64,000 nucleotides of DNA, taken from positions 1 through 64,000 of the forward strand of contig JAOZHT010000001.1 in NCBI GenBank assembly GCA_026014735.1. The letters are read 5' to 3'. The translations under genes were made by a program, and so were the position numbers. The stretch's first letter is position 1, and each line of letters begins with the position of its first letter. The notes beneath the pieces are model-generated. The model was not told the origin of the DNA. It did not search any database and was given only the letters and a program-made list of their open reading frames with translations. Shown here one piece after another: positions 1 to 64,000 of the stretch. This DNA is from Candidatus Bathyarchaeota archaeon (lineage in GTDB: Archaea > Thermoproteota > Bathyarchaeia > Bathyarchaeales > Bathycorpusculaceae).

Positions 1-617
1 TCTATGATGCCCCCTTTAACTATGTAAGGTTCACCGTCGAGTACCCCTACAATGTGTACAATGTTTACTTGGATTCGGTGCGTGTTGTGCCTTTGTTTTA
101 TCATGACCTTTCGGTTTCTTGTGTGGGGGAGGGTTTTACTTCTCCTTCGGGTACGGTGCAGTATGAGAATGGTACGTATGCTGGGGTGACTGCGTATCCG
201 GCGCCAGCTTGGCTGTTTAGTTACTGGACACTGGACGGCCAATACGCAGGCGCCAGTCAAACGATATCGGTTAACATGACCCAGTATCATAGTTTGGTGG
301 CGCATTTTGTTGAGGCGCAATCGCTCCAGTGGCTAACGGTGAATGCCTATGATGATTATTTGGGTCCGGATTATCCGTATGCGCCTGCGGTTTTTGTGGA
401 TGGCTACTATGTGGGTGTGGCGCCGGTTTCGTTGCAGGTGGCTGTGGGGAGGGATCATTGGGTTACGGTTGATTACAGCGTGTACAGTGAGTACTGGTTT
501 TTGACTGCTTACCTCTATGATTTCACTGGCACCTACAACGGCTACTCTTATGAGTGCACCGTGTTTTTTTCGCCCAGCTACAGCACCACCATTAACGCGG
601 AGTATCTGCCTTGGTAG
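1..617 (+). CDS. C-terminal part of a secreted/surface protein with InlB-like repeat (5' partial)
   Basis: The reading frame is open from base 3 to the stop at 615-617, so this is the 3' end of a gene that begins outside the window. The GTG at 54 is only an internal codon. The visible part is rich in Tyr, Val and Thr with almost no Lys. It contains a segment resembling the divergent InlB B-repeat seen in the giant protein at 9067 (GTV near the start, then F-x-Y-W and an S-x-x-x-NMTQYHSLVAHF-like end). No C-terminal membrane anchor is visible; the protein ends in YLPW. It is probably an extracellular beta-rich protein. The function is not recognisable. Confidence 0.7.
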   Translation, partial: YDAPFNYVRFTVEYPYNVYNVYLDSVRVVPLFYHDLSVSCVGEGFTSPSGTVQYENGTYAGVTAYPAPAWLFSYWTLDGQYAGASQTISVNMTQYHSLVAHFVEAQSLQWLTVNAYDDYLGPDYPYAPAVFVDGYYVGVAPVSLQVAVGRDHWVTVDYSVYSEYWFLTAYLYDFTGTYNGYSYECTVFFSPSYSTTINAEYLPW

Positions 618-716
618 CGGTGGCTGCTGCCCCTTTTTTCCTGGGCTACCCTGAGCAAGTGTTGGCGCCGCCAATGCATACGCTCCGCTATGTGTGGGGG
701 AAAGCCCGTTTTTGTC

Positions 717-780
717 TTTATATAAGGGGAGGGAGAGGCTGGTGGAGCAGCAGACGTTTGCGATATGTCTTTAATATATA
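717..780 (+). promoter_or_regulatory. Two TATA-like boxes in the long upstream gap
   Basis: A TATA-like sequence with a G-rich tail lies at about 718-735, and a second (TTAATATATA) at 771-780. The second is about 25 bases before 801, where similarity to the element at 8190-8318 begins, so it may start a transcript there. This is inferred from base composition and spacing only. Confidence 0.35.
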
Positions 781-800
781 GGATTGAAATGTTGTCTGTT

Positions 801-928
801 CTGCTTGTGGCGGGCTCCACAACCAGCCTGCAATATGCCAAAGCGCCCAAAGCAAAAACGGGTTGTTTTACTCAATCCGTAGGTTGTTGTTGTGTAAAGA
901 GGGGTCCCCCACAACAACTATAGAAAAA
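801..928 (+). ncRNA. Candidate structured RNA / repeated element, copy A
   Basis: This non-coding stretch matches the reverse strand of 8190-8318. Both copies begin CTGCTTGTGGC and carry CACAAC a few bases later. In both, a GTTGTTG...CAACAAC hairpin begins exactly 80 bases after the first motif. Both end CAACAACTA followed by AG and a run of A. In copy A the stem is 886-894 paired with 910-918 around a G-run/C-run loop. The element lies between the surface-protein end and the hydrolase gene. A TATA-like box ends at 780, close to the expected distance. The RNA family is not recognised. Confidence 0.45.
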
Positions 929-1064
929 AAGCAAACACAGATTTTTGGTGTACCGGCAGCTGCCCCTGCTGGAATTGGGTTGCCGCAGCATCGAATAATG
1001 CTCCCCGCTTGGTTTGCGATACTTCTTTTAAACCAAACCTGCATACTAGAGGTGAGGAACCAAT

Positions 1065-1763
1065 TTGTCCATCCAAAAAAACCCCCAAGCTAACACTGTC
1101 TATTTTGTGTGGCTTAACCAGTACAGCGGCATCCTGCTTAAAACCCCCACCGTAACCCTCGCCATCGACCCCGCAGACATCAAACCCAAAAGCCTCCCAG
1201 CCCTCGACGCCATCCTAATCACGCATGAACACTACGACCACCTCGACCAGCCCCTAATCGCCGCGCTCCAAGCAGCCACCAACTGCCAAGTAATCGCCGA
1301 CGCAGCCTCAGCCCAAAAACTCCAACTCAACATCCCCCCCAGCAAGCTCCGCTCGGTCAAACCCGGCGACCAAGTCCAAGTCGGCGCAGTAACCGTGAAA
1401 GCCCAGAAATGCAACCACAACGCCAAAGCCCCCGTCACCTACATCGTGACCAGCGAAGACAACCTCAAGATATACCATACCGCCGACAGCTTGCCCTTTG
1501 GGGAGCTAGCGTTGTTGGCGCAGAAGGAACAGTTTGACGTGGTCTTCTGCTCGGTGGGGATTGCGCCTGGAGCCAGCCCCAAATCGGGGTTTGAGATTGC
1601 CCGCCTCACCAAGCCGCCGCTTGCTGTGCCCTACCATGCTGGTTCAGAGAGAAGCCTAAACGAGTTTGCTGCGTTGATTAAGCGGGATTTGCCTAAGACG
1701 GCATGTTTGGTTCCTCAGCTAAACAGGATTTATCAGGTTTCTAAAGGAAGTGAGAAAGAGTGA
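1065..1763 (+). CDS. Metallo-beta-lactamase-fold hydrolase (UlaG-like)
   Basis: The 232-residue protein carries the metal-binding signature THEHYDHLD near residue 53 and a second metal-site region around HTADS (near residue 138), as in the UlaG/YtnP-like branch of the metallo-beta-lactamase superfamily. These enzymes are cytosolic metal-dependent hydrolases. The substrate cannot be read from sequence. The start is TTG, chosen because GGTGAGG at 1051-1057 sits at ribosome-binding distance. The stop overlaps the GTG start of pyrE by 3 bases within GTGA, so the two are very likely cotranscribed. A direct pyrimidine-pathway role is not established. Confidence 0.85.
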   Translation: MSIQKNPQANTVYFVWLNQYSGILLKTPTVTLAIDPADIKPKSLPALDAILITHEHYDHLDQPLIAALQAATNCQVIADAASAQKLQLNIPPSKLRSVKPGDQVQVGAVTVKAQKCNHNAKAPVTYIVTSEDNLKIYHTADSLPFGELALLAQKEQFDVVFCSVGIAPGASPKSGFEIARLTKPPLAVPYHAGSERSLNEFAALIKRDLPKTACLVPQLNRIYQVSKGSEKE

Positions 1764-2389
1764 ATACAGAAAAAGTAAGCGTGGACAAGAAAAGCCAGAT
1801 GGCAAACATCCTCTACAAGATAGACGCAGTGAAATTCGGGGTCTTCCAGTTATCCTCAGGCAAAGCCAGCCCCTACTACATCGACCTCCGAGTCATACCC
1901 AGCTTCCCCGACGCCTTCAGAGAAATCTGCGACTTCTACGCCGCCGCCATCAGCAGCCAGCTTGGACTTAAAAGCTTCGACCGCATCGCCGGCATCCCCC
2001 TAGCAGGCATACCCTTTGCCTCGCAAATTGCCTATAACCTCCAAAAACCTTTCCTCTACGTCCGCAAAGACATAAAACTCCACGGCAGAGAACGACGCGT
2101 AGAAGGCATCTTGGTTTCAGGCGACAGGGTATTGCTGCTTGATGACTTGTTGACAACTGGTTTAACGTTGAAGAACGCGGTGGAAGCGGTTCGAGCCGAG
2201 GGCGGAGTGGTGTCTGATGCGGTGGTGTTTTTGGACCGCGAGGAAGGCGGAGATGAACTGCTTGCGGCAAGCGGCGTTACGGTGCATGCGCTGCTAAAAA
2301 TCAGTGAGGTAGCGAACACACTCTATGACATAGGCGCCATCGACCGGGAAAGCCTCAAAACCATACTTAAACAGACAAAAAAACGTTAA
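1760..2389 (+). CDS. pyrE: Orotate phosphoribosyltransferase
   Basis: This 209-residue protein transfers the ribose-phosphate of PRPP to orotate to make OMP, the fifth step of UMP synthesis. The PRPP-binding motif LLLDDLLTTG is clear near residues 130-139. The substrate region around SSGKASPYYIDLR near residue 32 and the KDIKLHG-type flexible loop are also present. Length is normal for PyrE. The GTG start overlaps the stop of the upstream hydrolase. The PRPP-making enzyme gene is also in this window, at 17492. Confidence 0.92.
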   Translation: MNTEKVSVDKKSQMANILYKIDAVKFGVFQLSSGKASPYYIDLRVIPSFPDAFREICDFYAAAISSQLGLKSFDRIAGIPLAGIPFASQIAYNLQKPFLYVRKDIKLHGRERRVEGILVSGDRVLLLDDLLTTGLTLKNAVEAVRAEGGVVSDAVVFLDREEGGDELLAASGVTVHALLKISEVANTLYDIGAIDRESLKTILKQTKKR

Positions 2390-2394
2390 CTGCG

Positions 2395-2955
2395 CTACTC
2401 ATAGTAGATCAGGTCGGTTTCTTCCAGCAGCGAATGCAATTTCTCCACGGCAGCATAGACGTCGGGTTCATGCTTGGCGCCTGTGCAGACCAGTTTGCCG
2501 CTGGCAAAGAGCAATATAACCACTTTAGGCTCCTCCATACGGTAGATTAAACCCGGGAACTGCTCAGGTTCATACATGGCATGCCCAAGACTGTAAGCTG
2601 CCTTTTCAAGGTCAATCATGCCGCCTAACCCCCCGGAAGCAACGATGTTTTGGATTTTCAATTCGGGTTTGCTGATGATGATTATTCCGCCCCGCTTAAG
2701 CTCCTTCACCACCTTCATGACGGCTCGCTTAGCCTCCTTTTCAGATTTAGCGCCTGTGCAAACCATTTTTCCGGAGCTGAAAATTAAAGTGGCCGTTTTG
2801 GGACGTTTAAGCCGGAAGACCAGGCCGGGGAACTGTTCGGGGCGATATTCCACGCCGGGGTAGCCCTTAACCACTGAGTTCAGGTCGACTTTCTGGTTAA
2901 GTGTTGCAGAAGCGACCACGTTTTCGATGCTTATTGAAGCTTTCACTTTGGGCAT
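2395..2955 (-). CDS. tbp: TATA-box-binding protein (TBP)
   Basis: The 186-residue protein consists of two similar halves of about 88 residues (roughly 5-92 and 95-182), the saddle fold of archaeal TBP. Each half repeats the order IQNIVAS-like segment, YEPEQFPGLIYR, then LLFASGKLVCTGAK. TBP binds the TATA box and recruits TFB and RNA polymerase. The ATG is preceded by a strong GGAGGGGG ribosome-binding site. The C-terminal tail is short and only weakly acidic. The gene is convergent with pyrE, 5 bases apart. Confidence 0.97.
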   Translation of the reverse strand: MPKVKASISIENVVASATLNQKVDLNSVVKGYPGVEYRPEQFPGLVFRLKRPKTATLIFSSGKMVCTGAKSEKEAKRAVMKVVKELKRGGIIIISKPELKIQNIVASGGLGGMIDLEKAAYSLGHAMYEPEQFPGLIYRMEEPKVVILLFASGKLVCTGAKHEPDVYAAVEKLHSLLEETDLIYYE

Positions 2956-3006
2956 AAGTTCCCCCTCCTCTGAATAAACTGCCTTAGTTTGATTTTATCA
3001 GAGGCT

Positions 3007-3020
3007 GTGTTTATAAATAC
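3007..3020 (-). promoter_or_regulatory. TATA box of the TBP gene
   Basis: On the minus strand the sequence reads TATTTATAAACAC, an archaeal TATA box about 55 bases before the TBP start codon. It leaves room for a leader of roughly 30 bases that includes the GGAGG site. Confidence 0.6.
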
Positions 3021-3022
3021 AT

Positions 3023-3706
3023 CTATGGCTGCTTGACGCCGGGGTTTTGTTGTTCAGCAACCGCTTTTTTGCGCCGCAAAACCGGAGCAGCGAACTCAAC
3101 GATGATTAGCAGCATAATGAGCACAACGATTAGGGGCAGCATCCACGAGTTGCTTTTCATAATCAGGGTCACCCAGCCAAAGTAAGGTATCCGCATGACC
3201 ACTTTGCCCAAAACAAGGTCCTCAGATACCCCCTGGCCTGTTGTCCAGAGCGTGTGTGAGTCATACTGGGAAACATCCGGTGGTGAGGGCCATGTGTCTC
3301 CGTTGCCGTCGCCCTTAGTCTGGAAAAACCATGTGCCCTCTTCATCCTGGTACTTAGCGACAATGCGGTGAACGATAGGTGTAGCCTCCGAGTTGGCGCC
3401 GCCGACTGGTTTCTGGTAAACGATGATGTCGCTGTTGGGGTAATCAGCATTCAACTCTGCAGGATCCACGCTTTGGATAACGATAATGTCCCCTACATGC
3501 AAGGTTTGATCAAAAGGGTGACTAAAACCGTCGCATCCACCCTGCATGGTGCACATGCTGCCGCTTTCCACCACCCGCAATGGAACGCTGTTTCCTAAGG
3601 CTAACCCAAGCCCAAAGAAGAAGGCTAGGATAACGGCGGCGACTAGGCTGATGCTAACTGCGGTTTTTACGTATTCGTTTCTAAGAAGTCTTCTCAGGTC
3701 AGTCAA
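3023..3706 (-). CDS. Signal peptidase I, archaeal Sec11 type
   Basis: The 227-residue membrane protease removes signal peptides from exported proteins. An N-terminal membrane helix (about 14-38) precedes the catalytic-serine box VVESGSM with Ser50. The VHRIVAKY box carries His113, and the GDGNGD segment near 132-137 supplies the acidic residues of the Ser-His-Asp site. This is the Sec11-like arrangement, not the bacterial Ser-Lys one. A second membrane helix lies near 187-208, followed by a basic tail. The start is TTG. The many signal-peptide proteins in this window are obvious substrates. Confidence 0.93.
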   Translation of the reverse strand: MTDLRRLLRNEYVKTAVSISLVAAVILAFFFGLGLALGNSVPLRVVESGSMCTMQGGCDGFSHPFDQTLHVGDIIVIQSVDPAELNADYPNSDIIVYQKPVGGANSEATPIVHRIVAKYQDEEGTWFFQTKGDGNGDTWPSPPDVSQYDSHTLWTTGQGVSEDLVLGKVVMRIPYFGWVTLIMKSNSWMLPLIVVLIMLLIIVEFAAPVLRRKKAVAEQQNPGVKQP

Positions 3707-3803
3707 TAGCTTTCACTGACTTGATACTTCCAAGGAGCATTTAAGCTTTAAAGTGGCTTCTGGAAAAGAAAAATAGAGAGTGCTTAAGGGAAGCACTGTT
3801 CAT

Positions 3804-3974
3804 TTAGATTTTCTGTTTACTTAGTACTTCGCGGAATACGTTGCCGCATTTGGGGCATTCGTAGAGGCCGATTTCTAGCTGCATCCGTTTTCCTTCTTTG
3901 TCGGGGCGGCCTGCCATCTTCCATGTTTTCTTGGGTTTTGCTGCTTCGGTTCCGCATTTTGGACATTTCGCCAT
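3804..3974 (-). CDS. Small zinc-ribbon protein
   Basis: This 56-residue protein has two CPKCG knuckles (residues 4-8 and about 40-44) separated by a basic GRPDKEGKR-containing linker. It should bind one zinc ion. The ATG at 3974 was chosen over an upstream frame extension because GGAGG lies 8-12 bases before it. Very similar short zinc-ribbon proteins are common in TACK archaea, where they carry uninformative names. The basic linker would suit nucleic-acid or ribosome binding, but no function is established. Confidence 0.82.
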   Translation of the reverse strand: MAKCPKCGTEAAKPKKTWKMAGRPDKEGKRMQLEIGLYECPKCGNVFREVLSKQKI

Positions 3975-4321
3975 GGTTGTTTTCCTCCGTATTATCGCTT
4001 TGATGGCATTCGGCTGATAAGATAAAAAAGTTTCCATAGTGTTCGCATAGATATTTTTCTGTTCAACATGAAAATTAGACATCTAAATGTTAAATCCATG
4101 GAAACAGTGGTAAAGAAGTGTGGAAACCAAGCCATACACCCCTCGGTATTCATCAAGAACAACACCAATAGAACAGGAAACCAAACAAAACCAACGTAAC
4201 TTCACCCCTGATATACGCAGCTTTGCATCCCCAACATTTTTTAAGGCACCGCGAAAGCTATACTTCTAATCGATTCGAGGCACACTTTGTATTGCAAGCA
4301 ACTTCTGAGAACGCTTTTGAA

Positions 4322-7168
4322 ATGCTTGTCAAGCCAGTGCGAAGGCTAATAGAGCAGAGAGGATTCTCTAAACCCACCGAACCCCAAGCTAAAGTCATCC
4401 CCAAAATCCTCGACGGCAAAAACGTCCTCCTCATATCGCCCACCGCAACCGGAAAAACCGAAGCCGCCTTCCTTCCCGTCCTCAGCATGCTTCTTCAGCA
4501 GCCCAAAACCCCCGGCATAAAAGTGCTCTACATCACGCCGCTACGTGCGCTCAACCGCGATTTGCTGGAGCGCCTCCAGTGGTGGTGCAACAACCTCGAC
4601 ATCAAGTTGGCGGTGCGCCACGGCGACACCGAACAGAAAGAACGCACCCGACAAAGCCAATGTCCACCCGACATATTAATCACCACACCCGAAACCCTGC
4701 AGGCAATCCTCTCTGGGTGGCTGCTGCGTCAGCATCTCCAAGCCCTTAAGTGGGTGGTGATTGATGAGGTGCATGAACTCGCCGACAGCAAACGGGGTAG
4801 CCAACTCTCGCTGGCGCTGGAGCGGGTGCGGGGGTTAATCGGCAGGGACTTCCAGATGATTGGGTTATCCGCCACCGTGGGCAGCCCAGAGAAGGTCGCG
4901 GAGTTCCTCGTCGGCGATAAACGCCCCGTTGAAACCGTGCGGGTATCCGTTGCCAAGATGGTTAAGCTCCAAGTAATTTTTCCCCAGCCCACCGAGGAAG
5001 ATGTGCGTTTCGCTGGCAAAATCTACACTCACCCCGAGGTGGCGGCGCGCCTGCGGATCATCCGTGATTACATGGAGAAGCGCAAGTCAGTTTTGCTCTT
5101 CACTAACACTCGGTCGGTTTCGGAGGTTCTGGCTTCACGCTTCAAAGTCTGGGACGAAGACTTCCCCATCTCCATCCATCATGGTTCACTGGCAAAGCCC
5201 TCCCGCATCGCCGCGGAAACCGGCCTTAAACGTGGCGCACTCAAAGGCTTAATTGCCACAAGCAGCCTTGAACTCGGCATCGATGTTGGACACATTGATT
5301 TGGTGATTCAGTATATGAGTCCACGGCAGGTGTCGCGGCTTATCCAACGCGTCGGCAGAGCCGGGCACACCTACGGTGACCTCTCAGAGGGCATAATCAT
5401 AGGCATGGACTCCGATGACACCCTTGAGGCCCTGGTGATTGCACGCCGCGCATTGCAGGAGCAGCTTGAACCCATAAGCCTGCCTGATAAACCCTACGAT
5501 GTGCTGGCGCATCAAATCGCTGGGCTGCTGCTTAAAACCAGACGCTTAACCTTTAATGAAATCCTCGCAGTATGCCAGAACGCCGCGCCCTATCAGAATC
5601 TAACAGTTGAGGACGTCGAGAAAATCATTAGGTACATGCATCAGCGGTTTCCACGGCTGGCATGGGCGTCCTTTGAGGATCAGGTGGTTCTGCGTCCCCA
5701 ACGCACCAAAGCCCTCTTTGAGTACTACTTTGATAATCTCTCCATGATTCCTGAGGAGAAGCAGTTTCTGGTCATAGATGAAACCGCAGATTCCTCCATC
5801 GGGGTACTCGACGAGGCCTTCATGGCTGAGTACGGTAAACCCGGAACCAAATTCATCATCCGCGGCAGCCCCTGGCAAATCATACATGCCACCGAAGACA
5901 AAGTCTACGTTCGCCCCGTCGAGGACCCCGCCGGCAGCATACCCAGCTGGATAGGCGAAGAAATCCCGGTGCCCTACGAGGTCGCCCAGGAATTAGCTGA
6001 GGTCCGCGGCTTTGTTGAGGAGCAGTGGCAACGCGGCGCCACCCCCGAGGAAACCAGCCAGATGCTCTCGGAACGTTACCCCGCCGACGCCCAGACCATC
6101 CTGCATGCCATAGCGGAGACCGCCGAGCAGGTGTACAGCGGCTTCCCCGTGCCTACGCCCGAGCGTATCGTGGTGGAGGAGTGGAGCGAATTTGTAATTG
6201 TGCATTCGAATTTTGGTTCGTTGACGAATCGCGCGTTGGCGCAGCTGCTTGGGCAAGTGCTCTCCGATAAGCTGGGACGCGGCATCGTCGTGCAGCATGA
6301 TCCCTACCGCATATTTGTACAGACCATGGGCGCCATCTCCTCGGAACGTTTGGTGGAGGTGCTTAAAGAAATCAAGGATTTGCCCGAATCCACAGTCCGC
6401 AGCACCTTGACTGCCTCCACAATCAAAACGGGGCTGTTTAAGCGACGCGTCATCCAGGTTGCCCGCCGCTTCGGCGCCCTAAAGAAGTGGGCGGATTTTG
6501 GCAATGTGAGCCTGCAAAAACTCATCTCCAGCTTCGAAGGCACCCCAATATATGAGGAGGGCCTCAAGGAGGTGTTCAGCAAAGACCTTGACGCTGACGG
6601 ATTGGTTATGGTTCTGGGGCGTCTGCGTGAGGGCAAGACGCGGTTGCAGGTGGTGAAGACAGGCGGTAACCCGACGCCGGTGGCTCGTGTGGGCATAGAG
6701 CGGGTAAGCATGAAGACTGATTTGATTCCGCCCGAGCAGATGCGGGCTGTGCTGGTGGATTCGGCTAAGGCGCGGCTGCTGAATGAAACAGGCAACTTTG
6801 TCTGTGCGGCATGCTGGGACTGGATGGCTATGGTGCGCATAAAGGATTTGCCTGATAAACCCCTGTGTCCCCACTGTGGCTCAGCCGCGATTGGGATGCT
6901 TAAGGTGGAGGAGGAGAAAGCGATGGGTCTGGTGGAGAAGCGGGGCGAGCATCTGGCTAAGAACGAAGTGAAGATGCAGGCGCATGCCAAGCAGACCGCG
7001 GAGCTTATTGAGCGGTACGGGAAAGCGGCGGCGGTGGCTTTGAGTGGACGCCGAATTTCAGCTAACGATGCCAAGGCGGTTCTGGAGAAGGAGCCTCGGG
7101 TTTCTGATGGCTTCTTTGAGTTGGTTTTGGAGGCTGAACGTAAGGCGCTGAGTCGTCGTTTCCGTTAA
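4322..7168 (+). CDS. lhr: Lhr-type ATP-dependent DNA/RNA helicase
   Basis: This superfamily 2 helicase of 948 residues has the order typical of archaeal Lhr proteins. The Walker A segment SPTATGKTEAAF is near residue 38, DEVHELADS near 145, GLSATVG near 180, HHGSLAKPSR in the second RecA domain, and the motif VI region LIQRVGRAGH near 340. A long Lhr-core follows. A zinc-binding pair CAACWDW...CPHCG (about 827-855) lies near the C-terminus. The frame extends upstream, but a TATA-like box at about 4237-4246 lies inside that extension, so I use the ATG at 4322. The likely role is unwinding at stalled forks or in repair. Confidence 0.93.
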   Translation: MLVKPVRRLIEQRGFSKPTEPQAKVIPKILDGKNVLLISPTATGKTEAAFLPVLSMLLQQPKTPGIKVLYITPLRALNRDLLERLQWWCNNLDIKLAVRHGDTEQKERTRQSQCPPDILITTPETLQAILSGWLLRQHLQALKWVVIDEVHELADSKRGSQLSLALERVRGLIGRDFQMIGLSATVGSPEKVAEFLVGDKRPVETVRVSVAKMVKLQVIFPQPTEEDVRFAGKIYTHPEVAARLRIIRDYMEKRKSVLLFTNTRSVSEVLASRFKVWDEDFPISIHHGSLAKPSRIAAETGLKRGALKGLIATSSLELGIDVGHIDLVIQYMSPRQVSRLIQRVGRAGHTYGDLSEGIIIGMDSDDTLEALVIARRALQEQLEPISLPDKPYDVLAHQIAGLLLKTRRLTFNEILAVCQNAAPYQNLTVEDVEKIIRYMHQRFPRLAWASFEDQVVLRPQRTKALFEYYFDNLSMIPEEKQFLVIDETADSSIGVLDEAFMAEYGKPGTKFIIRGSPWQIIHATEDKVYVRPVEDPAGSIPSWIGEEIPVPYEVAQELAEVRGFVEEQWQRGATPEETSQMLSERYPADAQTILHAIAETAEQVYSGFPVPTPERIVVEEWSEFVIVHSNFGSLTNRALAQLLGQVLSDKLGRGIVVQHDPYRIFVQTMGAISSERLVEVLKEIKDLPESTVRSTLTASTIKTGLFKRRVIQVARRFGALKKWADFGNVSLQKLISSFEGTPIYEEGLKEVFSKDLDADGLVMVLGRLREGKTRLQVVKTGGNPTPVARVGIERVSMKTDLIPPEQMRAVLVDSAKARLLNETGNFVCAACWDWMAMVRIKDLPDKPLCPHCGSAAIGMLKVEEEKAMGLVEKRGEHLAKNEVKMQAHAKQTAELIERYGKAAAVALSGRRISANDAKAVLEKEPRVSDGFFELVLEAERKALSRRFR

Positions 7169-7283
7169 GCGACGTTTTGGTTAGCCTGCTGGCGAGTATT
7201 CAGACTTTTAACATCATCTTTTTAAGTGTAGAACCATTTATTTCTTGGTTGTTCGCTCGTTATGCATATAGGAGTATGCGTGT

Positions 7284-7610
7284 GTGGAAATAAGCCGAAA
7301 AAACCTACGCAAAGAAGTTCTGGAACGTATCAAATTCATGAAAACCTGCGTTATGGCCCGCGAGCTTTGTCTGCTAGTGCGCACCAACAGAGCAATTCTG
7401 GAGCCCAAGGACGTAAAGGATGTCTGCATGTACATTTCGAATCTATGCCGCGAGGAAGGCTGCGGTGAACCCAGCGAGTTATGCGCGAAGGCTGCACATG
7501 CAATCGGAGAGGCAGATGAGGAGAAGTATCTGGATTTATGCGCTCAGAGCTGCGTGAAATGCGGTGAGGCTCGGCGTCCGCAGGCTAAAAAAGATGCCTA
7601 TGTTGCTTGA
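7284..7610 (+). CDS. Small Cys-rich helical protein, unknown function
   Basis: The 108-residue protein appears largely helical and has eleven cysteines spread through it, with spacings such as CVMAREL-C, C-x6-C-x4-C and C-x3-C-x2-C (LCAQSCVKCG) near the end. The layout recalls four-helix metal-binding proteins such as copper-storage or DUF326-type proteins, but His and Met content is low and I cannot assign a family. The start is GTG, with GGAG at 7271-7274 upstream. It stands alone between the helicase and the methyltransferase. Confidence 0.65.
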   Translation: MEISRKNLRKEVLERIKFMKTCVMARELCLLVRTNRAILEPKDVKDVCMYISNLCREEGCGEPSELCAKAAHAIGEADEEKYLDLCAQSCVKCGEARRPQAKKDAYVA

Positions 7611-7648
7611 CTTGTGAATGGCTTGTTTAGGGATGTGTGTTAAGAGAA

Positions 7649-8125
7649 ATGTTTATCGCGCCTTTTGTTCCCAGCCCCAGCAGCGTGGTTGAGTATATGC
7701 TTAAGCTTGCCGGCTTGAAGTCAGGCGAGGTACTTTTTGATATGGGTTCAGGTGATGGCCGAACCGTGATTATGGCAGCTAAAACCTTTGGCGCCCGGGG
7801 CGTAGGGATCGAGTTACGTGAGGATTTAGCTAAAAAAGCCATGAGTAACATCCATGAGAGCGGACTTGAGGGCCGCGTGACAATCATAAACGACGACATG
7901 TTCAACGTGAATTTAACCAGCGCCGACGTGGTTTACCTGTACTTGACCACCAGCGCCAACGAGAAAATCAAACCTAAACTTGACCGGGACCTAAAACCTG
8001 GCGCCCGCGTGGTCTCCCATGACTACGAAGTGGTTGGGTGGCGGCCCGAGAAAATCGAGAACTTCTGTGAAAACCCCCAGTTGGGCTACCCCTCACATAC
8101 GATTTATCTGTACCGCAAACCCTGA
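7649..8125 (+). CDS. aKMT-like protein-lysine methyltransferase
   Basis: The protein is about 158 residues with a class I SAM-binding motif FDMGSGDGRTV. The overall pattern closely matches crenarchaeal aKMT4: a Pro-rich FVPSP N-terminus, VGIELRED, LTTSANEKIKPKLDRDLKPG, VVSHDYEVVGW and a YLYRKP end. That enzyme is a broad-specificity, SAM-dependent methyltransferase acting on surface lysines of cytosolic and chromatin proteins. The ATG at 7649 fits the family length. A GTG at 7637 in frame would add four residues. Function is assigned by recognition of this pattern, not by alignment. Confidence 0.82.
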   Translation: MFIAPFVPSPSSVVEYMLKLAGLKSGEVLFDMGSGDGRTVIMAAKTFGARGVGIELREDLAKKAMSNIHESGLEGRVTIINDDMFNVNLTSADVVYLYLTTSANEKIKPKLDRDLKPGARVVSHDYEVVGWRPEKIENFCENPQLGYPSHTIYLYRKP

Positions 8126-8189
8126 GTTTTGCTGGTGCTCACAGCAGACCTCCCTCCCCCTATTTAATAAGGAATCAAGACGGTCGGGT

Positions 8190-8318
8190 CCATTTTTTCT
8201 TAGTTGTTGCTTGGCAAGGCGCCTTTACACAACAACCTGTGGCGTTTGTGGGCGGCTGCTTTTCTGTTTTAGATTGTTTAGGCGGTTGCTGGCGAGTTGT
8301 GCAATATGCCACAAGCAG
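8190..8318 (-). ncRNA. Candidate structured RNA / repeated element, copy B
   Basis: This is the reverse-strand counterpart of 801-928. The shared start motif CTGCTTGTGGC is at 8318-8308 on the minus strand. The hairpin GTTGTTG/CAACAAC is formed by bases 8203-8209 and 8230-8236. Its loop contains the 10-base palindrome AAGGCGCCTT (8216-8225). A TTATAA box on the minus strand at about 8421-8426 could drive a transcript covering it. The 333-base gap 8126-8458 that holds it contains no convincing gene. Confidence 0.45.
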
Positions 8319-8458
8319 AGCCCCCGGGATTTTGATCCGCTCTGTCAGGGTGATTTGCCGCGGCTTGTGCCAATTGGCCTCACAGTAGAAGCATCAAAAT
8401 CCTTTGGTGCCCAACAACAATTATAAGCTGGCGGCTCGTCAACAGAAAAGCGGTTTAA

Positions 8459-8956
8459 ATGCAGTTTGTTCCATGGCAAAATGTGGCGGATTGGCGATGC
8501 AGAGGCTGCGGGTACTGCTGTAAACTCTACAGCGTCGTCTTGGGTTTTACCGAGTGGCTGCATCTCACCAAGACCTTCGGGGCAGAAACCACCGAGGCGG
8601 GGCTAAACCGCTTCTTCATCAAACGCTGCAGTGATGGTAGCTGCGCTTTTCTCTGTAGCAGCAACCGCAACTACTTCTGTGGGCTGCAAAGCATGAAGCC
8701 TCAGGCCTGCAAAATCTGGCCGTTTAAGGTGCTGGCGGAACCCAAATACGGCGAGGAAAAACAAGCCGCGTACCTGTACCGGGGCAGCACAATCTATGTT
8801 TACGTTGATACCATGTGTAACGGGTTGCGTTATGGGGCGCCGACCTGGGAGTTTGAGCGTGTGGTTGTGCGGGAGTTTGCGGAGTTATCGCTTGGGCTGC
8901 GGCAGGTGCAGGTTAATTCCACTAGGAGCCCGCCTGCGGAGTGGCGAAGGATTTAG
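8459..8956 (+). CDS. YkgJ-type cysteine-cluster protein
   Basis: The 165-residue protein begins with the CRGCGYCCKLYSVVL cluster (about 14-28). It carries further cysteines in CAFLCS and YFCGLQSMKPQACKIWPF, the pattern of the YkgJ / CxxCxxCC putative zinc- or iron-sulfur-binding family. The biochemical role of the family is unsettled. A second, more divergent member is encoded at 32109. The ATG directly follows a TTTAAAT sequence. No ribosome-binding site is evident. Confidence 0.8.
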   Translation: MQFVPWQNVADWRCRGCGYCCKLYSVVLGFTEWLHLTKTFGAETTEAGLNRFFIKRCSDGSCAFLCSSNRNYFCGLQSMKPQACKIWPFKVLAEPKYGEEKQAAYLYRGSTIYVYVDTMCNGLRYGAPTWEFERVVVREFAELSLGLRQVQVNSTRSPPAEWRRI

Positions 8957-9066
8957 CTTAATTTTTTATTTTACATATTCAGGTTCGGAATATATTGCAT
9001 CTGATTTTGAAGACTTATTCATAATTCATAAACGTCAAATATGATTAGCGCCTGTCTGCTTGCTAT

Positions 9067-12000
9067 ATGGTGTGTTCAGATATGAGGCTAACAAAAACTT
9101 TAACTTCGATAGTAATTGCAGCATTAATCTTATCCTGTTTCATAACTTTATACAAAGCCGAGCCTGCCACGGCCGTATCATCAAATGGCACGATAAACTT
9201 TAACGTAAGCGGCTTAGCGGCTGGCACAAGCTGGACCGTGCAAGTGCAAACTACCAATCATACCCAAACCAGCAGCACCTACTCCACATCTTGGATCGAA
9301 GGAGTGCCCTGTCCATGGATTGTCTATGTGCCTGCCGGATACACTTCATCATCCACCCTATCCGGAACCGCATACGTAGCAGCGTACGGAACAACAAACA
9401 TAAACGTGGCCTTCACGGCTATACCCGGTGCCTACGATGTGGTTTTTACCCAAACCGGTTTAGCCTCAGGCACACGCTGGAGCGTAACCCTCAACGGCAA
9501 CACACAAACATCAACCACCGACACTGTCACATTCAGTGGCGTGTCCGATGGTTCATACAGCTACTTTGTCAATGCCCCCGGAGGATACAATGCCTCAGTA
9601 ACCTTTGGCGCCATCACTGTGGATGGAGAAAACGTGGAGCAGTCAGTGCTGTTTACTTCTCAATCTGACAGCTGGAGTATGTTTGGGAATGGTCCAGCCC
9701 GCACTGCAAGCTCCACCTCGATTGGTCCCCTGACGAACTCTTTGGCGTGGTCAAAGTCTACCGGACAATTCGGAGAATACTACCTTGATTTTTCGCCTGC
9801 TGTGGTTGTGGGTGATGTTTTCTACATATGCTCAGGACATTACGTCTATGCTCTTAACGCATTCACTGGAGACCTGATTAATACATACGATTTGGGATCA
9901 ACTTATAATGATGATTCCGGACCCGCTATGGTGGAGGATATTTTATACTTCGGTTCATCAGGCGGGAACGTTACTGCGTTAAATATTACTTCAGGCGACA
10001 TCGTTTGGACCTATACAACTGGTTCATACATAACAGGGTCCCCGGTAGTAGCAAACGGAGTCCTCTACATAGGTTCATATGATGATAAACTGTACGCGCT
10101 AAATGCAACCAACGGCAACCTGGTCTGGTCATATAATACTGGCGCAGACGTGTGGACTTCACCAGCCGTCTCTAACGGGCTTGTCCTAGTCTACTCCAAT
10201 GGGAAACTGTATGCAATAAACGCGCAGACGGGCAGCCAAGCGTGGAACTATTCCGTGGCAAGTGCTCAATATTATAACGATGCACCAGTTGTCCAAGATG
10301 GCATAGTTTATGGGTGCCTATTCCAAGGCTCTGGTGCCGGCGCCTTCTTTGCTTTAAACGTCACTAGTGGCGCAGAAATTTGGTCTTACAGCGCGTATTC
10401 TTTCGGTGGAGCCGCTGTAGCTAACGGCGTTGTTTACTTTAACGACGGTGATGATGGTTACCTGCGTGCTCTGAACGCCACTACAGGCGTCGGAATTTGG
10501 TCAAGGGACCTATCGCTGTATGATCAGGGCCCAATGGTTTCAGGTGACGTAGTGTATGTGGTGTCCTATAATGGAATTTATGCCTTGAATGCGACAACTG
10601 GCAACACCATCTGGTCTTATTCGTTTTATAATTACATGGGTTCGGACTCAGGTACGCCTATTATCGCTAACGGTATAGTTTACGTTTTCGTACCCGGCGA
10701 TATGATGATGTTTGAGGAGGAAGGTACAATATACGCCTTCGGAAACCCTGAGCAATACACGTTAAACATGACAACTGTGGGTCAGGGCACCGTTGAACCA
10801 GGAAACCAAACTTACAATGCAGGAAGCACCGTTAACTTGGTCGCTATCCCCGATGCAGGCTGGAGCTTTAGCGGCTGGAGCGGCGACGCATCAGGCACAA
10901 CCAACACAACCCTCAGCATGGACGGCAACAAAACTGTAACCGCCACCTTCACCCAAGACATCTACGCCTTAACCATGCTTACAGTAGGCAACGGCCAAGT
11001 CAACCCCGGAAACACCTCTGCTACCTACCGATACGGCGACACAGTAGATATCAAAGCAATCAACGATGCAGGCTGGTCTTTTAGCGGTTGGAGCGGTGAT
11101 GCCTCTGGAACAAGTAACACAACCCTGATGATGGATGGCAACTTAACGGTTACTGCAACCTTCACTCTTATCCCAACCTACGATGTAACCTTCACGTGCA
11201 CTGGTTTAGCTTTGGGCACAAGCTGGAATGTAACCCTTGACGGAAGCACCCAGACCTCAACCGCTGCCTCCATAACCTTCACGGGGCTCCTCAGCGGCAA
11301 CTACGCCTACACGATAGGTGCGGTAGCTGATTATACTCTGCAATCTCTCTCATCAACAGGAACATTACCGGTAAATACGGACCTGGACATACCCTTAGCG
11401 TTTACTTATAATCTGGACTGGCCTATGTTTGGATACGACTTGGCACGTTGTGGTTCATCCCCCGTTAATGGACCCGCCACCAACTATACAAAATGGATCT
11501 ATACGACTGGCGGCGTGATAAGTTCGTCTCCATCAATTTATGGGGGCGTGGTCTACGTGGGGTCAAACGATGGTTACCTGTATGCATTCAATGAATCCGA
11601 CGGCAACATCCTTTGGACCTACAAAGTCAGCGGTATAATTCAGTCAAGCTCCGCTGTAGCTAACGGTGTCGTGTACATTGGCTCCTCCGAAAGCATCCTG
11701 TATGCCTTAAACGCCTCAACGGGCACCAGCATATGGAACTTCACAGCAGGCAACGTCATCTATTCTTCTCCAGCGGTTGCTAACGGCATTGTCTATGTAG
11801 GCTGTTACGATAAGAACCTCTACGCGATCAATGCCTCAACCGGCGCGTTAGTTTGGAGCTACACCACAGGCGGCCCCATAGACCTCTCTTCTCCCGCCAT
11901 AGTAAACGGCGTCGTTTTCATAGGCTCAACAGACAGCAAGCTTTACGCAATTAATGCTTCGACCGGTGCTAAACTGTGGAGCAGCGATCTTGGTGGGGCA

Positions 12001-14646
12001 ATATATTCGACTCCTGCGGTAGCCAACGGTTTAGTCTTTGTAGGTACAGAAGGCAGTAAAATATACGCTTTGAATGCAACTACAGGCGATGAATGCTGGC
12101 AACTCTCGACAGGCGGCGCAGTTTACTGTTCCGCCGCGGTTGACAACGGAGTAGTCTATATTGGCTCTTATGACAAAAAGATGTATGCACTCAACGCTTC
12201 CACTGGAGCAGAAATCTGGAGCTTTACTGTGGACGGCTACATTTTAGCTAAACCCTCAATTGCCAGCGGCGTCATATACTTCGGATCCTTTGACGGACAG
12301 CTCTACGCCTTAAACGCAACCGACGGGGAAGCAATCTGGAGCTACCAAACCGATGCAATCTATGTGTCCCCCGCAGTCACAGATGGTTCACTATATGTGG
12401 GTTCATCCAACAACAACATAATTGCTTTCTCTGCTCCTCAAGTGATAACCTTAACCATGAACACGGTTGGTCACGGCACAGTGCAGCCGGGCAACGGAAC
12501 CCAACTGTACGGTTCAACAATAGACCTGCAAGCTATCCCCGATGAGGGCTGGAGCTTTGCTGGTTGGAGCGGCGATGCCTCTGGAACAAGTAACACAACC
12601 CTAATGATGGATGGCAACAAGACAATCACAGCCACATTCAGCAAAGACGTATGCATCTTAACCATGATAACCAAGGGCAAGGGCAGCGTGCTCCCCGGCA
12701 ACGTATCTTACCTCTACGGTGACTCAGTTGACCTCAAAGCCATCGCTGATGCAGGCTGGAGCTTTGCTAACTGGACCGGCAGTGCTTCGGGTACATCCAA
12801 CACCACCATTACGATGACGGGTAACTTTACGGTCACTGCAACCTTCACCCAGGACACCTACACCTTAACCATCATCACGGTGGGTCAGGGCAGCGTCACC
12901 AATGCCAACACAACCTTCCTTTCAGGCACCACTGTTGACCTCTCCGCCACAGGCAGTACTGGCTGGCACTTTGCCAACTGGACCGGCGATCTCTCTGGGT
13001 CAGTTAATCCGAGTAGCATCTTGATGGATGGCGACAAAACTGTCGTTGCAAGCTTTGCTAAAGATGTCTGTATCTTAACGATGGTTACGGTTGGCAGCGG
13101 CAGTGTTCTTCCAGGAAACGTCACTTATCTGTATGGTGACTCTGTTGATTTGAAAGCCATAAACAATGCAGGCTGGACTTTCGCTAACTGGACGGGCAGC
13201 GCATCGGGTACATCCAACACCACCCTAACCATGACTGGCAACTTGACGGTAACCGCGACCTTCACACAGAACATCTACACCTTAACCATCATAACCGTGG
13301 GACAGGGCACCGTTACCCCCGGCAACAGCAGCTACCTCTCAGGCGCAACCGTGGACCTTAAAGCCTTCAACGCAGCCCACTGGACATTCGCGAATTGGAC
13401 AGGCGGCGCATCGGGCACATCCAACACAACCATAACCCTCAACGGAGACATGACCATAACCGCTACCTTCACAAAGATAACCTACGTCGTTAACTTCGCT
13501 GCCTCTGGCGCCAGCTCGGATTACGTGGAAAGCATCCTGATTGTGGACGGCACCGAATACCCGCTCAGCGCGCTTCCGCTGTCCTTCACCTGGGACTCAG
13601 GCTCAACCCACACCTACAGCTACGCCTCATTGCTGAGCGTAAACAGCGGTAAACGCTACGCTTGGGCATCAGCTAGTGGGCTATCAACCTTGCAGGGCGG
13701 CACCTTAACCGTGTCAGGCGAAGGCACCGTCACAGCCAACTATGGCACCCAGTATCTGCTGGTGGTAAGCACCCCGTATGGTTCAGCAAGCGGCAGCGGC
13801 TGGTACAGCTCAGGCTCCTCTGCGTCGGCAAGCATCAGCGGCTCCACCTATGGCTCAGGCGACACGCGCCAGGTCTTCACGGGCTGGAGCAACGGGCAAA
13901 CCGGCACCAGCTTCTCGGTGACGATGGATTCCGCCAAGTCAGTGCGTGCTAACTGGGCAACCCAGTATCTGGTAACCCTCACAGCTAACCCAACTGAAGC
14001 CGGCTCCACTACGCCCCAAACCATCTGGGCATCTGCAGGAACAATCAGCATCTCTGCATCGGCAAACAGCGGCTACAGGTTTGCTTCCTGGACAGTAGAG
14101 GGCTCAGCCACCATAGCCTCCGCCTACGCTAACAGCACCTCCGCAGCCATCTCTGGCCCCGCAAACATAACCGCGAACTTTAACAGCGGCAGCCTCATCG
14201 CAACCGTAACTACCAGCGGCGAAACCTACGATGTTACCCTCAGCGGCGACATAGCGTCAAACCAGATGTCCAACATAACCATCACTCCGCATCAATCAAA
14301 GAACACCACCACCGTGGGATTCACTGTAACCGGCGAATCCGGCACCTCTGGCACAGGCAACTTGACGCTTTCCAAGAGCGCCATACCCTACGGCACCACC
14401 CCGCTGGTCTATGTGGACGGCGTCTTGGTTGAGGAGCAAGGCTACACCGAGGACGCAGACAACTACTACATCTGGTACACCGTGCACTTCAGCAGCCACG
14501 AGATGACCATAGAGTTCACGTCAACTCAGAATGCACCTGACCAGGGCTTAGGCGTCTGGCTTGGAGTCGGCGCAGCAGCTCTGCTGTTTGCTGTGCTGCT
14601 GGTGTTGATTGTGCTCTTTAAGCGCAGCAAACCAAAACGGGCATAG
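9067..14646 (+). CDS. Giant secreted protein with two PQQ-like beta-propellers and InlB-like repeats
   Basis: The 1859-residue protein has an N-terminal signal peptide (a hydrophobic stretch after MRLTKTLTS) and beta-rich domains to about residue 200. A first PQQ-like propeller spans about 204-558, with repeated YALNATTG-type blades. Two InlB-like repeats and a short beta domain follow. A second propeller occupies about 784-1124. At least five InlB-like repeats (GTV-P-GN, DLKA, GWSF-x-NW, T-x-TATFT) follow to about 1475, then further beta domains. It ends in one membrane helix and a KRSKPKRA tail, so it is displayed outside the cell. The propellers lack visible dehydrogenase cofactor residues; a binding or scaffold role is inferred. 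A second in-frame ATG at 9082 is an equally good start. Confidence 0.9.
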   Translation: MVCSDMRLTKTLTSIVIAALILSCFITLYKAEPATAVSSNGTINFNVSGLAAGTSWTVQVQTTNHTQTSSTYSTSWIEGVPCPWIVYVPAGYTSSSTLSGTAYVAAYGTTNINVAFTAIPGAYDVVFTQTGLASGTRWSVTLNGNTQTSTTDTVTFSGVSDGSYSYFVNAPGGYNASVTFGAITVDGENVEQSVLFTSQSDSWSMFGNGPARTASSTSIGPLTNSLAWSKSTGQFGEYYLDFSPAVVVGDVFYICSGHYVYALNAFTGDLINTYDLGSTYNDDSGPAMVEDILYFGSSGGNVTALNITSGDIVWTYTTGSYITGSPVVANGVLYIGSYDDKLYALNATNGNLVWSYNTGADVWTSPAVSNGLVLVYSNGKLYAINAQTGSQAWNYSVASAQYYNDAPVVQDGIVYGCLFQGSGAGAFFALNVTSGAEIWSYSAYSFGGAAVANGVVYFNDGDDGYLRALNATTGVGIWSRDLSLYDQGPMVSGDVVYVVSYNGIYALNATTGNTIWSYSFYNYMGSDSGTPIIANGIVYVFVPGDMMMFEEEGTIYAFGNPEQYTLNMTTVGQGTVEPGNQTYNAGSTVNLVAIPDAGWSFSGWSGDASGTTNTTLSMDGNKTVTATFTQDIYALTMLTVGNGQVNPGNTSATYRYGDTVDIKAINDAGWSFSGWSGDASGTSNTTLMMDGNLTVTATFTLIPTYDVTFTCTGLALGTSWNVTLDGSTQTSTAASITFTGLLSGNYAYTIGAVADYTLQSLSSTGTLPVNTDLDIPLAFTYNLDWPMFGYDLARCGSSPVNGPATNYTKWIYTTGGVISSSPSIYGGVVYVGSNDGYLYAFNESDGNILWTYKVSGIIQSSSAVANGVVYIGSSESILYALNASTGTSIWNFTAGNVIYSSPAVANGIVYVGCYDKNLYAINASTGALVWSYTTGGPIDLSSPAIVNGVVFIGSTDSKLYAINASTGAKLWSSDLGGAIYSTPAVANGLVFVGTEGSKIYALNATTGDECWQLSTGGAVYCSAAVDNGVVYIGSYDKKMYALNASTGAEIWSFTVDGYILAKPSIASGVIYFGSFDGQLYALNATDGEAIWSYQTDAIYVSPAVTDGSLYVGSSNNNIIAFSAPQVITLTMNTVGHGTVQPGNGTQLYGSTIDLQAIPDEGWSFAGWSGDASGTSNTTLMMDGNKTITATFSKDVCILTMITKGKGSVLPGNVSYLYGDSVDLKAIADAGWSFANWTGSASGTSNTTITMTGNFTVTATFTQDTYTLTIITVGQGSVTNANTTFLSGTTVDLSATGSTGWHFANWTGDLSGSVNPSSILMDGDKTVVASFAKDVCILTMVTVGSGSVLPGNVTYLYGDSVDLKAINNAGWTFANWTGSASGTSNTTLTMTGNLTVTATFTQNIYTLTIITVGQGTVTPGNSSYLSGATVDLKAFNAAHWTFANWTGGASGTSNTTITLNGDMTITATFTKITYVVNFAASGASSDYVESILIVDGTEYPLSALPLSFTWDSGSTHTYSYASLLSVNSGKRYAWASASGLSTLQGGTLTVSGEGTVTANYGTQYLLVVSTPYGSASGSGWYSSGSSASASISGSTYGSGDTRQVFTGWSNGQTGTSFSVTMDSAKSVRANWATQYLVTLTANPTEAGSTTPQTIWASAGTISISASANSGYRFASWTVEGSATIASAYANSTSAAISGPANITANFNSGSLIATVTTSGETYDVTLSGDIASNQMSNITITPHQSKNTTTVGFTVTGESGTSGTGNLTLSKSAIPYGTTPLVYVDGVLVEEQGYTEDADNYYIWYTVHFSSHEMTIEFTSTQNAPDQGLGVWLGVGAAALLFAVLLVLIVLFKRSKPKRA

Positions 14647-14673
14647 CAGGCAATTAAGCCCTGCCTCTTCCCC

Positions 14674-14695
14674 TTTTGGGTTTTTTCTCTTTTTA
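14674..14695 (+). terminator. T-rich transcript end of the giant surface-protein gene
   Basis: Three T-runs separated by short interruptions follow the stop codon by about 30 bases. This is the usual form of archaeal intrinsic termination. Confidence 0.5.
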
Positions 14696-14754
14696 ACATT
14701 ATCTATTTTAGGCTCGATGGCTCTTAACCAGAAACATCTCCTGAGGAATCCTGC

Positions 14755-15537
14755 ATGGTTAAAGCTAAAGTCGGCGTCTCAATGCTCTACTGTCTAGGCG
14801 AACCCTTCAACCGCATGGTCAAGCGCCTCGGCTCCATGGATACCAAGTACATCGAAATCCTCGACGACGGCACCCACGACCTAAACAAAGCCCGCATCAG
14901 CCAACTTCGGGAAGCCGCCAAATCTTTCGGCTTAACCTACTCGCTGCACGCGCCCTTTGCGGACATAAACATCGGCGCCCCCGCCAAACCCATGCTTGCC
15001 GCCTCCATGAAGCGCCTCAAGCAGTCGCTGGCAAACGCCCGTGCAATCGACGCGAAAATGTGGGTTTTCCACCCCGCACAGCGCACCGGCATCGGTCAAT
15101 TCTACCCCGACGAGGACTTTAAAGCCATGTGCCGCAGCGTCGAGGAGCTCTATGCGGAGGCTGAGGAATACGGCGTTAACATGGCGATGGAGAATCTGCC
15201 GCATAAATACTGGTTTTTGATGAGCACCCCCGCGGAGTACCTGCGCTTCTATAGGGAAACTAATCTGCCCATCGGCATCACCTTGGATTTGGGGCATGCG
15301 CATCTGGAGGGACAAATCGAGCCCTTCATCAGCCAACTTGCCGACAAAATCGTGCATATCCACGCCAGCAACAACCACGGCTTAGACGACGAACACAACG
15401 GAGTCTGCGACGGCACCATCAACTACGTCTCCTTCACAGAGTCGCTAAAGAAAATCGGCTACGACAAAACCGTCGTGGTGGAGTCCATGCGGGGCGTACC
15501 CGAAAGCATAGCGCGCCTCAAGCAGCTACTGGTTTAG
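14755..15537 (+). CDS. Sugar-phosphate isomerase/epimerase-like TIM-barrel protein
   Basis: The 260-residue protein has the xylose-isomerase-like TIM-barrel pattern shared by AP endonuclease family 2 and sugar epimerases: SLHAPFADIN near 62, WVFHPAQ near 103, AMENLPHKYW near 145, TLDLGHAH near 180, VHIHASNNHG near 203 and VVESMRG at the end. The His, Glu and Asp residues are those that bind divalent metal in the family. Both sugar isomerisation and AP-endonuclease activity are possible. Length favours a single-domain isomerase-like protein. TGAGGA at 14742 supports the ATG. The last 12 bases overlap the convergent rnz gene. Confidence 0.82.
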   Translation: MVKAKVGVSMLYCLGEPFNRMVKRLGSMDTKYIEILDDGTHDLNKARISQLREAAKSFGLTYSLHAPFADINIGAPAKPMLAASMKRLKQSLANARAIDAKMWVFHPAQRTGIGQFYPDEDFKAMCRSVEELYAEAEEYGVNMAMENLPHKYWFLMSTPAEYLRFYRETNLPIGITLDLGHAHLEGQIEPFISQLADKIVHIHASNNHGLDDEHNGVCDGTINYVSFTESLKKIGYDKTVVVESMRGVPESIARLKQLLV

Positions 15538-16446
15538 GGGCAGCTCCAGCTCTAAGCCGTCTTCGGCAAGCAACGTGTTTGGGAACACCTTTTTTGCCTG
15601 CTCCAGCAGCGCCGACGCATCGGGGTAACGTGCGCTGATGTGGCTGAGCACCAGCTGCTTTGCTTCTGCCGCTTTTGCCTGCGCCGCCGCCTGGCTGGGC
15701 GTCGAGTGCCCATCAGTACCTGCCCGTTCAGCCATGGAGTCATCGAAGGTGCAGTCATGAATCACCAGGTCCGCGTCCTGGGCGAATTCGGCGAATGCAC
15801 TGAAGGGTTTGGTGTCGCCTGTGTAGACGATTTTTCTGCCCTCCCGCACAGGACCCATAACCTGGCTGGGCTGCACAGTTTTGCCGCCTGCAAGCGCCAC
15901 TGATTCGCCCCGCTGCAGCTTGGACCATAATTCGCCTTCGGGGACGCCTAGCGCCAGCGCTTTTTTGGGGTAGAATTTGCCTGCGCGGGGCTTCTCGACA
16001 AAGGCTAGACAGTAGCCGTCTACGGCGTGGCTGGATTTGACTGCTAAAACCTGGTATTGGTCTTCCTCGCAGACAACGCCTTCACCGGCGATTTCGTTGA
16101 TGCTGACGGGGTAGTTTAAGCCGAAGTTAAGGGTTTCTTTGGCGCATAGCAGAAACTTCGCCAGCCCCACCGGCCCGTATACGTCGAGGGGTTCTTTGCG
16201 GTCCATAAGCGCCATCGTCTGCAGCAGCCCCGGCAAGCCCAGGACGTGGTCGCCATGCAGGTGGGTGATTAGGATTTTCATTTTGCGGTGAAAACTCACT
16301 TTTGCCCCCATCATCTGCCGCTGCACGCCCTCGCCGCAGTCAAACATCCATTGGCTACGGGGACACTGCACCAGCACAGCTGGCAAACCCCGCTTAAGCG
16401 TAGGCACGCTGCCGCCTGTTCCCAGAAACACCACACGAATACTCAT
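15526..16446 (-). CDS. rnz: Ribonuclease Z (tRNA 3' endonuclease)
   Basis: The 306-residue protein cuts tRNA precursors after the discriminator base. The His motif THLHGDHVLGLPGLL near residue 61 and FLGTGGSVPT at the N-terminus are diagnostic of the short RNase Z form. IHDCTFDD and DGHSTPSQAA occur in the second half, and LSHISARY supplies the conserved HIS-type site. It is the last gene of a prs / G10 methyltransferase / rnz operon. Its ATG overlaps the upstream stop by 4 bases. Confidence 0.95.
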   Translation of the reverse strand: MSIRVVFLGTGGSVPTLKRGLPAVLVQCPRSQWMFDCGEGVQRQMMGAKVSFHRKMKILITHLHGDHVLGLPGLLQTMALMDRKEPLDVYGPVGLAKFLLCAKETLNFGLNYPVSINEIAGEGVVCEEDQYQVLAVKSSHAVDGYCLAFVEKPRAGKFYPKKALALGVPEGELWSKLQRGESVALAGGKTVQPSQVMGPVREGRKIVYTGDTKPFSAFAEFAQDADLVIHDCTFDDSMAERAGTDGHSTPSQAAAQAKAAEAKQLVLSHISARYPDASALLEQAKKVFPNTLLAEDGLELELPLNQ

Positions 16447-17492
16447 GCACTCACCTTTTGGAATACTGCGATTTCCCGCGTTAACGTCGCGTGGACGTAG
16501 GCAAAGTGGGATTCGATGTGTCGAAAGCCCAGCTCTTCGCCGAGGCGGGTTATGTTTAATGTTTTAGGCGCAGCTATACAAATCCGTTGCCCCGCCCCAA
16601 GCAGCGCCGAAGCCGCGGCGAGCACTTCGGTTACCAGCTGAGCCGTGGTGGATTTAAGGGTGCTGCTGCTGCGTCCATAGGGGGGATCAGTGACGATTGC
16701 ATCCGCCTTCTTCAGCGGGATTTTGCGGCTATCCGCCCAAATCAGCCCCTCCGCCGAAATACCAAAGTGCGCCAGATTCTTTTTTGTGCCCAAAACCATC
16801 CGCTTCTGCGCGTCCACGCCGACGGCTCGGCAGCCGATGAAGGTGGCTTCGATGAGGCTGGTGCCAGTGCCGCAGAACGGGTCAAGGAGCACCGACTCGG
16901 CTTTGGCATGTGACAGATTTACCATGCACCGCGCCATCTTGGAGGGCATCGCGGAGGGGTGGAAGAAGGGTTTTTTGCGTGGGCGGCGTTCGCTGAAGGT
17001 TTTGCTGGTTATCTCGGTGAGTTTGAGCCCCAAAATTAGCTTATTATCGGTGATTACGCCCAGGAAGGTTCTGTCGGGGTTTTTGAGGTTAACTTTGGCG
17101 CCTGGGGTTTGGCGTAGGATTTGCCCGCCCAGCTTGACTTCCAGCGTCATAGTGTTGATGTCGGCGTCGGCGTAGTTTTTTATGCGGTCAATTCTGACCA
17201 CGAAGGATTGGCCCTCTTTAAGCACATCTGAGAAGTCGACTTTGGAGGCTGCTTCCAGAATATCCTGGTAGGTTGCGTTAGCTACAAGCAGTTCCTGTGC
17301 ACAGACCCGCGTGTAAGCAGAACGCAACTGCACAGCCTTCACGCATTCCACGTCATCGGCTTCTAAACGCAGAATCTGATCCATCATGCCTCTGTCAGAG
17401 TAGCCGTAGCCTTCCGCCTCCAAAATCGCCTTAGCCTCAGCGGCGGGCAGCGTCGGGTTCTCGCCTGAAAGCAGAAAAAACAGTTTTGGCAC
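16443..17492 (-). CDS. tRNA (guanine10-N2)-methyltransferase with THUMP domain
   Basis: The 349-residue protein has an N-terminal ferredoxin-like/THUMP region (about 1-160) for tRNA binding. A SAM methyltransferase domain follows, with LLDPFCGTGTSLIEA near 203 and the catalytic TDPPYGRSS near 268, where DPPY is the exocyclic amino-methylation motif. This matches archaeal Trm-G10 (Trm11-like), which makes m2G or m2,2G at position 10 of tRNA. The GTG start shares one base with the prs stop (TAGTG), so translation is coupled. Confidence 0.92.
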   Translation of the reverse strand: MPKLFFLLSGENPTLPAAEAKAILEAEGYGYSDRGMMDQILRLEADDVECVKAVQLRSAYTRVCAQELLVANATYQDILEAASKVDFSDVLKEGQSFVVRIDRIKNYADADINTMTLEVKLGGQILRQTPGAKVNLKNPDRTFLGVITDNKLILGLKLTEITSKTFSERRPRKKPFFHPSAMPSKMARCMVNLSHAKAESVLLDPFCGTGTSLIEATFIGCRAVGVDAQKRMVLGTKKNLAHFGISAEGLIWADSRKIPLKKADAIVTDPPYGRSSSTLKSTTAQLVTEVLAAASALLGAGQRICIAAPKTLNITRLGEELGFRHIESHFAYVHATLTREIAVFQKVSA

Positions 17493-18373
17493 TAACGTGT
17501 CCCTTTGAGTTCTTGGCTAAGAAGCGGCGCCAGCGACACCTTGCTGATTGCGCCCGGCACGCTGTCGGTGCCCACGATTTCCTCCACGCCCGCGTCGAGG
17601 ATGCGTTTCTCCGCGTCGCCGATGAGCAGCCCGTGTACGCAGCCGCAGAACACATGGGAGGCGCCGTTTTCGCGCAGGATTTTGGCTGCTCCCACGATGG
17701 TGCCGCCGGTGCTGATGATGTCGTCGAGGATAATGACGGTTTGGCCCTTCACGTTTAGGCCCTCGGCGGTCTGCACGGTTTGCCCCGTGTAGCGGTCCCG
17801 GGTCTTGTTAAGGTGCCCCGCGTCGCCGCCCAACACAGATTGCGCCTGCTGCGCGATGTACATGGCGCCCTTATCGGGGGATAGCGCGTATGCGCCGCGG
17901 TGGCCTTTCTTGACGAAGTAGTCGGCGATGAGTGGGATGGCGCTGACGGTGCGCGCTGGGAAGGGAAACTGCGAGAGTGAGTGCTCGGAGTGGATGTTGA
18001 CGGTGAGGAGTTCATCGATGCCTGCGGCTTTAAGCATCCGCGCGATGGTTTCCACGCTTATGCCCTCGCCGGAGAGGAACATTTTGTCTTGCCGCGCGTA
18101 GGCAAGGTAGGGCACGGCGGCGGTGACTTTGGCTGCGCCCGCGCGTCTGGCACAATCCGCCAGAAACGATAGCTGGAATAATCTGCTGTCCTGCATGGGG
18201 GGGCAGGTGGTTTGGATGATGACGACTTCTTCGCCCGCTACGTCGCCGTCGAGGCGCACGTAGGATTCGCCGTCGGGGAAAATCTTGGATACCACGGGGA
18301 CGTTTGGGAAGCCTGTTTGGGCTGAAACTGCCTCTGCTAAGGGTTTGGATGCGGGGCCAGAGATGATTTTCAT
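17492..18373 (-). CDS. prs: Ribose-phosphate pyrophosphokinase (PRPP synthetase)
   Basis: The 293-residue enzyme makes PRPP from ribose 5-phosphate and ATP. Visible signatures are KIFPDGESYVRL near 29, the catalytic-loop segment PYLAYARQDK near 88, NIHSEHSL (metal and ATP region) near 125 and the PRPP-binding loop ILDDIISTGGT near 213-223. It is the first gene of a three-gene operon with two tRNA-processing genes. AGAGGA lies just before the ATG. It feeds pyrE at 1760 and other phosphoribosyltransferases. Confidence 0.95.
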   Translation of the reverse strand: MKIISGPASKPLAEAVSAQTGFPNVPVVSKIFPDGESYVRLDGDVAGEEVVIIQTTCPPMQDSRLFQLSFLADCARRAGAAKVTAAVPYLAYARQDKMFLSGEGISVETIARMLKAAGIDELLTVNIHSEHSLSQFPFPARTVSAIPLIADYFVKKGHRGAYALSPDKGAMYIAQQAQSVLGGDAGHLNKTRDRYTGQTVQTAEGLNVKGQTVIILDDIISTGGTIVGAAKILRENGASHVFCGCVHGLLIGDAEKRILDAGVEEIVGTDSVPGAISKVSLAPLLSQELKGTR

Positions 18374-18425
18374 GCTGTTTCCTCTGTGCCTTTAGCAATG
18401 CAGAATCAGGTTTTAAGGCTTTATC

Positions 18426-18596
18426 TTAATTGTCTGTTCCCTTAACTTCCAAGTAGCCTTCGATTGCTTCCTTGATGTTGTTTAAGGCTTCCTCTTTGGT
18501 TTCGCCTTCAGATGCAACTGGTAACTCCACGCATTTAACTACAAAACCGCCTTCTTCAGCAGGTTCCAGGAGAACCGTGAGTTTACGAGTGACCAT
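18426..18596 (-). CDS. Orphan HicB-like protein
   Basis: The small frame encodes 56 residues beginning MVTRKLTVLLEPAEEGGF. It continues with VVKCVELPVASEGETKEEAL and ends NNIKEAIEGYLEVKGTDN. This is the HicB/UPF0150 half-RNase-H fold, recognisable by E-EGGFV-x-C-x-ELP and TKEEAL-NIKEAI. No HicA toxin is next to it, unlike the pair at 22416-22866, so it is probably an orphan antitoxin or a repurposed protein. The ATG at 18596 is the first in frame. Confidence 0.75.
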   Translation of the reverse strand: MVTRKLTVLLEPAEEGGFVVKCVELPVASEGETKEEALNNIKEAIEGYLEVKGTDN

Positions 18597-18676
18597 CAAA
18601 CAGCCTCAAAATTATGCGCCGCAACCTCCATAAGAACATATCCTAATCTGGCCAGAAATTACGCCGTATACGACTG

Positions 18677-18700
18677 CATAACAGTTTTAAGGGTAACCCA
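18677..18700 (+). promoter_or_regulatory. Promoter of the TPR gene, shared with the lipoate-ligase gene
   Basis: CATAACAGTTTTAAGGGTA at 18677-18695 is repeated exactly at 20162-20180, 48 and 51 bases before the respective ATG codons. The TTTTAAG core is a plausible TATA box. Confidence 0.55.
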
Positions 18701-18724
18701 AATCTTCTTGAGAAAGTGCAAGGC

Positions 18725-19231
18725 ATGAAAACATCGCATGTAATCCGAGATATGCAGAAAGCCAGCCTGACAGCCGAGCGGCTCAACCGAGAAGGCAACT
18801 ATGCGAACGCGGTGGAAGCCTACAACAAGGCGCTCCGCATCTGCGCCACGCTTCCCGCCACCTCAGACTTTGACCGACGCCGCTTCGAAGCCCACTGCTA
18901 CGCCGGCTTATCCGCCGCGCAGGGCAAACTGGGCAAGCATCTGGAGTGCTTTGCCTCAGCCAACAAAGCCCTCGCGTTCTACGATGAATGCGGCGACAAA
19001 TACCCGGCGGATGTGGGCAGGTGGCTGATGGCTCAGGTTAATCAGGGCACGGCGTTGGCGACTTTGGGGTGCCCCGCGGCGGCGCTGGAGGCTTTGGCGC
19101 GTGCCAAGCAGCTGCTTGCCAGCCATGGATTGGATACGCCGGAGAATAAGCGGTGGCTGGAGGCTGTGGACGCCAACGTCTCGGTGATTGAGGCGCATTT
19201 GGCTGGGCAGCAACCTAAAAAATCTGAGTAG
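18725..19231 (+). CDS. TPR-repeat protein
   Basis: The protein is about 168 residues, all helical, with tetratricopeptide-like pairs. Examples are AERLNREGNYANAVEAYNKAL near 20, the CYAGLSAAQGKLGKHLECFASANKAL region near 65 and VNQGTALATLGCPAAALEALARAKQLL near 105. TPR proteins are protein-protein scaffolds, and the partner is not evident. The ATG at 18725 follows the shared promoter by a normal leader length; a GTG nine bases earlier is possible. The gene is convergent with the RHH antitoxin gene downstream. Confidence 0.72.
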   Translation: MKTSHVIRDMQKASLTAERLNREGNYANAVEAYNKALRICATLPATSDFDRRRFEAHCYAGLSAAQGKLGKHLECFASANKALAFYDECGDKYPADVGRWLMAQVNQGTALATLGCPAAALEALARAKQLLASHGLDTPENKRWLEAVDANVSVIEAHLAGQQPKKSE

Positions 19232-19256
19232 CACCTCAGGCTTTTCGGAGACCCTT

Positions 19257-19595
19257 TTAGGAATCGGCTTTATCCTTGTTAAGTTCTTTCTCCAGCAAAG
19301 CCACGCCTTCCCTAAAATCATCCATCGAATAATCCGATTTGTAACCCTTACATACCAGATAATCAACCATCTCTGGAATGGTAAGTTGCGCCCTCTCTGC
19401 TGCTCCACTCAGTGAAATCTTGCCTTCCATGTAGAGTTTTGCAGCTTTCTCCTTTTCCAATTCTGCTGCCCCCCTTTCAACGAGTCTCCTAATGATAACT
19501 GAGCGGTCTACACTTTCTAATTCAGCTTCTCTATCTATGTATTCAAGGAATTTTTTTGGCAATCGAACCCCCACACTTGTTGTTTCAGTGGTCAA
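19257..19595 (-). CDS. Ribbon-helix-helix/UPF0175 antitoxin
   Basis: The 112-residue protein has an N-terminal ribbon-helix-helix motif (VGVRLPKKFLEYIDREAE, residues 8-25, then SVIIRRLVERG). A UPF0175-type segment follows (KLYMEGKISLSGAAERAQLTIPEMVDYL). Such proteins are DNA-binding antitoxins paired with PIN-domain toxins. Its start lies 11 bases inside the upstream PIN gene, so the two form one module on the minus strand. Confidence 0.82.
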   Translation of the reverse strand: MTTETTSVGVRLPKKFLEYIDREAELESVDRSVIIRRLVERGAAELEKEKAAKLYMEGKISLSGAAERAQLTIPEMVDYLVCKGYKSDYSMDDFREGVALLEKELNKDKADS

Positions 19596-20097
19596 TTTTT
19601 TCCACCTCCATCATGATGGATTCTACTACATTGTTAGAAAACCAGCCGATTTTCTTAAGTTCTCGCAGGCATCTGATTGCCCTGCTTTTGGTGATTATTT
19701 TATTTTTTGCGAGTATGAAGATGATTTCGAGAGAGGAGATTAAGTTAAGATTAAGAATGAGGCGTAGCTGTCTTACTTTGTCATCGTTGCTTGCAATCAC
19801 GTTGGCTTTTTTTTGGATATAGAGTGTAACTGCTTCCAATTCTCCACTATGTAGGCCATACTTTTTCAGTTCTCCAAGCAGCTTTTCGTCTGTTACTTTG
19901 ACTACTTTGATGACTCCTTCTTTCTCGAGCTTTTGGACAACGAATGCATCAGGATATTGGGCTTTAATGCCTCTTTCAACAACCTCTGCATGAACGCTAG
20001 GCGGTATTATAACTTGTCCAAACATTTCACAGGCTTCTCTAAGCACTCCACCTTTTGCCAGATGAATTAGGATCATGGAGTCTTTTACAGCTAGCAC
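19585..20097 (-). CDS. DUF3368-type PIN-domain protein (toxin)
   Basis: The 170-residue protein resembles DUF3368 PIN ribonucleases: VKDSMILIHLAKGG near the N-terminus with the first acidic residue, then IPPSVHAEVVERG, then LHSGELEAVTLYIQKKANVIASNDDKVRQ in pieces holding the remaining acidic site. The canonical GDD/xDD near ASNDDKVR is intact. PIN toxins cleave RNA. The start is GTG and no ribosome-binding site is seen. It overlaps the antitoxin gene by 11 bases. The gene is AT-richer than its neighbours, consistent with horizontal acquisition. Confidence 0.82.
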   Translation of the reverse strand: MLAVKDSMILIHLAKGGVLREACEMFGQVIIPPSVHAEVVERGIKAQYPDAFVVQKLEKEGVIKVVKVTDEKLLGELKKYGLHSGELEAVTLYIQKKANVIASNDDKVRQLRLILNLNLISSLEIIFILAKNKIITKSRAIRCLRELKKIGWFSNNVVESIMMEVEKIDH

Positions 20098-20161
20098 TCT
20101 TAATCGCCGTTAACAAAAAATAATTTTGTGCACAGATATAAGGTTGTCGCCTTATTCATTA

Positions 20162-20185
20162 CATAACAGTTTTAAGGGTAGCCCG
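20162..20185 (+). promoter_or_regulatory. Promoter of the lipoate-ligase gene
   Basis: The 19 bases CATAACAGTTTTAAGGGTA here are identical to those before the TPR gene (18677-18695). TTTTAAG serves as the probable TATA box. Confidence 0.55.
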
Positions 20186-20212
20186 TTTTTCTCTTGGAAA
20201 CGTGAAGCTCCT

Positions 20213-20998
20213 ATGGATACTTGGCGTTATCTTCCCCTCCAAACTCACAGCGCAGCTATGAACATGGCCATCGACGAGGCGATTATGCAAGCCCGCATCG
20301 CCGAAAAAGTTCCCAATACGCTGCGCCTCTACCGCTGGCAACCCTCCGCCGTGAGCATCGGACGCAACCAGCAGCCCCAAAACCAGGTTTACCTCGACGC
20401 GGCGGCGCAGCTGGGCGTGGATGTGCTGCGGCGTATCAGCGGAGGCGGCGCCGTCTACCACGATTTTGAAGGCGAAGTCACCTACAGCGTAATCGCCAAA
20501 GCCACAGATTTAGGCTCAGCCGATGTGCCCAGCGTCTACCTTAAAATCTACGGCGCCATAACCGATGCGCTGCGGCTGCTGGGGGTGCCCGCGGATTTCA
20601 GCGGCGGCGACGCCAAAAACTGCCCTAACCTCACTGTTGCGGGAAAGAAAATCAGCGGCAGCAGCCAGGTCATAAGCCGCGGCGTCGTGCTCCAGCATGG
20701 CACCGTCCTGGTCAATGTGGATTTGCCCAAGATGTTCCAGCTTTTGCAGCTTAGAGGTGTCTCCTGTACCCAGGCCGCGGACATCGGCAGACGCAAAATC
20801 ACCAGCATCCAAGCAGAGCTGGGACACAAAATCAGCCCCGGCACCGTTGCCAACGCGCTGGCACAGGGCTTTAAGGCAATCCTCAAAATCCAGCTGCTCG
20901 AAGCCGAACTCACCGCCCAGGAAAAAGCCGCCGCAGAACAGCTATGCAGAGAAAAATACGCCGCGCAAGAGTGGAATTTGGGCGGAAAACCCGCTTAA
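20213..20998 (+). CDS. lplA: Lipoate-protein ligase A family protein
   Basis: The protein is about 261 residues. It carries the biotin/lipoate ligase signature LRRISGGGAVYHD near 82, RWQPSAVSIGRNQ near 44 for substrate binding, and a conserved lysine in TVAGKKISGSSQ near 145. It ligates lipoate (or octanoate) to E2 or glycine-cleavage H proteins. In many archaea the accessory LplB domain is a separate gene; none is seen next to this one. The ATG at 20213 is placed downstream of the promoter element. The gene is convergent with cysS, overlapping by 4 bases. Confidence 0.9.
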   Translation: MDTWRYLPLQTHSAAMNMAIDEAIMQARIAEKVPNTLRLYRWQPSAVSIGRNQQPQNQVYLDAAAQLGVDVLRRISGGGAVYHDFEGEVTYSVIAKATDLGSADVPSVYLKIYGAITDALRLLGVPADFSGGDAKNCPNLTVAGKKISGSSQVISRGVVLQHGTVLVNVDLPKMFQLLQLRGVSCTQAADIGRRKITSIQAELGHKISPGTVANALAQGFKAILKIQLLEAELTAQEKAAAEQLCREKYAAQEWNLGGKPA

Positions 20999-22413
20999 GC
21001 TGCCTTCTCTTTGTGCCACCGGATGCCCTGCGCGGTGTCCTCAAGCACGATGCCCCTCTCTTTTAGTTGCGCGCGGATGGCGTCGGCTTCTTTCCAGTTC
21101 TTGGCTTTCCGGGCTGCCTCCCGCTTCTGCACGAGCGCGTCGATGTCGCTGCCCAGCGCCTCCTCCACCTCGACTTTGCCGATGACTCCTAAAACGCCGT
21201 CGATGCGCATCATCAAGCCGCCCACGTCCGCGGCTTCCTGCTTGCTGACAAGGTTAGCGTCGAGTAGAGCGTTCATTTCTCGGACGAAATCAAACAGCGC
21301 CGACAATGCGATGCCGATGTTGAGGTCATCATCCATGGAGCCGCCAAAGCACGCTTCAAGCTTAGCTGTTAAGGTGGCGATTTTGCCCACCTCGGTTGTG
21401 CCCTCGGCTTCATGCAGTCGCCGCACGAAGTTGCGCAGCCGATCCACCGCCGCCTTCGATGCATCTAGCCCTTCGAAGGTGAAGTTGAATTGCTGCCGAT
21501 AATGCGTGCTCATGAGTAGGTAGCGGATAACGATGGGGTCATAGCCCTTCGAGAGGAGGTCACGCAGCGTGTAAAAGTTGCCTAGACGCTTGCTCATCTT
21601 TTTGCCCTCAACCTGGAGGTGCTCGTTATGCATCCAGTAATGCACAAACGGTTTGCCCGAGGCGGCTTCGGACTGGGCGATCTCGTTTTCGTGGTGCGGG
21701 AACATGTTGTCGATGCCGCCGCAGTGGATATCAAAGGTTTCGCCCAAATATTTGGTGCTCATCGCAGAGCATTCGATGTGCCACCCCGGGCGACCCTTGC
21801 CCAGCTCGGTTTCCCAGAACACATCGCCGTCCTCTGGCGTCCAAGCTTTCCAGAGCGCGAAGTCCTGTGCCTCCTCCTTAGCGTACTCGTCCTGGCTGAC
21901 CCGCGCGCCGGCTTTGAGTTCGCCCACTTTAAGATGCGAAAGCTTGCCGTAGCTTGGATATTTGGCAACTGAGAAATAGATGGAGCCGTCTTCGCCGCGG
22001 TACGCGATGCCCTTCTCCATCAGCGCCTTAATCAGCGAGATCATCTCGGCTATGTGGTCGGTGGCTTTGGGGTAATAGTCGGCGGGAAGGATGTTGAGGG
22101 CTTTGATGTCCTCAAAGAAGGCTTTAACGTAGAAATCCGTGAATTGCCCCAGCGCTATGCCCTGTTTCTGGCTGCCCCGGATGGTTTTGTCGTCGATGTC
22201 GGTGAGGTTCATGACATGGGTGACTTTGTAGCCGCGGTAGAGTAGCCAACGCTTAAGCAGGTCCTCGAAGAGGAAGGCGCGGAAGTTGCCGATGTGGGCG
22301 TAGTCGTAGACGGTTGGGCCACAGGTGTAGAGTTTTACTTTGCCTGCCTCGATGGGCTTGAATTCTTCTTTTCGGCGACTTAAAGTGTTAAAAATGAATA
22401 TGGTTGGTTGCAT
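20995..22413 (-). CDS. cysS: Cysteinyl-tRNA synthetase
   Basis: The 472-residue class I synthetase charges tRNA-Cys. CGPTVYDYAHIGNFR near 31 holds the zinc Cys and the HIGH-type motif. WHIECSAMS and FDIHCGGIDNMFPHHENE near 215-245 hold the other zinc ligands. GKKMSKRLGN near 270 is the KMSKS loop. The C-terminal domain ends normally. GGAG precedes the ATG. The start lies 2 bases after the HicA stop, so it may be read through from the HicBA transcript. Confidence 0.96.
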   Translation of the reverse strand: MQPTIFIFNTLSRRKEEFKPIEAGKVKLYTCGPTVYDYAHIGNFRAFLFEDLLKRWLLYRGYKVTHVMNLTDIDDKTIRGSQKQGIALGQFTDFYVKAFFEDIKALNILPADYYPKATDHIAEMISLIKALMEKGIAYRGEDGSIYFSVAKYPSYGKLSHLKVGELKAGARVSQDEYAKEEAQDFALWKAWTPEDGDVFWETELGKGRPGWHIECSAMSTKYLGETFDIHCGGIDNMFPHHENEIAQSEAASGKPFVHYWMHNEHLQVEGKKMSKRLGNFYTLRDLLSKGYDPIVIRYLLMSTHYRQQFNFTFEGLDASKAAVDRLRNFVRRLHEAEGTTEVGKIATLTAKLEACFGGSMDDDLNIGIALSALFDFVREMNALLDANLVSKQEAADVGGLMMRIDGVLGVIGKVEVEEALGSDIDALVQKREAARKAKNWKEADAIRAQLKERGIVLEDTAQGIRWHKEKAA

Positions 22414-22415
22414 GG

Positions 22416-22649
22416 CTATTTCTCCTTTATTAGTTTGAGGAACTTTTGGCGGTTTATTCCTGCCTCGTTTAGTATGGCTCTGAGCAGGCCAGGTTTAATA
22501 TCTTTTCCCGGATGCATCGGAATTCCAATTCGCGTATTCTTTGTGTTAATTAGAATCACATGGGAGCCCTTTTGTCGAACGACTCTGAATCCTTCTTTTT
22601 CTAAAATTTTTATAAGGCGATTCGGGTCGACAGGGGGGATTTTAGGCAA
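22416..22649 (-). CDS. hicA: HicA-family mRNA interferase toxin
   Basis: The 77-residue protein has the HicA dsRBD-like pattern: IKILEKEGFRVVRQKGSHVILIN with the catalytic His in GSHVIL, then IPMHPGKDIKPGLLRAILNEAGI. HicA cleaves mRNA and is neutralised by HicB. It overlaps the upstream hicB by 8 bases. The order antitoxin-then-toxin and the position directly before cysS are visible here. Confidence 0.9.
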   Translation of the reverse strand: MPKIPPVDPNRLIKILEKEGFRVVRQKGSHVILINTKNTRIGIPMHPGKDIKPGLLRAILNEAGINRQKFLKLIKEK

Positions 22650-22866
22650 GGGCTTTCACTTTTTGGATACCCACGACTTTTTCTTTCATTAGCTCTTTCT
22701 TTTCCTGCTGCGAGAGGGTTTCCCAGTAGAGGTCTATGGCTTCCTTTATGTTCTCTAGGACCTCAGCTATGCTGTCGCCTTGAGTGTGGCATCCGGGCAG
22801 AGCAGGCACCATTGCAACGAAGCCGCCCGTTTCATCTTCAAGAAGTACAACATCAAAGTCGTGCAT
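22642..22866 (-). CDS. hicB: HicB-family antitoxin
   Basis: The 74-residue protein matches the HicB partial RNase H fold: VVLLEDETGGFVAMVPALPGC, then HTQGDSIAEVLENIKEAI. It neutralises HicA. No C-terminal DNA-binding domain is obvious, so autoregulation is uncertain. A TTAAATAA box on the minus strand near 22898-22908 is a likely promoter. Confidence 0.9.
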   Translation of the reverse strand: MHDFDVVLLEDETGGFVAMVPALPGCHTQGDSIAEVLENIKEAIDLYWETLSQQEKKELMKEKVVGIQKVKALA

Positions 22867-23040
22867 TTCAAATCCGCCAAGCTAAATACGGCGTCGAAAT
22901 TATTTAAGCATTCATCATTTAAATTCCCCTTAAAATCTGACGGGTTACCACCTATTTATCAAATGCATTTAGAATGGCAAGTAGCAAGCGCCCAGATATA
23001 CCAAGCCAACCCCAGCAAATTCCCATCCTTTACGCATAAA

Positions 23041-23112
23041 CCCACACAAACACACAGCTAACACAGCATCAAAGCAGCAGTTGTGCAGCCTATAAATAGA
23101 GGGGGGGTAGAG
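23041..23112 (+). promoter_or_regulatory. A/C-rich stretch and TATA box before the Cache-domain gene
   Basis: The 339-base gap 22867-23205 holds the hicB promoter on one strand. On the other is an A/C-rich stretch followed by GCCTATAAATAGAGGGGGGG at 23088-23107. The TATA box is about 110 bases before the Cache gene. A near copy lies on the minus strand at about 26828-26853. Confidence 0.5.
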
Positions 23113-23205
23113 AGAAAATCGCAACAGACCTTTGCTGCTGGATTATGCAAAGTCTTATAGTCGTGTTGCCGATAACTTAGTTTCCAATTTAGGAAGATAC
23201 CGTCA

Positions 23206-24051
23206 ATGAGTAAATCTGAGCTTGCAGCAATAATCTTGGCAGTAGCCCTAATTGCCTCTGTAGCAGCAAACATCTACTTGCTAGCTCAAACTGCAGTTTC
23301 AGCTAGCGCCGCCAAAGTCGAGATGGTCAATACCCTCAGCCAAATCCAGACTCAAATTGACGCTGAACTAACCCGCATCGGCCAAAGCCTCGCCTACGCC
23401 GCAAAACAGCTCTCCACAACAGGGTTAACCGGCGACCAAGCCAACGCAGTCCTCGCCAAGTTGGCAGCCAACAGCTCCTACATCATAAACGCCGCCACCG
23501 AAAACCTCGACAACACCATCGTGGCAGTTGCACCCCAGAACTGGAGCCAAATCCTAGGCCGAAACGTAGGCGAACAAGTCTACCTTAACCCCAACCCCTA
23601 CGGCGAAGTTACCCCTGTCATGTCACCGGTGATTGCTCTGCAATCAGACATAATGGGCAACGCCCTCGCCGCACCCATCTTTGACAGCCAAAACCGCCTA
23701 ATCGGCGCAGTCAGCGTCATCTTTGACCCCCAAACACTCATAGGCAACACCGCAGCCTCCGCCCTAAGCGGTAAACCCTACGAGTTAATCGGCATGCAAC
23801 TTGACGGCATGATGATTTATGACTCTGACCCCACGCAGCAGTGGCGCAACATGTTCACTGACCCAGCCTACCAGGGCTTCGCGGAGCTTTTGGCTTTGGG
23901 GCACCGCGTGGTGGATGCGCCTTCGGGTTATGGCACCTACAGGTTTACTCTCGCGGATTCCTCAACGGTGGTGCATAAGGAATGCTACTGGAGCAGTGTG
24001 TGGGCGTTTGGGCAGCAGTGGCGACTTGCCCTCAACCACGCATTACAGTAG
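23206..24051 (+). CDS. Membrane-anchored Cache-like sensor protein
   Basis: The 281-residue protein has one N-terminal membrane helix (about 8-30), a helical segment (about 36-70) and a Cache-type extracellular domain. The segment around NAAPIFDSQNRLIGAVSVIFDP is replaced here by ALAAPIFDSQNRLIGAVSV near 160. No HAMP, kinase or other output domain follows, so it is a free-standing sensor-like or ligand-binding protein. AGGAAG precedes the ATG. It is convergent with the methylthiotransferase gene, 2 bases apart. Confidence 0.75.
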   Translation: MSKSELAAIILAVALIASVAANIYLLAQTAVSASAAKVEMVNTLSQIQTQIDAELTRIGQSLAYAAKQLSTTGLTGDQANAVLAKLAANSSYIINAATENLDNTIVAVAPQNWSQILGRNVGEQVYLNPNPYGEVTPVMSPVIALQSDIMGNALAAPIFDSQNRLIGAVSVIFDPQTLIGNTAASALSGKPYELIGMQLDGMMIYDSDPTQQWRNMFTDPAYQGFAELLALGHRVVDAPSGYGTYRFTLADSSTVVHKECYWSSVWAFGQQWRLALNHALQ

Positions 24052-24053
24052 CC

Positions 24054-25382
24054 CTAAATGGCTATGTAGCCTAATTCGTCGTTGGCGTGGTCTTCGGCGA
24101 TTTTGCCTTTCAGGTAGGTTTCGGCGGCTTGGGTAACTTCCACCTTTACTGTTTTGCCCAGCAGGTTCTCTTGGCTTTTTACTGCGATGGGTTTGTAAGC
24201 GAAATTACGTCCAACCCAAGAATCCTCCACTTTACCCTGCTCATCAAAGATAACTTCGCCTATCCAGCCCACCCAGCACCTGTTGCGTTTAGCCGCTATT
24301 TGCCTTGCCAACTCGGCAGCGACTGTGCTTCGGCGTTTAGTCTGCTCTTTATCCACCAATCCCTCATGCAGCTCCCAAGCGGCAGTTTTGGGTCGAGCAA
24401 AAAACTTGGACACGTTAGTTACGTCAGGTTCAACTTCACGCATCAACTGCAGCGTGTTCTCGAAAGCCTGCTCGGTTTCGCCGGGGTAACCCACAATCAC
24501 GTCAGTCGCCAAGGTCAAGTCAGGAAACATTTCCCTGAAAGCCTCCACAATCCCCTTAAACTCCTCAGCAGTGTAGAATCTCCGCATGCCACGCAGCACG
24601 GCATCGTCACCGCTTTGCACGGGCAGATGCAGGAACTTGAAGATTTTCGGGCTCTCAAACGCCGCAATCAACCGCTCCTGAATGTCGCTGACCAAATTCG
24701 GCGTCATCATGCCCACGCGAACCCGAAAGTCCCCTTCAAGGTTGCCTACCTTGCAGAGCAACGCGGCCAAATCGGTTTTTATGTCTCTGCCGTAGCTGGC
24801 GGTGTCCTGCGAAGTCAACCAGAACTCCCTTGCGCCCTCCGCGAAGTCGGCTTGTATGCGCGCTGTGATTTCCTCTATGCTGTAGCTTCGCAGTTTTCCC
24901 CGTGCCTGCACCACGCAGCAGTAAGCGCAGCTTCCCAAGCAGCCGAAGTTGATGGGAACTATGCTGACTGCGCTGTTTTTGCGCATTTTAGGTAGGGTAA
25001 GCTGCGGAATTTCTTGAGGTACAGTTAAATCCACGATGTGCTCGCCTCTAAGCACGCGTTCTGCGACTTCGACGATTTTTTTGCCTATTGCTGGACCGAC
25101 TGCAGCGTCGAAGTGTGATTCTTTTGTGAGGCGTTCGTAACTGATTCTGGGCAGGCAGCCTGCCACGATGATTTTTTTGCCGTTTGGGGCATGTTTTATG
25201 TCGTTTATTATGTGGTTTTCGGTTGGGCCTTTTACGGCGCAGGTGTTGTAGATGATGAGGTCGGCTTCTGTTTGGTTGTCGGTGAGGGTGTATCCTGCGG
25301 TTTGGAGGCATCCGGCTAGGGTTTCTGTGTCTGCGGTGTTGCTGGAGCAGCCGTAGGTTTTGATGTGGACTTTTTGGGTCAT
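24054..25382 (-). CDS. tRNA t6A37 methylthiotransferase (eMtaB/CDKAL1 type)
   Basis: This radical-SAM enzyme of 442 residues converts t6A to ms2t6A at tRNA position 37. It has the N-terminal MTTase cysteines (KTYGCSSNTAD, YNTCAVKG, VAGCLPRI), the radical-SAM cluster CLGSCAYCC near 145-153, QDTASYGRD, and HLPVQSGDDAVLRGMRR. A C-terminal TRAM-like segment follows. The archaeal/eukaryotic pattern favours eMtaB over MiaB. I use the ATG at 25382, where the family alignment starts (MTQKVHIKTYGC), not the longer open frame. Confidence 0.9.
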   Translation of the reverse strand: MTQKVHIKTYGCSSNTADTETLAGCLQTAGYTLTDNQTEADLIIYNTCAVKGPTENHIINDIKHAPNGKKIIVAGCLPRISYERLTKESHFDAAVGPAIGKKIVEVAERVLRGEHIVDLTVPQEIPQLTLPKMRKNSAVSIVPINFGCLGSCAYCCVVQARGKLRSYSIEEITARIQADFAEGAREFWLTSQDTASYGRDIKTDLAALLCKVGNLEGDFRVRVGMMTPNLVSDIQERLIAAFESPKIFKFLHLPVQSGDDAVLRGMRRFYTAEEFKGIVEAFREMFPDLTLATDVIVGYPGETEQAFENTLQLMREVEPDVTNVSKFFARPKTAAWELHEGLVDKEQTKRRSTVAAELARQIAAKRNRCWVGWIGEVIFDEQGKVEDSWVGRNFAYKPIAVKSQENLLGKTVKVEVTQAAETYLKGKIAEDHANDELGYIAI

Positions 25383-25477
25383 GTTGTTTCTGGGGGTTAG
25401 TTGCTGTGTCTTGGCATAAAAACGTAATGTTTGCTGGTTTGGTTTTGACAGGTACCTAGACAAACCCTGTTTTTTTA

Positions 25478-25536
25478 TTTATAAGCGCTGGCATGAACAT
25501 GTTATGTACATATATGTAGCATATATGTGTAGAAGT
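25478..25536 (+). promoter_or_regulatory. TATA box and palindromic operator of the RHH regulator gene
   Basis: ATTTATAAG at 25478-25486 is a TATA box. About 25 bases downstream, where transcription should begin, lie the perfect palindromes TACATATATGTA (25507-25518) and CATATATG (25520-25527) and further ATGT repeats. This is a natural operator for the RHH protein encoded next. Confidence 0.55.
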
Positions 25537-25589
25537 ATAAGTGTGCAGTAGCGTTGTATATTCATAAAACCAGGGGAGAGATAACCCAC

Positions 25590-25745
25590 TTGAAACTAAT
25601 CACACTGTACTTACCTGAAACGTATATAAAAGCTTTAGACCAGCTCGTGGACGAACGATTCTATCCCAACCGAGCCGAAGCCATCAGAGTCGCCATCCGC
25701 GACCTAATCAGCGCAGAAGTCTGGAGGCGCAAAGGCGTTGACTAA
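25590..25745 (+). CDS. Short ribbon-helix-helix transcription regulator
   Basis: The 51-residue protein is essentially one RHH domain: a beta strand LITLYLPETYI, then a helix pair ending FYPNRAEAIRVAIRDLI. It resembles the short CopG/NikR-type regulators of archaea (for example CdrS), which act as dimers of this length. The start is TTG at 25590, chosen because GGGGAG at 25573-25578 lies at the right distance and the family begins at this strand. It is translationally coupled to the next gene. Confidence 0.78.
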   Translation: MKLITLYLPETYIKALDQLVDERFYPNRAEAIRVAIRDLISAEVWRRKGVD

Positions 25746-26025
25746 ACAGATAAATGATGACTTAAAATGCGGCCTAAGCATCGATGACGTCAAAGTCGAG
25801 GTCCAACCAGCCTGCATCCCCGACTCACTTGTCATCGCTGCCCCAAGTATCGTAGTTAAACCCAAAAGCAGTAAAGTTAAAGCAAGGATGGTTAAAGCAA
25901 AAGTGGTCACCAAAAAAAGCAGTTTAGAAAAAGCCACCAGTCACCTCTACGATTTAGAGGACAGCCATGGACCCGAAAAATGCCTCAACATCGACTTCGG
26001 GCTCTACCAAATGGAAGACTACTAA
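25738..26025 (+). CDS. Small protein coupled to the RHH regulator, unknown function
   Basis: The 95-residue protein starts at a TTG that lies 8 bases inside the RHH gene, so the two are cotranslated. The middle is Lys- and Val-rich (KPKSSKVKARMVKAKVV). The C-terminal third is acidic and ends YQMEDY. I recognise no family. It may be a partner or target of the regulator. Confidence 0.55.
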   Translation: MTKQINDDLKCGLSIDDVKVEVQPACIPDSLVIAAPSIVVKPKSSKVKARMVKAKVVTKKSSLEKATSHLYDLEDSHGPEKCLNIDFGLYQMEDY

Positions 26026-26105
26026 GCCTTCCCTTCCTCATTTTTAGAATTTAGCTTTAGCCCGTTTTGGAAAAACTCTTATCTGCAAACACACAATAGG
26101 TATGT

Positions 26106-26816
26106 ATGCAATCGATTGTTTCCCAAATCCGCGCAGACCTAACCGCTAACGTGGACATAGAAACCCAGCGTGGCGCCAAACGTTACTTTAAGGAAGACAT
26201 CAAAGTCTACGGGGTGAAAACTGCGACGGTGGGGAAAATCGCTCAGAAATTTTGGCGGCAGGCAAAAGAGCTGCCGAAAGGCGAGATTTTTGATTTATGC
26301 GAGGAGCTTTACCGTTCTGGCTTCATGGAGGAGGCGTTTGTGGTGTCGGATTGGATGCCACGCTACATCGATCACCTTGAGGCAGATGACATCCACATTT
26401 TCAGGCAGTGGATAAGTTCCTATGTGACGAATTGGGCGGAATGCGATGGCTTCTGCAACCACACTGTCGGCGACTTGATCCAAAAGTTTCCGCTGATCGT
26501 GGATGAAGTTAAGAGCTGGGCTAAAAGCGGTAACCGCTGGCTGAGGCGTGCATCGGCGGTTAGTTTTATTGTGCCGGCAAAGAAGGGCATGTTTTTGGCG
26601 GATGCGCTGGAAATCTGCGATATGCTGCTGCTCAGCGGCGATGATTTGGTGCAGAAGGGCTATGGGTGGCTGCTTAAGGAGGAAAGCCGAGTGCATCAGC
26701 AGGAGGTTTTCGATTACGTGGTGGCTCACCGCGAAGTTATGCCTCGAACGGCGCTGCGCTACGCAATTGAGTTGATGCCCAAGGAGCTTAAAGTGGAAGC
26801 TATGAAGAAAGCCTGA
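26106..26816 (+). CDS. AlkD-like DNA alkylation repair protein
   Basis: The 236-residue all-helical protein has the AlkD/HEAT-repeat pattern: QRGAKRYFKEDIKVYGVKTATV near 24, WMPRYIDHLEADDI, VTNWAECDGFCNHTVGDLI near 108 (with the conserved Asp), and GNRWLRRASAVSFIVPAKKG near 140. AlkD proteins are DNA glycosylases for positively charged alkylated bases. Length is normal for the family. Confidence 0.88.
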   Translation: MQSIVSQIRADLTANVDIETQRGAKRYFKEDIKVYGVKTATVGKIAQKFWRQAKELPKGEIFDLCEELYRSGFMEEAFVVSDWMPRYIDHLEADDIHIFRQWISSYVTNWAECDGFCNHTVGDLIQKFPLIVDEVKSWAKSGNRWLRRASAVSFIVPAKKGMFLADALEICDMLLLSGDDLVQKGYGWLLKEESRVHQQEVFDYVVAHREVMPRTALRYAIELMPKELKVEAMKKA

Positions 26817-26821
26817 CGTGC

Positions 26822-27018
26822 AATTTTTTCTCTATCCCCCCTTATTTATAGGCTCCACGCCTGTTGGTTTGGTGCTGTGTTGTCTGTGCATTTGTTTGGT
26901 TGGTTTGGTTTGGGTGTGGCTTCTGCTGGGTTGGCTTTGGCTGGGCTAGGCGTTTGGCGGATGGCTGACTGTTGAGGCGATTATGATTTTTTTGTTGCAT
27001 TCGCGGTAGTGCCGCGAA
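26822..27018. other. G/T-rich gap with a minus-strand TATA/G-run copy and a perfect hairpin
   Basis: The gap 26817-27110 holds no gene. At about 26828-26853 the minus strand reads GCCTATAAATAAGGGGGGAT, almost identical to the plus strand at 23088. Bases 26860-26960 are strongly G/T-rich on the plus strand, which is A/C-rich on the strand of that element, as at 23041. At 27000-27018 a perfect 7-bp hairpin (TTCGCGG / CCGCGAA, loop TAGTG) follows a T-run. Confidence 0.4.
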
Positions 27019-27109
27019 GAGTAAACCGAAGAACGCAAATGCCGGTTTTGACTGTCAAGTTTTATGTAATGAAAATAGTCGTTTCTACCCGTATTCGCGC
27101 ACTATTTCG

Positions 27110-27142
27110 ATTCTGGTAACTTATAAATACTATTTGGTGCAA
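27110..27142 (+). promoter_or_regulatory. Promoter and candidate operator of TrmB regulator 1
   Basis: A TATA box at 27121-27129 lies about 27 bases before the ATG at 27152, so the transcript is probably leaderless. The flanking 10-mers ATTCTGGTAA (27110-27119) and TTTGGTGCAA (27133-27142) both recur before the second TrmB gene, at 36346-36355 and 36316-36325. Confidence 0.55.
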
Positions 27143-27151
27143 AACATATAC

Positions 27152-27961
27152 ATGCTCATCGATGACGCAATCGGTAGTGACATTAATCTCTTAACTAAAC
27201 TGGGACTTACGACCCTTCAAGCCCAAGTCTACTTTATGCTTACCCAAACGGAAGAAGCAACAATAAAAACAATTTCCAATGTTTTAAAAATCGACCGAGC
27301 AAATTTGTATCGCATAATGCCGCAACTACAAAAGCTCAATCTTGTTGAGAAAACCCTATCAAATCCAACATTATTCAATGCACTACCTCTCGAAGATGGT
27401 ATATCGATGCTCTTGGAACAAAGGGCCAAAGAATACAGAGAGATAAAGGAAGAAACAAACGAACTGCTATTGCGGAATAAAAGAGAACACAGGGAATCGA
27501 CTGCTAATGATGAATGCCAGTTTGCTTTCGTTCCTGATGGTAAACTGTCAATGCGAAGAATTGGTGAAATAGAGAATTCGACTCAAAAAACCTTTGATCT
27601 TATTTGTTATTGGACGTGTTGTGAGTTTGAGAAAAATGATAAGATACACCCTGGTTTCATAAAATTAATGAAAAAAGGGGTTCAATTGAGGCAACTGGCT
27701 TATATCAAAGATAACGATGAGATTCCAAAAAAACCATTGCGTATCCAAAAATATGCCAATTTTAATTTAAGATTTACTCGAACGCCTCCAAAAACTACGA
27801 TAAGTATTTCTGATAGCAAACAAGCCCTACTTACTGTTTTTCCTTATTTGCTGAAGAGTGGAACGCCTAGTTTATTCGTAAGCAATTCTGGTATTGTGTC
27901 GATTCTGCAAGATTATTTTGAGCTAATGTGGCATGATACCGCTGCATTCGATTTCCCCTGA
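27152..27961 (+). CDS. TrmB-family transcription regulator 1
   Basis: The protein is about 269 residues. Its N-terminal winged helix (LTKLGLTTLQAQVYFML, then DRANLYRIMPQLQKLNLVEK) is followed by a short coiled-coil segment (about 90-115) and a C-terminal effector-like domain ending in a SNSGIVSILQDYFELMW motif. TrmB proteins typically sense sugars. It lies 161 bases before the propeller gene at 28123 on the same strand and is similar throughout to TrmB regulator 2. I use the ATG at 27152, consistent with the TATA spacing. Confidence 0.85.
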   Translation: MLIDDAIGSDINLLTKLGLTTLQAQVYFMLTQTEEATIKTISNVLKIDRANLYRIMPQLQKLNLVEKTLSNPTLFNALPLEDGISMLLEQRAKEYREIKEETNELLLRNKREHRESTANDECQFAFVPDGKLSMRRIGEIENSTQKTFDLICYWTCCEFEKNDKIHPGFIKLMKKGVQLRQLAYIKDNDEIPKKPLRIQKYANFNLRFTRTPPKTTISISDSKQALLTVFPYLLKSGTPSLFVSNSGIVSILQDYFELMWHDTAAFDFP

Positions 27962-28038
27962 TTTATTATCGGGGTACTTTTTTAATTTTTAATTGCTTCA
28001 TATTTTTCTTTCTTCTAATCTTATATGACAAGGGCTTA

Positions 28039-28078
28039 CCTGTAACTGTTGCAAACATACGCAATTACTTAAAAACCG
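28039..28078 (+). promoter_or_regulatory. Conserved promoter of propeller gene 1
   Basis: Bases 28039-28078 match 37261-37300 at about 31 of 40 positions, including ACTGTTGC, ACATACGC and TTAAAAAC. The last is a TATA-like box. The match outside the TATA box suggests a shared regulator site. Confidence 0.55.
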
Positions 28079-28122
28079 AACTAGACAACGTCGTTAACAT
28101 AAAAATTGGAGAAAAAAGAAAA

Positions 28123-30789
28123 ATGCTAAAAAATAAAAAAACCTTATCCGCTAAATTAGCTACTATTTCAATCTGCTTAATGCTTTCAATTGCAGCATCA
28201 ACATTTCTGATATCTAGTGTTAATGCACATGACCCTGCATGGGAGATTCCCACTTATGCCTACATTATCGCTGCACCAAATCCAGTTGGTGTAGGACAAC
28301 ATGTGAACGTTATCATGTGGCTCGACCTTACTTTCCCCAGTGCTGCTTACACAAACGATTATCGATGGCACAACTATAACCTCACAATCACAAAACCTGA
28401 TGGCTCAATCGAAACCGAGATTTTTGAAACATGCACTGACACCACATCTGCACAGTACTATGGATATACCCCAGACCAAACTGGTAACTACACTTTCACC
28501 TTTAGCTTCCCCGGACAAGATCATGACGAATACGGTCACTCATCCTCATCAGCGTACGTTGGCGATACTTACCTCTCCAGTTCTGCAACAACAACACTTG
28601 CTGTACAAGAAGAGCCTATATCTACAGGCATCAGCAGCTACCCTCTGCCTACTGAGTACTGGACCCGCCCAATCTACGGCGAAAATACCGACTGGTGGGC
28701 TATCTCCTCTAACTGGCTTGGCAGTGGTTCTCCACAACGCAACAGTTTATACGTGGCTGATGCCGTGGGATCACAAACCTCTCACGTCATGTGGACTAAG
28801 CCTCTTCAAGCCGGCGGAGTCGTTGGTGGCGACAGTGTGACCGTTCAAGGCGACACATACTTCGAAGGTTCTGCATACATCAACAGATACTCAAACCCAA
28901 TAATTGTTAACGGCAAACTCTACTACACCGAACCAGTATCATTCTCAGGCAGCACTGCTGGTCCAACCGACTGCGTTGATCTACGAACAGGCGAACTCTT
29001 ATGGTCTCGAAGTGACGTTCCATCGCTGTCATTTGCAATGGTGATGGATGTTCCTCCTGGGAACCCCAATCAACACGGAGTTTTCCCGCCAGTTCTGTTT
29101 ACAAGCAACTTTGCCCGCGCTTTTGATGGAGACACAGGCGACCCACTATTCAACTGCACCAACGTTCCCACAGGGACCTCAGCTATGGGTCCAAACGGAG
29201 AAGTATTGCGATATGTGCTTTCTAACGCTGGCAACGATACAAATCCCAACTGGTACCTAGGTCAGTGGAACTCATCTAAAATATGGTATGCTGGAGCCTC
29301 TGGATTATCACCCTCGATAGTAAATGCAACCGGTTCAACAGCTACAATGTCTGGCGGAGTCCTCTCTGGAAACATCATCGTTGACGCAGGCATTAATGAC
29401 CAGACCAATAGTAAATGCCGCTATGACTGGAACGTTTCAGCCGCATGGAGAAACTCTATGACTCTAACACCCACGGTAATCGCAGCCAGATACGGTGACA
29501 TCATGATATGCCGTAACGGTACCTTACCTTCGATGGGTCTTGCATTATCTACCGTAAGCTATACACCATACACCTACTTCGCGGTCAACCTCAATGAAAC
29601 TAAGGGCGTCGTGGGTTCGATACTTTGGATGAAGACCTACAATCCCCCCTCGGGCAACCTTACTATATTCCAAGGCGGCTACGGCTTCTCTGAACGCATC
29701 TTCCTCGAATCCTACAAAGAGACCGGCCAATGGGTAGCATACAGCATGGACACAGGCGCGAAGCTTTGGGGACCAAGCATATCGCAAACCGAAATCAACG
29801 CCTTAGACTACTACGGAAACCAATTCTCTGGTGCTTCAATCGCTCAAGTCGCATACGGCAACGTCTACACCAGCGAATTCGGCGGCATACTCTACTGCTA
29901 TGACGCAAAAACCGGCGAGCTGAATTGGTGCTACGGTAACGGCGGCGAAGGCAACAGCACAAACGCAGGCTACTACAGCCCAAGAGGTAACTATCCAATG
30001 TTTGTCGCTAACATCGGCAACGGCATAGTCTACCTTGAAACCACCGAACACACAGTTACCACACCAATCTACAAGGGCGCAACCACCCGGGCCATCAATG
30101 CAACAGACGGCACAGAACTCTGGACGCTATCCGCTTACACGGGCGGCGGCGCATCAGGTGCAGCTTACGCAATCGCAGACGGCTATACCACATACTTTAA
30201 CGGCTATGACAACCAGATATACGTCCTCGGCAGAGGCGCAACGTCAACAACCGTTTCAGCGCCGCACATTGGCTTATCGCTAGGTACACCGCTTATCATA
30301 TCGGGTTCAGTAACGGACCTTTCTAGCGGCACCACACAAGACGAGCAAGCAACAAGGTTCCCCAATGGCGTTGCATGTGCTTCGGACGAAAGCATGACTG
30401 ATTGGATGAGTTATGTATACCAGCAAAGGTCTCTCCCGACTAACTTTACTGGAGTTACAATATCTATCGATGTCATCGACGCAAACGGCAACTACCGAAA
30501 TATCGGTACAGCACAAACCGATTCAACCGGCACCTATAGGTTAACTTGGACACCAGACATTTCCGGCGACTACACAGTTCTCGCCACCTTTGCAGGCACA
30601 AACGGCTACTGGCCTTCCTATGCTGAAGACGGCTTCACCGTCATGGACACTGCCGCTGCCACCGTCGTACCCACAACCGAGCCAGTCTCCATCGCCGACC
30701 AATACTTTGTCCCCGCGGTCACAGGGCTGTTCATAGCTATCATCATAGTGATGGTTCTAGTCTTACTTGGGCTTAGGAAGCGACCATAA
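28123..30789 (+). CDS. Membrane-anchored PQQ-like beta-propeller surface protein 1
   Basis: The 888-residue protein has a signal peptide ending near SSVNA|H35, then an N-terminal beta domain with APNPVGVGQHV. A conserved PTEYWTRPIYG...SSNWLGSGSP segment leads into a PQQ-like propeller (CVDLRTGELLW, CYDAKTGELNW, INATDGTELWTL). A transthyretin-like domain near 740-845 contains TGVTISIDVIDANGNYR. One membrane helix and RKRP end the protein. It is exported and anchored with its bulk outside. Ligand or function is unknown. GGAGAAAAAAG precedes the ATG, a leader shared with its paralogue. Confidence 0.9.
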   Translation: MLKNKKTLSAKLATISICLMLSIAASTFLISSVNAHDPAWEIPTYAYIIAAPNPVGVGQHVNVIMWLDLTFPSAAYTNDYRWHNYNLTITKPDGSIETEIFETCTDTTSAQYYGYTPDQTGNYTFTFSFPGQDHDEYGHSSSSAYVGDTYLSSSATTTLAVQEEPISTGISSYPLPTEYWTRPIYGENTDWWAISSNWLGSGSPQRNSLYVADAVGSQTSHVMWTKPLQAGGVVGGDSVTVQGDTYFEGSAYINRYSNPIIVNGKLYYTEPVSFSGSTAGPTDCVDLRTGELLWSRSDVPSLSFAMVMDVPPGNPNQHGVFPPVLFTSNFARAFDGDTGDPLFNCTNVPTGTSAMGPNGEVLRYVLSNAGNDTNPNWYLGQWNSSKIWYAGASGLSPSIVNATGSTATMSGGVLSGNIIVDAGINDQTNSKCRYDWNVSAAWRNSMTLTPTVIAARYGDIMICRNGTLPSMGLALSTVSYTPYTYFAVNLNETKGVVGSILWMKTYNPPSGNLTIFQGGYGFSERIFLESYKETGQWVAYSMDTGAKLWGPSISQTEINALDYYGNQFSGASIAQVAYGNVYTSEFGGILYCYDAKTGELNWCYGNGGEGNSTNAGYYSPRGNYPMFVANIGNGIVYLETTEHTVTTPIYKGATTRAINATDGTELWTLSAYTGGGASGAAYAIADGYTTYFNGYDNQIYVLGRGATSTTVSAPHIGLSLGTPLIISGSVTDLSSGTTQDEQATRFPNGVACASDESMTDWMSYVYQQRSLPTNFTGVTISIDVIDANGNYRNIGTAQTDSTGTYRLTWTPDISGDYTVLATFAGTNGYWPSYAEDGFTVMDTAAATVVPTTEPVSIADQYFVPAVTGLFIAIIIVMVLVLLGLRKRP

Positions 30790-30808
30790 AACGTTGCAAT
30801 CAACAATA

Positions 30809-30828
30809 TTCTTTCCCCCTTTTTCTTT
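30809..30828 (+). terminator. Pyrimidine/T-rich end of propeller gene 1
   Basis: A C/T tract with runs of T lies 20-40 bases after the stop codon. Confidence 0.45.
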
Positions 30829-30890
30829 AAGATACTCTGCGGATATTTAATGAGGGCTGAGTGGGCTTTGGAATGATGTTCACGGTGGAG

Positions 30891-30953
30891 TCAAACTCAT
30901 CGTGTTTGCATTTGATCTTTTCTCCTAAATTGTGTCCAGCGCCCCAGCAAACC
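30891..30953 (+). repeat. 3' flank repeat of the TrmB-propeller cassette, copy 1
   Basis: The stretch shares TCATCGTGTTTGCAT, TTTTCTCCTAAATT and CCCAGCAAACCC, in order, with 40052-40109. It shows that the duplicated unit includes sequence downstream of the propeller gene. Confidence 0.6.
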
Positions 30954-30972
30954 CAAATACCTAAGTGAAAAT

Positions 30973-31245
30973 ATGTCTTGGTTTGATCAAGAAAAAATAG
31001 CTCAGATCGGGTTTAATCAATCCCAATTACTACTTTATTTCGCTATTTTATTTCTGGGCGATCCTTCTAGGGAAACATTGTCGAAGGTAACAGATTTATC
31101 TTCTGATGAAGTGGAACGGACTTTGCTTGAATTGCAGAAAATAGGATTAGTCAAAAAAGCGGATACTACCCCACCTGTATTGAAAGCATCTACGTTGGAG
31201 GTTTTTGCCCAGATAATAAAAGATCGGCGGGTGTGGTACCACTAG
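30973..31245 (+). CDS. Truncated TrmB-like winged-helix protein
   Basis: The 90-residue protein aligns by eye with the winged-helix domain of the TrmB regulators in this window (IGFNQSQLLLYFAIL; ERTLLELQKIGLVKK) and stops where their effector domain would begin. It may be a small regulator or the remnant of a third cassette's TrmB gene. It follows the cassette 3' flank closely, which favours a remnant. An ATG is present, with no clear ribosome-binding site. Confidence 0.55.
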   Translation: MSWFDQEKIAQIGFNQSQLLLYFAILFLGDPSRETLSKVTDLSSDEVERTLLELQKIGLVKKADTTPPVLKASTLEVFAQIIKDRRVWYH

Positions 31246-31698
31246 AATATCCGAGTGGAATAGTAGTTCAAAGGTACCTTGGCTTATGATGAACACGATC
31301 AAGTGCGCACTAAATTGTAGTTGTCTTCCCATTTTTTAGCGAAAAGGAATTTCGTAGAAGCACGGATGGAGCTGAGTGGTGGTGAAATTTCTCGGCGTAT
31401 GCGTCACCTATTTGTGTTCTTAGGTGTTTGAGCGCCCTACATGACAATCGCGCAGGAAGTCAGGCTAGAAAGCCCTCTCAGTCACAACAAAAATCGCCTA
31501 AACTGACGGCGCAAGAAAGGGTTTGGAGGGAAAATCGAGTTAAGAGCCACCTCGATATGGATGCTTTTTTGTTTTGAAAGCATGCGGGCAGAATTCTCGT
31601 GGATTTTCCAGTTACTTGGCAGTTCTTGTTAAAAAACTGCACGGTCGTCCATAATACTAATATAGCCTACGTTTTTTCCCTTAAAATGGGGAACGGGA
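31246..31698. other. Gene-free gap with possible coding remnants
   Basis: The 453 bases hold no intact gene. A short frame at about 31341-31432 on the plus strand (FVEARMELSGG, then stops) looks like decayed coding sequence but matches nothing I recognise. A 7-bp hairpin ATGCTTT/AAAGCAT lies at about 31559-31583. Confidence 0.3.
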
Positions 31699-32106
31699 TT
31701 GGACTATAACCTGCATAATGGCAAAAGACTTGAGGAACATGTTGAACCACTGTTTAGGTTTATGGGCTACAGCACACAATTCACCACCGTTCTGCACACA
31801 CGCGCCGCCCACATCATCGCAGAGATGGACGGCGTCAAAGGCAGACATAAAGTGCTCATAGAATGCGCAAACCCCATCAATGAACCCCTCGGCTTATATG
31901 AAGTCCAAAAGTTCTGCTCCAGAGTTGCCTACGCCCGAGAAGACGGCAAAGTCCAAAATGGCCTGCTGGTTTCCACCACCGGTTTCACTCCAGAAGCAAT
32001 TGCATGGTGCAAAAAATACTGCTCCTTTGTTGACCTAAAAACCTACAAGCAACTCATGGCGACGTCGGCGAAATTCGGCAAAATGCTTAGGAAATTCCTC
32101 AAGTAA
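31699..32106 (+). CDS. Restriction-endonuclease-like (Mrr/PD-(D/E)xK fold) protein
   Basis: The 135-residue protein has the fold pattern of Mrr-type nuclease domains: GKRLEEHVEPLFRFMGYSTQ, then IIAEMDGVKGRHKVLIECAN, then VQKFCSRVAYAR and GLLVSTTGFTPEAIAWCKK. In active members the last strand reads E-x-K. Here it reads IECAN, so the catalytic Lys appears to be missing and the protein may be a non-cleaving DNA-binding relative. The start is TTG after GGGGAACGGGA. It stands alone, without a methylase. Confidence 0.7.
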   Translation: MDYNLHNGKRLEEHVEPLFRFMGYSTQFTTVLHTRAAHIIAEMDGVKGRHKVLIECANPINEPLGLYEVQKFCSRVAYAREDGKVQNGLLVSTTGFTPEAIAWCKKYCSFVDLKTYKQLMATSAKFGKMLRKFLK

Positions 32107-32108
32107 TC

Positions 32109-32675
32109 CTACTTTCTTTTTTGTATCCTGTTTAAATCCTCAAAAAGCATCAGTTCATCCCCTGTTACTCCTGCCCTGCGCAGTTTCGATACACAGTTCT
32201 GGTACTGCTTATCGGAAAGCTCGGCGGCTCTGGTGGGCTCGGTTGTGCTGCAGAAAACTTCTTTTACTTTTCTGCCCCGTTTTAGGGCACTGCGCTGTTT
32301 CTTAAAGCGGGTGAGGGCTTCGCAGTCCTGCGATAGCATCGCAAAGGGGGTGTCGGGGAATCGTCGGCAGCCCTCGGGGCGAATCAGATAGATGCTGCAG
32401 AGTTTCCCATCTAGAAACGGGCAGGGCGTATGCATGACGTAGCGGTCGTATTCTTCTTCGCCCTTCTCCAGCAAAACCGCCAAGTCCTCGTAGAGCAATT
32501 TGAGTTTAGCATGGATTTGCGGCTGCTCCTCCTCGGTGGCTTTGATTGGTCCAGCCGTCAGGAAATCGTCGAGTTTGCAGCAGACGCCGCATTTAGTGCA
32601 GAGAAACGGCAGGTTAACCGACCAGCGGCCTGTTTTGGTTTTTGTTTCTATGTGGAGGTAGACTGTTTCAAGCAT
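32109..32675 (-). CDS. YkgJ-type cysteine-cluster protein 2
   Basis: The 188-residue protein has FLCTKCGVCCKLDDFL near 25 and CPFLDGKLCSIYLIRPEGCRRFP near 85, in the order of the CxxCxxCC metal-binding family. It shares this core with the protein at 8459 but is longer at both ends. I use the ATG at 32675, which has GTGAGG six bases upstream, over an in-frame GTG twelve bases earlier. It is convergent with the nuclease-like gene, 2 bases apart. Confidence 0.8.
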   Translation of the reverse strand: MLETVYLHIETKTKTGRWSVNLPFLCTKCGVCCKLDDFLTAGPIKATEEEQPQIHAKLKLLYEDLAVLLEKGEEEYDRYVMHTPCPFLDGKLCSIYLIRPEGCRRFPDTPFAMLSQDCEALTRFKKQRSALKRGRKVKEVFCSTTEPTRAAELSDKQYQNCVSKLRRAGVTGDELMLFEDLNRIQKRK

Positions 32676-32725
32676 CCGTATCCTCACTGATGCTTCTGCA
32701 GGGGAGGGTTTCTACTTTTCGTTAG

Positions 32726-33535
32726 CTAGGAAAGTTTTTGTCCGCATCGGGCGCAGTAGAGGGCGTCGGGGAGGTTTTGGGCGCCGCAGCTGGTGCAGAC
32801 CCTTACCTGAGTTGAAGTCGGGGCTGGAACCGCATTGTATCCGCTGTATGTTTGCTGGGAGGACGGCTTTATCCTAAAGAATGCCATGGCTAAAAGTGCC
32901 CAACCGACATACTGCACCAAGCTTCCAGGAAGCATGATTAAGGTTAAGTTTTGAGTGTCCACAGTCATGCTTGCGACGGCTACTAATCCAATCACAATAG
33001 ACAAAATACCCCCCAGCAGCAGTAATCTGGCGCCGTGCTTAAAGAGGGGCACACTGGTTTTTTGTGAAAGCAAATTAAACGCCAGCACTTCAAAGACTAC
33101 GTAAATCAATCCAATGAACTCAAAAATCGTTATGAACGGAGAAATATACGGTGAGAGCAGGGTGGAAATATCGGATTGGCTTGGGTTCGGGTTAAGCCCA
33201 GTGGCTATGCTGCCTATGTTTGCGAAGAGGTATGCAAACATGAATGCCGCCGCCGCGACCGCAACGACTACGGTTATGACGATTCCGTATAGTATGTAGT
33301 TGAAGATTCTGCGTTCCTGGTAGTCGCGTGAGAACCCGAACATTGCAACCCAGAAAAGGATGGTGCCTAAAAAGGAAAATATGCCGATTATGCCTGAAAT
33401 GGCTGCGGCGGCAAGGTTAGCCGCCAATTCGCCTGCGTAGGCTAACTGGACCGCTGTTATGACGCTGCCGATGACGCCGATAAGAATAAAACAGGTTGCT
33501 ACTATGCCTAAAGTTCGGTTGCTTGAAACTACCAT
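32726..33535 (-). CDS. DUF996-like multi-pass membrane protein with C-terminal zinc ribbon
   Basis: The protein is about 269 residues with six or so membrane helices (starting TLGIVATCFILIGVIGSV). It has a Ser/Pro-rich linker and a C-terminal double-Cys zinc ribbon CTSCG...CARCG. This arrangement matches DUF996-type archaeal membrane proteins of unknown role. The ATG at 33535 has GGGGA at the right distance and removes an unlikely polar N-terminal extension. It lies 51 bases after the PP-loop gene on the same strand. Confidence 0.78.
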   Translation of the reverse strand: MVVSSNRTLGIVATCFILIGVIGSVITAVQLAYAGELAANLAAAAISGIIGIFSFLGTILFWVAMFGFSRDYQERRIFNYILYGIVITVVVAVAAAAFMFAYLFANIGSIATGLNPNPSQSDISTLLSPYISPFITIFEFIGLIYVVFEVLAFNLLSQKTSVPLFKHGARLLLLGGILSIVIGLVAVASMTVDTQNLTLIMLPGSLVQYVGWALLAMAFFRIKPSSQQTYSGYNAVPAPTSTQVRVCTSCGAQNLPDALYCARCGQKLS

Positions 33536-33586
33536 TTTTTTCCCCGCATGCATATGGGGGCTTTTAGGGATAAGTTTTTTGTTCAA

Positions 33587-34606
33587 CTAATGAGTATTGG
33601 CTTTGCCGCATGCGTAACCGACGCGCAGCTTATCCACTTCTTCGCGTCGGGGCAACGTCACTGTTACAGCTCGGCTGAGGCTGTCTTTTCCAAACTTCAC
33701 GGTGGCTGACTGGGTTTTTGTGTCGCTGTAAAACGCAGTTAACTCCGCGGCGGCTTTGACGGCTGCTTTGGTTTTGGGTCCCTGCAGAAGCGACAAGGGC
33801 CCCATCACATCCGCTACCTCGAATGCAAAATCCCCCCTTGCCTTGTTGGCGGCTAAAAACTTGTTCTCCGCCAGGTTTCTACCCACGATAACCTTGTTTT
33901 CTCCAACCCGGAAATGCCTGCCCACACGCAGCAAAGCCACATCCCCCACGGAAACCCGACGCTTATGCTCGAAGAGGTCCCGGAGTTTCTTGGCGTATTC
34001 CTCGCAGGTTAACAGGCAGCCTCCTGCCGGCGAGGGATAGGTGGTTATGCCGAATTGTTTGGCAAGTTCAAACTGGGGTTTGCGTGACCGCCCAGAAATC
34101 GATAGGAGCTTGCCGCGATCAACCAGTCCCTTCCGCTCAACCTCGGTCTCTGCAAGGCACCGCGCGGAAAGCGGACGCAGCAGCTTGCCCTTCAAGCCGG
34201 CTTCTGCCTCGATGGTTTTAAGGGCGGGTCCATGCTGAGACATGGGGCGTTCCCCGAGGACTTCGCCTGTGAAGAGGAAATCCGCGCCGATTTGCTTGGC
34301 GTACTGCTTGGCTTTTTTTAGGATGAAGATTTTGCAGTCCACGCAGGGGTTGATGTTTTTGCCGTAGCCATGCTTGGGGTGGCGTAGCATGCGGATGTAT
34401 TCGCAATCAGCTTTAAGCACAACCAACGGTACACCCAGCTGCTCTGCACCTGTTTCAGCTTCGGTTTTGCCGTCTTTTTTGGGGATGCCAAAGGGGGTTT
34501 TTACGTTGAGTGCCACCACTTCGATGCCTTGGCGCCGAATCAACTCAGTGGCGAGAATGCTGTCTAGTCCCCCGGAAAATAGGCTGATTGCTTTGGTTTT
34601 TGCCAT
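33587..34606 (-). CDS. PP-loop ATPase of the ThiI/MnmA type (tRNA thiolation-like)
   Basis: The 339-residue protein begins with the PP-loop AISLFSGGLDSILAT, which binds and pyrophosphorylates with ATP. NPCVDCKIFIL near 88 carries a CxxC pair, and SPAGGCLLT near 195 has a further Cys, as in tRNA-thiolating enzymes. The C-terminal third (HFRVGENKVIVGRNLAEN onward) resembles the RNA-binding NFACT-R-like domain fused to such enzymes. Thiolation of a tRNA uridine is the likely role. The position is not determined. The DUF996-like gene follows it on the same strand. Confidence 0.8.
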   Translation of the reverse strand: MAKTKAISLFSGGLDSILATELIRRQGIEVVALNVKTPFGIPKKDGKTEAETGAEQLGVPLVVLKADCEYIRMLRHPKHGYGKNINPCVDCKIFILKKAKQYAKQIGADFLFTGEVLGERPMSQHGPALKTIEAEAGLKGKLLRPLSARCLAETEVERKGLVDRGKLLSISGRSRKPQFELAKQFGITTYPSPAGGCLLTCEEYAKKLRDLFEHKRRVSVGDVALLRVGRHFRVGENKVIVGRNLAENKFLAANKARGDFAFEVADVMGPLSLLQGPKTKAAVKAAAELTAFYSDTKTQSATVKFGKDSLSRAVTVTLPRREEVDKLRVGYACGKANTH

Positions 34607-34774
34607 AGCTTCTATACCCTGCTCTGGGCATAATAATGTACCTGTAGCGGAAGTGGAATCTGCGCGAAATCCCGCGTGGTGTCTAAGAATAGCATAAAGA
34701 GGGTTACCTAACCGTGTGGCTGTCTAAAAATCCGCGGCTAACATCCAGAAGAGGCGCTAACCCCCTTGAACGTA

Positions 34775-34790
34775 GAATAATTTAAAAAGC
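34775..34790 (+). promoter_or_regulatory. TATA box of the glycosyltransferase gene
   Basis: AATTTAAAAAGC lies about 55 bases before the TTG start at 34838 and fits an archaeal TATA box. Confidence 0.5.
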
Positions 34791-34837
34791 TACACGCACA
34801 TACACGTGATGGCTTATTGCGTATTCGAGGACTACAG

Positions 34838-35950
34838 TTGGACACCGACATCAGCATCTTCGTACCCATCTACAAGGAATCCGAACAAATAGAAGGCATG
34901 CTTGACGCACTATGCTCCCAAAACGTCAGCAAAGAAATCTTCGTCACAGTCGATGCACCCACCCCCGAATTCGCCCACAAGATCCAGCAACAGAAACGAG
35001 ACAACGTCACCTTCCTCATTAACCCTGAACGCATCGGAAAATCTAATGCGTTAAACAGCACCGTCGAGTTATCCCACGGCAAAGTACTGCTTTTCCTCGA
35101 CGCAGACGTCGGCATCCCCGATGACCCCGATTACCTGCGAAAAATCGTTATGGAAATGCAGCACACCGACGTTTTAGACATAAAAAAACGCGTTGTCAAA
35201 GACAAATCCTTTCTCTCCAAGATGGCTTACTACGAGTACTTAACCTTCAACATCAGCTCCTGGCTCGCTTCGAGGTTCATGCACAAGTGCCCCGCCGTCA
35301 ACGGCGCAGCATTCGCCATCAGACGCGAAATGTTCGAGCGGGTGCATGGCTTCCGCCAAGTCGTCGCCGAAGACATCGACATAGCAACCCGCGCCTTTCT
35401 GGAGGACAGCCGCTTCTCCTATTCGCAGGATGTTGAAGTCAAAAACGTGGTGCATGGGGACTGGCGCAGATGGTTCACTCAACGCCGCCGATGGGCAATC
35501 GGGCAGGCACTGTGGCTTAAAGACTGGAACAAGCAGCTTGCGCGGCGCTTCGTGACTAAGCCCCAGGTTTTCTTACCCAGCCTCTTTTTCCTCTACCCCT
35601 CCGTCACCGTTTTCTTTTTAAGCGCGCTGGTGCCGAGCCTCTGGATGTATAATGGGCTGCTGTTCTTCTCGCTGTTCCTCTCAGTCAAATTCAACATAGC
35701 CCTGCCCATTTTCCTTGTTTCCTTAGCCACCGCAGACATGCTTAAAGTGCTGCTTATTTCCCTCTCCGGCTTCGCCATAACCGCCGCTGTCTTCTATGGC
35801 TTTGGACGTAAACTGGGCTTTAAGGAGATGAAGGTGCATGAACTCTTCGTCTACTACTTCTTCTACTCGTCGGTGTGGATGTTCATTATCCTTGCGGGGC
35901 ATGTTCAGGTGCTGTTCGGCAAAAAAGCGGGTCCCGACTGGAAAACCTAA
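34838..35950 (+). CDS. Membrane glycosyltransferase, family 2
   Basis: The protein is about 370 residues. The GT-A domain has FVPIYKESEQIEGML at the N-terminus, VLLFLDADVG near 85 (metal-binding DxD type), AEDIDIATRAF near 178 (catalytic acid) and QRRRWAIGQ near 215. Membrane helices follow from about residue 240. This is the arrangement of processive polysaccharide synthases and dolichol-type transferases. A role in surface glycan synthesis is inferred. The start is TTG with GAGGA 6 bases upstream. A TTG seven codons earlier is possible. Confidence 0.87.
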   Translation: MDTDISIFVPIYKESEQIEGMLDALCSQNVSKEIFVTVDAPTPEFAHKIQQQKRDNVTFLINPERIGKSNALNSTVELSHGKVLLFLDADVGIPDDPDYLRKIVMEMQHTDVLDIKKRVVKDKSFLSKMAYYEYLTFNISSWLASRFMHKCPAVNGAAFAIRREMFERVHGFRQVVAEDIDIATRAFLEDSRFSYSQDVEVKNVVHGDWRRWFTQRRRWAIGQALWLKDWNKQLARRFVTKPQVFLPSLFFLYPSVTVFFLSALVPSLWMYNGLLFFSLFLSVKFNIALPIFLVSLATADMLKVLLISLSGFAITAAVFYGFGRKLGFKEMKVHELFVYYFFYSSVWMFIILAGHVQVLFGKKAGPDWKT

Positions 35951-36045
35951 GCTTGCGCCGCCCTTCCTCTTTTCCCCCGCTGCCTAAGCGCTTCTTCACA
36001 TTTTTTGGGTTCAAAGAAAAAGTTTGCCGCTGCCTTTTACAGCAA

Positions 36046-36056
36046 CCCTTAAAACA
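36046..36056 (+). promoter_or_regulatory. TATA box of tRNA-Arg
   Basis: CCCTTAAAAC lies about 30-38 bases before the tRNA 5' end, matching the usual archaeal tRNA promoter distance. Confidence 0.45.
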
Positions 36057-36084
36057 TGAAAGTCCATTTTTATCTTCACCCCGT

Positions 36085-36159
36085 GGGTTGTTAGCTCAGC
36101 ACGGATAGAGCGCCAGCCTTCTAAGCTGGAAGTCGAGGGTTCAAATCCCTCACGACCCG
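36085..36159 (+). tRNA. tRNA-Arg (anticodon TCT)
   Basis: A complete cloverleaf is readable. The acceptor is GGGTTGT paired with ACGACCC and discriminator G. The D stem is GCTC/GAGC. The anticodon stem CCAGC/GCTGG encloses loop CTTCTAA with anticodon TCT. The T stem GAGGG/CCCTC surrounds TTCAAAT. No intron is seen and CCA is not encoded. It reads AGA codons. Confidence 0.96.
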
Positions 36160-36315
36160 CATTTCTTATGTCCCAAAAAAATGGTGGTTTGCTGAAGACA
36201 GTTGATTTGTCTTGACTGGTCTGTTGTCTGATAGCTAAATCATGTGATGCTATCTCGAAAAAGCATCGGTCACAAAGCCAGAGTAAACCGCCTAAAAAAA
36301 TGGAATATTTAAAAA

Positions 36316-36365
36316 TTTGGTGCAATTCTGGAATAAACGGTACTAATTCTGGTAAAAATATATAC
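36316..36365 (+). promoter_or_regulatory. Promoter and candidate operator of TrmB regulator 2
   Basis: The region carries TTTGGTGCAA (36316-36325), a partial ATTCTGG repeat and ATTCTGGTAA (36346-36355). It ends in AATATATAC, a TATA box about 30 bases before the ATG. The same two 10-mers flank the TATA box of TrmB regulator 1. Confidence 0.55.
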
Positions 36366-36389
36366 GCTTAGGCCTCACCGAGATGGCTG

Positions 36390-37187
36390 ATGCTGACTAT
36401 CGATATATCCACCGATGTTCAACTGTTTACTGAACTGGGGCTTAGTCCCCTTCAGGCGCAGGTTTATATTACATTGGCAAAAATGGAGAAGGCAACCATA
36501 AAAGCAATCTCGGCAGCCTCAAAAATAGATCGGGCAAATGTCTACCGTGTTATGTCGCAACTGCAAAAACTTGGTCTAGTCGAGAAAATGTTAGCCAACC
36601 CAACCTCCTTCAAAGCGGTCTCTGTTCAAGATGCCATGACTATGCTTCTTGAAGACAATAACAGAAAATATGAGGAAATCAAGAAAAAAGCGATAGAACT
36701 GCTCCAGAGACATAAACAAGAAAACGAAACCCTGCCTGACATAGACGAGTGCCAATTTGCTTTGGTTCCTTGTGGTAAATTAACGTTTAAAAAAATCGAT
36801 GAAATGCTTACTTCCACACAAAAAAGCCATGACCTCTTAGGTTATTGCCGCGATTTCTCAGCTGACATAGACAATATTTACCCCCGAGCAAAGACGCTTC
36901 TGGCAAGAGGCGTTAAAGTGAGACATATTATCTTTCTTGAAGAGAACGAGAAGCCCCCAAAGGAGCTTTCGGCTCTTAAAAAATATGGCTTACTTGAAGT
37001 GAAATTCACTCGCCTGCCTCCCCGTTCTACGGTATCCATCTATGATAATAAGCAAGCCTTTGTCAGCATTTTTCCCTCTCTATCCAACGGTGAAACACCC
37101 AGCCTATGGATTAGTAACCTAGGCATCGTGTCGATTATCCAGAGCTACTTTGAGGACCTCTGGCAGAATTCCCTCGACCTCCCCTAA
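36390..37187 (+). CDS. TrmB-family transcription regulator 2
   Basis: The 265-residue paralogue of the regulator at 27152 has the same winged helix (FTELGLSPLQAQVYITLAK; KIDRANVYRVMSQLQKLGL), coiled-coil link and effector domain ending SNLGIVSIIQSYFEDLW. It sits 158 bases before propeller gene 2, the same arrangement and spacing as in the first cassette. It is likely to control that gene and itself, inferred from position and from shared promoter 10-mers. Confidence 0.86.
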   Translation: MLTIDISTDVQLFTELGLSPLQAQVYITLAKMEKATIKAISAASKIDRANVYRVMSQLQKLGLVEKMLANPTSFKAVSVQDAMTMLLEDNNRKYEEIKKKAIELLQRHKQENETLPDIDECQFALVPCGKLTFKKIDEMLTSTQKSHDLLGYCRDFSADIDNIYPRAKTLLARGVKVRHIIFLEENEKPPKELSALKKYGLLEVKFTRLPPRSTVSIYDNKQAFVSIFPSLSNGETPSLWISNLGIVSIIQSYFEDLWQNSLDLP

Positions 37188-37260
37188 ATCGCCAGTAACA
37201 TCTCTGTACTTGTTTTTAGATACTTTTTTCTTATTTAGACTATTCCTCGATAACTTTTCA

Positions 37261-37300
37261 CTCTGTTACTGTTGCTTACATACGCCATTTTTTAAAAACT
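37261..37300 (+). promoter_or_regulatory. Conserved promoter of propeller gene 2
   Basis: This is the counterpart of 28039-28078: TGTTACTGTTGC, ACATACGC and TTAAAAAC are in the same order and spacing. It lies about 45 bases before the probable ATG. Confidence 0.55.
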
Positions 37301-37345
37301 GCCCTAACCAATCCCTTCCTACAAAAAATGGAGAAAAAAGAAAAA

Positions 37346-39949
37346 ATGTCCGAAAAACAAAAATCAGCAACCACAAAAAAGCTAACAATCGCATTCTCAA
37401 TCTGCATCATTCTATCGATGACAGCATCAACAATACTGCTACCTACCACTAGCGCGCATGACCCAGCATGGGAAATCCCAACGTTTGCCTACATAAACGT
37501 CGCTCCGAACCCTGTTGGTGTTGATCAGACAGCAACCATTGTGGTTTGGATGGACAAGTTGATTGACGGAACCTTGATGACTAATAACATCAGATTCCAC
37601 AACTATCAAGTTGTAATCACAGACCCTGATGGAGAAACAGAAACCATCGACTGGGAAACCGTAACTGATACAACTTCTTCAGCGTATACTCAATGGACAC
37701 CTACGAAGGTGGGCGTATACCAACTGAACTTCACGTTCCCTGGACAAGACTACACTGACTATGAATACAGCCAAACTTCCAGCTATATCAACGACACTTA
37801 CTTGCCTAGCACTGCATCAGTGAATGTTACTGTACAAGAAGAAGCAGTAACTGGCGGTTCGAGTGCTCCTCTTCCAACAGAATACTGGACACGCCCAATC
37901 TACGGCTTAAACACTGACTGGTACGTTGTTTCCTCTAACTGGCTTGGCACTGGTTCACCTCAACTCAACACAAGATACGTAGCTGACGGTGTGGGACCCA
38001 GTACTTCTCACGTTATGTGGACTAAAGAGTTACAGTACGGAGGAGTTGTCGGCGGCGACGAATACGAAATCGACGGCGTTACCTACTATGACGGCATGTC
38101 GTATAACCAACGCTTCTCCAACCCAATAATCATGCAAGGAACCCTCTACTACCAGGAGCCGAAAGGTAACTCTGGCAGTGGCGGAGACTACGTTGCAGTC
38201 GATTTATTGACCGGAGAAGAGCAATGGCGCATCAATGCATCAGCAACAGGCATATCGCTTGTACCATCATTCGGCCTACTCTATGACTATGAAACAGGAA
38301 ACCAACACGGTGTATTGCCTAACGGTGCCTTAATCGCAACTCAAACAAGCGGCGGCGTCACAAACTGGATTGCTTATGACCCCGAAAATGGACAGCTAAC
38401 TGGCATGAACTGGACAGGTGTACCTTCAGGAACGAAGGTTATGGGTCCAAACGGTGAAATCTTGATCTACACATTGACTAACTACGGAAACACCTCGAAC
38501 CCTAACTGGTATTTGTCGCAATGGAACAGTTCTAAGGTTCTCTCTACCTCATCAAGTGGCTATGCGACCGCGACTGCAAGCGCATGGTATTCAGGGACAA
38601 CCAACGTTAGCACGGCAATCAGCTATGACTGGAACGTCTCAGTGTCATTCTTAACCTCAGGTTCCAACAGTATCGTATATGGCGTCTACGATGACATACT
38701 TCTTGGCAGAAGCGGCTCTCTATCATCGTTCAGTACACAAACACAATACACAATGTGGGGCATAGATATAACACAGGATTCATCGCAATTCGGCAGTAAG
38801 CTCTGGATGAAAACATATGACCCAATTGATGACAATATGACTTTGGTTCAAGGTCCCGTCGACGCAGATAGTCGCGTGTTTGCTATGGGCTACAAAGAAG
38901 TCATGCAGTGGGTTGGCTATGACCTTGACACTGGCGAATTAATTTGGGGCCCAACTGACTCTCAAACAGCCTTTGACTACTACGGAAACATCATGTTCGC
39001 AAGCCCAACTGGTACAGCAGCATACGGAAACTTGTACTCCTCTGCATACGGTGGTATCCTCTACTGCTATGACATGACTACTGGTGACTTAGAGTGGACT
39101 TATGGCAACGGCGGTGAAGGTAACAGCACAAATGCTGGAACCAACAACGTTTGGGGGCGGTACCCAATTTTCCCAGGCGCAATCGCTGACGACAAAGTCT
39201 ATTTGTTCACAACTGAGCACTCGCCTAACTCGCCTCTAGCGAAAGACGTGTTGGTACGCTGTGTTAATGCCACAGATGGGTCCGAAATTTGGACTCTCAG
39301 CGGCTACAGCGGCGGTTCAACGTATCCAAGCCAATTGGCTTTAGCAGACGGCTACTTAACATTCCTCAACCACTATGACATGCAAATCTACAGTGTCGGC
39401 AAGGGACCAAGCTCAACGACGGTAACAGCTCCCAACGCAGGAATCGAACTCGGTAAATCACTTGTCATTTCAGGCTCAGTCATAGATGTCTCAGCAGGCA
39501 CAGAACAAGATGAACAAGCACGTAAATTTGCTAATGGAGTTCCAGTGTCTTCAGATGAAAGCATGACTGATTGGATGGCATATGTCTATCAGCAGCAAAG
39601 CATGCCAACCGACTTCACAGGTGTTGACGTTACAATAAGCGTTATCGACGCAAACAACAACTATCGCGAGATCGGCACAGCAGCCACAGATGCAAGCGGC
39701 TACTATAGTCTCAACTGGACACCTGACATCGAAGGCAAATACACAGTCATCGCAACCTTCTCTGGCACTAATGGCTACTACGGATCATACGCAGAAAGCA
39801 GCTTTGTTGTTGACCCAGCATCAGCAACCCCATCGCCATACCCCGAGGTCACAGTGCCATCTACTGAAATGTACTTTGTCGCCTCAACACTTGCAATCAT
39901 CATCGCAGTCGCAATCGTCGGTCTACTGATCCTTAAGAAACGGCCATAA
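37346..39949 (+). CDS. Membrane-anchored PQQ-like beta-propeller surface protein 2
   Basis: The protein is about 867 residues with the same order as propeller protein 1: signal peptide ending before HDPAWEIPT, VAPNPVGVDQTA, PTEYWTRPIYG, propeller blades (CYDMTTGDLEWTYGNG, NATDGSEIWTL), the TGVDVTISVIDANNNYR transthyretin-like domain, and a C-terminal helix ending KKRP. I use the second ATG because GGAGAAAAAAG lies before it exactly as in gene 1; an in-frame ATG at 37328 overlaps that site. It is regulated, by position, by TrmB regulator 2. Confidence 0.9.
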   Translation: MSEKQKSATTKKLTIAFSICIILSMTASTILLPTTSAHDPAWEIPTFAYINVAPNPVGVDQTATIVVWMDKLIDGTLMTNNIRFHNYQVVITDPDGETETIDWETVTDTTSSAYTQWTPTKVGVYQLNFTFPGQDYTDYEYSQTSSYINDTYLPSTASVNVTVQEEAVTGGSSAPLPTEYWTRPIYGLNTDWYVVSSNWLGTGSPQLNTRYVADGVGPSTSHVMWTKELQYGGVVGGDEYEIDGVTYYDGMSYNQRFSNPIIMQGTLYYQEPKGNSGSGGDYVAVDLLTGEEQWRINASATGISLVPSFGLLYDYETGNQHGVLPNGALIATQTSGGVTNWIAYDPENGQLTGMNWTGVPSGTKVMGPNGEILIYTLTNYGNTSNPNWYLSQWNSSKVLSTSSSGYATATASAWYSGTTNVSTAISYDWNVSVSFLTSGSNSIVYGVYDDILLGRSGSLSSFSTQTQYTMWGIDITQDSSQFGSKLWMKTYDPIDDNMTLVQGPVDADSRVFAMGYKEVMQWVGYDLDTGELIWGPTDSQTAFDYYGNIMFASPTGTAAYGNLYSSAYGGILYCYDMTTGDLEWTYGNGGEGNSTNAGTNNVWGRYPIFPGAIADDKVYLFTTEHSPNSPLAKDVLVRCVNATDGSEIWTLSGYSGGSTYPSQLALADGYLTFLNHYDMQIYSVGKGPSSTTVTAPNAGIELGKSLVISGSVIDVSAGTEQDEQARKFANGVPVSSDESMTDWMAYVYQQQSMPTDFTGVDVTISVIDANNNYREIGTAATDASGYYSLNWTPDIEGKYTVIATFSGTNGYYGSYAESSFVVDPASATPSPYPEVTVPSTEMYFVASTLAIIIAVAIVGLLILKKRP

Positions 39950-39966
39950 ACATTGTAATCTATCAG

Positions 39967-39986
39967 TTTCCCTTTCCCCTTTTTTA
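39967..39986 (+). terminator. Pyrimidine/T-rich end of propeller gene 2
   Basis: A C/T tract ending in six T follows the stop codon by about 20 bases. Confidence 0.45.
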
Positions 39987-40051
39987 GTCAAAAAATGTGT
40001 GCATAGGAAAACGGGGCTGAAAAGACTCTGGTTTCGGTCATGATGAATAGC

Positions 40052-40109
40052 CAAATCATCGTGTTTGCATATTCTTTTCTCCTAAATTTCCCAGGGTCCC
40101 AGCAAACCC
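40052..40109 (+). repeat. 3' flank repeat of the TrmB-propeller cassette, copy 2
   Basis: The stretch matches 30891-30953, including ATCATCGTGTTTGCAT, CTTTTCTCCTAAATT and CCCAGCAAACCC, about 100-160 bases after both propeller genes. Confidence 0.6.
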
Positions 40110-40200
40110 TTCCCCTCCTTTCACCGCACTATCTGATTGCAGCTTCTCAATCTAACAGTTCTGCGATTTTTAAGGTTAAGCGCTCAGCGTGAGCATTTTT

Positions 40201-41013
40201 CTATACGGTTAACAGATTTCCTGCGGCTGCATCCCCCTTGCGGGTAGGCTTAAGTGCCTCTGCGGAACTCCATTTTTCCTCAAAATACTGCTCCAATATC
40301 TCCACGAGCCGCCAATTATTAGACCACAAACTCGGCACAGGCACTTTTCTCTCCAGGGCAAAGGTGACTTGTTTGCCGTCAAAGATATGCATTCCCCATT
40401 CAACATTTGACAGGCACTTAGCCTCCAGCAACCGATTATATCGCTTCAACATCAGCTGCAGCATTGCACTATTTGCCACGGGCTTTGTGGTTAAGAACCT
40501 TATTTTCACTCCCCTCTCCAGTGGACCCTCAAACGCCTCCAAAATTTCGGGGAATACAAAAGGAACGCTTACATCCACTCTGCTCTCAGCTGAATCAAAC
40601 AGTCTCTGAAGAGTGCTCGAGAGGAGGGTAACCTCGTTGGTTATGGAGAACTGCGGGCTATCATCTGCCTCCTCGGCTGTATGCAAGGAAATCGAGTTGA
40701 AATTATCCAACAGCGCATCCATGCTTTGGTGTATCCTTTCATCCTCTTTTTTCCTGTTCTCCAGCAAAATTGAAAGCCCAGTTTTTAGCTCGGTGGCGCG
40801 GAAAGTAATGGGTTGAGTTATCATTTTCTCAACTAGACCTTTCCTTTCAAGAATCGGCATCGCCGTGTAGATGTCTTGCCTTGCAATCTTTGATGCATAC
40901 GCAATTGTTTGGGCGTTTGCTTGGCCAAGTTTGGCGAGGCTTAAGTAAATCCTTGCTTGTTTAGATGTAAGCCCCAAACCTATTAATGCTTCAATATGTT
41001 CATCCCTAAACAT
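40201..41013 (-). CDS. TrmB-family transcription regulator 3
   Basis: The protein is about 270 residues with a winged helix (IGLGLTSKQARIYLSLAKLG; KIARQDIYTAMPILERKGL), a coiled-coil link and an effector domain with VPSLWSNNWRLVEILEQYF. It diverges from propeller gene 3, sharing a 137-base control region, unlike the tandem layout of the other two. The start is the ATG at 41013, where the family begins. A minus-strand TTTTAAAAAG box near 41054-41062 is at a suitable distance. Confidence 0.85.
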   Translation of the reverse strand: MFRDEHIEALIGLGLTSKQARIYLSLAKLGQANAQTIAYASKIARQDIYTAMPILERKGLVEKMITQPITFRATELKTGLSILLENRKKEDERIHQSMDALLDNFNSISLHTAEEADDSPQFSITNEVTLLSSTLQRLFDSAESRVDVSVPFVFPEILEAFEGPLERGVKIRFLTTKPVANSAMLQLMLKRYNRLLEAKCLSNVEWGMHIFDGKQVTFALERKVPVPSLWSNNWRLVEILEQYFEEKWSSAEALKPTRKGDAAAGNLLTV

Positions 41014-41089
41014 CCCCAGTAACCCCCAATAGCAGGTATTGCGGCTATTCTTTTTAAAATTTTTCCCTTCCCGTCGCAAGCGCCGCTTT

Positions 41090-41113
41090 TTACAAGCGTT
41101 TAAACGTTTTTCG
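41090..41113. promoter_or_regulatory. Palindromic TATA/operator region between TrmB 3 and propeller gene 3
   Basis: CGTTTAAACG is a perfect palindrome at 41097-41106 and includes a TTTAAA TATA-like core. It lies about 50 bases before the propeller ATG. It could bind a dimeric regulator such as the divergently encoded TrmB. Confidence 0.45.
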
Positions 41114-41150
41114 ACCAATCATAGCGGCAGAGATTCAGGAGAAAAGTAAC

Positions 41151-43781
41151 ATGATAAACACAAAAAAGATAGCTGCAATTGTAATTATGACATTGATGCT
41201 TGCATCAATCGGAGCAACAGCGATGGTGGCGCCTGCAAGCGGGCACACACCGAAATGGGAAATAAAAACCTACGCGTACGTCATCGCAACACCTGACCCC
41301 ATCGGCATCGGACAAACCGTAAACGTGCTTCTCTGGCTGGACAAGATTCCAGGCGGAGCAGCCGCATCGAACACCATCCGCATGAAGAACTATAATCTAA
41401 CCATAATCGCGCCTGATGGCACAAGAACCGAAAAAATCTTTGATGTAGTGCAAGACACCACTTCTTCACAGGGATACACTTTTAGTCCAGACCAGCTGGG
41501 CGAATACAAAATTTACTTCGACTTCCCCGGCATGACTTACACCTGGACCGATCCTCTTGCAAGCTACTTCGGACCCCCAACACCAAACGACAACACCAAC
41601 GACACCTTCACACCCAGCAGCGCATCAACAACCCTGACTGTACAGGAAGAGCAAATCACAGCAATCGACACTTATCCGCTTCCAACAGAATACTGGACCC
41701 GACCAATCTTCGGTGAAAACCCAGGTTGGTGGACGATTTCATCTAACTGGCTCGGAACCGGTTCACCGGAATTCACCACGCTTCAATTTGGAGCTAACCG
41801 AGTTGTTTCTGGCGCAGTCGGCTCTGAAACTGCCCACATAATGTGGACAAAGCCAATCCAGTCCGGCGGTGTTGTTGGTGATGATGACTTCCAAACAGCA
41901 GGTGACACCTACTTTGAAGGCACAGCGTACCTCAACCGATACACCAACCCAATCATTATGGACGGCAAACTATTCTACACGGAACCCTTAGGCTACTCTG
42001 GCACAGAATCTGGAGCTACAAAATGCGTTGATTTACGAACAGGACAAATTTTATGGTCTAAGGAAGATGTTCCAGCGATGTCATTTGGCTACGTCTACGC
42101 ATATCACGACATGAACTACCATGGCGTCTGGCCTCCAATCCTAGTTGCCGTTTCAGGCGGAGGGGGCTGGTTTGGTATGTCCTCACCTATGACTTGGATG
42201 GGTTACGACGGTGACACGGGCAGATGGCTATTCAACGCAACCAACATTCCCTCTGGCACAAAAGCGATGGGTCCGGAAGGAGAATACCTCCAGTATGTCA
42301 TGGCTGACGCAGGTACCCCCGCTAATCCAAACTGGCGTTTGATGCAGTGGAACTCCTCTAAACTCGGTCCCTACGGCGGCATGATGGCAAACGGCGAAAT
42401 AGTGGGCGTAGTCGATGGAAGCGTACCCGAACGATATGACTACAACGTATCAATCCCCTGGCATAACGGCATGACCTCAAGCGTAACATCAATCATCGCT
42501 TATGCTGGAGACGTAATGCTATGCTACAACGGCTCATTACCCAACGGCGGCTCACCCGCATCCTTCGGAGCACCCCTCAGCAGCACACCCTACACCTACT
42601 TCGCAGTAAACCTCAACGAATCCAAAGGCACAGTCGGCTCTATCCTATGGCGCACCACACTTAACCCACCAGCAGGCAACATAACCGTATTCCCAACAGG
42701 CATCGATCAAGACGACGGCGTCTTCGTTGAATACTACAAGGAAACCATGCAGTGGGTCGGATACAACCTGCGCACCGGCGCGAAAATGTGGGGACCCACA
42801 GAATCGCAATGTGCACTCGACTACTACGGCAGCGACTTCGGCGGCGTCATGACTGGGCAGCTTGCATACGGTAAACTCTACAGCTGCGGCTTTGGTGGCG
42901 TAATGTACTGCTATGACCTCAAAGACGGAAGCTTACTGTGGACCTACGGAAACGGCGAGGAAGGCAACAGCACAAACTCGGGCTTACAGACAGGACAAGG
43001 CACATATCCAACTGACATCTACGCAGTCGGCAACGGAGTAATCTACACCATCACCATCGAGCACACCTTCACAACACCCATCTACAAGGGCGCCCTATTC
43101 CGAGCCATCAACGCAACTGACGGAACAGAAATCTGGACCCTTCCAGGCGTCGGTTCCGGCTGGAGCTACGCTATCGCAGACGGCTTCTCTAACTTCTACA
43201 ACGGCTATGACAACAGAATATACGTTGTCGGCAGAGGCCCAAGCCAAACCACAGTGAACGCACCTATGACGGCAGTAAACCTTGGAAGCTCACTTATCAT
43301 CGGCGGCAAAGTCACAGATATTTCCACTGGCGCATCATCCGACGAGCAAGCGGCAAGATTCCCCAACGGTCTCCCATGCGCATCTGACGAAAGCATGACA
43401 GAATGGATGAGCTACGTTTACCAGCAAAGACCCCTCCCAACAACCTTCACAGGCGTTGACGTAACAATCAGCGTCATCGATGGTAACGGCAACTACCGCG
43501 AAATCGGCACCGCAACCACTGATGCAAGCGGCTACTACAGCCTCAATTGGACACCTGACATCGAAGGCAAATACACAGTCATCGCATCGTTCACTGGCAC
43601 AAAAGGATACTGGCCATCGTACTCTGAAACCAGCTTCATAGTTGACCCCTCAGCAGCAACCCCTGCACCGTACCCAGAAATCGCCGCGCCACCCACCGAG
43701 ATGTACTTTATCGGCTCAACGCTGGCAATCATACTGGCAATTGCAATCGTCGGCATCTTGCTTTTCAAGAAGCGACCATAG
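41151..43781 (+). CDS. Membrane-anchored PQQ-like beta-propeller surface protein 3
   Basis: The 876-residue protein is homologous to propeller proteins 1 and 2: signal peptide ending near SG|H, ATPDPIGIGQTVNVLLWLD, PTEYWTRPIFG, blades such as CYDLKDGSLLWTYGNG and INATDGTEIWTL, the TGVDVTISVIDGNGNYR domain, and a C-terminal helix ending KKRP. AGGAGAAAA precedes the ATG. In the last domain, 66 bases (43521-43586) differ at only three positions from 39689-39754 of gene 2, pointing to gene conversion or strong constraint. Confidence 0.9.
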   Translation: MINTKKIAAIVIMTLMLASIGATAMVAPASGHTPKWEIKTYAYVIATPDPIGIGQTVNVLLWLDKIPGGAAASNTIRMKNYNLTIIAPDGTRTEKIFDVVQDTTSSQGYTFSPDQLGEYKIYFDFPGMTYTWTDPLASYFGPPTPNDNTNDTFTPSSASTTLTVQEEQITAIDTYPLPTEYWTRPIFGENPGWWTISSNWLGTGSPEFTTLQFGANRVVSGAVGSETAHIMWTKPIQSGGVVGDDDFQTAGDTYFEGTAYLNRYTNPIIMDGKLFYTEPLGYSGTESGATKCVDLRTGQILWSKEDVPAMSFGYVYAYHDMNYHGVWPPILVAVSGGGGWFGMSSPMTWMGYDGDTGRWLFNATNIPSGTKAMGPEGEYLQYVMADAGTPANPNWRLMQWNSSKLGPYGGMMANGEIVGVVDGSVPERYDYNVSIPWHNGMTSSVTSIIAYAGDVMLCYNGSLPNGGSPASFGAPLSSTPYTYFAVNLNESKGTVGSILWRTTLNPPAGNITVFPTGIDQDDGVFVEYYKETMQWVGYNLRTGAKMWGPTESQCALDYYGSDFGGVMTGQLAYGKLYSCGFGGVMYCYDLKDGSLLWTYGNGEEGNSTNSGLQTGQGTYPTDIYAVGNGVIYTITIEHTFTTPIYKGALFRAINATDGTEIWTLPGVGSGWSYAIADGFSNFYNGYDNRIYVVGRGPSQTTVNAPMTAVNLGSSLIIGGKVTDISTGASSDEQAARFPNGLPCASDESMTEWMSYVYQQRPLPTTFTGVDVTISVIDGNGNYREIGTATTDASGYYSLNWTPDIEGKYTVIASFTGTKGYWPSYSETSFIVDPSAATPAPYPEIAAPPTEMYFIGSTLAIILAIAIVGILLFKKRP

Positions 43782-43800
43782 AACAGTCCAATCGTTCAAT

Positions 43801-43820
43801 TCCCTTTTCCTTTTTTTGTT
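43801..43820 (+). terminator. T-rich end of propeller gene 3
   Basis: TCCCTTTTCCTTTTTTTGTT follows the stop codon by about 20 bases. Confidence 0.45.
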
Positions 43821-43939
43821 ATATATGGATCGGCAAAGCGTCCGAAACAATTTTCCGGTCAAATACAGCGTTATCGATTAATTGTTCCATGTAGAATTAC
43901 GGTATCTTATGCATAGTAAGGCATCCTACTGTGAGGCGC

Positions 43940-44962
43940 CTACATAGTGGACATGTACATTTGGGTTGAAGGCCACTTCTCTGGAACTCTCCGGGCGCTT
44001 GCTTCAATCTGCGTTATGCCCTCAATCTTTGCCATATGATCCTGAATCGTAAAAACCTGCCTGAGATCCCTGACAAGAGCAGTCACATGCAAGTCGAAGT
44101 CGCCGCTCGTCTTTGTTATTATTACAACATCAGGGATTTCAGCCAACGCATCCACAATATTGCTTGAGCAGTCCCGAAGCGAAGTGAAGGCTACATTGAA
44201 ATCAATCAAGGCCTTGTAACCTAATTTTTTGGGGTTAACTTGTATAGAAACCTTGATTGCCCCCTGGTGAAGCATTCTCTCATATCTTGAAATCACTGTG
44301 TGAGTTGAAAGACCTATGTTTTTTGCGATTTCACGGAAGGATTCCCGGCCATTTTCGGAAAGCTTCTTAACAATTTCCAAGTCATAATTGTCATACTCAA
44401 AATTCCCGCTGGAGGCAACCGGGTTCTTCGCTGTTACGATTTGGTTTTCACTTTTTTCCTTGATTAACCTGAGGTTTTCTGGTATGGTTCTCACGTTAGT
44501 CCACAAATAAGCCTTCACTCCAGTGGTTGGCAGTTTGCGTCTAATCAATTCTTTAATACGGTCTAACTCGCTTAAGTTCCGGAGCCTAGCTATTACCCTA
44601 AAGTTATATACGCTGTTATACTGCCTAAACATTGTAACTTCAGTCGTCTCTTTAATAGACTGCAAAGCTTGCTCGATTTGTTGAAAATCCACCCGTAGCA
44701 GCAGTGTTGCAATGCCATCGTAGCCGAAGAGTCCATAATTCTTCTGGATGGTGGCGCCAGCTATAACGCCCTTCCGTTCTAGGGCATCGTAGCGTTTCCA
44801 AACTCGATTTTTGTCTGTTCCACATTCCTGTGCTAATTCATCGAAAGAAACGCGTCCATTGTAAAGTAGTCTTCTAAGCATCTTGGCATCCAATCCGTCA
44901 ACCTTAACCACCTTGTTTTCTTTCATCGATTTTTTAGGTGCTTCCAAACTGCTTCCCTTCAT
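43940..44962 (-). CDS. Double-module Lrp/AsnC-type regulator A
   Basis: The 340-residue protein contains two complete Lrp units in tandem. The first helix-turn-helix (LLYNGRVSFDELAQECGTD) and its RAM-like beta-alpha domain are followed by a second helix-turn-helix (LSENGRESFREIAKNIGLS near 205) and a second RAM domain (VDALAEIPDVVIITKTSGDFDL). Standard Lrp proteins are about 150 residues, so this is a fused dimer-like form. It lies 8 bases after a paralogue of the same layout, so the two are cotranscribed. Confidence 0.82.
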   Translation of the reverse strand: MKGSSLEAPKKSMKENKVVKVDGLDAKMLRRLLYNGRVSFDELAQECGTDKNRVWKRYDALERKGVIAGATIQKNYGLFGYDGIATLLLRVDFQQIEQALQSIKETTEVTMFRQYNSVYNFRVIARLRNLSELDRIKELIRRKLPTTGVKAYLWTNVRTIPENLRLIKEKSENQIVTAKNPVASSGNFEYDNYDLEIVKKLSENGRESFREIAKNIGLSTHTVISRYERMLHQGAIKVSIQVNPKKLGYKALIDFNVAFTSLRDCSSNIVDALAEIPDVVIITKTSGDFDLHVTALVRDLRQVFTIQDHMAKIEGITQIEASARRVPEKWPSTQMYMSTM

Positions 44963-44970
44963 GGTTTATG

Positions 44971-45975
44971 TTAGAATGTGGATATGTATTGCCTTGGGGA
45001 GGGCCACTTTGCCATCTGCGGGCTAAATCGGCTAATCTCAAAATCCATTTTGCTGATTCCATCGATCTGTGCAAGTACCTCTTTTATACTCAGCATCTGA
45101 TCGAGGTTTTGGATCATAGCGTAGATTTGCAGATCATAGTCCCCCGTTGTTTTCATTATGCTGATAACATCCGGAATATGACTGATTCTATCGATTACAG
45201 ACGGCAACTTTTCGATTAAAACTCCTGTGAAAAATATGCAGAGGGCTTTGTAGCCGATTTTTTGGGGGTTTACTTGGACGGTGACTTTAATCAAGCCGTT
45301 ATCTCTTAGTCTCTCATATCTTTTCTTAGCGTTCTTAGAGGATACCCCTACAGCGTCTGCAAGGCTCGCCATAGATATTCTGCCTCTCGCTGTCAATGCA
45401 TCCACGATTTTTTGGTCAACAGCATCAATCGAGATGCTTGAGACGCTTGCTGGCGGCAAACCTTTCACCTGACAAGCCCCGCCTACTCTGCACTCCTCAA
45501 CTATCGCCAAGTTATAATTCATCTCTTTAACGTCCGTCCATATCGCCGTTTTCATTTCCAGAACTGAAAATTTCCTTTTTATGTTGTCTTTTATCTCGCT
45601 TAGCTGCGCAAGGGTCCTGAGGATGGCGACGACGTCTGTTTGCCCTTTGCTTCCATTGCTTGAATGACCGTAAATCTCTGGCATTTTCTGGAGGTAATTG
45701 GAGAGCTCCTCTGCCTGTGAAGGCTCAAAAGTGATGATTATATGTGCTACAGCTTTGAAGTCAAAGAGTCTATAGTTGATGTGGATGGTTGCACCGGTTA
45801 TTATCCCCTCTTTCCCCATCTTTTTTATGTTTGCTTTCACTGCCTGCTTGGGGATGCCTGTTATTTTTGAAATGTCTTCTTCAGATGTACGTCCATCAGC
45901 TAATAGCTGTCTTAGGATTTTTGCTTCTGCAAAGCTGATTTGTTGTGTTACCGTTATTACCCTTACTGTATGCAT
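44971..45975 (-). CDS. Double-module Lrp/AsnC-type regulator B
   Basis: The 334-residue protein has the same two-unit layout as its neighbour: helix-turn-helix DGRTSEEDISKITGIPKQAV, RAM domain, second helix-turn-helix ARGRISMASLADAVGVSSKN, second RAM domain with IPDVISIMKTTGDYDLQIYAM. Both end in a similar WPSPRQYISTF/WPSTQMYMSTM tail, which marks them as a duplicated pair. A TTTAAAAAG box lies very close to the first ATG, so translation may begin further in. Target genes are unknown. Confidence 0.82.
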   Translation of the reverse strand: MHTVRVITVTQQISFAEAKILRQLLADGRTSEEDISKITGIPKQAVKANIKKMGKEGIITGATIHINYRLFDFKAVAHIIITFEPSQAEELSNYLQKMPEIYGHSSNGSKGQTDVVAILRTLAQLSEIKDNIKRKFSVLEMKTAIWTDVKEMNYNLAIVEECRVGGACQVKGLPPASVSSISIDAVDQKIVDALTARGRISMASLADAVGVSSKNAKKRYERLRDNGLIKVTVQVNPQKIGYKALCIFFTGVLIEKLPSVIDRISHIPDVISIMKTTGDYDLQIYAMIQNLDQMLSIKEVLAQIDGISKMDFEISRFSPQMAKWPSPRQYISTF

Positions 45976-46187
45976 GTGTGCCGCTTTTTAAATTAATCGC
46001 CATTTAATCTGGGCTGTATTGAGACTTTATGCGAGGGTTAATTTCATATTATGGTGTTTCTATATTTATTTTCGGCGATTTTGTGCAAGAATGGCGATAT
46101 ATGGAAAAGTTTTAAATAGCGCTTGATAAATAGTGCCTTCACCGAACTAGGAGAAAAGAAAGCAAACACTCTAAGCAAAATATTAAA

Positions 46188-46224
46188 CTGCTGTTCAGAT
46201 CGCAATTTGCGGTCTCTACAGCAG
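46188..46224. other. Strong two-part hairpin between the CBS gene and a plus-strand promoter
   Basis: CTGCTGT (46188-46194) pairs with ACAGCAG (46218-46224). Inside, after a 2x2 internal loop, AGATCGCA pairs with TGCGGTCT around the loop ATT. Upstream on the plus strand are a TTTTAAAT box (about 46107-46115) and AGGAGAAAAGAAA, like the leaders of the propeller genes but with no start codon. On the minus strand the hairpin follows the CBS stop and a T-rich tail, so it could also be that gene's terminator. Confidence 0.5.
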
Positions 46225-46248
46225 CAACCATTTCCTCGCTTTCCATAA

Positions 46249-46680
46249 TTAAACTGTCGGCCCAGTAGGGTAGCGTCCGAGCGCATCGAGGATTTCTTCA
46301 GTGGTTGTTTTTTTGCCTACGTTGCGTACAAAATCTGAAGCCACCACGATACCTACAAGCTTATTGTTTTTTAGGACCGGTAGTCTTCGTATCCTATTGC
46401 TGGACATGATTCTTGCAGCTTCCTTCAGCGAGGTGTCAGGGTCGACGGTTATAAGCGTTTTAGTCATGACTTCTGTGACTTTCTGGTCAATCGAGGCCCG
46501 CTGCGCAACGATTCGCCGAATAATGTCACGTTCCGTGATTATCCCCACTGGAAACGCCTGAATAACCACGATTACGCAGCCGAGCCCCTTTTCCGACATA
46601 AGTTTTGCTGCATCAAACACGGTTTTACTGGCCTCTAAGGTAACCACATGTTTGGTCATGATGTCTTTAACATTAGCCAT
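46249..46680 (-). CDS. CBS-domain-pair protein
   Basis: The 143-residue protein consists of two CBS motifs. The first is KDIMTKHVVTLEAS...GCVIVV...FPVGIITERDIIRR. The second is VTEVMTKTLITVDPD...RIRRLPVLKNNKLVGIVVASDF. Such stand-alone pairs bind adenine nucleotides or SAM and regulate partner proteins. No partner is fused. Residues in the ligand loops are typical. Confidence 0.9.
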   Translation of the reverse strand: MANVKDIMTKHVVTLEASKTVFDAAKLMSEKGLGCVIVVIQAFPVGIITERDIIRRIVAQRASIDQKVTEVMTKTLITVDPDTSLKEAARIMSSNRIRRLPVLKNNKLVGIVVASDFVRNVGKKTTTEEILDALGRYPTGPTV

Positions 46681-46873
46681 AACTATCAGGTAAGGAGAAC
46701 CTTTTTTGGGATAAAAGCATTGTTATTTGACGGCTGGATGTGGGTTTTTTTTACGCAGCACCTCAAACCCACGTATTTTTGCTAAAATTACTTTGAAGTA
46801 GGCTTTTTTGCTTCATTTTACATTAAGTTTAAAAGGCTATCCTCTGAATAGTTTCTAAGTCTGGGCGAAAACA

Positions 46874-47566
46874 GTGAATGAACTATTAATACAGTCACTC
46901 GGCATCACTACCGCCGCTTTATCTTTAACGCTTGCTTACCTGTTTATCAAGGTATATCGATCCAAGCACTCGATTATCCTGATTGGTTTGCCCCTTGGCT
47001 TCTTTTTCCTATCGGTATCCTACCTTCTTCTTGCTGTACATCTACTCTACACTGTTTCGATTATCAGCTCCTTCTCCAGCTTTCTAATGTGGTTGCGAGT
47101 GGTAAGCCAAACCATAGGCTTTACTTTAATCGCCGTATCCTATTTCCTATCCGGAAAAAGCAAAGGAACAGTAAAAAAATACAATTTATTCACCATCCCG
47201 CTTTGGTCTATGATCGGGGTAATTTTGATTCTGGCTGCATTGGCTTTTATCGACCCCCAAGGATTGTACTCAGTATATTCCCTAAATCAGCTCTTCACTA
47301 TCACTAATCTGGCTCTGTTAAGCTACATTCTATTCTTCACCGTTCGCAATATGGAGATGTATCCTACCAATGTTGCATGCTTGATCAGTGCTCCCGTTGC
47401 ATTTGCTTTTGTTTGGCTGGGTCAATTCTCCTTTTTGATCTGGAAAATTGATGGGGGACAAGCCTCCTTGATTGGCTCCCAGATTGCAACGCTGGTAGGT
47501 TTAGCCCTGTTCATTCGAGTTTATTACTTAACCAGTAAGAGGTGCGCTCAACCCTTTGATGACTAG
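46874..47566 (+). CDS. Seven-helix-like membrane protein, unknown function
   Basis: The 230-residue protein consists of about seven hydrophobic helices with short loops and no catalytic motif. This resembles stand-alone sensory membrane modules (MASE/7TM type), but no family is certain. The GTG start lies about 40 bases after a TTTAAAAGG box. It overlaps by 8 bases a winged-helix gene, so the membrane protein and the regulator are probably a coupled sensor-regulator pair. Confidence 0.7.
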   Translation: MNELLIQSLGITTAALSLTLAYLFIKVYRSKHSIILIGLPLGFFFLSVSYLLLAVHLLYTVSIISSFSSFLMWLRVVSQTIGFTLIAVSYFLSGKSKGTVKKYNLFTIPLWSMIGVILILAALAFIDPQGLYSVYSLNQLFTITNLALLSYILFFTVRNMEMYPTNVACLISAPVAFAFVWLGQFSFLIWKIDGGQASLIGSQIATLVGLALFIRVYYLTSKRCAQPFDD

Positions 47567-47834
47567 CAAGCGCAGCAAGGTCGACATCTACGCAGCCATT
47601 CTCGATTCCATTTGTCTTGAAGGGGGTAAAGATGGGCAGGCAAGTCCTACCCGGGTTGCTCACCGCGCTAATCTTCCCTATGATAGGTTCCAGAAGATAC
47701 TGGACCATCTAGTCGAGCTGGATATGGTCCGTCGAACAGAGGCTGGTCTTCTGATTACTTCCAAAGGCCTCAAATGCTTCCGTGAAATGAGGAAAGCCAA
47801 CGAGTTCCTCAAGAGTATGGGCTTATGTATATGA
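47559..47834 (+). CDS. Small winged-helix regulator (ArnR1-like)
   Basis: The 91-residue protein reads as one winged helix: DIYAAILDSICLEGGKDGQ, then PTRVAHRANLPYDRFQKILDHL, then a wing MVRRTEAGLLITSKG and a final helix. This is the HTH_45/ArnR1-like pattern common in Thermoproteota. Its ATG lies inside the end of the membrane-protein gene. It stands 280 bases before propeller gene 4, which it might regulate. Confidence 0.75.
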   Translation: MTSKRSKVDIYAAILDSICLEGGKDGQASPTRVAHRANLPYDRFQKILDHLVELDMVRRTEAGLLITSKGLKCFREMRKANEFLKSMGLCI

Positions 47835-48023
47835 GGTTGATAGAAATCGCTTTTTACAGGCGCTTAGTTTAAAGCAGGTAATCGTTGATTTGGTTTAGGG
47901 ATTCTATCTGTTGATTTATCGAGGTTTTATCGCTTGTTTATACTTAATGCAACTTCTACCCTGATGTATAGTTTCAAGTTCCAAGTTTTTACTTTAGCCG
48001 AAAAGTCACTAGATGTTCATCCA

Positions 48024-48038
48024 ATTTAAATATCGGCT
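48024..48038 (+). promoter_or_regulatory. TATA box of propeller gene 4
   Basis: AATTTAAATATCGG lies about 85 bases before the ATG at 48114. The remainder of the 279-base gap shows no other feature. Confidence 0.45.
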
Positions 48039-48113
48039 GGGGGTTGGAGTGGGGCTGGGCGAGGTAATTAACGATTGAATTGCCTAGCCCATAAATCTTT
48101 AGGAAAAAAGAAA

Positions 48114-50891
48114 ATGCAAACAAGAAAAACTAAAACTATGGCTATAGCGGTTGCTATGCTTCTAATATCTTCATTGGCATTAGCGATCGTATCCATACAA
48201 CCAACAAGCGGAGAAGTAATCAACGGAGTAAACTATGATTCAGCCACAGCCGCAGCAATCAAAGCAGGCATGACTTGGGGACAAAACGCTAACGCTTCAG
48301 CAAACCGTCTGTTGCTCTGGGACCGATTCCATGACAAGGTGCCAACTTGGTCATTTTTGATCGCCGCACCAAATCCAGTCGGTGTAGGGCAAACATTCAA
48401 CCTGGTCTTGATGAACCCACAGGTTCCACAGGGCGCCCTACTGACCAATGACATCAGATACACCTTCAGCCTTAAAGTCGAAAAACCCAACGGCGAAATC
48501 GAGATGCTGCCTCCATCTGGCTCAGACAGGGGAAGCATCGAATCAGGCGGAATTATCAACGGCAAATACGTCTCTGACTCAACAGGATCAACTTTTGCAG
48601 CTTACACACCCGACCAAACAGGCAACTACACAATTACACTCTTCACTGACGAATTATTCTTCCGATGGAACGACACAGCCTCAATTAGAGACTGGACTGG
48701 CATCACTCTGCTAGCAAGCAACTATACACTCACAGTTCACGTGCAAGACGAGCAAGTATCATTGATTGGTTTACCAAACATTCAACCGACACCAACAGAA
48801 TACTGGACACGCCCAATCGAAGGACAAAACGACCAATGGTACACAGTGTCATCGAACTGGCTCAGCGGCCCACGTGACCGTGACAATGGCGGCGGCGAAA
48901 ACAGATACCAAGCAGACGGCATTGCACCCAACAGTCCACACATTCTCTGGACACGCCCAACTGAAGACAACGGCATAGTCGGTGGAGGAAACTACTCCCG
49001 TGACGGTGTTGGTAACGCATTCAATGCTGGCTCACAATACCAGCCAAGATTCACCAACCCAATCATCATGTACGGTAGACTCTACTACTCACCTAACGTC
49101 TTAAGTTCTGGTGCAAGTTCATTCTACGACTGTATTGACTTAAAGACCGGCGAGCTCCTCTGGGAAACCAACACTGGCGGAACAGACGTTCAAGGCTTAC
49201 TAGGCGTTGCTACAACAGCGAACACACCACAATTCGGTTACTACTACAGCCAAGACGACGGTAACGAACACGGTATTCAAAACCCAGGCTGGCTATTCTC
49301 AAGCAACTTCCAAATCGGCTATCAACCAGAAAGAGGAATTCAATGGCTAAACATCACCAACGTTCCAAGAAGCGGAACCGGCGGAACACCAGGTGTATCC
49401 AGCACTTTTGACCTAAGCGCACCTAACGGAGAAATCCTAAGGTACGTAATCGGATCCAGCGCTGGCACTTACTATCTGGGCCAATGGAACTCATCCAAAG
49501 TCATCCCGATGCTACGCGCAAGCTTCAACCCACCAAACACAGCAATTGACGGCAACACCGCAGCAGCCTACGACTACAACAAAACACTCGCAGTCAAATT
49601 CAGCACAGCACCAACCATCAGAGCAGGAGTAGTTGGCGACTTCATATGGGGCAGCAACGGAACTTGGCCAACCGGCACAAGCGGACCGAACTATGCATAC
49701 CCATCAGAAGTAACCATCTGGAAAATCAGCCTGAAACCAGAGAACTTCGGTCAGATAGTTTACATGACTAACCTTGATGTCGACGACGAGAAACTTAACT
49801 CAAACAACATGTTCGAAAGAGCAACCGGCTCTGAAAGACGCTTCGTAACACTCGAAGTTCCACAATGCATATTCCACATCTACGACATGGACACTGGCAA
49901 AGAAATCGCACAGACTGAAGCACAATCAGACTGGAACGCATACGGATACTTCACATGGCCAAGCCTCATCTCACAGACACAAACAAAGATGGCATACGGC
50001 ATGCTCTACACTGGCGGCTACACTGGCGCAGTCTCAGCTTACGACCTTGACACCGGCGACCTAGTTTGGAGACAAGAATTCCCATCAGGCGGCGCTAAAA
50101 TCCAAAACTACGTCCAAATGCTCGCTTTGATCAGTGACGGCAAAGTCTTTGTCGGCACACACGAGCACTCAGCAGACACACCACTCTACAAAGGCGAACG
50201 CGTCCACGCATTAAATGCAACCACAGGCGAGATCATCTGGGACATGTCCAGCTGGGCTTACCCCATGACTTTCGCTACCGCTGACGGCGTACTCATCTAC
50301 TGGAACAACTACGATGCGCAGGTTTATGCCATCGGTAAGGGTCCAAGCCAGATGACTGTAACAGCACCTGACTTATCTGCAACTCTTGGCTCTTCTGTCA
50401 CCATCAAAGGCACAGTCACCGACATCTCTGCAGGCACACAGCAAGACGAGCAGGCAGCACGGTTCCCCAACGGCGTCCCAGCAGTCTCTGACAGCAGCCA
50501 GGCGCAGTGGATGGAATACGTGTACATGCAGAAAGGCAGACCAACCAACGCAACCGGTGTCCCAGTTACCCTCTCGGTGATTGATGGCAACGGTAACTAC
50601 CGCGAGATCGGCCAAGCCACAAGCAACGCAGATGGCTTCTTTAGCTTTAACTGGAAACCAGACATATCCGGCACTTACACCGTTTACGCTTCATTCGCAG
50701 GCAGTGAATCTTACTGGCCCTCACATGCAGTCACAGCCTTCAGCGTTGACGAAGCTGCAGCAACCGCAACTCCAGTTGCACCCGTTGAATCAGCCGCAGA
50801 CCAATACTTCATTCCAGCCATCGCAGGCCTGTTTGTAGCAATCATAGCCATCGGTCTTTTGACCATGCTTTTGGTGCTACGCAAAAAATAA
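48114..50891 (+). CDS. Membrane-anchored PQQ-like beta-propeller surface protein 4
   Basis: The protein is about 925 residues, the most divergent and longest of the four. It has a signal peptide (MAIAVAMLLISSLALAIVS), an extra N-terminal segment before AAPNPVGVGQTFNLV, then PTEYWTRPIEGQ...VSSNWLSG. Propeller blades follow (CIDLKTGELLWETN, YDLDTGDLVWRQE, LNATTGEIIWDM), then the TGVPVTLSVIDGNGNYR domain and a C-terminal helix ending LRKK. AGGAAAAAAG before the ATG at 48114 decides the start over an upstream frame extension. No TrmB gene is adjacent; a winged-helix gene is upstream. Confidence 0.9.
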   Translation: MQTRKTKTMAIAVAMLLISSLALAIVSIQPTSGEVINGVNYDSATAAAIKAGMTWGQNANASANRLLLWDRFHDKVPTWSFLIAAPNPVGVGQTFNLVLMNPQVPQGALLTNDIRYTFSLKVEKPNGEIEMLPPSGSDRGSIESGGIINGKYVSDSTGSTFAAYTPDQTGNYTITLFTDELFFRWNDTASIRDWTGITLLASNYTLTVHVQDEQVSLIGLPNIQPTPTEYWTRPIEGQNDQWYTVSSNWLSGPRDRDNGGGENRYQADGIAPNSPHILWTRPTEDNGIVGGGNYSRDGVGNAFNAGSQYQPRFTNPIIMYGRLYYSPNVLSSGASSFYDCIDLKTGELLWETNTGGTDVQGLLGVATTANTPQFGYYYSQDDGNEHGIQNPGWLFSSNFQIGYQPERGIQWLNITNVPRSGTGGTPGVSSTFDLSAPNGEILRYVIGSSAGTYYLGQWNSSKVIPMLRASFNPPNTAIDGNTAAAYDYNKTLAVKFSTAPTIRAGVVGDFIWGSNGTWPTGTSGPNYAYPSEVTIWKISLKPENFGQIVYMTNLDVDDEKLNSNNMFERATGSERRFVTLEVPQCIFHIYDMDTGKEIAQTEAQSDWNAYGYFTWPSLISQTQTKMAYGMLYTGGYTGAVSAYDLDTGDLVWRQEFPSGGAKIQNYVQMLALISDGKVFVGTHEHSADTPLYKGERVHALNATTGEIIWDMSSWAYPMTFATADGVLIYWNNYDAQVYAIGKGPSQMTVTAPDLSATLGSSVTIKGTVTDISAGTQQDEQAARFPNGVPAVSDSSQAQWMEYVYMQKGRPTNATGVPVTLSVIDGNGNYREIGQATSNADGFFSFNWKPDISGTYTVYASFAGSESYWPSHAVTAFSVDEAAATATPVAPVESAADQYFIPAIAGLFVAIIAIGLLTMLLVLRKK

Positions 50892-50910
50892 ATAGCCAAA
50901 ACCAAACAAT

Positions 50911-50936
50911 CCTTCCCTTTTCTTTTTTCTTTCTTT
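50911..50936 (+). terminator. T-rich end of propeller gene 4
   Basis: CCTTCCCTTTTCTTTTTTCT and further T-runs follow the stop codon. Confidence 0.45.
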
Positions 50937-51024
50937 AAATAAGCAATTTAAGTTCTCAGGTTGGTCTCTCAGACGCCGATTCTAACCCATTTTTCAGCTA
51001 TCAAACCGTGGCGGCGAAGCGTTA

Positions 51025-51037
51025 AAGTTAATATTTG
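51025..51037 (+). promoter_or_regulatory. TATA box of tRNA-Gln
   Basis: AGTTAATATTTGC lies about 30 bases before the tRNA 5' end. Confidence 0.4.
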
Positions 51038-51062
51038 CGAGTGATGTTTCTCTGTAATCTGC

Positions 51063-51135
51063 AGCCCGTTGGTGTAGTGGTCAAGCATAGGGGCCTCTGG
51101 AGCCCTTGACGAGAGTTCGAATCTCTCACGGGCTA
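51063..51135 (+). tRNA. tRNA-Gln (anticodon CTG)
   Basis: The acceptor AGCCCGT pairs with ACGGGCT, discriminator A. The D stem is GTGT/GCAT with two wobble pairs. The anticodon stem GGGGC/GCCCT encloses loop CTCTGGA with anticodon CTG. The T stem GAGAG/CTCTC surrounds TTCGAAT. No intron is seen. It reads CAG codons. The gap 51136-51380 after it holds nothing I can identify. Confidence 0.95.
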
Positions 51136-51380
51136 CTTCTGATTAGGCATGAATTTGTACTTTTTTTGCCATGAGTTCACATAGGCATATTTCATTTTTA
51201 GAAGTAGTCGGCGGTAAGAACTTTTAGGACGACTACTTTATGGTTATGTTGCAGTCAGCGTCGCAACAGCCTATTTCTTGAGACGTTAAATCGCCTAATG
51301 TTTAATCGCTAACACAAAAGTTCCTAAGGCAACCGAACTTCTCCTAGTTAACCCCAGTTTAAGTAAGCTGAAATTTGGAG

Positions 51381-52406
51381 TCAGGAAATCTTTACTATTT
51401 TGTTTACAAGCTGTTCAGCAGTTTCGTGTTTTTCGGCTAAATTTATTTGTAGGTACGCCGCATGCTTGTTTTGGTAAGGCGGCTTATTGGTTGAAAAAAG
51501 CGTTAGCACCTTTCCGTGGTGGCTAATGTGGTAGCCTTCGTCGTAGAATTGGTGGCCTCGAATCAGGATTTTGACATCAAGGAGTTTGAGGATTCTGTCG
51601 GATACATCTTCGCCGAACAATCTTCCAGCGCCGCGCGGTGAATCTTCCACGCCGTTTGATTCCTCCATGGGGTCACTCCACAACATTTCCTCCAAATGGC
51701 TCTCCGCAGGATGCTTTTTGCCCGCGAACTCTATGTCTTCAATAGAAGCAGCCTTGCTGGGCAAACCTGCATGGATAAAAGCCAACTGCCCCTCAACTAT
51801 TGCTGCATTGTAGAGTTTGCCGAATAGGTTGCGGAGTTGAAGGTAGATTTTCGCGGTTGCTTTGCTGCCGAATCTGTCCACAAGCTGCATGGGCAAATCA
51901 TGGGGGCTGGGCATCAAATCGCCGGGGCCCTCGTGGTTGCCCCTTAGAAGAACAACCCTTGATGGAAACATTTCCTTTAGTTTCAGCACTACATAGTATA
52001 CCTCAGGCGAGAGAAATCCGCGATCGCCATAATCACCCAGAAAAATTAGGTAAATTCTTTTGCGTTCTTTTGCTTTTTCGATGAAGCCGCTTTTTTGTAT
52101 GATGGTTTCAAGGCACTGCAGGTCCCCGTGAAGGTCTCCGATAACTACCACCTCGCCTCTGGGGGAAATCCTGCGGATTCCCATGTCTGCTGAGACCTTC
52201 CTGTTTTTGCGTTCCTGGTCCAGCAAAGAGATTGCGTGTTTGACTAAAAGCAGAAACTCCTTGTCATTGGCATGTTGAGATTCCTGAACAAGAGTGTTGA
52301 TGTTTGGAGTTTTTTGCATTTTGAACGGCATCCTGGTGGGTTGCCTTGTAATTAAGCTCCTACCTTTTTGATTAGTTTTTCTGCCGTGAAGTTGGTAGTT
52401 AGCCAA
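51381..52406 (-). CDS. PPP-family Ser/Thr protein phosphatase
   Basis: The 341-residue protein has every metal-site box of PP1/PP2A-type phosphatases: VVIGDLHGDLQ near 87, FLGDYGDRG near 120, LLRGNHEG near 152, FIHAGLPS near 210 and LIRGHQFYDEG near 285. It removes phosphate from Ser/Thr. The first 25-29 residues are basic and may not be translated; in-frame ATGs lie at 52331 and 52319 after the TTG used here. It is divergent from the FHA-kinase gene, so kinase and phosphatase are paired across one promoter region. Confidence 0.9.
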   Translation of the reverse strand: MANYQLHGRKTNQKGRSLITRQPTRMPFKMQKTPNINTLVQESQHANDKEFLLLVKHAISLLDQERKNRKVSADMGIRRISPRGEVVVIGDLHGDLQCLETIIQKSGFIEKAKERKRIYLIFLGDYGDRGFLSPEVYYVVLKLKEMFPSRVVLLRGNHEGPGDLMPSPHDLPMQLVDRFGSKATAKIYLQLRNLFGKLYNAAIVEGQLAFIHAGLPSKAASIEDIEFAGKKHPAESHLEEMLWSDPMEESNGVEDSPRGAGRLFGEDVSDRILKLLDVKILIRGHQFYDEGYHISHHGKVLTLFSTNKPPYQNKHAAYLQINLAEKHETAEQLVNKIVKIS

Positions 52407-52569
52407 GTTCAGTCCAGCTTAGCTTCAACTACCCGAGGGAGTATTTATGTTAATGCGAACTTGCCAGTTGGTTCATCTAGCCAAGTGGTTACACAATCTT
52501 TCTCTTGATGTGATAAAACTATTATACCGAATAAAAGTAATCGTTTGCTTAAATGCGGGGAACGAAAGG

Positions 52570-53943
52570 ATGAAAGTACAAATCAACGTTTCGTCAGGTC
52601 CAATGAGGGGACACAAATTTGAGTTCTCCGAACCAGATGTTTTCCTTGTTGGGCGAGCTCCAGACTGCCATTGTTGCCTGCAAAATGACCCCCGGATGTC
52701 ACGGCACCACTTTATGCTGGAAATCGCTAAAAACACCTGCACGGTCCGTGACCTTGGAAGCTTAAACGGAACCTATGTTAACAACGTAAAATACGGCGGC
52801 AGGGACAGCGGCGAAACCCCAGAAGAAGCAGCCAAAAAAAACAGGTCGGTTCAGTTAAGAAACGGCGATTGTATCCAGGCTGGAGAAACCCAGATGCATA
52901 TTCTGATTGATTTGTCTGCGCCAGTAGAAGAAGCGGTTTTTTGCTCGAAGTGTGGACGACAAATTGAAGAGAAAGCGCATCGAGCAGCCTTGTCCATTAG
53001 TAGTTGTCCTCTCTGCGCTAAATGTAAAGACAATGTTCTTCAGTCTGAAGAACTGAAAACGGACAAGAAACCCGGTGAAGATTTGGCTGACAAGGTTGTT
53101 TGCCAAGTTTACGATGAGACTAAGCAGGGGCTTCCCCACATACCCGGTTACCTGATTGTTCTAAAGTTGGGTCAGGGAGGTTATGGAACCGTCTATTTTG
53201 CCAAGCGCCTCAGAGACGGAAAAGAGCTTGCCTTAAAAACATTAACTCCCCTCAACAAAGCCGTAACAGAACGTGACGTTGCCCTTTTTCAGCGTGAGAT
53301 GGATGTATGTATGGCACTTCGTCATCCTAACCTTGTTTCTTTTGAGGATCAAGGCTTCACTGAAGGGTTGCTTTACTTCGCAATGGAATACTGTTCAGGG
53401 GGCAGCCTCCATGACCTGGTCTTAAAAAGAAGCGTGCTGTCGGTGAACGAGGCGCTGCCTATTATGCGGCAAGTGCTAGATGGCTTGGCATTTGCTCACC
53501 AAAAAGGTTATGTTCACCGCGATTTAAAACCTGCAAACATACTCTTCGCTGACAGAGACCATGCAACAGCTAAAATATCTGATTTTGGGATGGCAAAAAA
53601 TTTTCAGAAAGCTGGCTTTAGCGGCCTCACTTTGGCAGGCGAATACGGCGGCACAGTTGATTTTATGCCTAAAGAGCAACTGCTCAACTACAGGGATGTC
53701 AAGCCTGTTTCAGATGTTTTTTCGATTGCTGCAACCTTCTATTTCATGTTAACGGGCAAACCAGTTTATGATCTTGAAAAAGTCGATGATCCCTTGAAGG
53801 CTGTTTTGGAGGATAAGATAGTGCCGCTCTCGCAGAGAAGACAGGTGCCTAGCGATGTCGCTGATGTAATCGAGAAAGCCCTGTCGCCTGAGGTGGAGAC
53901 ACGTTTTCAAAACGCTGCAGAAATGAGAGAAGCCTTAGGTTGA
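52570..53943 (+). CDS. FHA-zinc ribbon-Ser/Thr protein kinase
   Basis: The protein is about 457 residues with three parts. An FHA domain (VGRAPDCHC, then MSRHHFMLE, then LGSLNGTYVNN) binds phosphothreonine. A CxxC zinc-ribbon link CSKCGRQI...CPLCAKC follows. The Hanks-type kinase has glycine loop LGQGGYGTVYFAK near 198, ALKTL lysine, VHRDLKPANIL near 316 and SDFGMAKNF. The usual APE is replaced by MPKE. No membrane helix is present, so it is cytosolic. I use the ATG at 52570, where the FHA fold starts. Confidence 0.92.
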   Translation: MKVQINVSSGPMRGHKFEFSEPDVFLVGRAPDCHCCLQNDPRMSRHHFMLEIAKNTCTVRDLGSLNGTYVNNVKYGGRDSGETPEEAAKKNRSVQLRNGDCIQAGETQMHILIDLSAPVEEAVFCSKCGRQIEEKAHRAALSISSCPLCAKCKDNVLQSEELKTDKKPGEDLADKVVCQVYDETKQGLPHIPGYLIVLKLGQGGYGTVYFAKRLRDGKELALKTLTPLNKAVTERDVALFQREMDVCMALRHPNLVSFEDQGFTEGLLYFAMEYCSGGSLHDLVLKRSVLSVNEALPIMRQVLDGLAFAHQKGYVHRDLKPANILFADRDHATAKISDFGMAKNFQKAGFSGLTLAGEYGGTVDFMPKEQLLNYRDVKPVSDVFSIAATFYFMLTGKPVYDLEKVDDPLKAVLEDKIVPLSQRRQVPSDVADVIEKALSPEVETRFQNAAEMREALG

Positions 53944-54115
53944 CAAGTACCATTTGATTCCATGGCGTAACCGCACGGTTGCATCTGTTAACCTTGATGG
54001 CGATAAACCTTTTATGTTTAAAATGGCGTAAGAAGGTAAAGCCCTTAAGTCCTTTCACGGTACCATAGGTCCATACCGATAGAACGACGCACTAGCAGGG
54101 AAAGTTGGGGAAAAA

Positions 54116-54712
54116 ATGCTCAAAAAATTCAAGGAAAAACCAAAACAAATTACCAAACCATTGGAAAATCAACCCCGCCAACAGGATGTAGCGGAAGATG
54201 TCAAGGAGATCGAAAGCTCATTTTTCAGAGTTGACCGCGAATTCAAGGCTTACAGCGACGCTCTCGATAAAATTGCCATTACTTTGATGGAGATTAAAAG
54301 AGAGCTTGTCCGACAAGAGCAGGCGATGTGCGAAAAATACCAGAAAATAGCCATGGAGAAAGATTTAGCCACCGAAAGCAACCTTCGCCTCATTAAAAGA
54401 ATTCTCCTGCTTAAAAACGACTTACAAGGGAACGCACAAAAACTTTCTGAAAAGCCCCTCGATGAGGTGCTACAGTTGCTTCAAGCTGACCTTTTCGGAA
54501 TAGTTGACAAAGAAAAAGTTACCAAAATACCCGTCACGATTGGCGCAATATATGATCCTCTAACTTTCGAGGCCGTACCTGGACCAATAAACAATGAGGT
54601 CCCCGAAGGTACCATAGTCAGGGAAATACTGCCGGGCTACTTCTGTGGGTCAAAGAAAATACTCAGCGCAAAAGTAGAGGTTACAAAAAAAGGTGAGGTT
54701 GCTAAACAATGA
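54116..54712 (+). CDS. GrpE-like nucleotide exchange factor
   Basis: The 198-residue protein has a long helical N-terminal two-thirds (coiled coil from about 40 to 110). A C-terminal beta segment follows the GrpE pattern: IGAIYDPLTFEAVPG, then VPEGTIVREILPGYFCGSKKILSAKVEV. The canonical GrpE FDP-x-HEAV is changed to YDPLTFEAV. GrpE releases ADP from Hsp70. Its stop overlaps the Hsp70 start as ATGA, so the pair is cotranslated. GGGGAAAAA precedes the ATG. Confidence 0.87.
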   Translation: MLKKFKEKPKQITKPLENQPRQQDVAEDVKEIESSFFRVDREFKAYSDALDKIAITLMEIKRELVRQEQAMCEKYQKIAMEKDLATESNLRLIKRILLLKNDLQGNAQKLSEKPLDEVLQLLQADLFGIVDKEKVTKIPVTIGAIYDPLTFEAVPGPINNEVPEGTIVREILPGYFCGSKKILSAKVEVTKKGEVAKQ

Positions 54713-57411
54713 GCGAACGCAAGGTAAATTTGGAAACGATGAAATGCCTAGGTATTGATTTTGGAACAACAAACACTGCCGTTGCGTTCTTTGACAACGC
54801 GCAACCACAAAAGAGGATTATCTCGATTCCATATCAGGGTGCTGCAGATTTTCTAATGAAAAAAACGGTACCATCCGCAGTGTACTTTGACGAACAAGGG
54901 GATCCAAAATATTATGGAGAAGCCGCGATTGAGGCTGGAAAAACCAAGCCCCATTTACTTGTCGACAAAATTAAGCGCATCATAGGAAAAACATACGAGG
55001 TAGCAAAGAAAGATCAACTGCTTGAAAAAATCGCGTATCAAATTGTTCCAGGCAAAGTTGTAACTGATGGAGGGGAATCCGAGAAAGAAAAACAGCATGA
55101 AGCCCTGGTTAGAGTAGGCGAACTGGTCATGAAACTCTATCGTCCAGAAGAAATTGCCGCCATGATTCTGGCAGAAGCAAAAAAAGACGCAGAAGCTTAT
55201 CTCAAAGCGGAATTCGGCTATGAAAACTTGGACTACGACTTTATTGTCATTACTTTCCCAGCAAACTTTAACGTAACACAAAGGGAAAAAATTGAGCAAG
55301 CTGCAGGAATGGCTGGTTTCAACAAAGAACGCTTATTATTTGTCAATGAACCCACCGCCGCAGCTTTTGATGCTGTGTTTGAAGGAAAAATCGTTGACAA
55401 ACCAGGCATAGGGCCAAAGAAGCATGATGTATTGGTTCTAAACATCGGTTCAGGCACCACAGACCTTGCGTTGGTGCAGCTTCGGTCAATTATGAAACCA
55501 CAATCTTCCATGACAAGTTCGAGGTCGAATCTTAATGCGCAAAACAGGATTAAGAGAAGAGCAGACACCGTTGCAACTGGCGGCAACTCCTCCCTCGGCG
55601 GAACAGACATGGATATTGAGATAGTCAACTGGGTGATTGGACAACTAAGGAACAAGCCAGACTTCAATGAAAAGTTCGCCCCTGCCGGTCGACAAATGCT
55701 TCGATTCAATGCAGAAGACGCAAAAATCTCAATCTCCGAGGGAAGATGCCGCCAGACCCGCATATTGATCCCTGGTTTTGAAGCGATGGGACCAATTCTT
55801 GACGCTAAGAAGTTGAATACAATCGCTCGAAGCGTAGCTAGTAAATGCATCATCGAGTACAACAATATTCTTTCAAAGACAAAAATCCAAGATTCAAATT
55901 ACAGCGAGATTATCCTCACTGGCGGTCCAATGGCGATGGGGGTTGTTAGGACCATGGTAACCTCAGAGTTCATAGCGCCAATTTTTAGTTGCCCAACCTG
56001 CAGCAAACAACTTCATGGCATAAGACCAGACGACGAATTCATTGGTCAAACGACAGGTTTGCCCGATGACAGAAAAGGCACAGCCAAGACCAATGCATGG
56101 CTCTATATCCATGACTTAGAAGGCAACAAAGGCGAAGAGCCGAATTGCCGCGAACACCTAATTTTCCAAGATGGAACACATTACGAAGTATCAAACACCG
56201 GTTCTGATGACAAAATTGAATGCACAATTGCTAGTGCGTTTGCTCTGCAGTCACGAAACCACACGGTAGTGGAAGGAAAGCCTGATGATCCTTTCGACCC
56301 AATGATGTGTGTCGCTCGAGGTGCCGCGATTAGCCCGTTGATTGAATACACTTCAACCCTTCCCCACACTATCCGAGTCCTAGTTAAGGGGCAGAACACT
56401 CGTGAAGTCATGAAATCAATAATTGAGCTGGATACGCAGCTTCCAGCAAGACTACATGAGAGTTGGCTGCTAGACCCATGGGAGTGCCACCTTGAAATCC
56501 ACGTCTTGCAGGATATTGACGAGGAAAACAACGAGACAAAGTTTGACTCTAAAACAGAAACCTACTACGGGAACTTTGCTTATTGGGGCGATACAGAATA
56601 TGCGCTTAAACCATCCGGGGCTGAGAAAAAACTGTTCTTTGCGATTGACGTGAAGACTCCTGAAGCGGATAAAATCCAGCTTTTCATCTTTGAGAATGAA
56701 TCACAACTTGCAAATTGGCTAATGAGCCCAGATGGTTCCCAAGGTACACCTCTCCAGTTTAGACAAAGACAGGGCCCCTATACTATCAAACCAGAAGGCG
56801 ACATTGAACTTCAGCGGGCTTGGTCTGCAATTTGGGCAGCCCTCCGCGGAGAATCGGTGGAAGGGTTCAAACTAATCTCTGATGCAACTGATCTATTTCG
56901 GTCAGCGGTTTCTTTGCGCGAGGACGGCTACAAGCTCTCAGCTGAAACAACACGGTTGGTTGACGAGGCTTGGCCAAGTTTCGGGCCTATCTACTTCTAC
57001 ATGAGGGATCACGCTGAAGAATTCAAAAAACAAAACTTAGGTGACAAGGAGCTTTTAGAAACTTCCAAGACTGTTGCCCAAGCAATAATTCACGATGGCA
57101 AGTTCTACCCTGAACTCGAAAAAGTGATGAGAGATAACAATTGGGAGGCTGCATTGGCAAATATGGCGATAAGCACAGAGGCAATAGGCAAACTGATAGC
57201 AAAAATCGAAGATGCCATAGGCAAAGCGGCAGGGCTAAAGCAAAAGGCGGGCGACACCATTTTGAGGTTAGCCAGCGCCCTTGAGTCAGACCTTCAGTTC
57301 CTTAAGGCACACGGCAACCAAGAAATTCTCCTCAAATCCGAAGAAGGCAGCCGCTTCATTCAAGCAACCCAAAGAGTCCAAGCGGTATTGACGAATCTAA
57401 ACGCAGTATAG
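54709..57411 (+). CDS. Divergent Hsp70-family protein
   Basis: The 900-residue protein has the Hsp70 ATPase marks CLGIDFGTTNTAVAFF near 13, FVNEPTAAAFDAV near 207 and an adenosine motif ILTGGPMAMGVV near 405. In the phosphate-2 loop, LNIGSGTTDL replaces DLGGGTFD, with Asn at the first catalytic Asp. A CPTC...C-x-EH insertion (about 427-485) may bind zinc. A substrate-binding beta domain is probable at 545-670, then a helical end. Standard DnaK is about 610-640 residues, so this is far larger. No DnaJ is in the window. It is cotranslated with the GrpE-like protein. Confidence 0.9.
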   Translation: MSERKVNLETMKCLGIDFGTTNTAVAFFDNAQPQKRIISIPYQGAADFLMKKTVPSAVYFDEQGDPKYYGEAAIEAGKTKPHLLVDKIKRIIGKTYEVAKKDQLLEKIAYQIVPGKVVTDGGESEKEKQHEALVRVGELVMKLYRPEEIAAMILAEAKKDAEAYLKAEFGYENLDYDFIVITFPANFNVTQREKIEQAAGMAGFNKERLLFVNEPTAAAFDAVFEGKIVDKPGIGPKKHDVLVLNIGSGTTDLALVQLRSIMKPQSSMTSSRSNLNAQNRIKRRADTVATGGNSSLGGTDMDIEIVNWVIGQLRNKPDFNEKFAPAGRQMLRFNAEDAKISISEGRCRQTRILIPGFEAMGPILDAKKLNTIARSVASKCIIEYNNILSKTKIQDSNYSEIILTGGPMAMGVVRTMVTSEFIAPIFSCPTCSKQLHGIRPDDEFIGQTTGLPDDRKGTAKTNAWLYIHDLEGNKGEEPNCREHLIFQDGTHYEVSNTGSDDKIECTIASAFALQSRNHTVVEGKPDDPFDPMMCVARGAAISPLIEYTSTLPHTIRVLVKGQNTREVMKSIIELDTQLPARLHESWLLDPWECHLEIHVLQDIDEENNETKFDSKTETYYGNFAYWGDTEYALKPSGAEKKLFFAIDVKTPEADKIQLFIFENESQLANWLMSPDGSQGTPLQFRQRQGPYTIKPEGDIELQRAWSAIWAALRGESVEGFKLISDATDLFRSAVSLREDGYKLSAETTRLVDEAWPSFGPIYFYMRDHAEEFKKQNLGDKELLETSKTVAQAIIHDGKFYPELEKVMRDNNWEAALANMAISTEAIGKLIAKIEDAIGKAAGLKQKAGDTILRLASALESDLQFLKAHGNQEILLKSEEGSRFIQATQRVQAVLTNLNAV

Positions 57412-57443
57412 CGAAACATCAGAAAAGCAAGGTGGAAGACCGA

Positions 57444-57560
57444 TTGAAAGTAGGAAGAAAAACCGTTGGCAGCATAAGAAGCAAGATAGCTCTTCTTGCT
57501 TTCGCCGTTTTCCTTCAAGTCCTTTTTTTAAAAATCGCAAAGGGAGAGCTTGGTCGATGA
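57444..57560 (+). CDS. Small single-helix membrane peptide
   Basis: A TTG frame encodes 38 residues: a basic start MKVGRKTVGSIRSK, a hydrophobic segment IALLAFAVFLQVLFL and a short charged tail. GGTGG lies 8 bases before the TTG. The stop overlaps the ATG of the next gene as ATGA, the same coupling seen elsewhere in the cluster. The product is not recognised; it could be a leader for translational coupling. Confidence 0.42.
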   Translation: MKVGRKTVGSIRSKIALLAFAVFLQVLFLKIAKGELGR

Positions 57561-60520
57561 CTAACATGCTACCCCTTGCGGTTGCGCAGGCGGCATTGCC
57601 TTCTGAGGGTTCATGGGATTCATTGATAATCGGCATAATATTCTTCATGGTTGCATGCGGAGCAACCCTATCGGTTGCCAAACGAAAAAACCCAAAGCAA
57701 GACGCCTTTTATGTTTCAAAGAGGAGTATTCTCTCTGTCTGCTGCGCCTTAAACTTTATTGTGGGAGCCATTGTAGTTCAAATCGCCGCTACAGCAGCGT
57801 ATTTAGCGCTCTTCAACGGCTTGCTGAACAGCCTGGTGATCGCGACGCTGGTTCTTGTTTGGGGTCTGCTTGCACTTTCAAGCGGAATTTATGCCCTCTT
57901 CAAAAAAAGCGTTCTCCCTCTGGGCGCAGTTGCACTCAGCATGTTAGCTATAGTTTTAGGCGTCACCGATAATCTAGGCGTTGCTGATTTCTCAAGCGTT
58001 CTGTCCGCTTCAGTGTCTATGGTCGGAGTGACAAGCGGCGTTTTCTTTCTCTTCGGCTTGATTTCGCTTATGGCAAGTGTAGGTGCAGCGGTCCTCTATG
58101 TTCCTCAAAAGCTTTCCGTTACCCTTGCGCCTAAAGCTGTAACCGTAGAGATAGGAAAATCTCATAAACTGGTCGCAAGAGCTTCCGGAGGCGTCCCCAA
58201 CTACTCTTTCAAATGGCACGTCAACGGCCAACAAGTCAGCGACGATGCAGTATCAGCCTCCCCCGGCAAAGGCGCAGTAGAGTCAAGCTTCATCCTTAAA
58301 GCAAGCAAAGTTGGATCAAACGACATCTATGTTGTTGTAGAAGATCACCTGTCCCCGCTCGATAAGCGTTCCACTGGCTTTGCGGGCAAACGATCAACCG
58401 CAACTTCCCAGACTATCTCGGTAACTGTGGTGCCCGCTCCACTGGTTACTCCTATAATCAGCGCTTATCCATCAACCATTGACGTGGGCCAATCCTCACT
58501 TATCAGCCAATCAAAACCTGTGTCAGGAGGCGTTAAACCCTACAGCTACCAATGGCTCCAAGTGGACTCCATTGGGCAAGCCTCCGCTATTCCCGATGCA
58601 ACCAGCGACAAGTATACACTCTACATTCCAGAAGGCACGCGCCTGGGAACAAAGGGTTTTCAACTCAAAGTTAATGACTCTTTAGGCACGGTTGTAGTTT
58701 CAAACGTTGTCTCGGTTAAACTTAATGCTGCGCCTACGGTTGTAATAGCCGCCGAATCGCAAAAAGTCGATGCTGAAAAAACATTGCTAATTAGGGCTAC
58801 TGCTTCGGGGGGAACGCAGCCTCTGGTTTACGGGTGGTATGTTAACAACCTAAAAGTGGCTCAGGGCACAGAGAGTGTTTACTGTTTTGTTTCACAAAGA
58901 ATTGGTACAAACGAAGTCTATGTAACAGTTGACGACAGTGCTACCCCAGCGGTCAGCGCAAAATCTAATGTCCTCTCGATATTAGTTGCTCCAATTCCGC
59001 TGTCTGCCCCTGTTGTTGGCGTCAAGCCATCCTCAGTCGCCGTAGGACAAACTGCCGTGCTCTCTGAAACCAAGATAGCACATGGAGGAGTTCCTCCTTA
59101 CCGCTATCAATGGCTTGAAGTTGTCGGCAATAGGCAACCAACCCTGATTGAAGGTGCAACCCAGCCTCAACTCCGCGTCCTCGGCGAGGAAAAAGCGATT
59201 TCAGAGCCCAGAAGCTACAGTCTTCGCGTTACTGATTCTGCAGGTACAGTTGTGGAGTCAAACCGAATAGGAGTCAAAGTCAATCCGCCTCTTACAATAG
59301 AAAGCATAGAACCACTGATGGGTATTGTTGCCGTAGGCCAACCTGAGACACTGACTGTTCAAGCGGTTGGAGGCACAGGAGAATACCGATACGAATGGTA
59401 CGTTAACAATGGACGCGTGTCAGGAAACGGTGCGAGTTTCGATTTCTCAGCGAAGCAAACAGGTCTCTACAAGATTTACGTCAAGGTATACGACAGCGCT
59501 GAGGTATCGGTAGTTGGGCAATCTGAAACATGCAGCGTAATCAACTGCATACTGCCAAAGGCAGCTGCCGACATCAACAAGTGGCTCAACGACGAAGACT
59601 GGGACAGAGTAGTAGGATTTGACCTTTTGGAATTTGTTCAAAACACCGAGTCTGAGGAGGACTTTCTTTCTAGTCTTGATGTGTTTAGAGATTGCATAGA
59701 AGACTACTGTGCAGACCAGTCAGACCAAAATCCGCAAGATTGGCCTCGTAACTATACCAACGCAGCCATAACCCAGTCATACCGTGCCCTGCAATCGGGC
59801 CAAAGAAACCTGCTCTACACAAGACGCATCGCTCCGAGAATTTTTAACGACTGGAAGCTAACAAGAACAGAGGACATTGAGAAACGTACAGGCTGGATGA
59901 ATACGGTCCTTGAAGAAATCAAAAAAGACGTCGAAAAACCATGGACTGAAAGAAACATTCAAACGGTAACCCGCAACCTGCAACTGAAAATTCTAGGGCA
60001 GATCGGCTTAGATATCGGTATGTACCTTGCAGGCAAAGAGCAGAAGCGGTATCAAGAATCGCTTTTCTTCCTCAAAGATGCAGTGAACAGAATACCTCGG
60101 TCAAACGATAGGTTCTGGCTAGCAAACAACTGGCTTGGCGTGACATTGGGAAACCTCGACCGCTACAGTGAAGCCATACCATACCTGCGGACGGCTGTGG
60201 AAGTACACGGATCCGAGGATGATTATCGACTGCTGATTGGTGCGCTGATGCAGCAAAAGCAATGGGGCGAAGCAAAACGAGTCTGTGAAGAGTTCGGCAA
60301 GAAATTAAAGTTCAGCAGCTCTCAGGACATTCTTTACTATGCCATCATCCTTGCGCACCTGGAAGAATTTGATGGCGCTCTGTATATGGCTAAAGAAGCC
60401 GAAAAATACGCTAAGCAGGAGAGGGACACGGAAATGGAGAAGACCTGCAATGGTTGGGTTGATCAACTCCAAAAAGTGGTCAACCAAAGACGCAACAATC
60501 CGTATGGATATTACAGGTAA
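57557..60520 (+). CDS. Multi-pass membrane protein with Ig-like repeats and C-terminal TPRs
   Basis: The 987-residue protein has about five membrane helices in residues 1-185. Three Ig-like/bacterial surface-type repeats follow (about 190-665), with recurring PY-x-x-x-W-x-VNG/NN and GQ-x-S/AVLSETK segments. A C-terminal helical domain (about 670-985) includes TPR-like units such as WLGVTLGNLDRYSEAIPYLR and LLIGALMQQKQWGEAKRVCEEF. The combination could link an extracellular sensor to an intracellular scaffold; topology is not proven. Its stop shares one base with the next ATG (TAATG). Confidence 0.83.
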   Translation: MTNMLPLAVAQAALPSEGSWDSLIIGIIFFMVACGATLSVAKRKNPKQDAFYVSKRSILSVCCALNFIVGAIVVQIAATAAYLALFNGLLNSLVIATLVLVWGLLALSSGIYALFKKSVLPLGAVALSMLAIVLGVTDNLGVADFSSVLSASVSMVGVTSGVFFLFGLISLMASVGAAVLYVPQKLSVTLAPKAVTVEIGKSHKLVARASGGVPNYSFKWHVNGQQVSDDAVSASPGKGAVESSFILKASKVGSNDIYVVVEDHLSPLDKRSTGFAGKRSTATSQTISVTVVPAPLVTPIISAYPSTIDVGQSSLISQSKPVSGGVKPYSYQWLQVDSIGQASAIPDATSDKYTLYIPEGTRLGTKGFQLKVNDSLGTVVVSNVVSVKLNAAPTVVIAAESQKVDAEKTLLIRATASGGTQPLVYGWYVNNLKVAQGTESVYCFVSQRIGTNEVYVTVDDSATPAVSAKSNVLSILVAPIPLSAPVVGVKPSSVAVGQTAVLSETKIAHGGVPPYRYQWLEVVGNRQPTLIEGATQPQLRVLGEEKAISEPRSYSLRVTDSAGTVVESNRIGVKVNPPLTIESIEPLMGIVAVGQPETLTVQAVGGTGEYRYEWYVNNGRVSGNGASFDFSAKQTGLYKIYVKVYDSAEVSVVGQSETCSVINCILPKAAADINKWLNDEDWDRVVGFDLLEFVQNTESEEDFLSSLDVFRDCIEDYCADQSDQNPQDWPRNYTNAAITQSYRALQSGQRNLLYTRRIAPRIFNDWKLTRTEDIEKRTGWMNTVLEEIKKDVEKPWTERNIQTVTRNLQLKILGQIGLDIGMYLAGKEQKRYQESLFFLKDAVNRIPRSNDRFWLANNWLGVTLGNLDRYSEAIPYLRTAVEVHGSEDDYRLLIGALMQQKQWGEAKRVCEEFGKKLKFSSSQDILYYAIILAHLEEFDGALYMAKEAEKYAKQERDTEMEKTCNGWVDQLQKVVNQRRNNPYGYYR

Positions 60521-63267
60521 TGAGGAAACCAAATATGACGAGAACCCCCTTAAAACCGGCCAATGCAAGGCTACATAAAAAAAATAGCTTACTTGTTTCC
60601 TTACTTATTGTCAGTGCCATAGTGGTGCCTCTTGTCAATCCACCAATGTTTACCGCTGCTGTACCTACGCCGTATGTTATTACAGGCAGCCTCTCACCAA
60701 CCAACGTTAATTACCATACAATATCGAATGTCGCTGCAGGCGACAGACTTGTAGTTAACATTACATCTACCATTAGTAGCGGTTACAACTTGGGATTCCA
60801 CTCGAAAATCCTTTACCCAAACCTAACTGCAGCCCAGTCCTTAACAAGTTCACCGTACTACCCAAGTAATCCCCACCAGTACAATTTTACCGCTGCGGTG
60901 AGCGGAAACTACTATCTAATGATTTATGACGCCACCTCCTCAATGAACTATACAGTAACTTCTAGCCATTCTGTTTCTTCAGAGAAGCCTCCTGTCTTGA
61001 CTCCTTATGTGGTTTCTGGAAGCTTACCGGTTAACATGATAAACTACCATGCGATATCAAACATCCATCGGGGCGACGTTGTTTTGCTCACTGTAAACTC
61101 CAGCATCGGTAGTGGCTACAACGTCGGGTTCTGGTCTGCCATTATGTACAGTAATCTTTCGACTGCTGTAGCCATAGACAGTTCGCCATATTATCCTGGG
61201 AACCCTCATATCTACCAGTTTATCGCACAAGCGGATGGACCTTATTATGTTGAGGTTTATCATGGGACTTCAGACCTTAATTATTCCATTACTTCAAGTC
61301 ACCCTGTTTCTTCTGAGACGCCTCCGGTATTAACTTCTTACACGGTTTCGGGGAGCTTGCCTGTCGACACCATAAACTATCACAGGATAACTAACATTCA
61401 TCGGGGCGATATTGTTTTGCTTAGTGTTAGTTCTAGTATAGGCAGCGGCTACAATGTTGGATTTTACTCTGCTATCCTTTTTAGTAATCTTTCGACTGCT
61501 TTTGCCATAAATAGTTCGCCGTATTATCCTGGGAATCCTCATATTTACCAGTTTATTGCGCCAATTGATGGGACCTATTACCTTGAGGTTTACCATGGAA
61601 CTCAGGACCTTAATTATACAGTTACTTCAAGCCATCCGGTCTCTTCGGAAAAACCGCCTGTATTAACTTCTTACACTGTTTCCGGCACTTTGCCTGTTAA
61701 TATGATTAACTACCACCAGATCATTAACGTACATGCCGGCGACATTGTTTTAGTCAGCGTTAGCTCCAGCATCGGTAGTGGCTACAACGTCGGGTTCTGG
61801 TCTGCCATTATGTACAGTAATCTTTCGACTGCTGTAGCCATAGACAGTTCGCCATATTATCCTGGGAACCCTCATATCTACCAGTTTATCGCACAAGCGG
61901 ATGGACCTTATTATGTTGAGGTTTATCATGGGACTTCAGACCTTAATTATTCCATTACTTCAAGTCACCCTGTTTCTTCTGAGACGCCTCCGGTATTAAC
62001 TTCTTACACGGTTTCGGGGAGCTTGCCTGTCGACACCATAAACTATCACAGGATAACTAACATTCATCGGGGCGATATTGTTTTGCTTAGTGTTAGTTCT
62101 AGTATAGGCAGCGGCTACAATGTTGGATTTTACTCTGCTATCCTTTTTAGTAATCTTTCGACTGCTTTTGCCATAAATAGTTCGCCGTATTATCCTGGGA
62201 ATCCTCATATTTACCAGTTTATTGCGCCAATTGATGGGACCTATTACCTTGAGGTTTACCATGGAACATCCGACTTAACCTACATAGCGGTTTCTAGTCA
62301 TCAAGTATCAGGCTTGGTCCCAGCGCCCGTGCAATCCGACTTCTCTTTCAGCCCACTGAGTCCTCAAGCAAACAGTAAGGTCACTTTGACCGACCAATCA
62401 CGCGGCAATCCTGTTACTTGGCAATGGAATTTTGGCGACAGTTCCACCACAAGCACCCAACAGAACACTGACCACACCTATTCAACTTCAGGCGATTTTA
62501 CAGTGACTCTGGCTGTCACAAACGCAGCGGGCAGCACAAGCACCTTTAGCAAACCAATTCACGTAAGCCCTGCGCCGACAACTTCGCCTACTACGCAACC
62601 GACGACTCCGCCTACCACACCTCCCAGTGGGAGTGGACCACAAGCTGACTTCACAGTCAGTCTGCAAAGGGTTCTAGTCCTCGACACCGTTAACTTCCGG
62701 GACGCATCCACAGGAAACCCGACTGCTTGGCTGTGGGATTTTGGTGATGGCCAAACAAGCATGGAGAAAAACCCAAGTCATGTTTACCAAATAGTGGGCA
62801 CCTACACGGTTACACTTAGAGTGTCCAATGAATATGGCAGCGACACCGCCACAAAACAGGGCTTCATAACTGTTAACCCGTTTGTTAAGCCAATCGCTAA
62901 ATTCGGCATAAACGATGTGTCCCCGATTCAGGGAAAAGTGAGAGCATATGTTGGGCAAACACTCCAGTTCTATGACCTCTCAGAAAGCACTGCAACCAGC
63001 TGGCTCTGGGATTTTGGCGATGGCACAACGAGCGCACAGCAAAATCCAACCCACATCTACTGGCAAACAGGCAATTACACGGTGGCACTTACCGTCACCA
63101 ACTCAGCGGGCAGCGACACACAAATAATTGACAGCGTTCTAAACGTTGCCTCCGACCAGTTTACTCTTCTGTTGTCGCCTGAAGTGAATGTTGGAATACG
63201 ATTGTTTGCGGTGCTACTGACTGGTGGAATAGTTCTCTCGATGGTTAGGCGTTCTAAGCACTCATAG
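60520..63267 (+). CDS. Surface protein with five 111-residue repeats and three PKD domains
   Basis: The 915-residue protein has an N-terminal hydrophobic export signal (about 24-45). Five copies of a 111-residue unit follow (YTVSGSLPV-x-INYH, SSIGSGYNVGF, SSPYYPGNPHIYQF, YYVEVYHGTSDLNY), similar in outline to PPC-type beta domains. Next come three PKD domains with WxWNFGD/WLWDFGDG motifs, separated by a Thr/Pro-rich linker. A C-terminal helix ends RRSKHS. It is exported and anchored. Two 504-bp segments of the repeat region are identical. It is coupled to the upstream membrane protein. Confidence 0.88.
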   Translation: MRKPNMTRTPLKPANARLHKKNSLLVSLLIVSAIVVPLVNPPMFTAAVPTPYVITGSLSPTNVNYHTISNVAAGDRLVVNITSTISSGYNLGFHSKILYPNLTAAQSLTSSPYYPSNPHQYNFTAAVSGNYYLMIYDATSSMNYTVTSSHSVSSEKPPVLTPYVVSGSLPVNMINYHAISNIHRGDVVLLTVNSSIGSGYNVGFWSAIMYSNLSTAVAIDSSPYYPGNPHIYQFIAQADGPYYVEVYHGTSDLNYSITSSHPVSSETPPVLTSYTVSGSLPVDTINYHRITNIHRGDIVLLSVSSSIGSGYNVGFYSAILFSNLSTAFAINSSPYYPGNPHIYQFIAPIDGTYYLEVYHGTQDLNYTVTSSHPVSSEKPPVLTSYTVSGTLPVNMINYHQIINVHAGDIVLVSVSSSIGSGYNVGFWSAIMYSNLSTAVAIDSSPYYPGNPHIYQFIAQADGPYYVEVYHGTSDLNYSITSSHPVSSETPPVLTSYTVSGSLPVDTINYHRITNIHRGDIVLLSVSSSIGSGYNVGFYSAILFSNLSTAFAINSSPYYPGNPHIYQFIAPIDGTYYLEVYHGTSDLTYIAVSSHQVSGLVPAPVQSDFSFSPLSPQANSKVTLTDQSRGNPVTWQWNFGDSSTTSTQQNTDHTYSTSGDFTVTLAVTNAAGSTSTFSKPIHVSPAPTTSPTTQPTTPPTTPPSGSGPQADFTVSLQRVLVLDTVNFRDASTGNPTAWLWDFGDGQTSMEKNPSHVYQIVGTYTVTLRVSNEYGSDTATKQGFITVNPFVKPIAKFGINDVSPIQGKVRAYVGQTLQFYDLSESTATSWLWDFGDGTTSAQQNPTHIYWQTGNYTVALTVTNSAGSDTQIIDSVLNVASDQFTLLLSPEVNVGIRLFAVLLTGGIVLSMVRRSKHS
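61098..61601 (+). repeat. 504-bp perfect direct repeat, copy 1
   Basis: The segment is identical by reading to 61764-62267, an offset of 666 bases or two 111-residue units. It begins within unit 2 and ends within unit 3 of the surface protein. Confidence 0.85.
61764..62267 (+). repeat. 504-bp perfect direct repeat, copy 2
   Basis: This is the second copy, spanning parts of units 4 and 5. The 162 bases between the copies (61602-61763) are homologous but diverged from the surrounding units. Confidence 0.85.
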
Positions 63268-63328
63268 GACAAAACCTAAAACTACCATGCAACATAATTA
63301 AACGCTAAGAGCAGAAGGGGAGAACATC

Positions 63329-64000
63329 TTGCCAGTGCCTAGAGAAATCACCGCGGACCAACTGATAGAAAAACTAGACCAAATTCTCCAAGACATCCAT
63401 GAAAAAGGCATGTTCTACTTCGTCAGAGTAGACGGCACTATGTTTGTTCTTGGCCCAACCGATGTATGCAAACTTGCCAGGGGATTAGTTGGGCAAAAAC
63501 GTGGTTGGCCTCTCCGCCTGCAAAGCCAAGACATATGCACTGTGAGAGACATTGAGCCGCTCAAACAGAGTCTTGCATACATTTTCAAAGATGGCACATG
63601 CCTAGCCATGTCCATAAAAGAATCCGATTACGACGCAATTAAGCAAAATGTTGAAAAGCCTGCAAGTGAAGAACGGCAAAAAGGCTTCTCAGAAACCTTG
63701 CCCAATGGTGATAGATCGCCGCCAAACAAGATCTCCGACTCCTGGGTTGAAGGTCAGGTCGTCGCTGGACTGTACTTGATTTTGGATGAAATCGGAGAGG
63801 GCAGTTTTGGAAAAGTGTACAAGGTCAGACACCAACTCTGGCAACAGGACCTGGCAGTCAAGGTTCTCAAGAAAGAGACTCGGTCTAATAGGGCAGCGGT
63901 TGAACGCTTTTACAGAGAAGCCCAAGCGTGGACAGAACTGGGTTTGCACCCTAACATAGTGACATGTTACTATGTGCGGGAACTGAATAAGGTTCCAAAA
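63329..64000 (+). CDS. Ser/Thr protein kinase (3' partial) with unknown N-terminal domain
   Basis: A frame from TTG at 63329, with AAGGGGAGA just upstream, stays open to the window end. The first 140 or so residues form a mixed domain with FYFVRVDGTMFVLGPTDVC and LAYIFKDGTCLAMSIKE, which I do not recognise. The kinase N-lobe follows: LDEIGEGSFGKVYKVRH (glycine loop) near 152, LAVKVLKKE (lysine), FYREAQAW (helix C Glu). The catalytic loop lies outside the window. It is the second kinase of the cluster. Confidence 0.88.
   Translation, partial: MPVPREITADQLIEKLDQILQDIHEKGMFYFVRVDGTMFVLGPTDVCKLARGLVGQKRGWPLRLQSQDICTVRDIEPLKQSLAYIFKDGTCLAMSIKESDYDAIKQNVEKPASEERQKGFSETLPNGDRSPPNKISDSWVEGQVVAGLYLILDEIGEGSFGKVYKVRHQLWQQDLAVKVLKKETRSNRAAVERFYREAQAWTELGLHPNIVTCYYVRELNKVPK

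Follow-up and report, generated by a model that had tools for sequence, protein, structure and literature searches.

Two intergenic gaps of the window (the whole stretch of 64,000 nucleotides that was analysed, from a Candidatus Bathyarchaeota archaeon) carry copies of a dispersed non-coding repeat, R1. We read R1, with a probability of roughly 0.7, as the cargo core of an old MITE family that was mobilised by an ISH3-like transposase, targeted to a second repeat (R2), and orphaned in the window genome while its core was kept, possibly as a transcribed module. In the scheme that we propose, the full element would consist of a core of ~131-135 nt between terminal inverted repeats (TIRs), [T/A]CAGTAGATCAAA ... 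TTTGATCTACTG[A/T], with TA on both sides. For its movement it would depend on an ISH3-like DDE transposase acting in trans on the same TIRs, and its preferred insertion site would be the TATA box of R2. In the window genome the transposase would have disappeared beyond detection and the TIRs would have decayed, leaving orphaned copies. The core would have been kept through transcription of the R1 plus strand from upstream R2 TATA boxes, and the transcript would end in a hairpin with a role at the RNA level; these last two steps are the least certain. The features of the window on which the following sections draw are:

717-756, plus strand: R2 half upstream of copy A, matching the R2 family, with TATA box TTTATATAA (717-725), G-run and GGAGCAGCAGACG
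771-780, plus strand: second TATA-like stretch of R2, TTAATATATA, from its position the apparent insertion site of copy A
777-791, plus strand: probable decayed left TIR of copy A, recognised by eye, its spacing from the core being as expected (TATAGGATTGAAATG versus TATCAGTAGATCAAA)
797-931, plus strand: R1 core copy A, a conserved non-coding repeat of ~135 nt (profile match of 114.9 bits)
884-918, plus strand: 3' hairpin of copy A, with arms at 884-892 (TTGTTGTTG) and 910-918 (CACAACAAC region) and a G/C-rich loop
943-957, plus strand: possible decayed right TIR of copy A, recognised by eye at the expected distance (versus TTTGATCTACTGATA, ~5 mismatches), weak when taken alone
8137-8170, minus strand: R2 remnant in direct orientation, reading TTATTAAATAGGGGGAGGGAGG on the minus strand and lying 25 nt downstream of copy B
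8194-8321, minus strand: R1 core copy B (profile match of 63 bits)

A multi-copy repeat family

The first-pass annotation had described bases 801-928 (plus) and 8318-8190 (minus) as two related elements with a series of common motifs, and every listed motif was found at the position claimed for it: CTGCTTGTGGC begins at 801 (+) and 8318 (-), AGGTTGTTG is located at 881 and 8238, which confirms the spacing of 80 bases past CTGCTTGTGGC in both copies, and both have CAACAACTA with (T)AG and a run of A behind it. When the two gaps were aligned locally, the best score was 41, a value that none of the 500 Markov-shuffled pairs attained (mean 19, maximum 30). The intergenic location was likewise confirmed (gaps 617-1065 and 8125-8459). 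The extent of 801-928 had been put in the right place but slightly too short, as the unit spans about 797-931 and in the column statistics of 40 copies its boundaries fall sharply at 797/798 and ~931. We built a sequence-only profile from 39 copies, both window copies among them, and within the window it matches exactly twice, at 797-929 (+, 114.9 bits) and at 8194-8321 (-, 63 bits). Copy B represents a divergent subfamily, similar to the copies at L041:2790-2922, L053 and L054. Downstream of copy B there is an ORF of 1859 aa (9067-14646) with repeated segments, which judged by eye probably encodes a surface protein.

Instead of a pair, we directly observed a family. The window genome (2.9 Mb) holds about 41 copies by BLAST and ~54 by the profile (E<1e-6), and alignment of the copies sharply delimits a core of ~131-135 nt, which has TGTTCTG on its 5' side and CTATAGAAAAA on its 3' side. 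The absence of further copies, which had been named as evidence against a common element, is thus clearly not what was found, R1 being multi-copy in the window genome and in its relatives. The copies are mostly intergenic, with an ORF (>=110 aa) overlapping 7 of 42, as compared to 84% of random positions. Multiple copies were found in seven genomes of the same genus (G018, G029, G014, G024, G009, G011 and G013) and in one of another genus (G072); G018 has 112 matches and the other seven carry 15-41 copies each. R1 is rare in six more genomes, and it was not detected in 66 others by a search whose filters lose weak matches. In a pattern scan of the sequence collection the matching named records belong exclusively to Candidatus Bathyarchaeota, and there are no matches among the viral contigs. 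Some copies stand in close same-orientation tandem, ~160-290 bp apart, as at L041:2501-2922; close tandems in G018 are found at C3:17107-17424, C17:20967-21257 and C23:113630-113956.

Inverted repeats, partner transposase and insertion target

Some R1 copies are accompanied by flanking inverted repeats (left TATCAGTAGATCAAA, right TTTGATCTACTGATA). In G018 we observed these TIRs directly: a 15-bp TIR pattern occurs at 84 sites, often paired, versus 2 for the reversed pattern, and the 55 R1 copies within 795 kb have both TIRs (13 copies), one TIR (9) or none (33). Element-like TIR pairs, irrespective of their core, number 29, and TA is present on both sides of 24 of these; the 13-bp TIR pattern used here excludes the outer TA, so that the TA flanks were scored independently. 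The TIRs enclose three kinds of cargo in G018: the R1 core (elements of 165-190 bp), a different core (elements of 260-284 bp) and a transposase gene (element of ~1.1 kb). The element of the last kind, L188:855-1973, is intact, has R1-type TIRs and encodes a DDE transposase of 347 aa. The best family for this protein is ISH3 (NF033541, 173.8 bits, nearly the whole profile covered), and because this falls short of the 225 bits of the curated cut-off for ISH3, we name it ISH3-like only. An IS630/Tc1-type partner, a candidate that was prompted by the TA flanks, was rejected, as DDE_3 is absent apart from one match in G024. The second non-autonomous family (260-284 bp; L190-L194, L202, L203, L205, L206) has the same TIRs and 19 matches in 795 kb of G018; a common origin with R1 was not retained, the similarity being weak (E 0.035). 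The first-pass annotation had mentioned a decayed mobile element as a possibility, and in essence this was right: in the relatives the R1 core sits between TIRs that are common to an ISH3-like transposase element, and some copies in the window genome are still flanked by remnants of these TIRs, with the spacing as expected.

R2, the second dispersed repeat, is made up of promoter-like half units (TATA box, G-run, GAGCAACAAACG or similar) and looks like a repeated promoter or operator, a reading taken from its sequence. The half units stand in tandem, and >40 copies are present in the window genome; loci include L056-L075 and, on G018 contigs, L346-L385. The halves are separated by a palindrome, GGATACGNNNTCGTATGCG, in G018. 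An insert of ~144 bp, R3, separates the R2 halves at L072:799-1037 and L073:799-1036 (89% identical), and part of it recurs upstream of an R1 copy in L044.

The preference for R2 as insertion site was observed directly. The R2 G-run is found directly outside exactly one TIR in 20 of the 29 G018 elements (random rate 0.3%) and the sequence on the opposite side resembles the upstream portion of the TATA box of R2; the simplest reading is that the elements would have inserted at the TA of that box. The R2 pieces that adjoin R1 in the window genome are direct in 14 cases and inverted in 1; copy A has a direct R2 piece at -78. In G018, R2 TATA boxes located 55-76 nt upstream of R1 are on the same strand in 12 cases and on the opposite strand in 0, which fits transcription in the R1 plus direction. 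R1 is itself similar to an R2 half in its 3' part, with 0.4% of shuffles matching as well. Between R2 and R1 a stretch of ~20 nt is variable, and a guide-RNA-like role for it was considered but not adopted.

The same data could be read the other way around, with R1 primarily consisting of multi-copy small RNA genes that have their own R2 TATA promoters, some of which were later captured between TIRs. The 12-to-0 strand bias at a narrow upstream distance and the majority of full-length cores without TIRs suit this reading, which we nevertheless consider unlikely. The conserved R2 neighbourhood could stem from the insertion target alone, and R2 is also targeted by TIR elements with a quite different core, so that proximity to R2 need not indicate a promoter; moreover, it would be uncommon for one genome to have >50 related RNA genes. 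The 33 of 55 G018 copies without a recognisable TIR, though their core is full length, do count against spread as a MITE only, and because of them the core may also have spread by another route, with the TIR form being one vehicle.

Retention of the core and its 3' hairpin

An ISH3-like transposase was not found in the window genome, and this lack of a detectable enzyme is a direct observation. A TIR remnant, defined as at most 4 mismatches at the expected distance, was seen on the left side of 7 and on the right side of 10 of the 42 window-genome copies (shuffled flanks 0.5% and 1.1%), and only two copies kept traces of both; the left TIR of copy A is too decayed to enter these counts. Since so few remnants are left, most TIRs of the window genome must have been lost, and we infer that its R1 copies are orphans.

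The core did not follow its ends. Substitution steps, counted on a tree, are distributed unevenly over its columns, with a variance/mean of 4.4 in the window genome and 5.5 in the other genomes, and 41 of the 129 columns have <=1 step versus 4.9 expected; subfamily structure could still inflate this unevenness. Steps per codon position are nearly the same (5.9/5.6/6.0 and 14.0/11.7/15.1), without a third-position excess. The kept length and the uneven substitutions without codon periodicity point to constraint on the core as a nucleic acid, and it thus appears to be under constraint.

These observations bear on a plain neutral MITE without function, for which the conservation pattern would reflect the amplification of a few masters. 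The MITE anatomy and the partner transposase in G018 are what such a family would have, and species-specific sequence signatures are indeed present among the R1 copies. It would, however, leave unexplained why TIRs decayed in the window genome and the core stayed intact, and per-column substitutions so far from Poisson. The core diversity is old as well (mean pairwise identity 73% within the window genome and 65% within G018), and some copies occupy orthologous places in other species. At site A this is the case in G018 (same orientation), at site B in G029, where R1 lies in the same orientation beside the orthologous methyltransferase gene, and orthologous places were also found for L042 and L123; L021/L119/L012 have the gap in common but R1 in opposite orientations and were left out of the count. 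The nearest relatives reach an identity of at most ~79% in the genes that were compared, too low for orthologous empty sites to be shown. On balance we think that a purely neutral family is improbable.

A protein-coding fragment (frame ..LLVA.CTTSLQ...AGCCCV*) was rejected as highly improbable: the frame is open in many copies and terminates at the hairpin, but its third positions show no excess of change, many copies have premature stops and no conserved start was seen. The statement that the two copies have no protein frame in common was therefore correct in effect, as the one frame that is open in many copies is equally variable at its third codon positions.

Selection on RNA structure, which had been proposed from the two copies, held up in part. 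RNAalifold found no consensus structure across the 39 copies, and an Rfam scan of the window yielded two tRNAs only, with R1 lacking a match at gathering score. Copy A folds better than its shuffles (z -2.9) and copy B does not (z +0.6). What stood is the 3' hairpin, by column-pair statistics the only part of the core with linked changes between its arms. Two arm types occur, GGTTGTTGTTG/CAACAAC versus GGAAGAWGATG/CATCTTC (table 87, 2, 7, 12), and their linkage has a Fisher p of 1e-9, uncorrected for shared descent, and a permutation p among deviant arms of 0.012. A non-standard arm is present in 21 classified copies and is unmatched in 9 of these; in six G018 copies the 5' arm is of type II and the 3' arm of type I. 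We regard the support for linked change as moderate.

The linked arms and the strong non-coding constraint also speak for the small RNA genes discussed above; the lack of an Rfam match and of a consensus fold, and the shuffle-like fold of copy B, speak against them. For the core of the orphaned MITE that we prefer, a transcribed RNA that ends in a hairpin is the most likely reading, one that we hold with low to moderate confidence. Further-reaching and rather doubtful is the idea of a new class of archaeal mobile small RNA, promoter-linked, hairpin-ending, ~130 nt long and present in dozens of copies per genome. An ISH3-like transposase would have carried it into promoter repeats, and selection would have kept it after that transposase was lost.

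Comparison with known systems

Archaeal MITEs are little studied (PMC10969869), and in the literature searched we found no MITE described for Bathyarchaeota. The R1 elements agree with MITEs in that they are small (165-190 bp, below ~600 bp), lack a coding signal and are dispersed in many copies (G018 has 112 matches, and the window genome about 54 copies). In G018 their ends carry TIRs (both in 13 of 55 copies; remnants only in the window genome) that are common to the autonomous element L188:855-1973, and TA is present on both sides of 24 of 29 TIR pairs, a target site duplication as read from the flanks. Like prokaryotic MITEs (PMC10969869), R1 is short, non-coding, multi-copy and intergenic, with TIRs in common with a transposase element and TA flanks, and two cores use the same TIRs in G018. 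It departs from these MITEs (PMC10969869) in that the window genome has conserved the core and not the TIRs, and in that the elements strongly favour the TATA box of a different repeat family as their insertion site. The ISH3 insertion sequences resemble the partner in that its transposase fits NF033541 and its element is ~1.1 kb long with TIRs; they differ in that the partner scores below the curated cut-off and R1 itself encodes nothing, having only the TIRs in common. The Correia elements of Neisseria and other MITEs that act on transcripts or promoters (PMC10969869) are, like R1, intergenic MITE-type repeats with a hairpin-forming part; their sequence is unrelated and the likeness is by analogy only. 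With its dozens of copies, its preference for the R2 TATA box and a core that appears to have outlived both TIRs and transposase, R1 offers a testable case of transposon cargo that may have become a non-coding module and been retained as such, in a lineage that is widespread and hardly cultivated.
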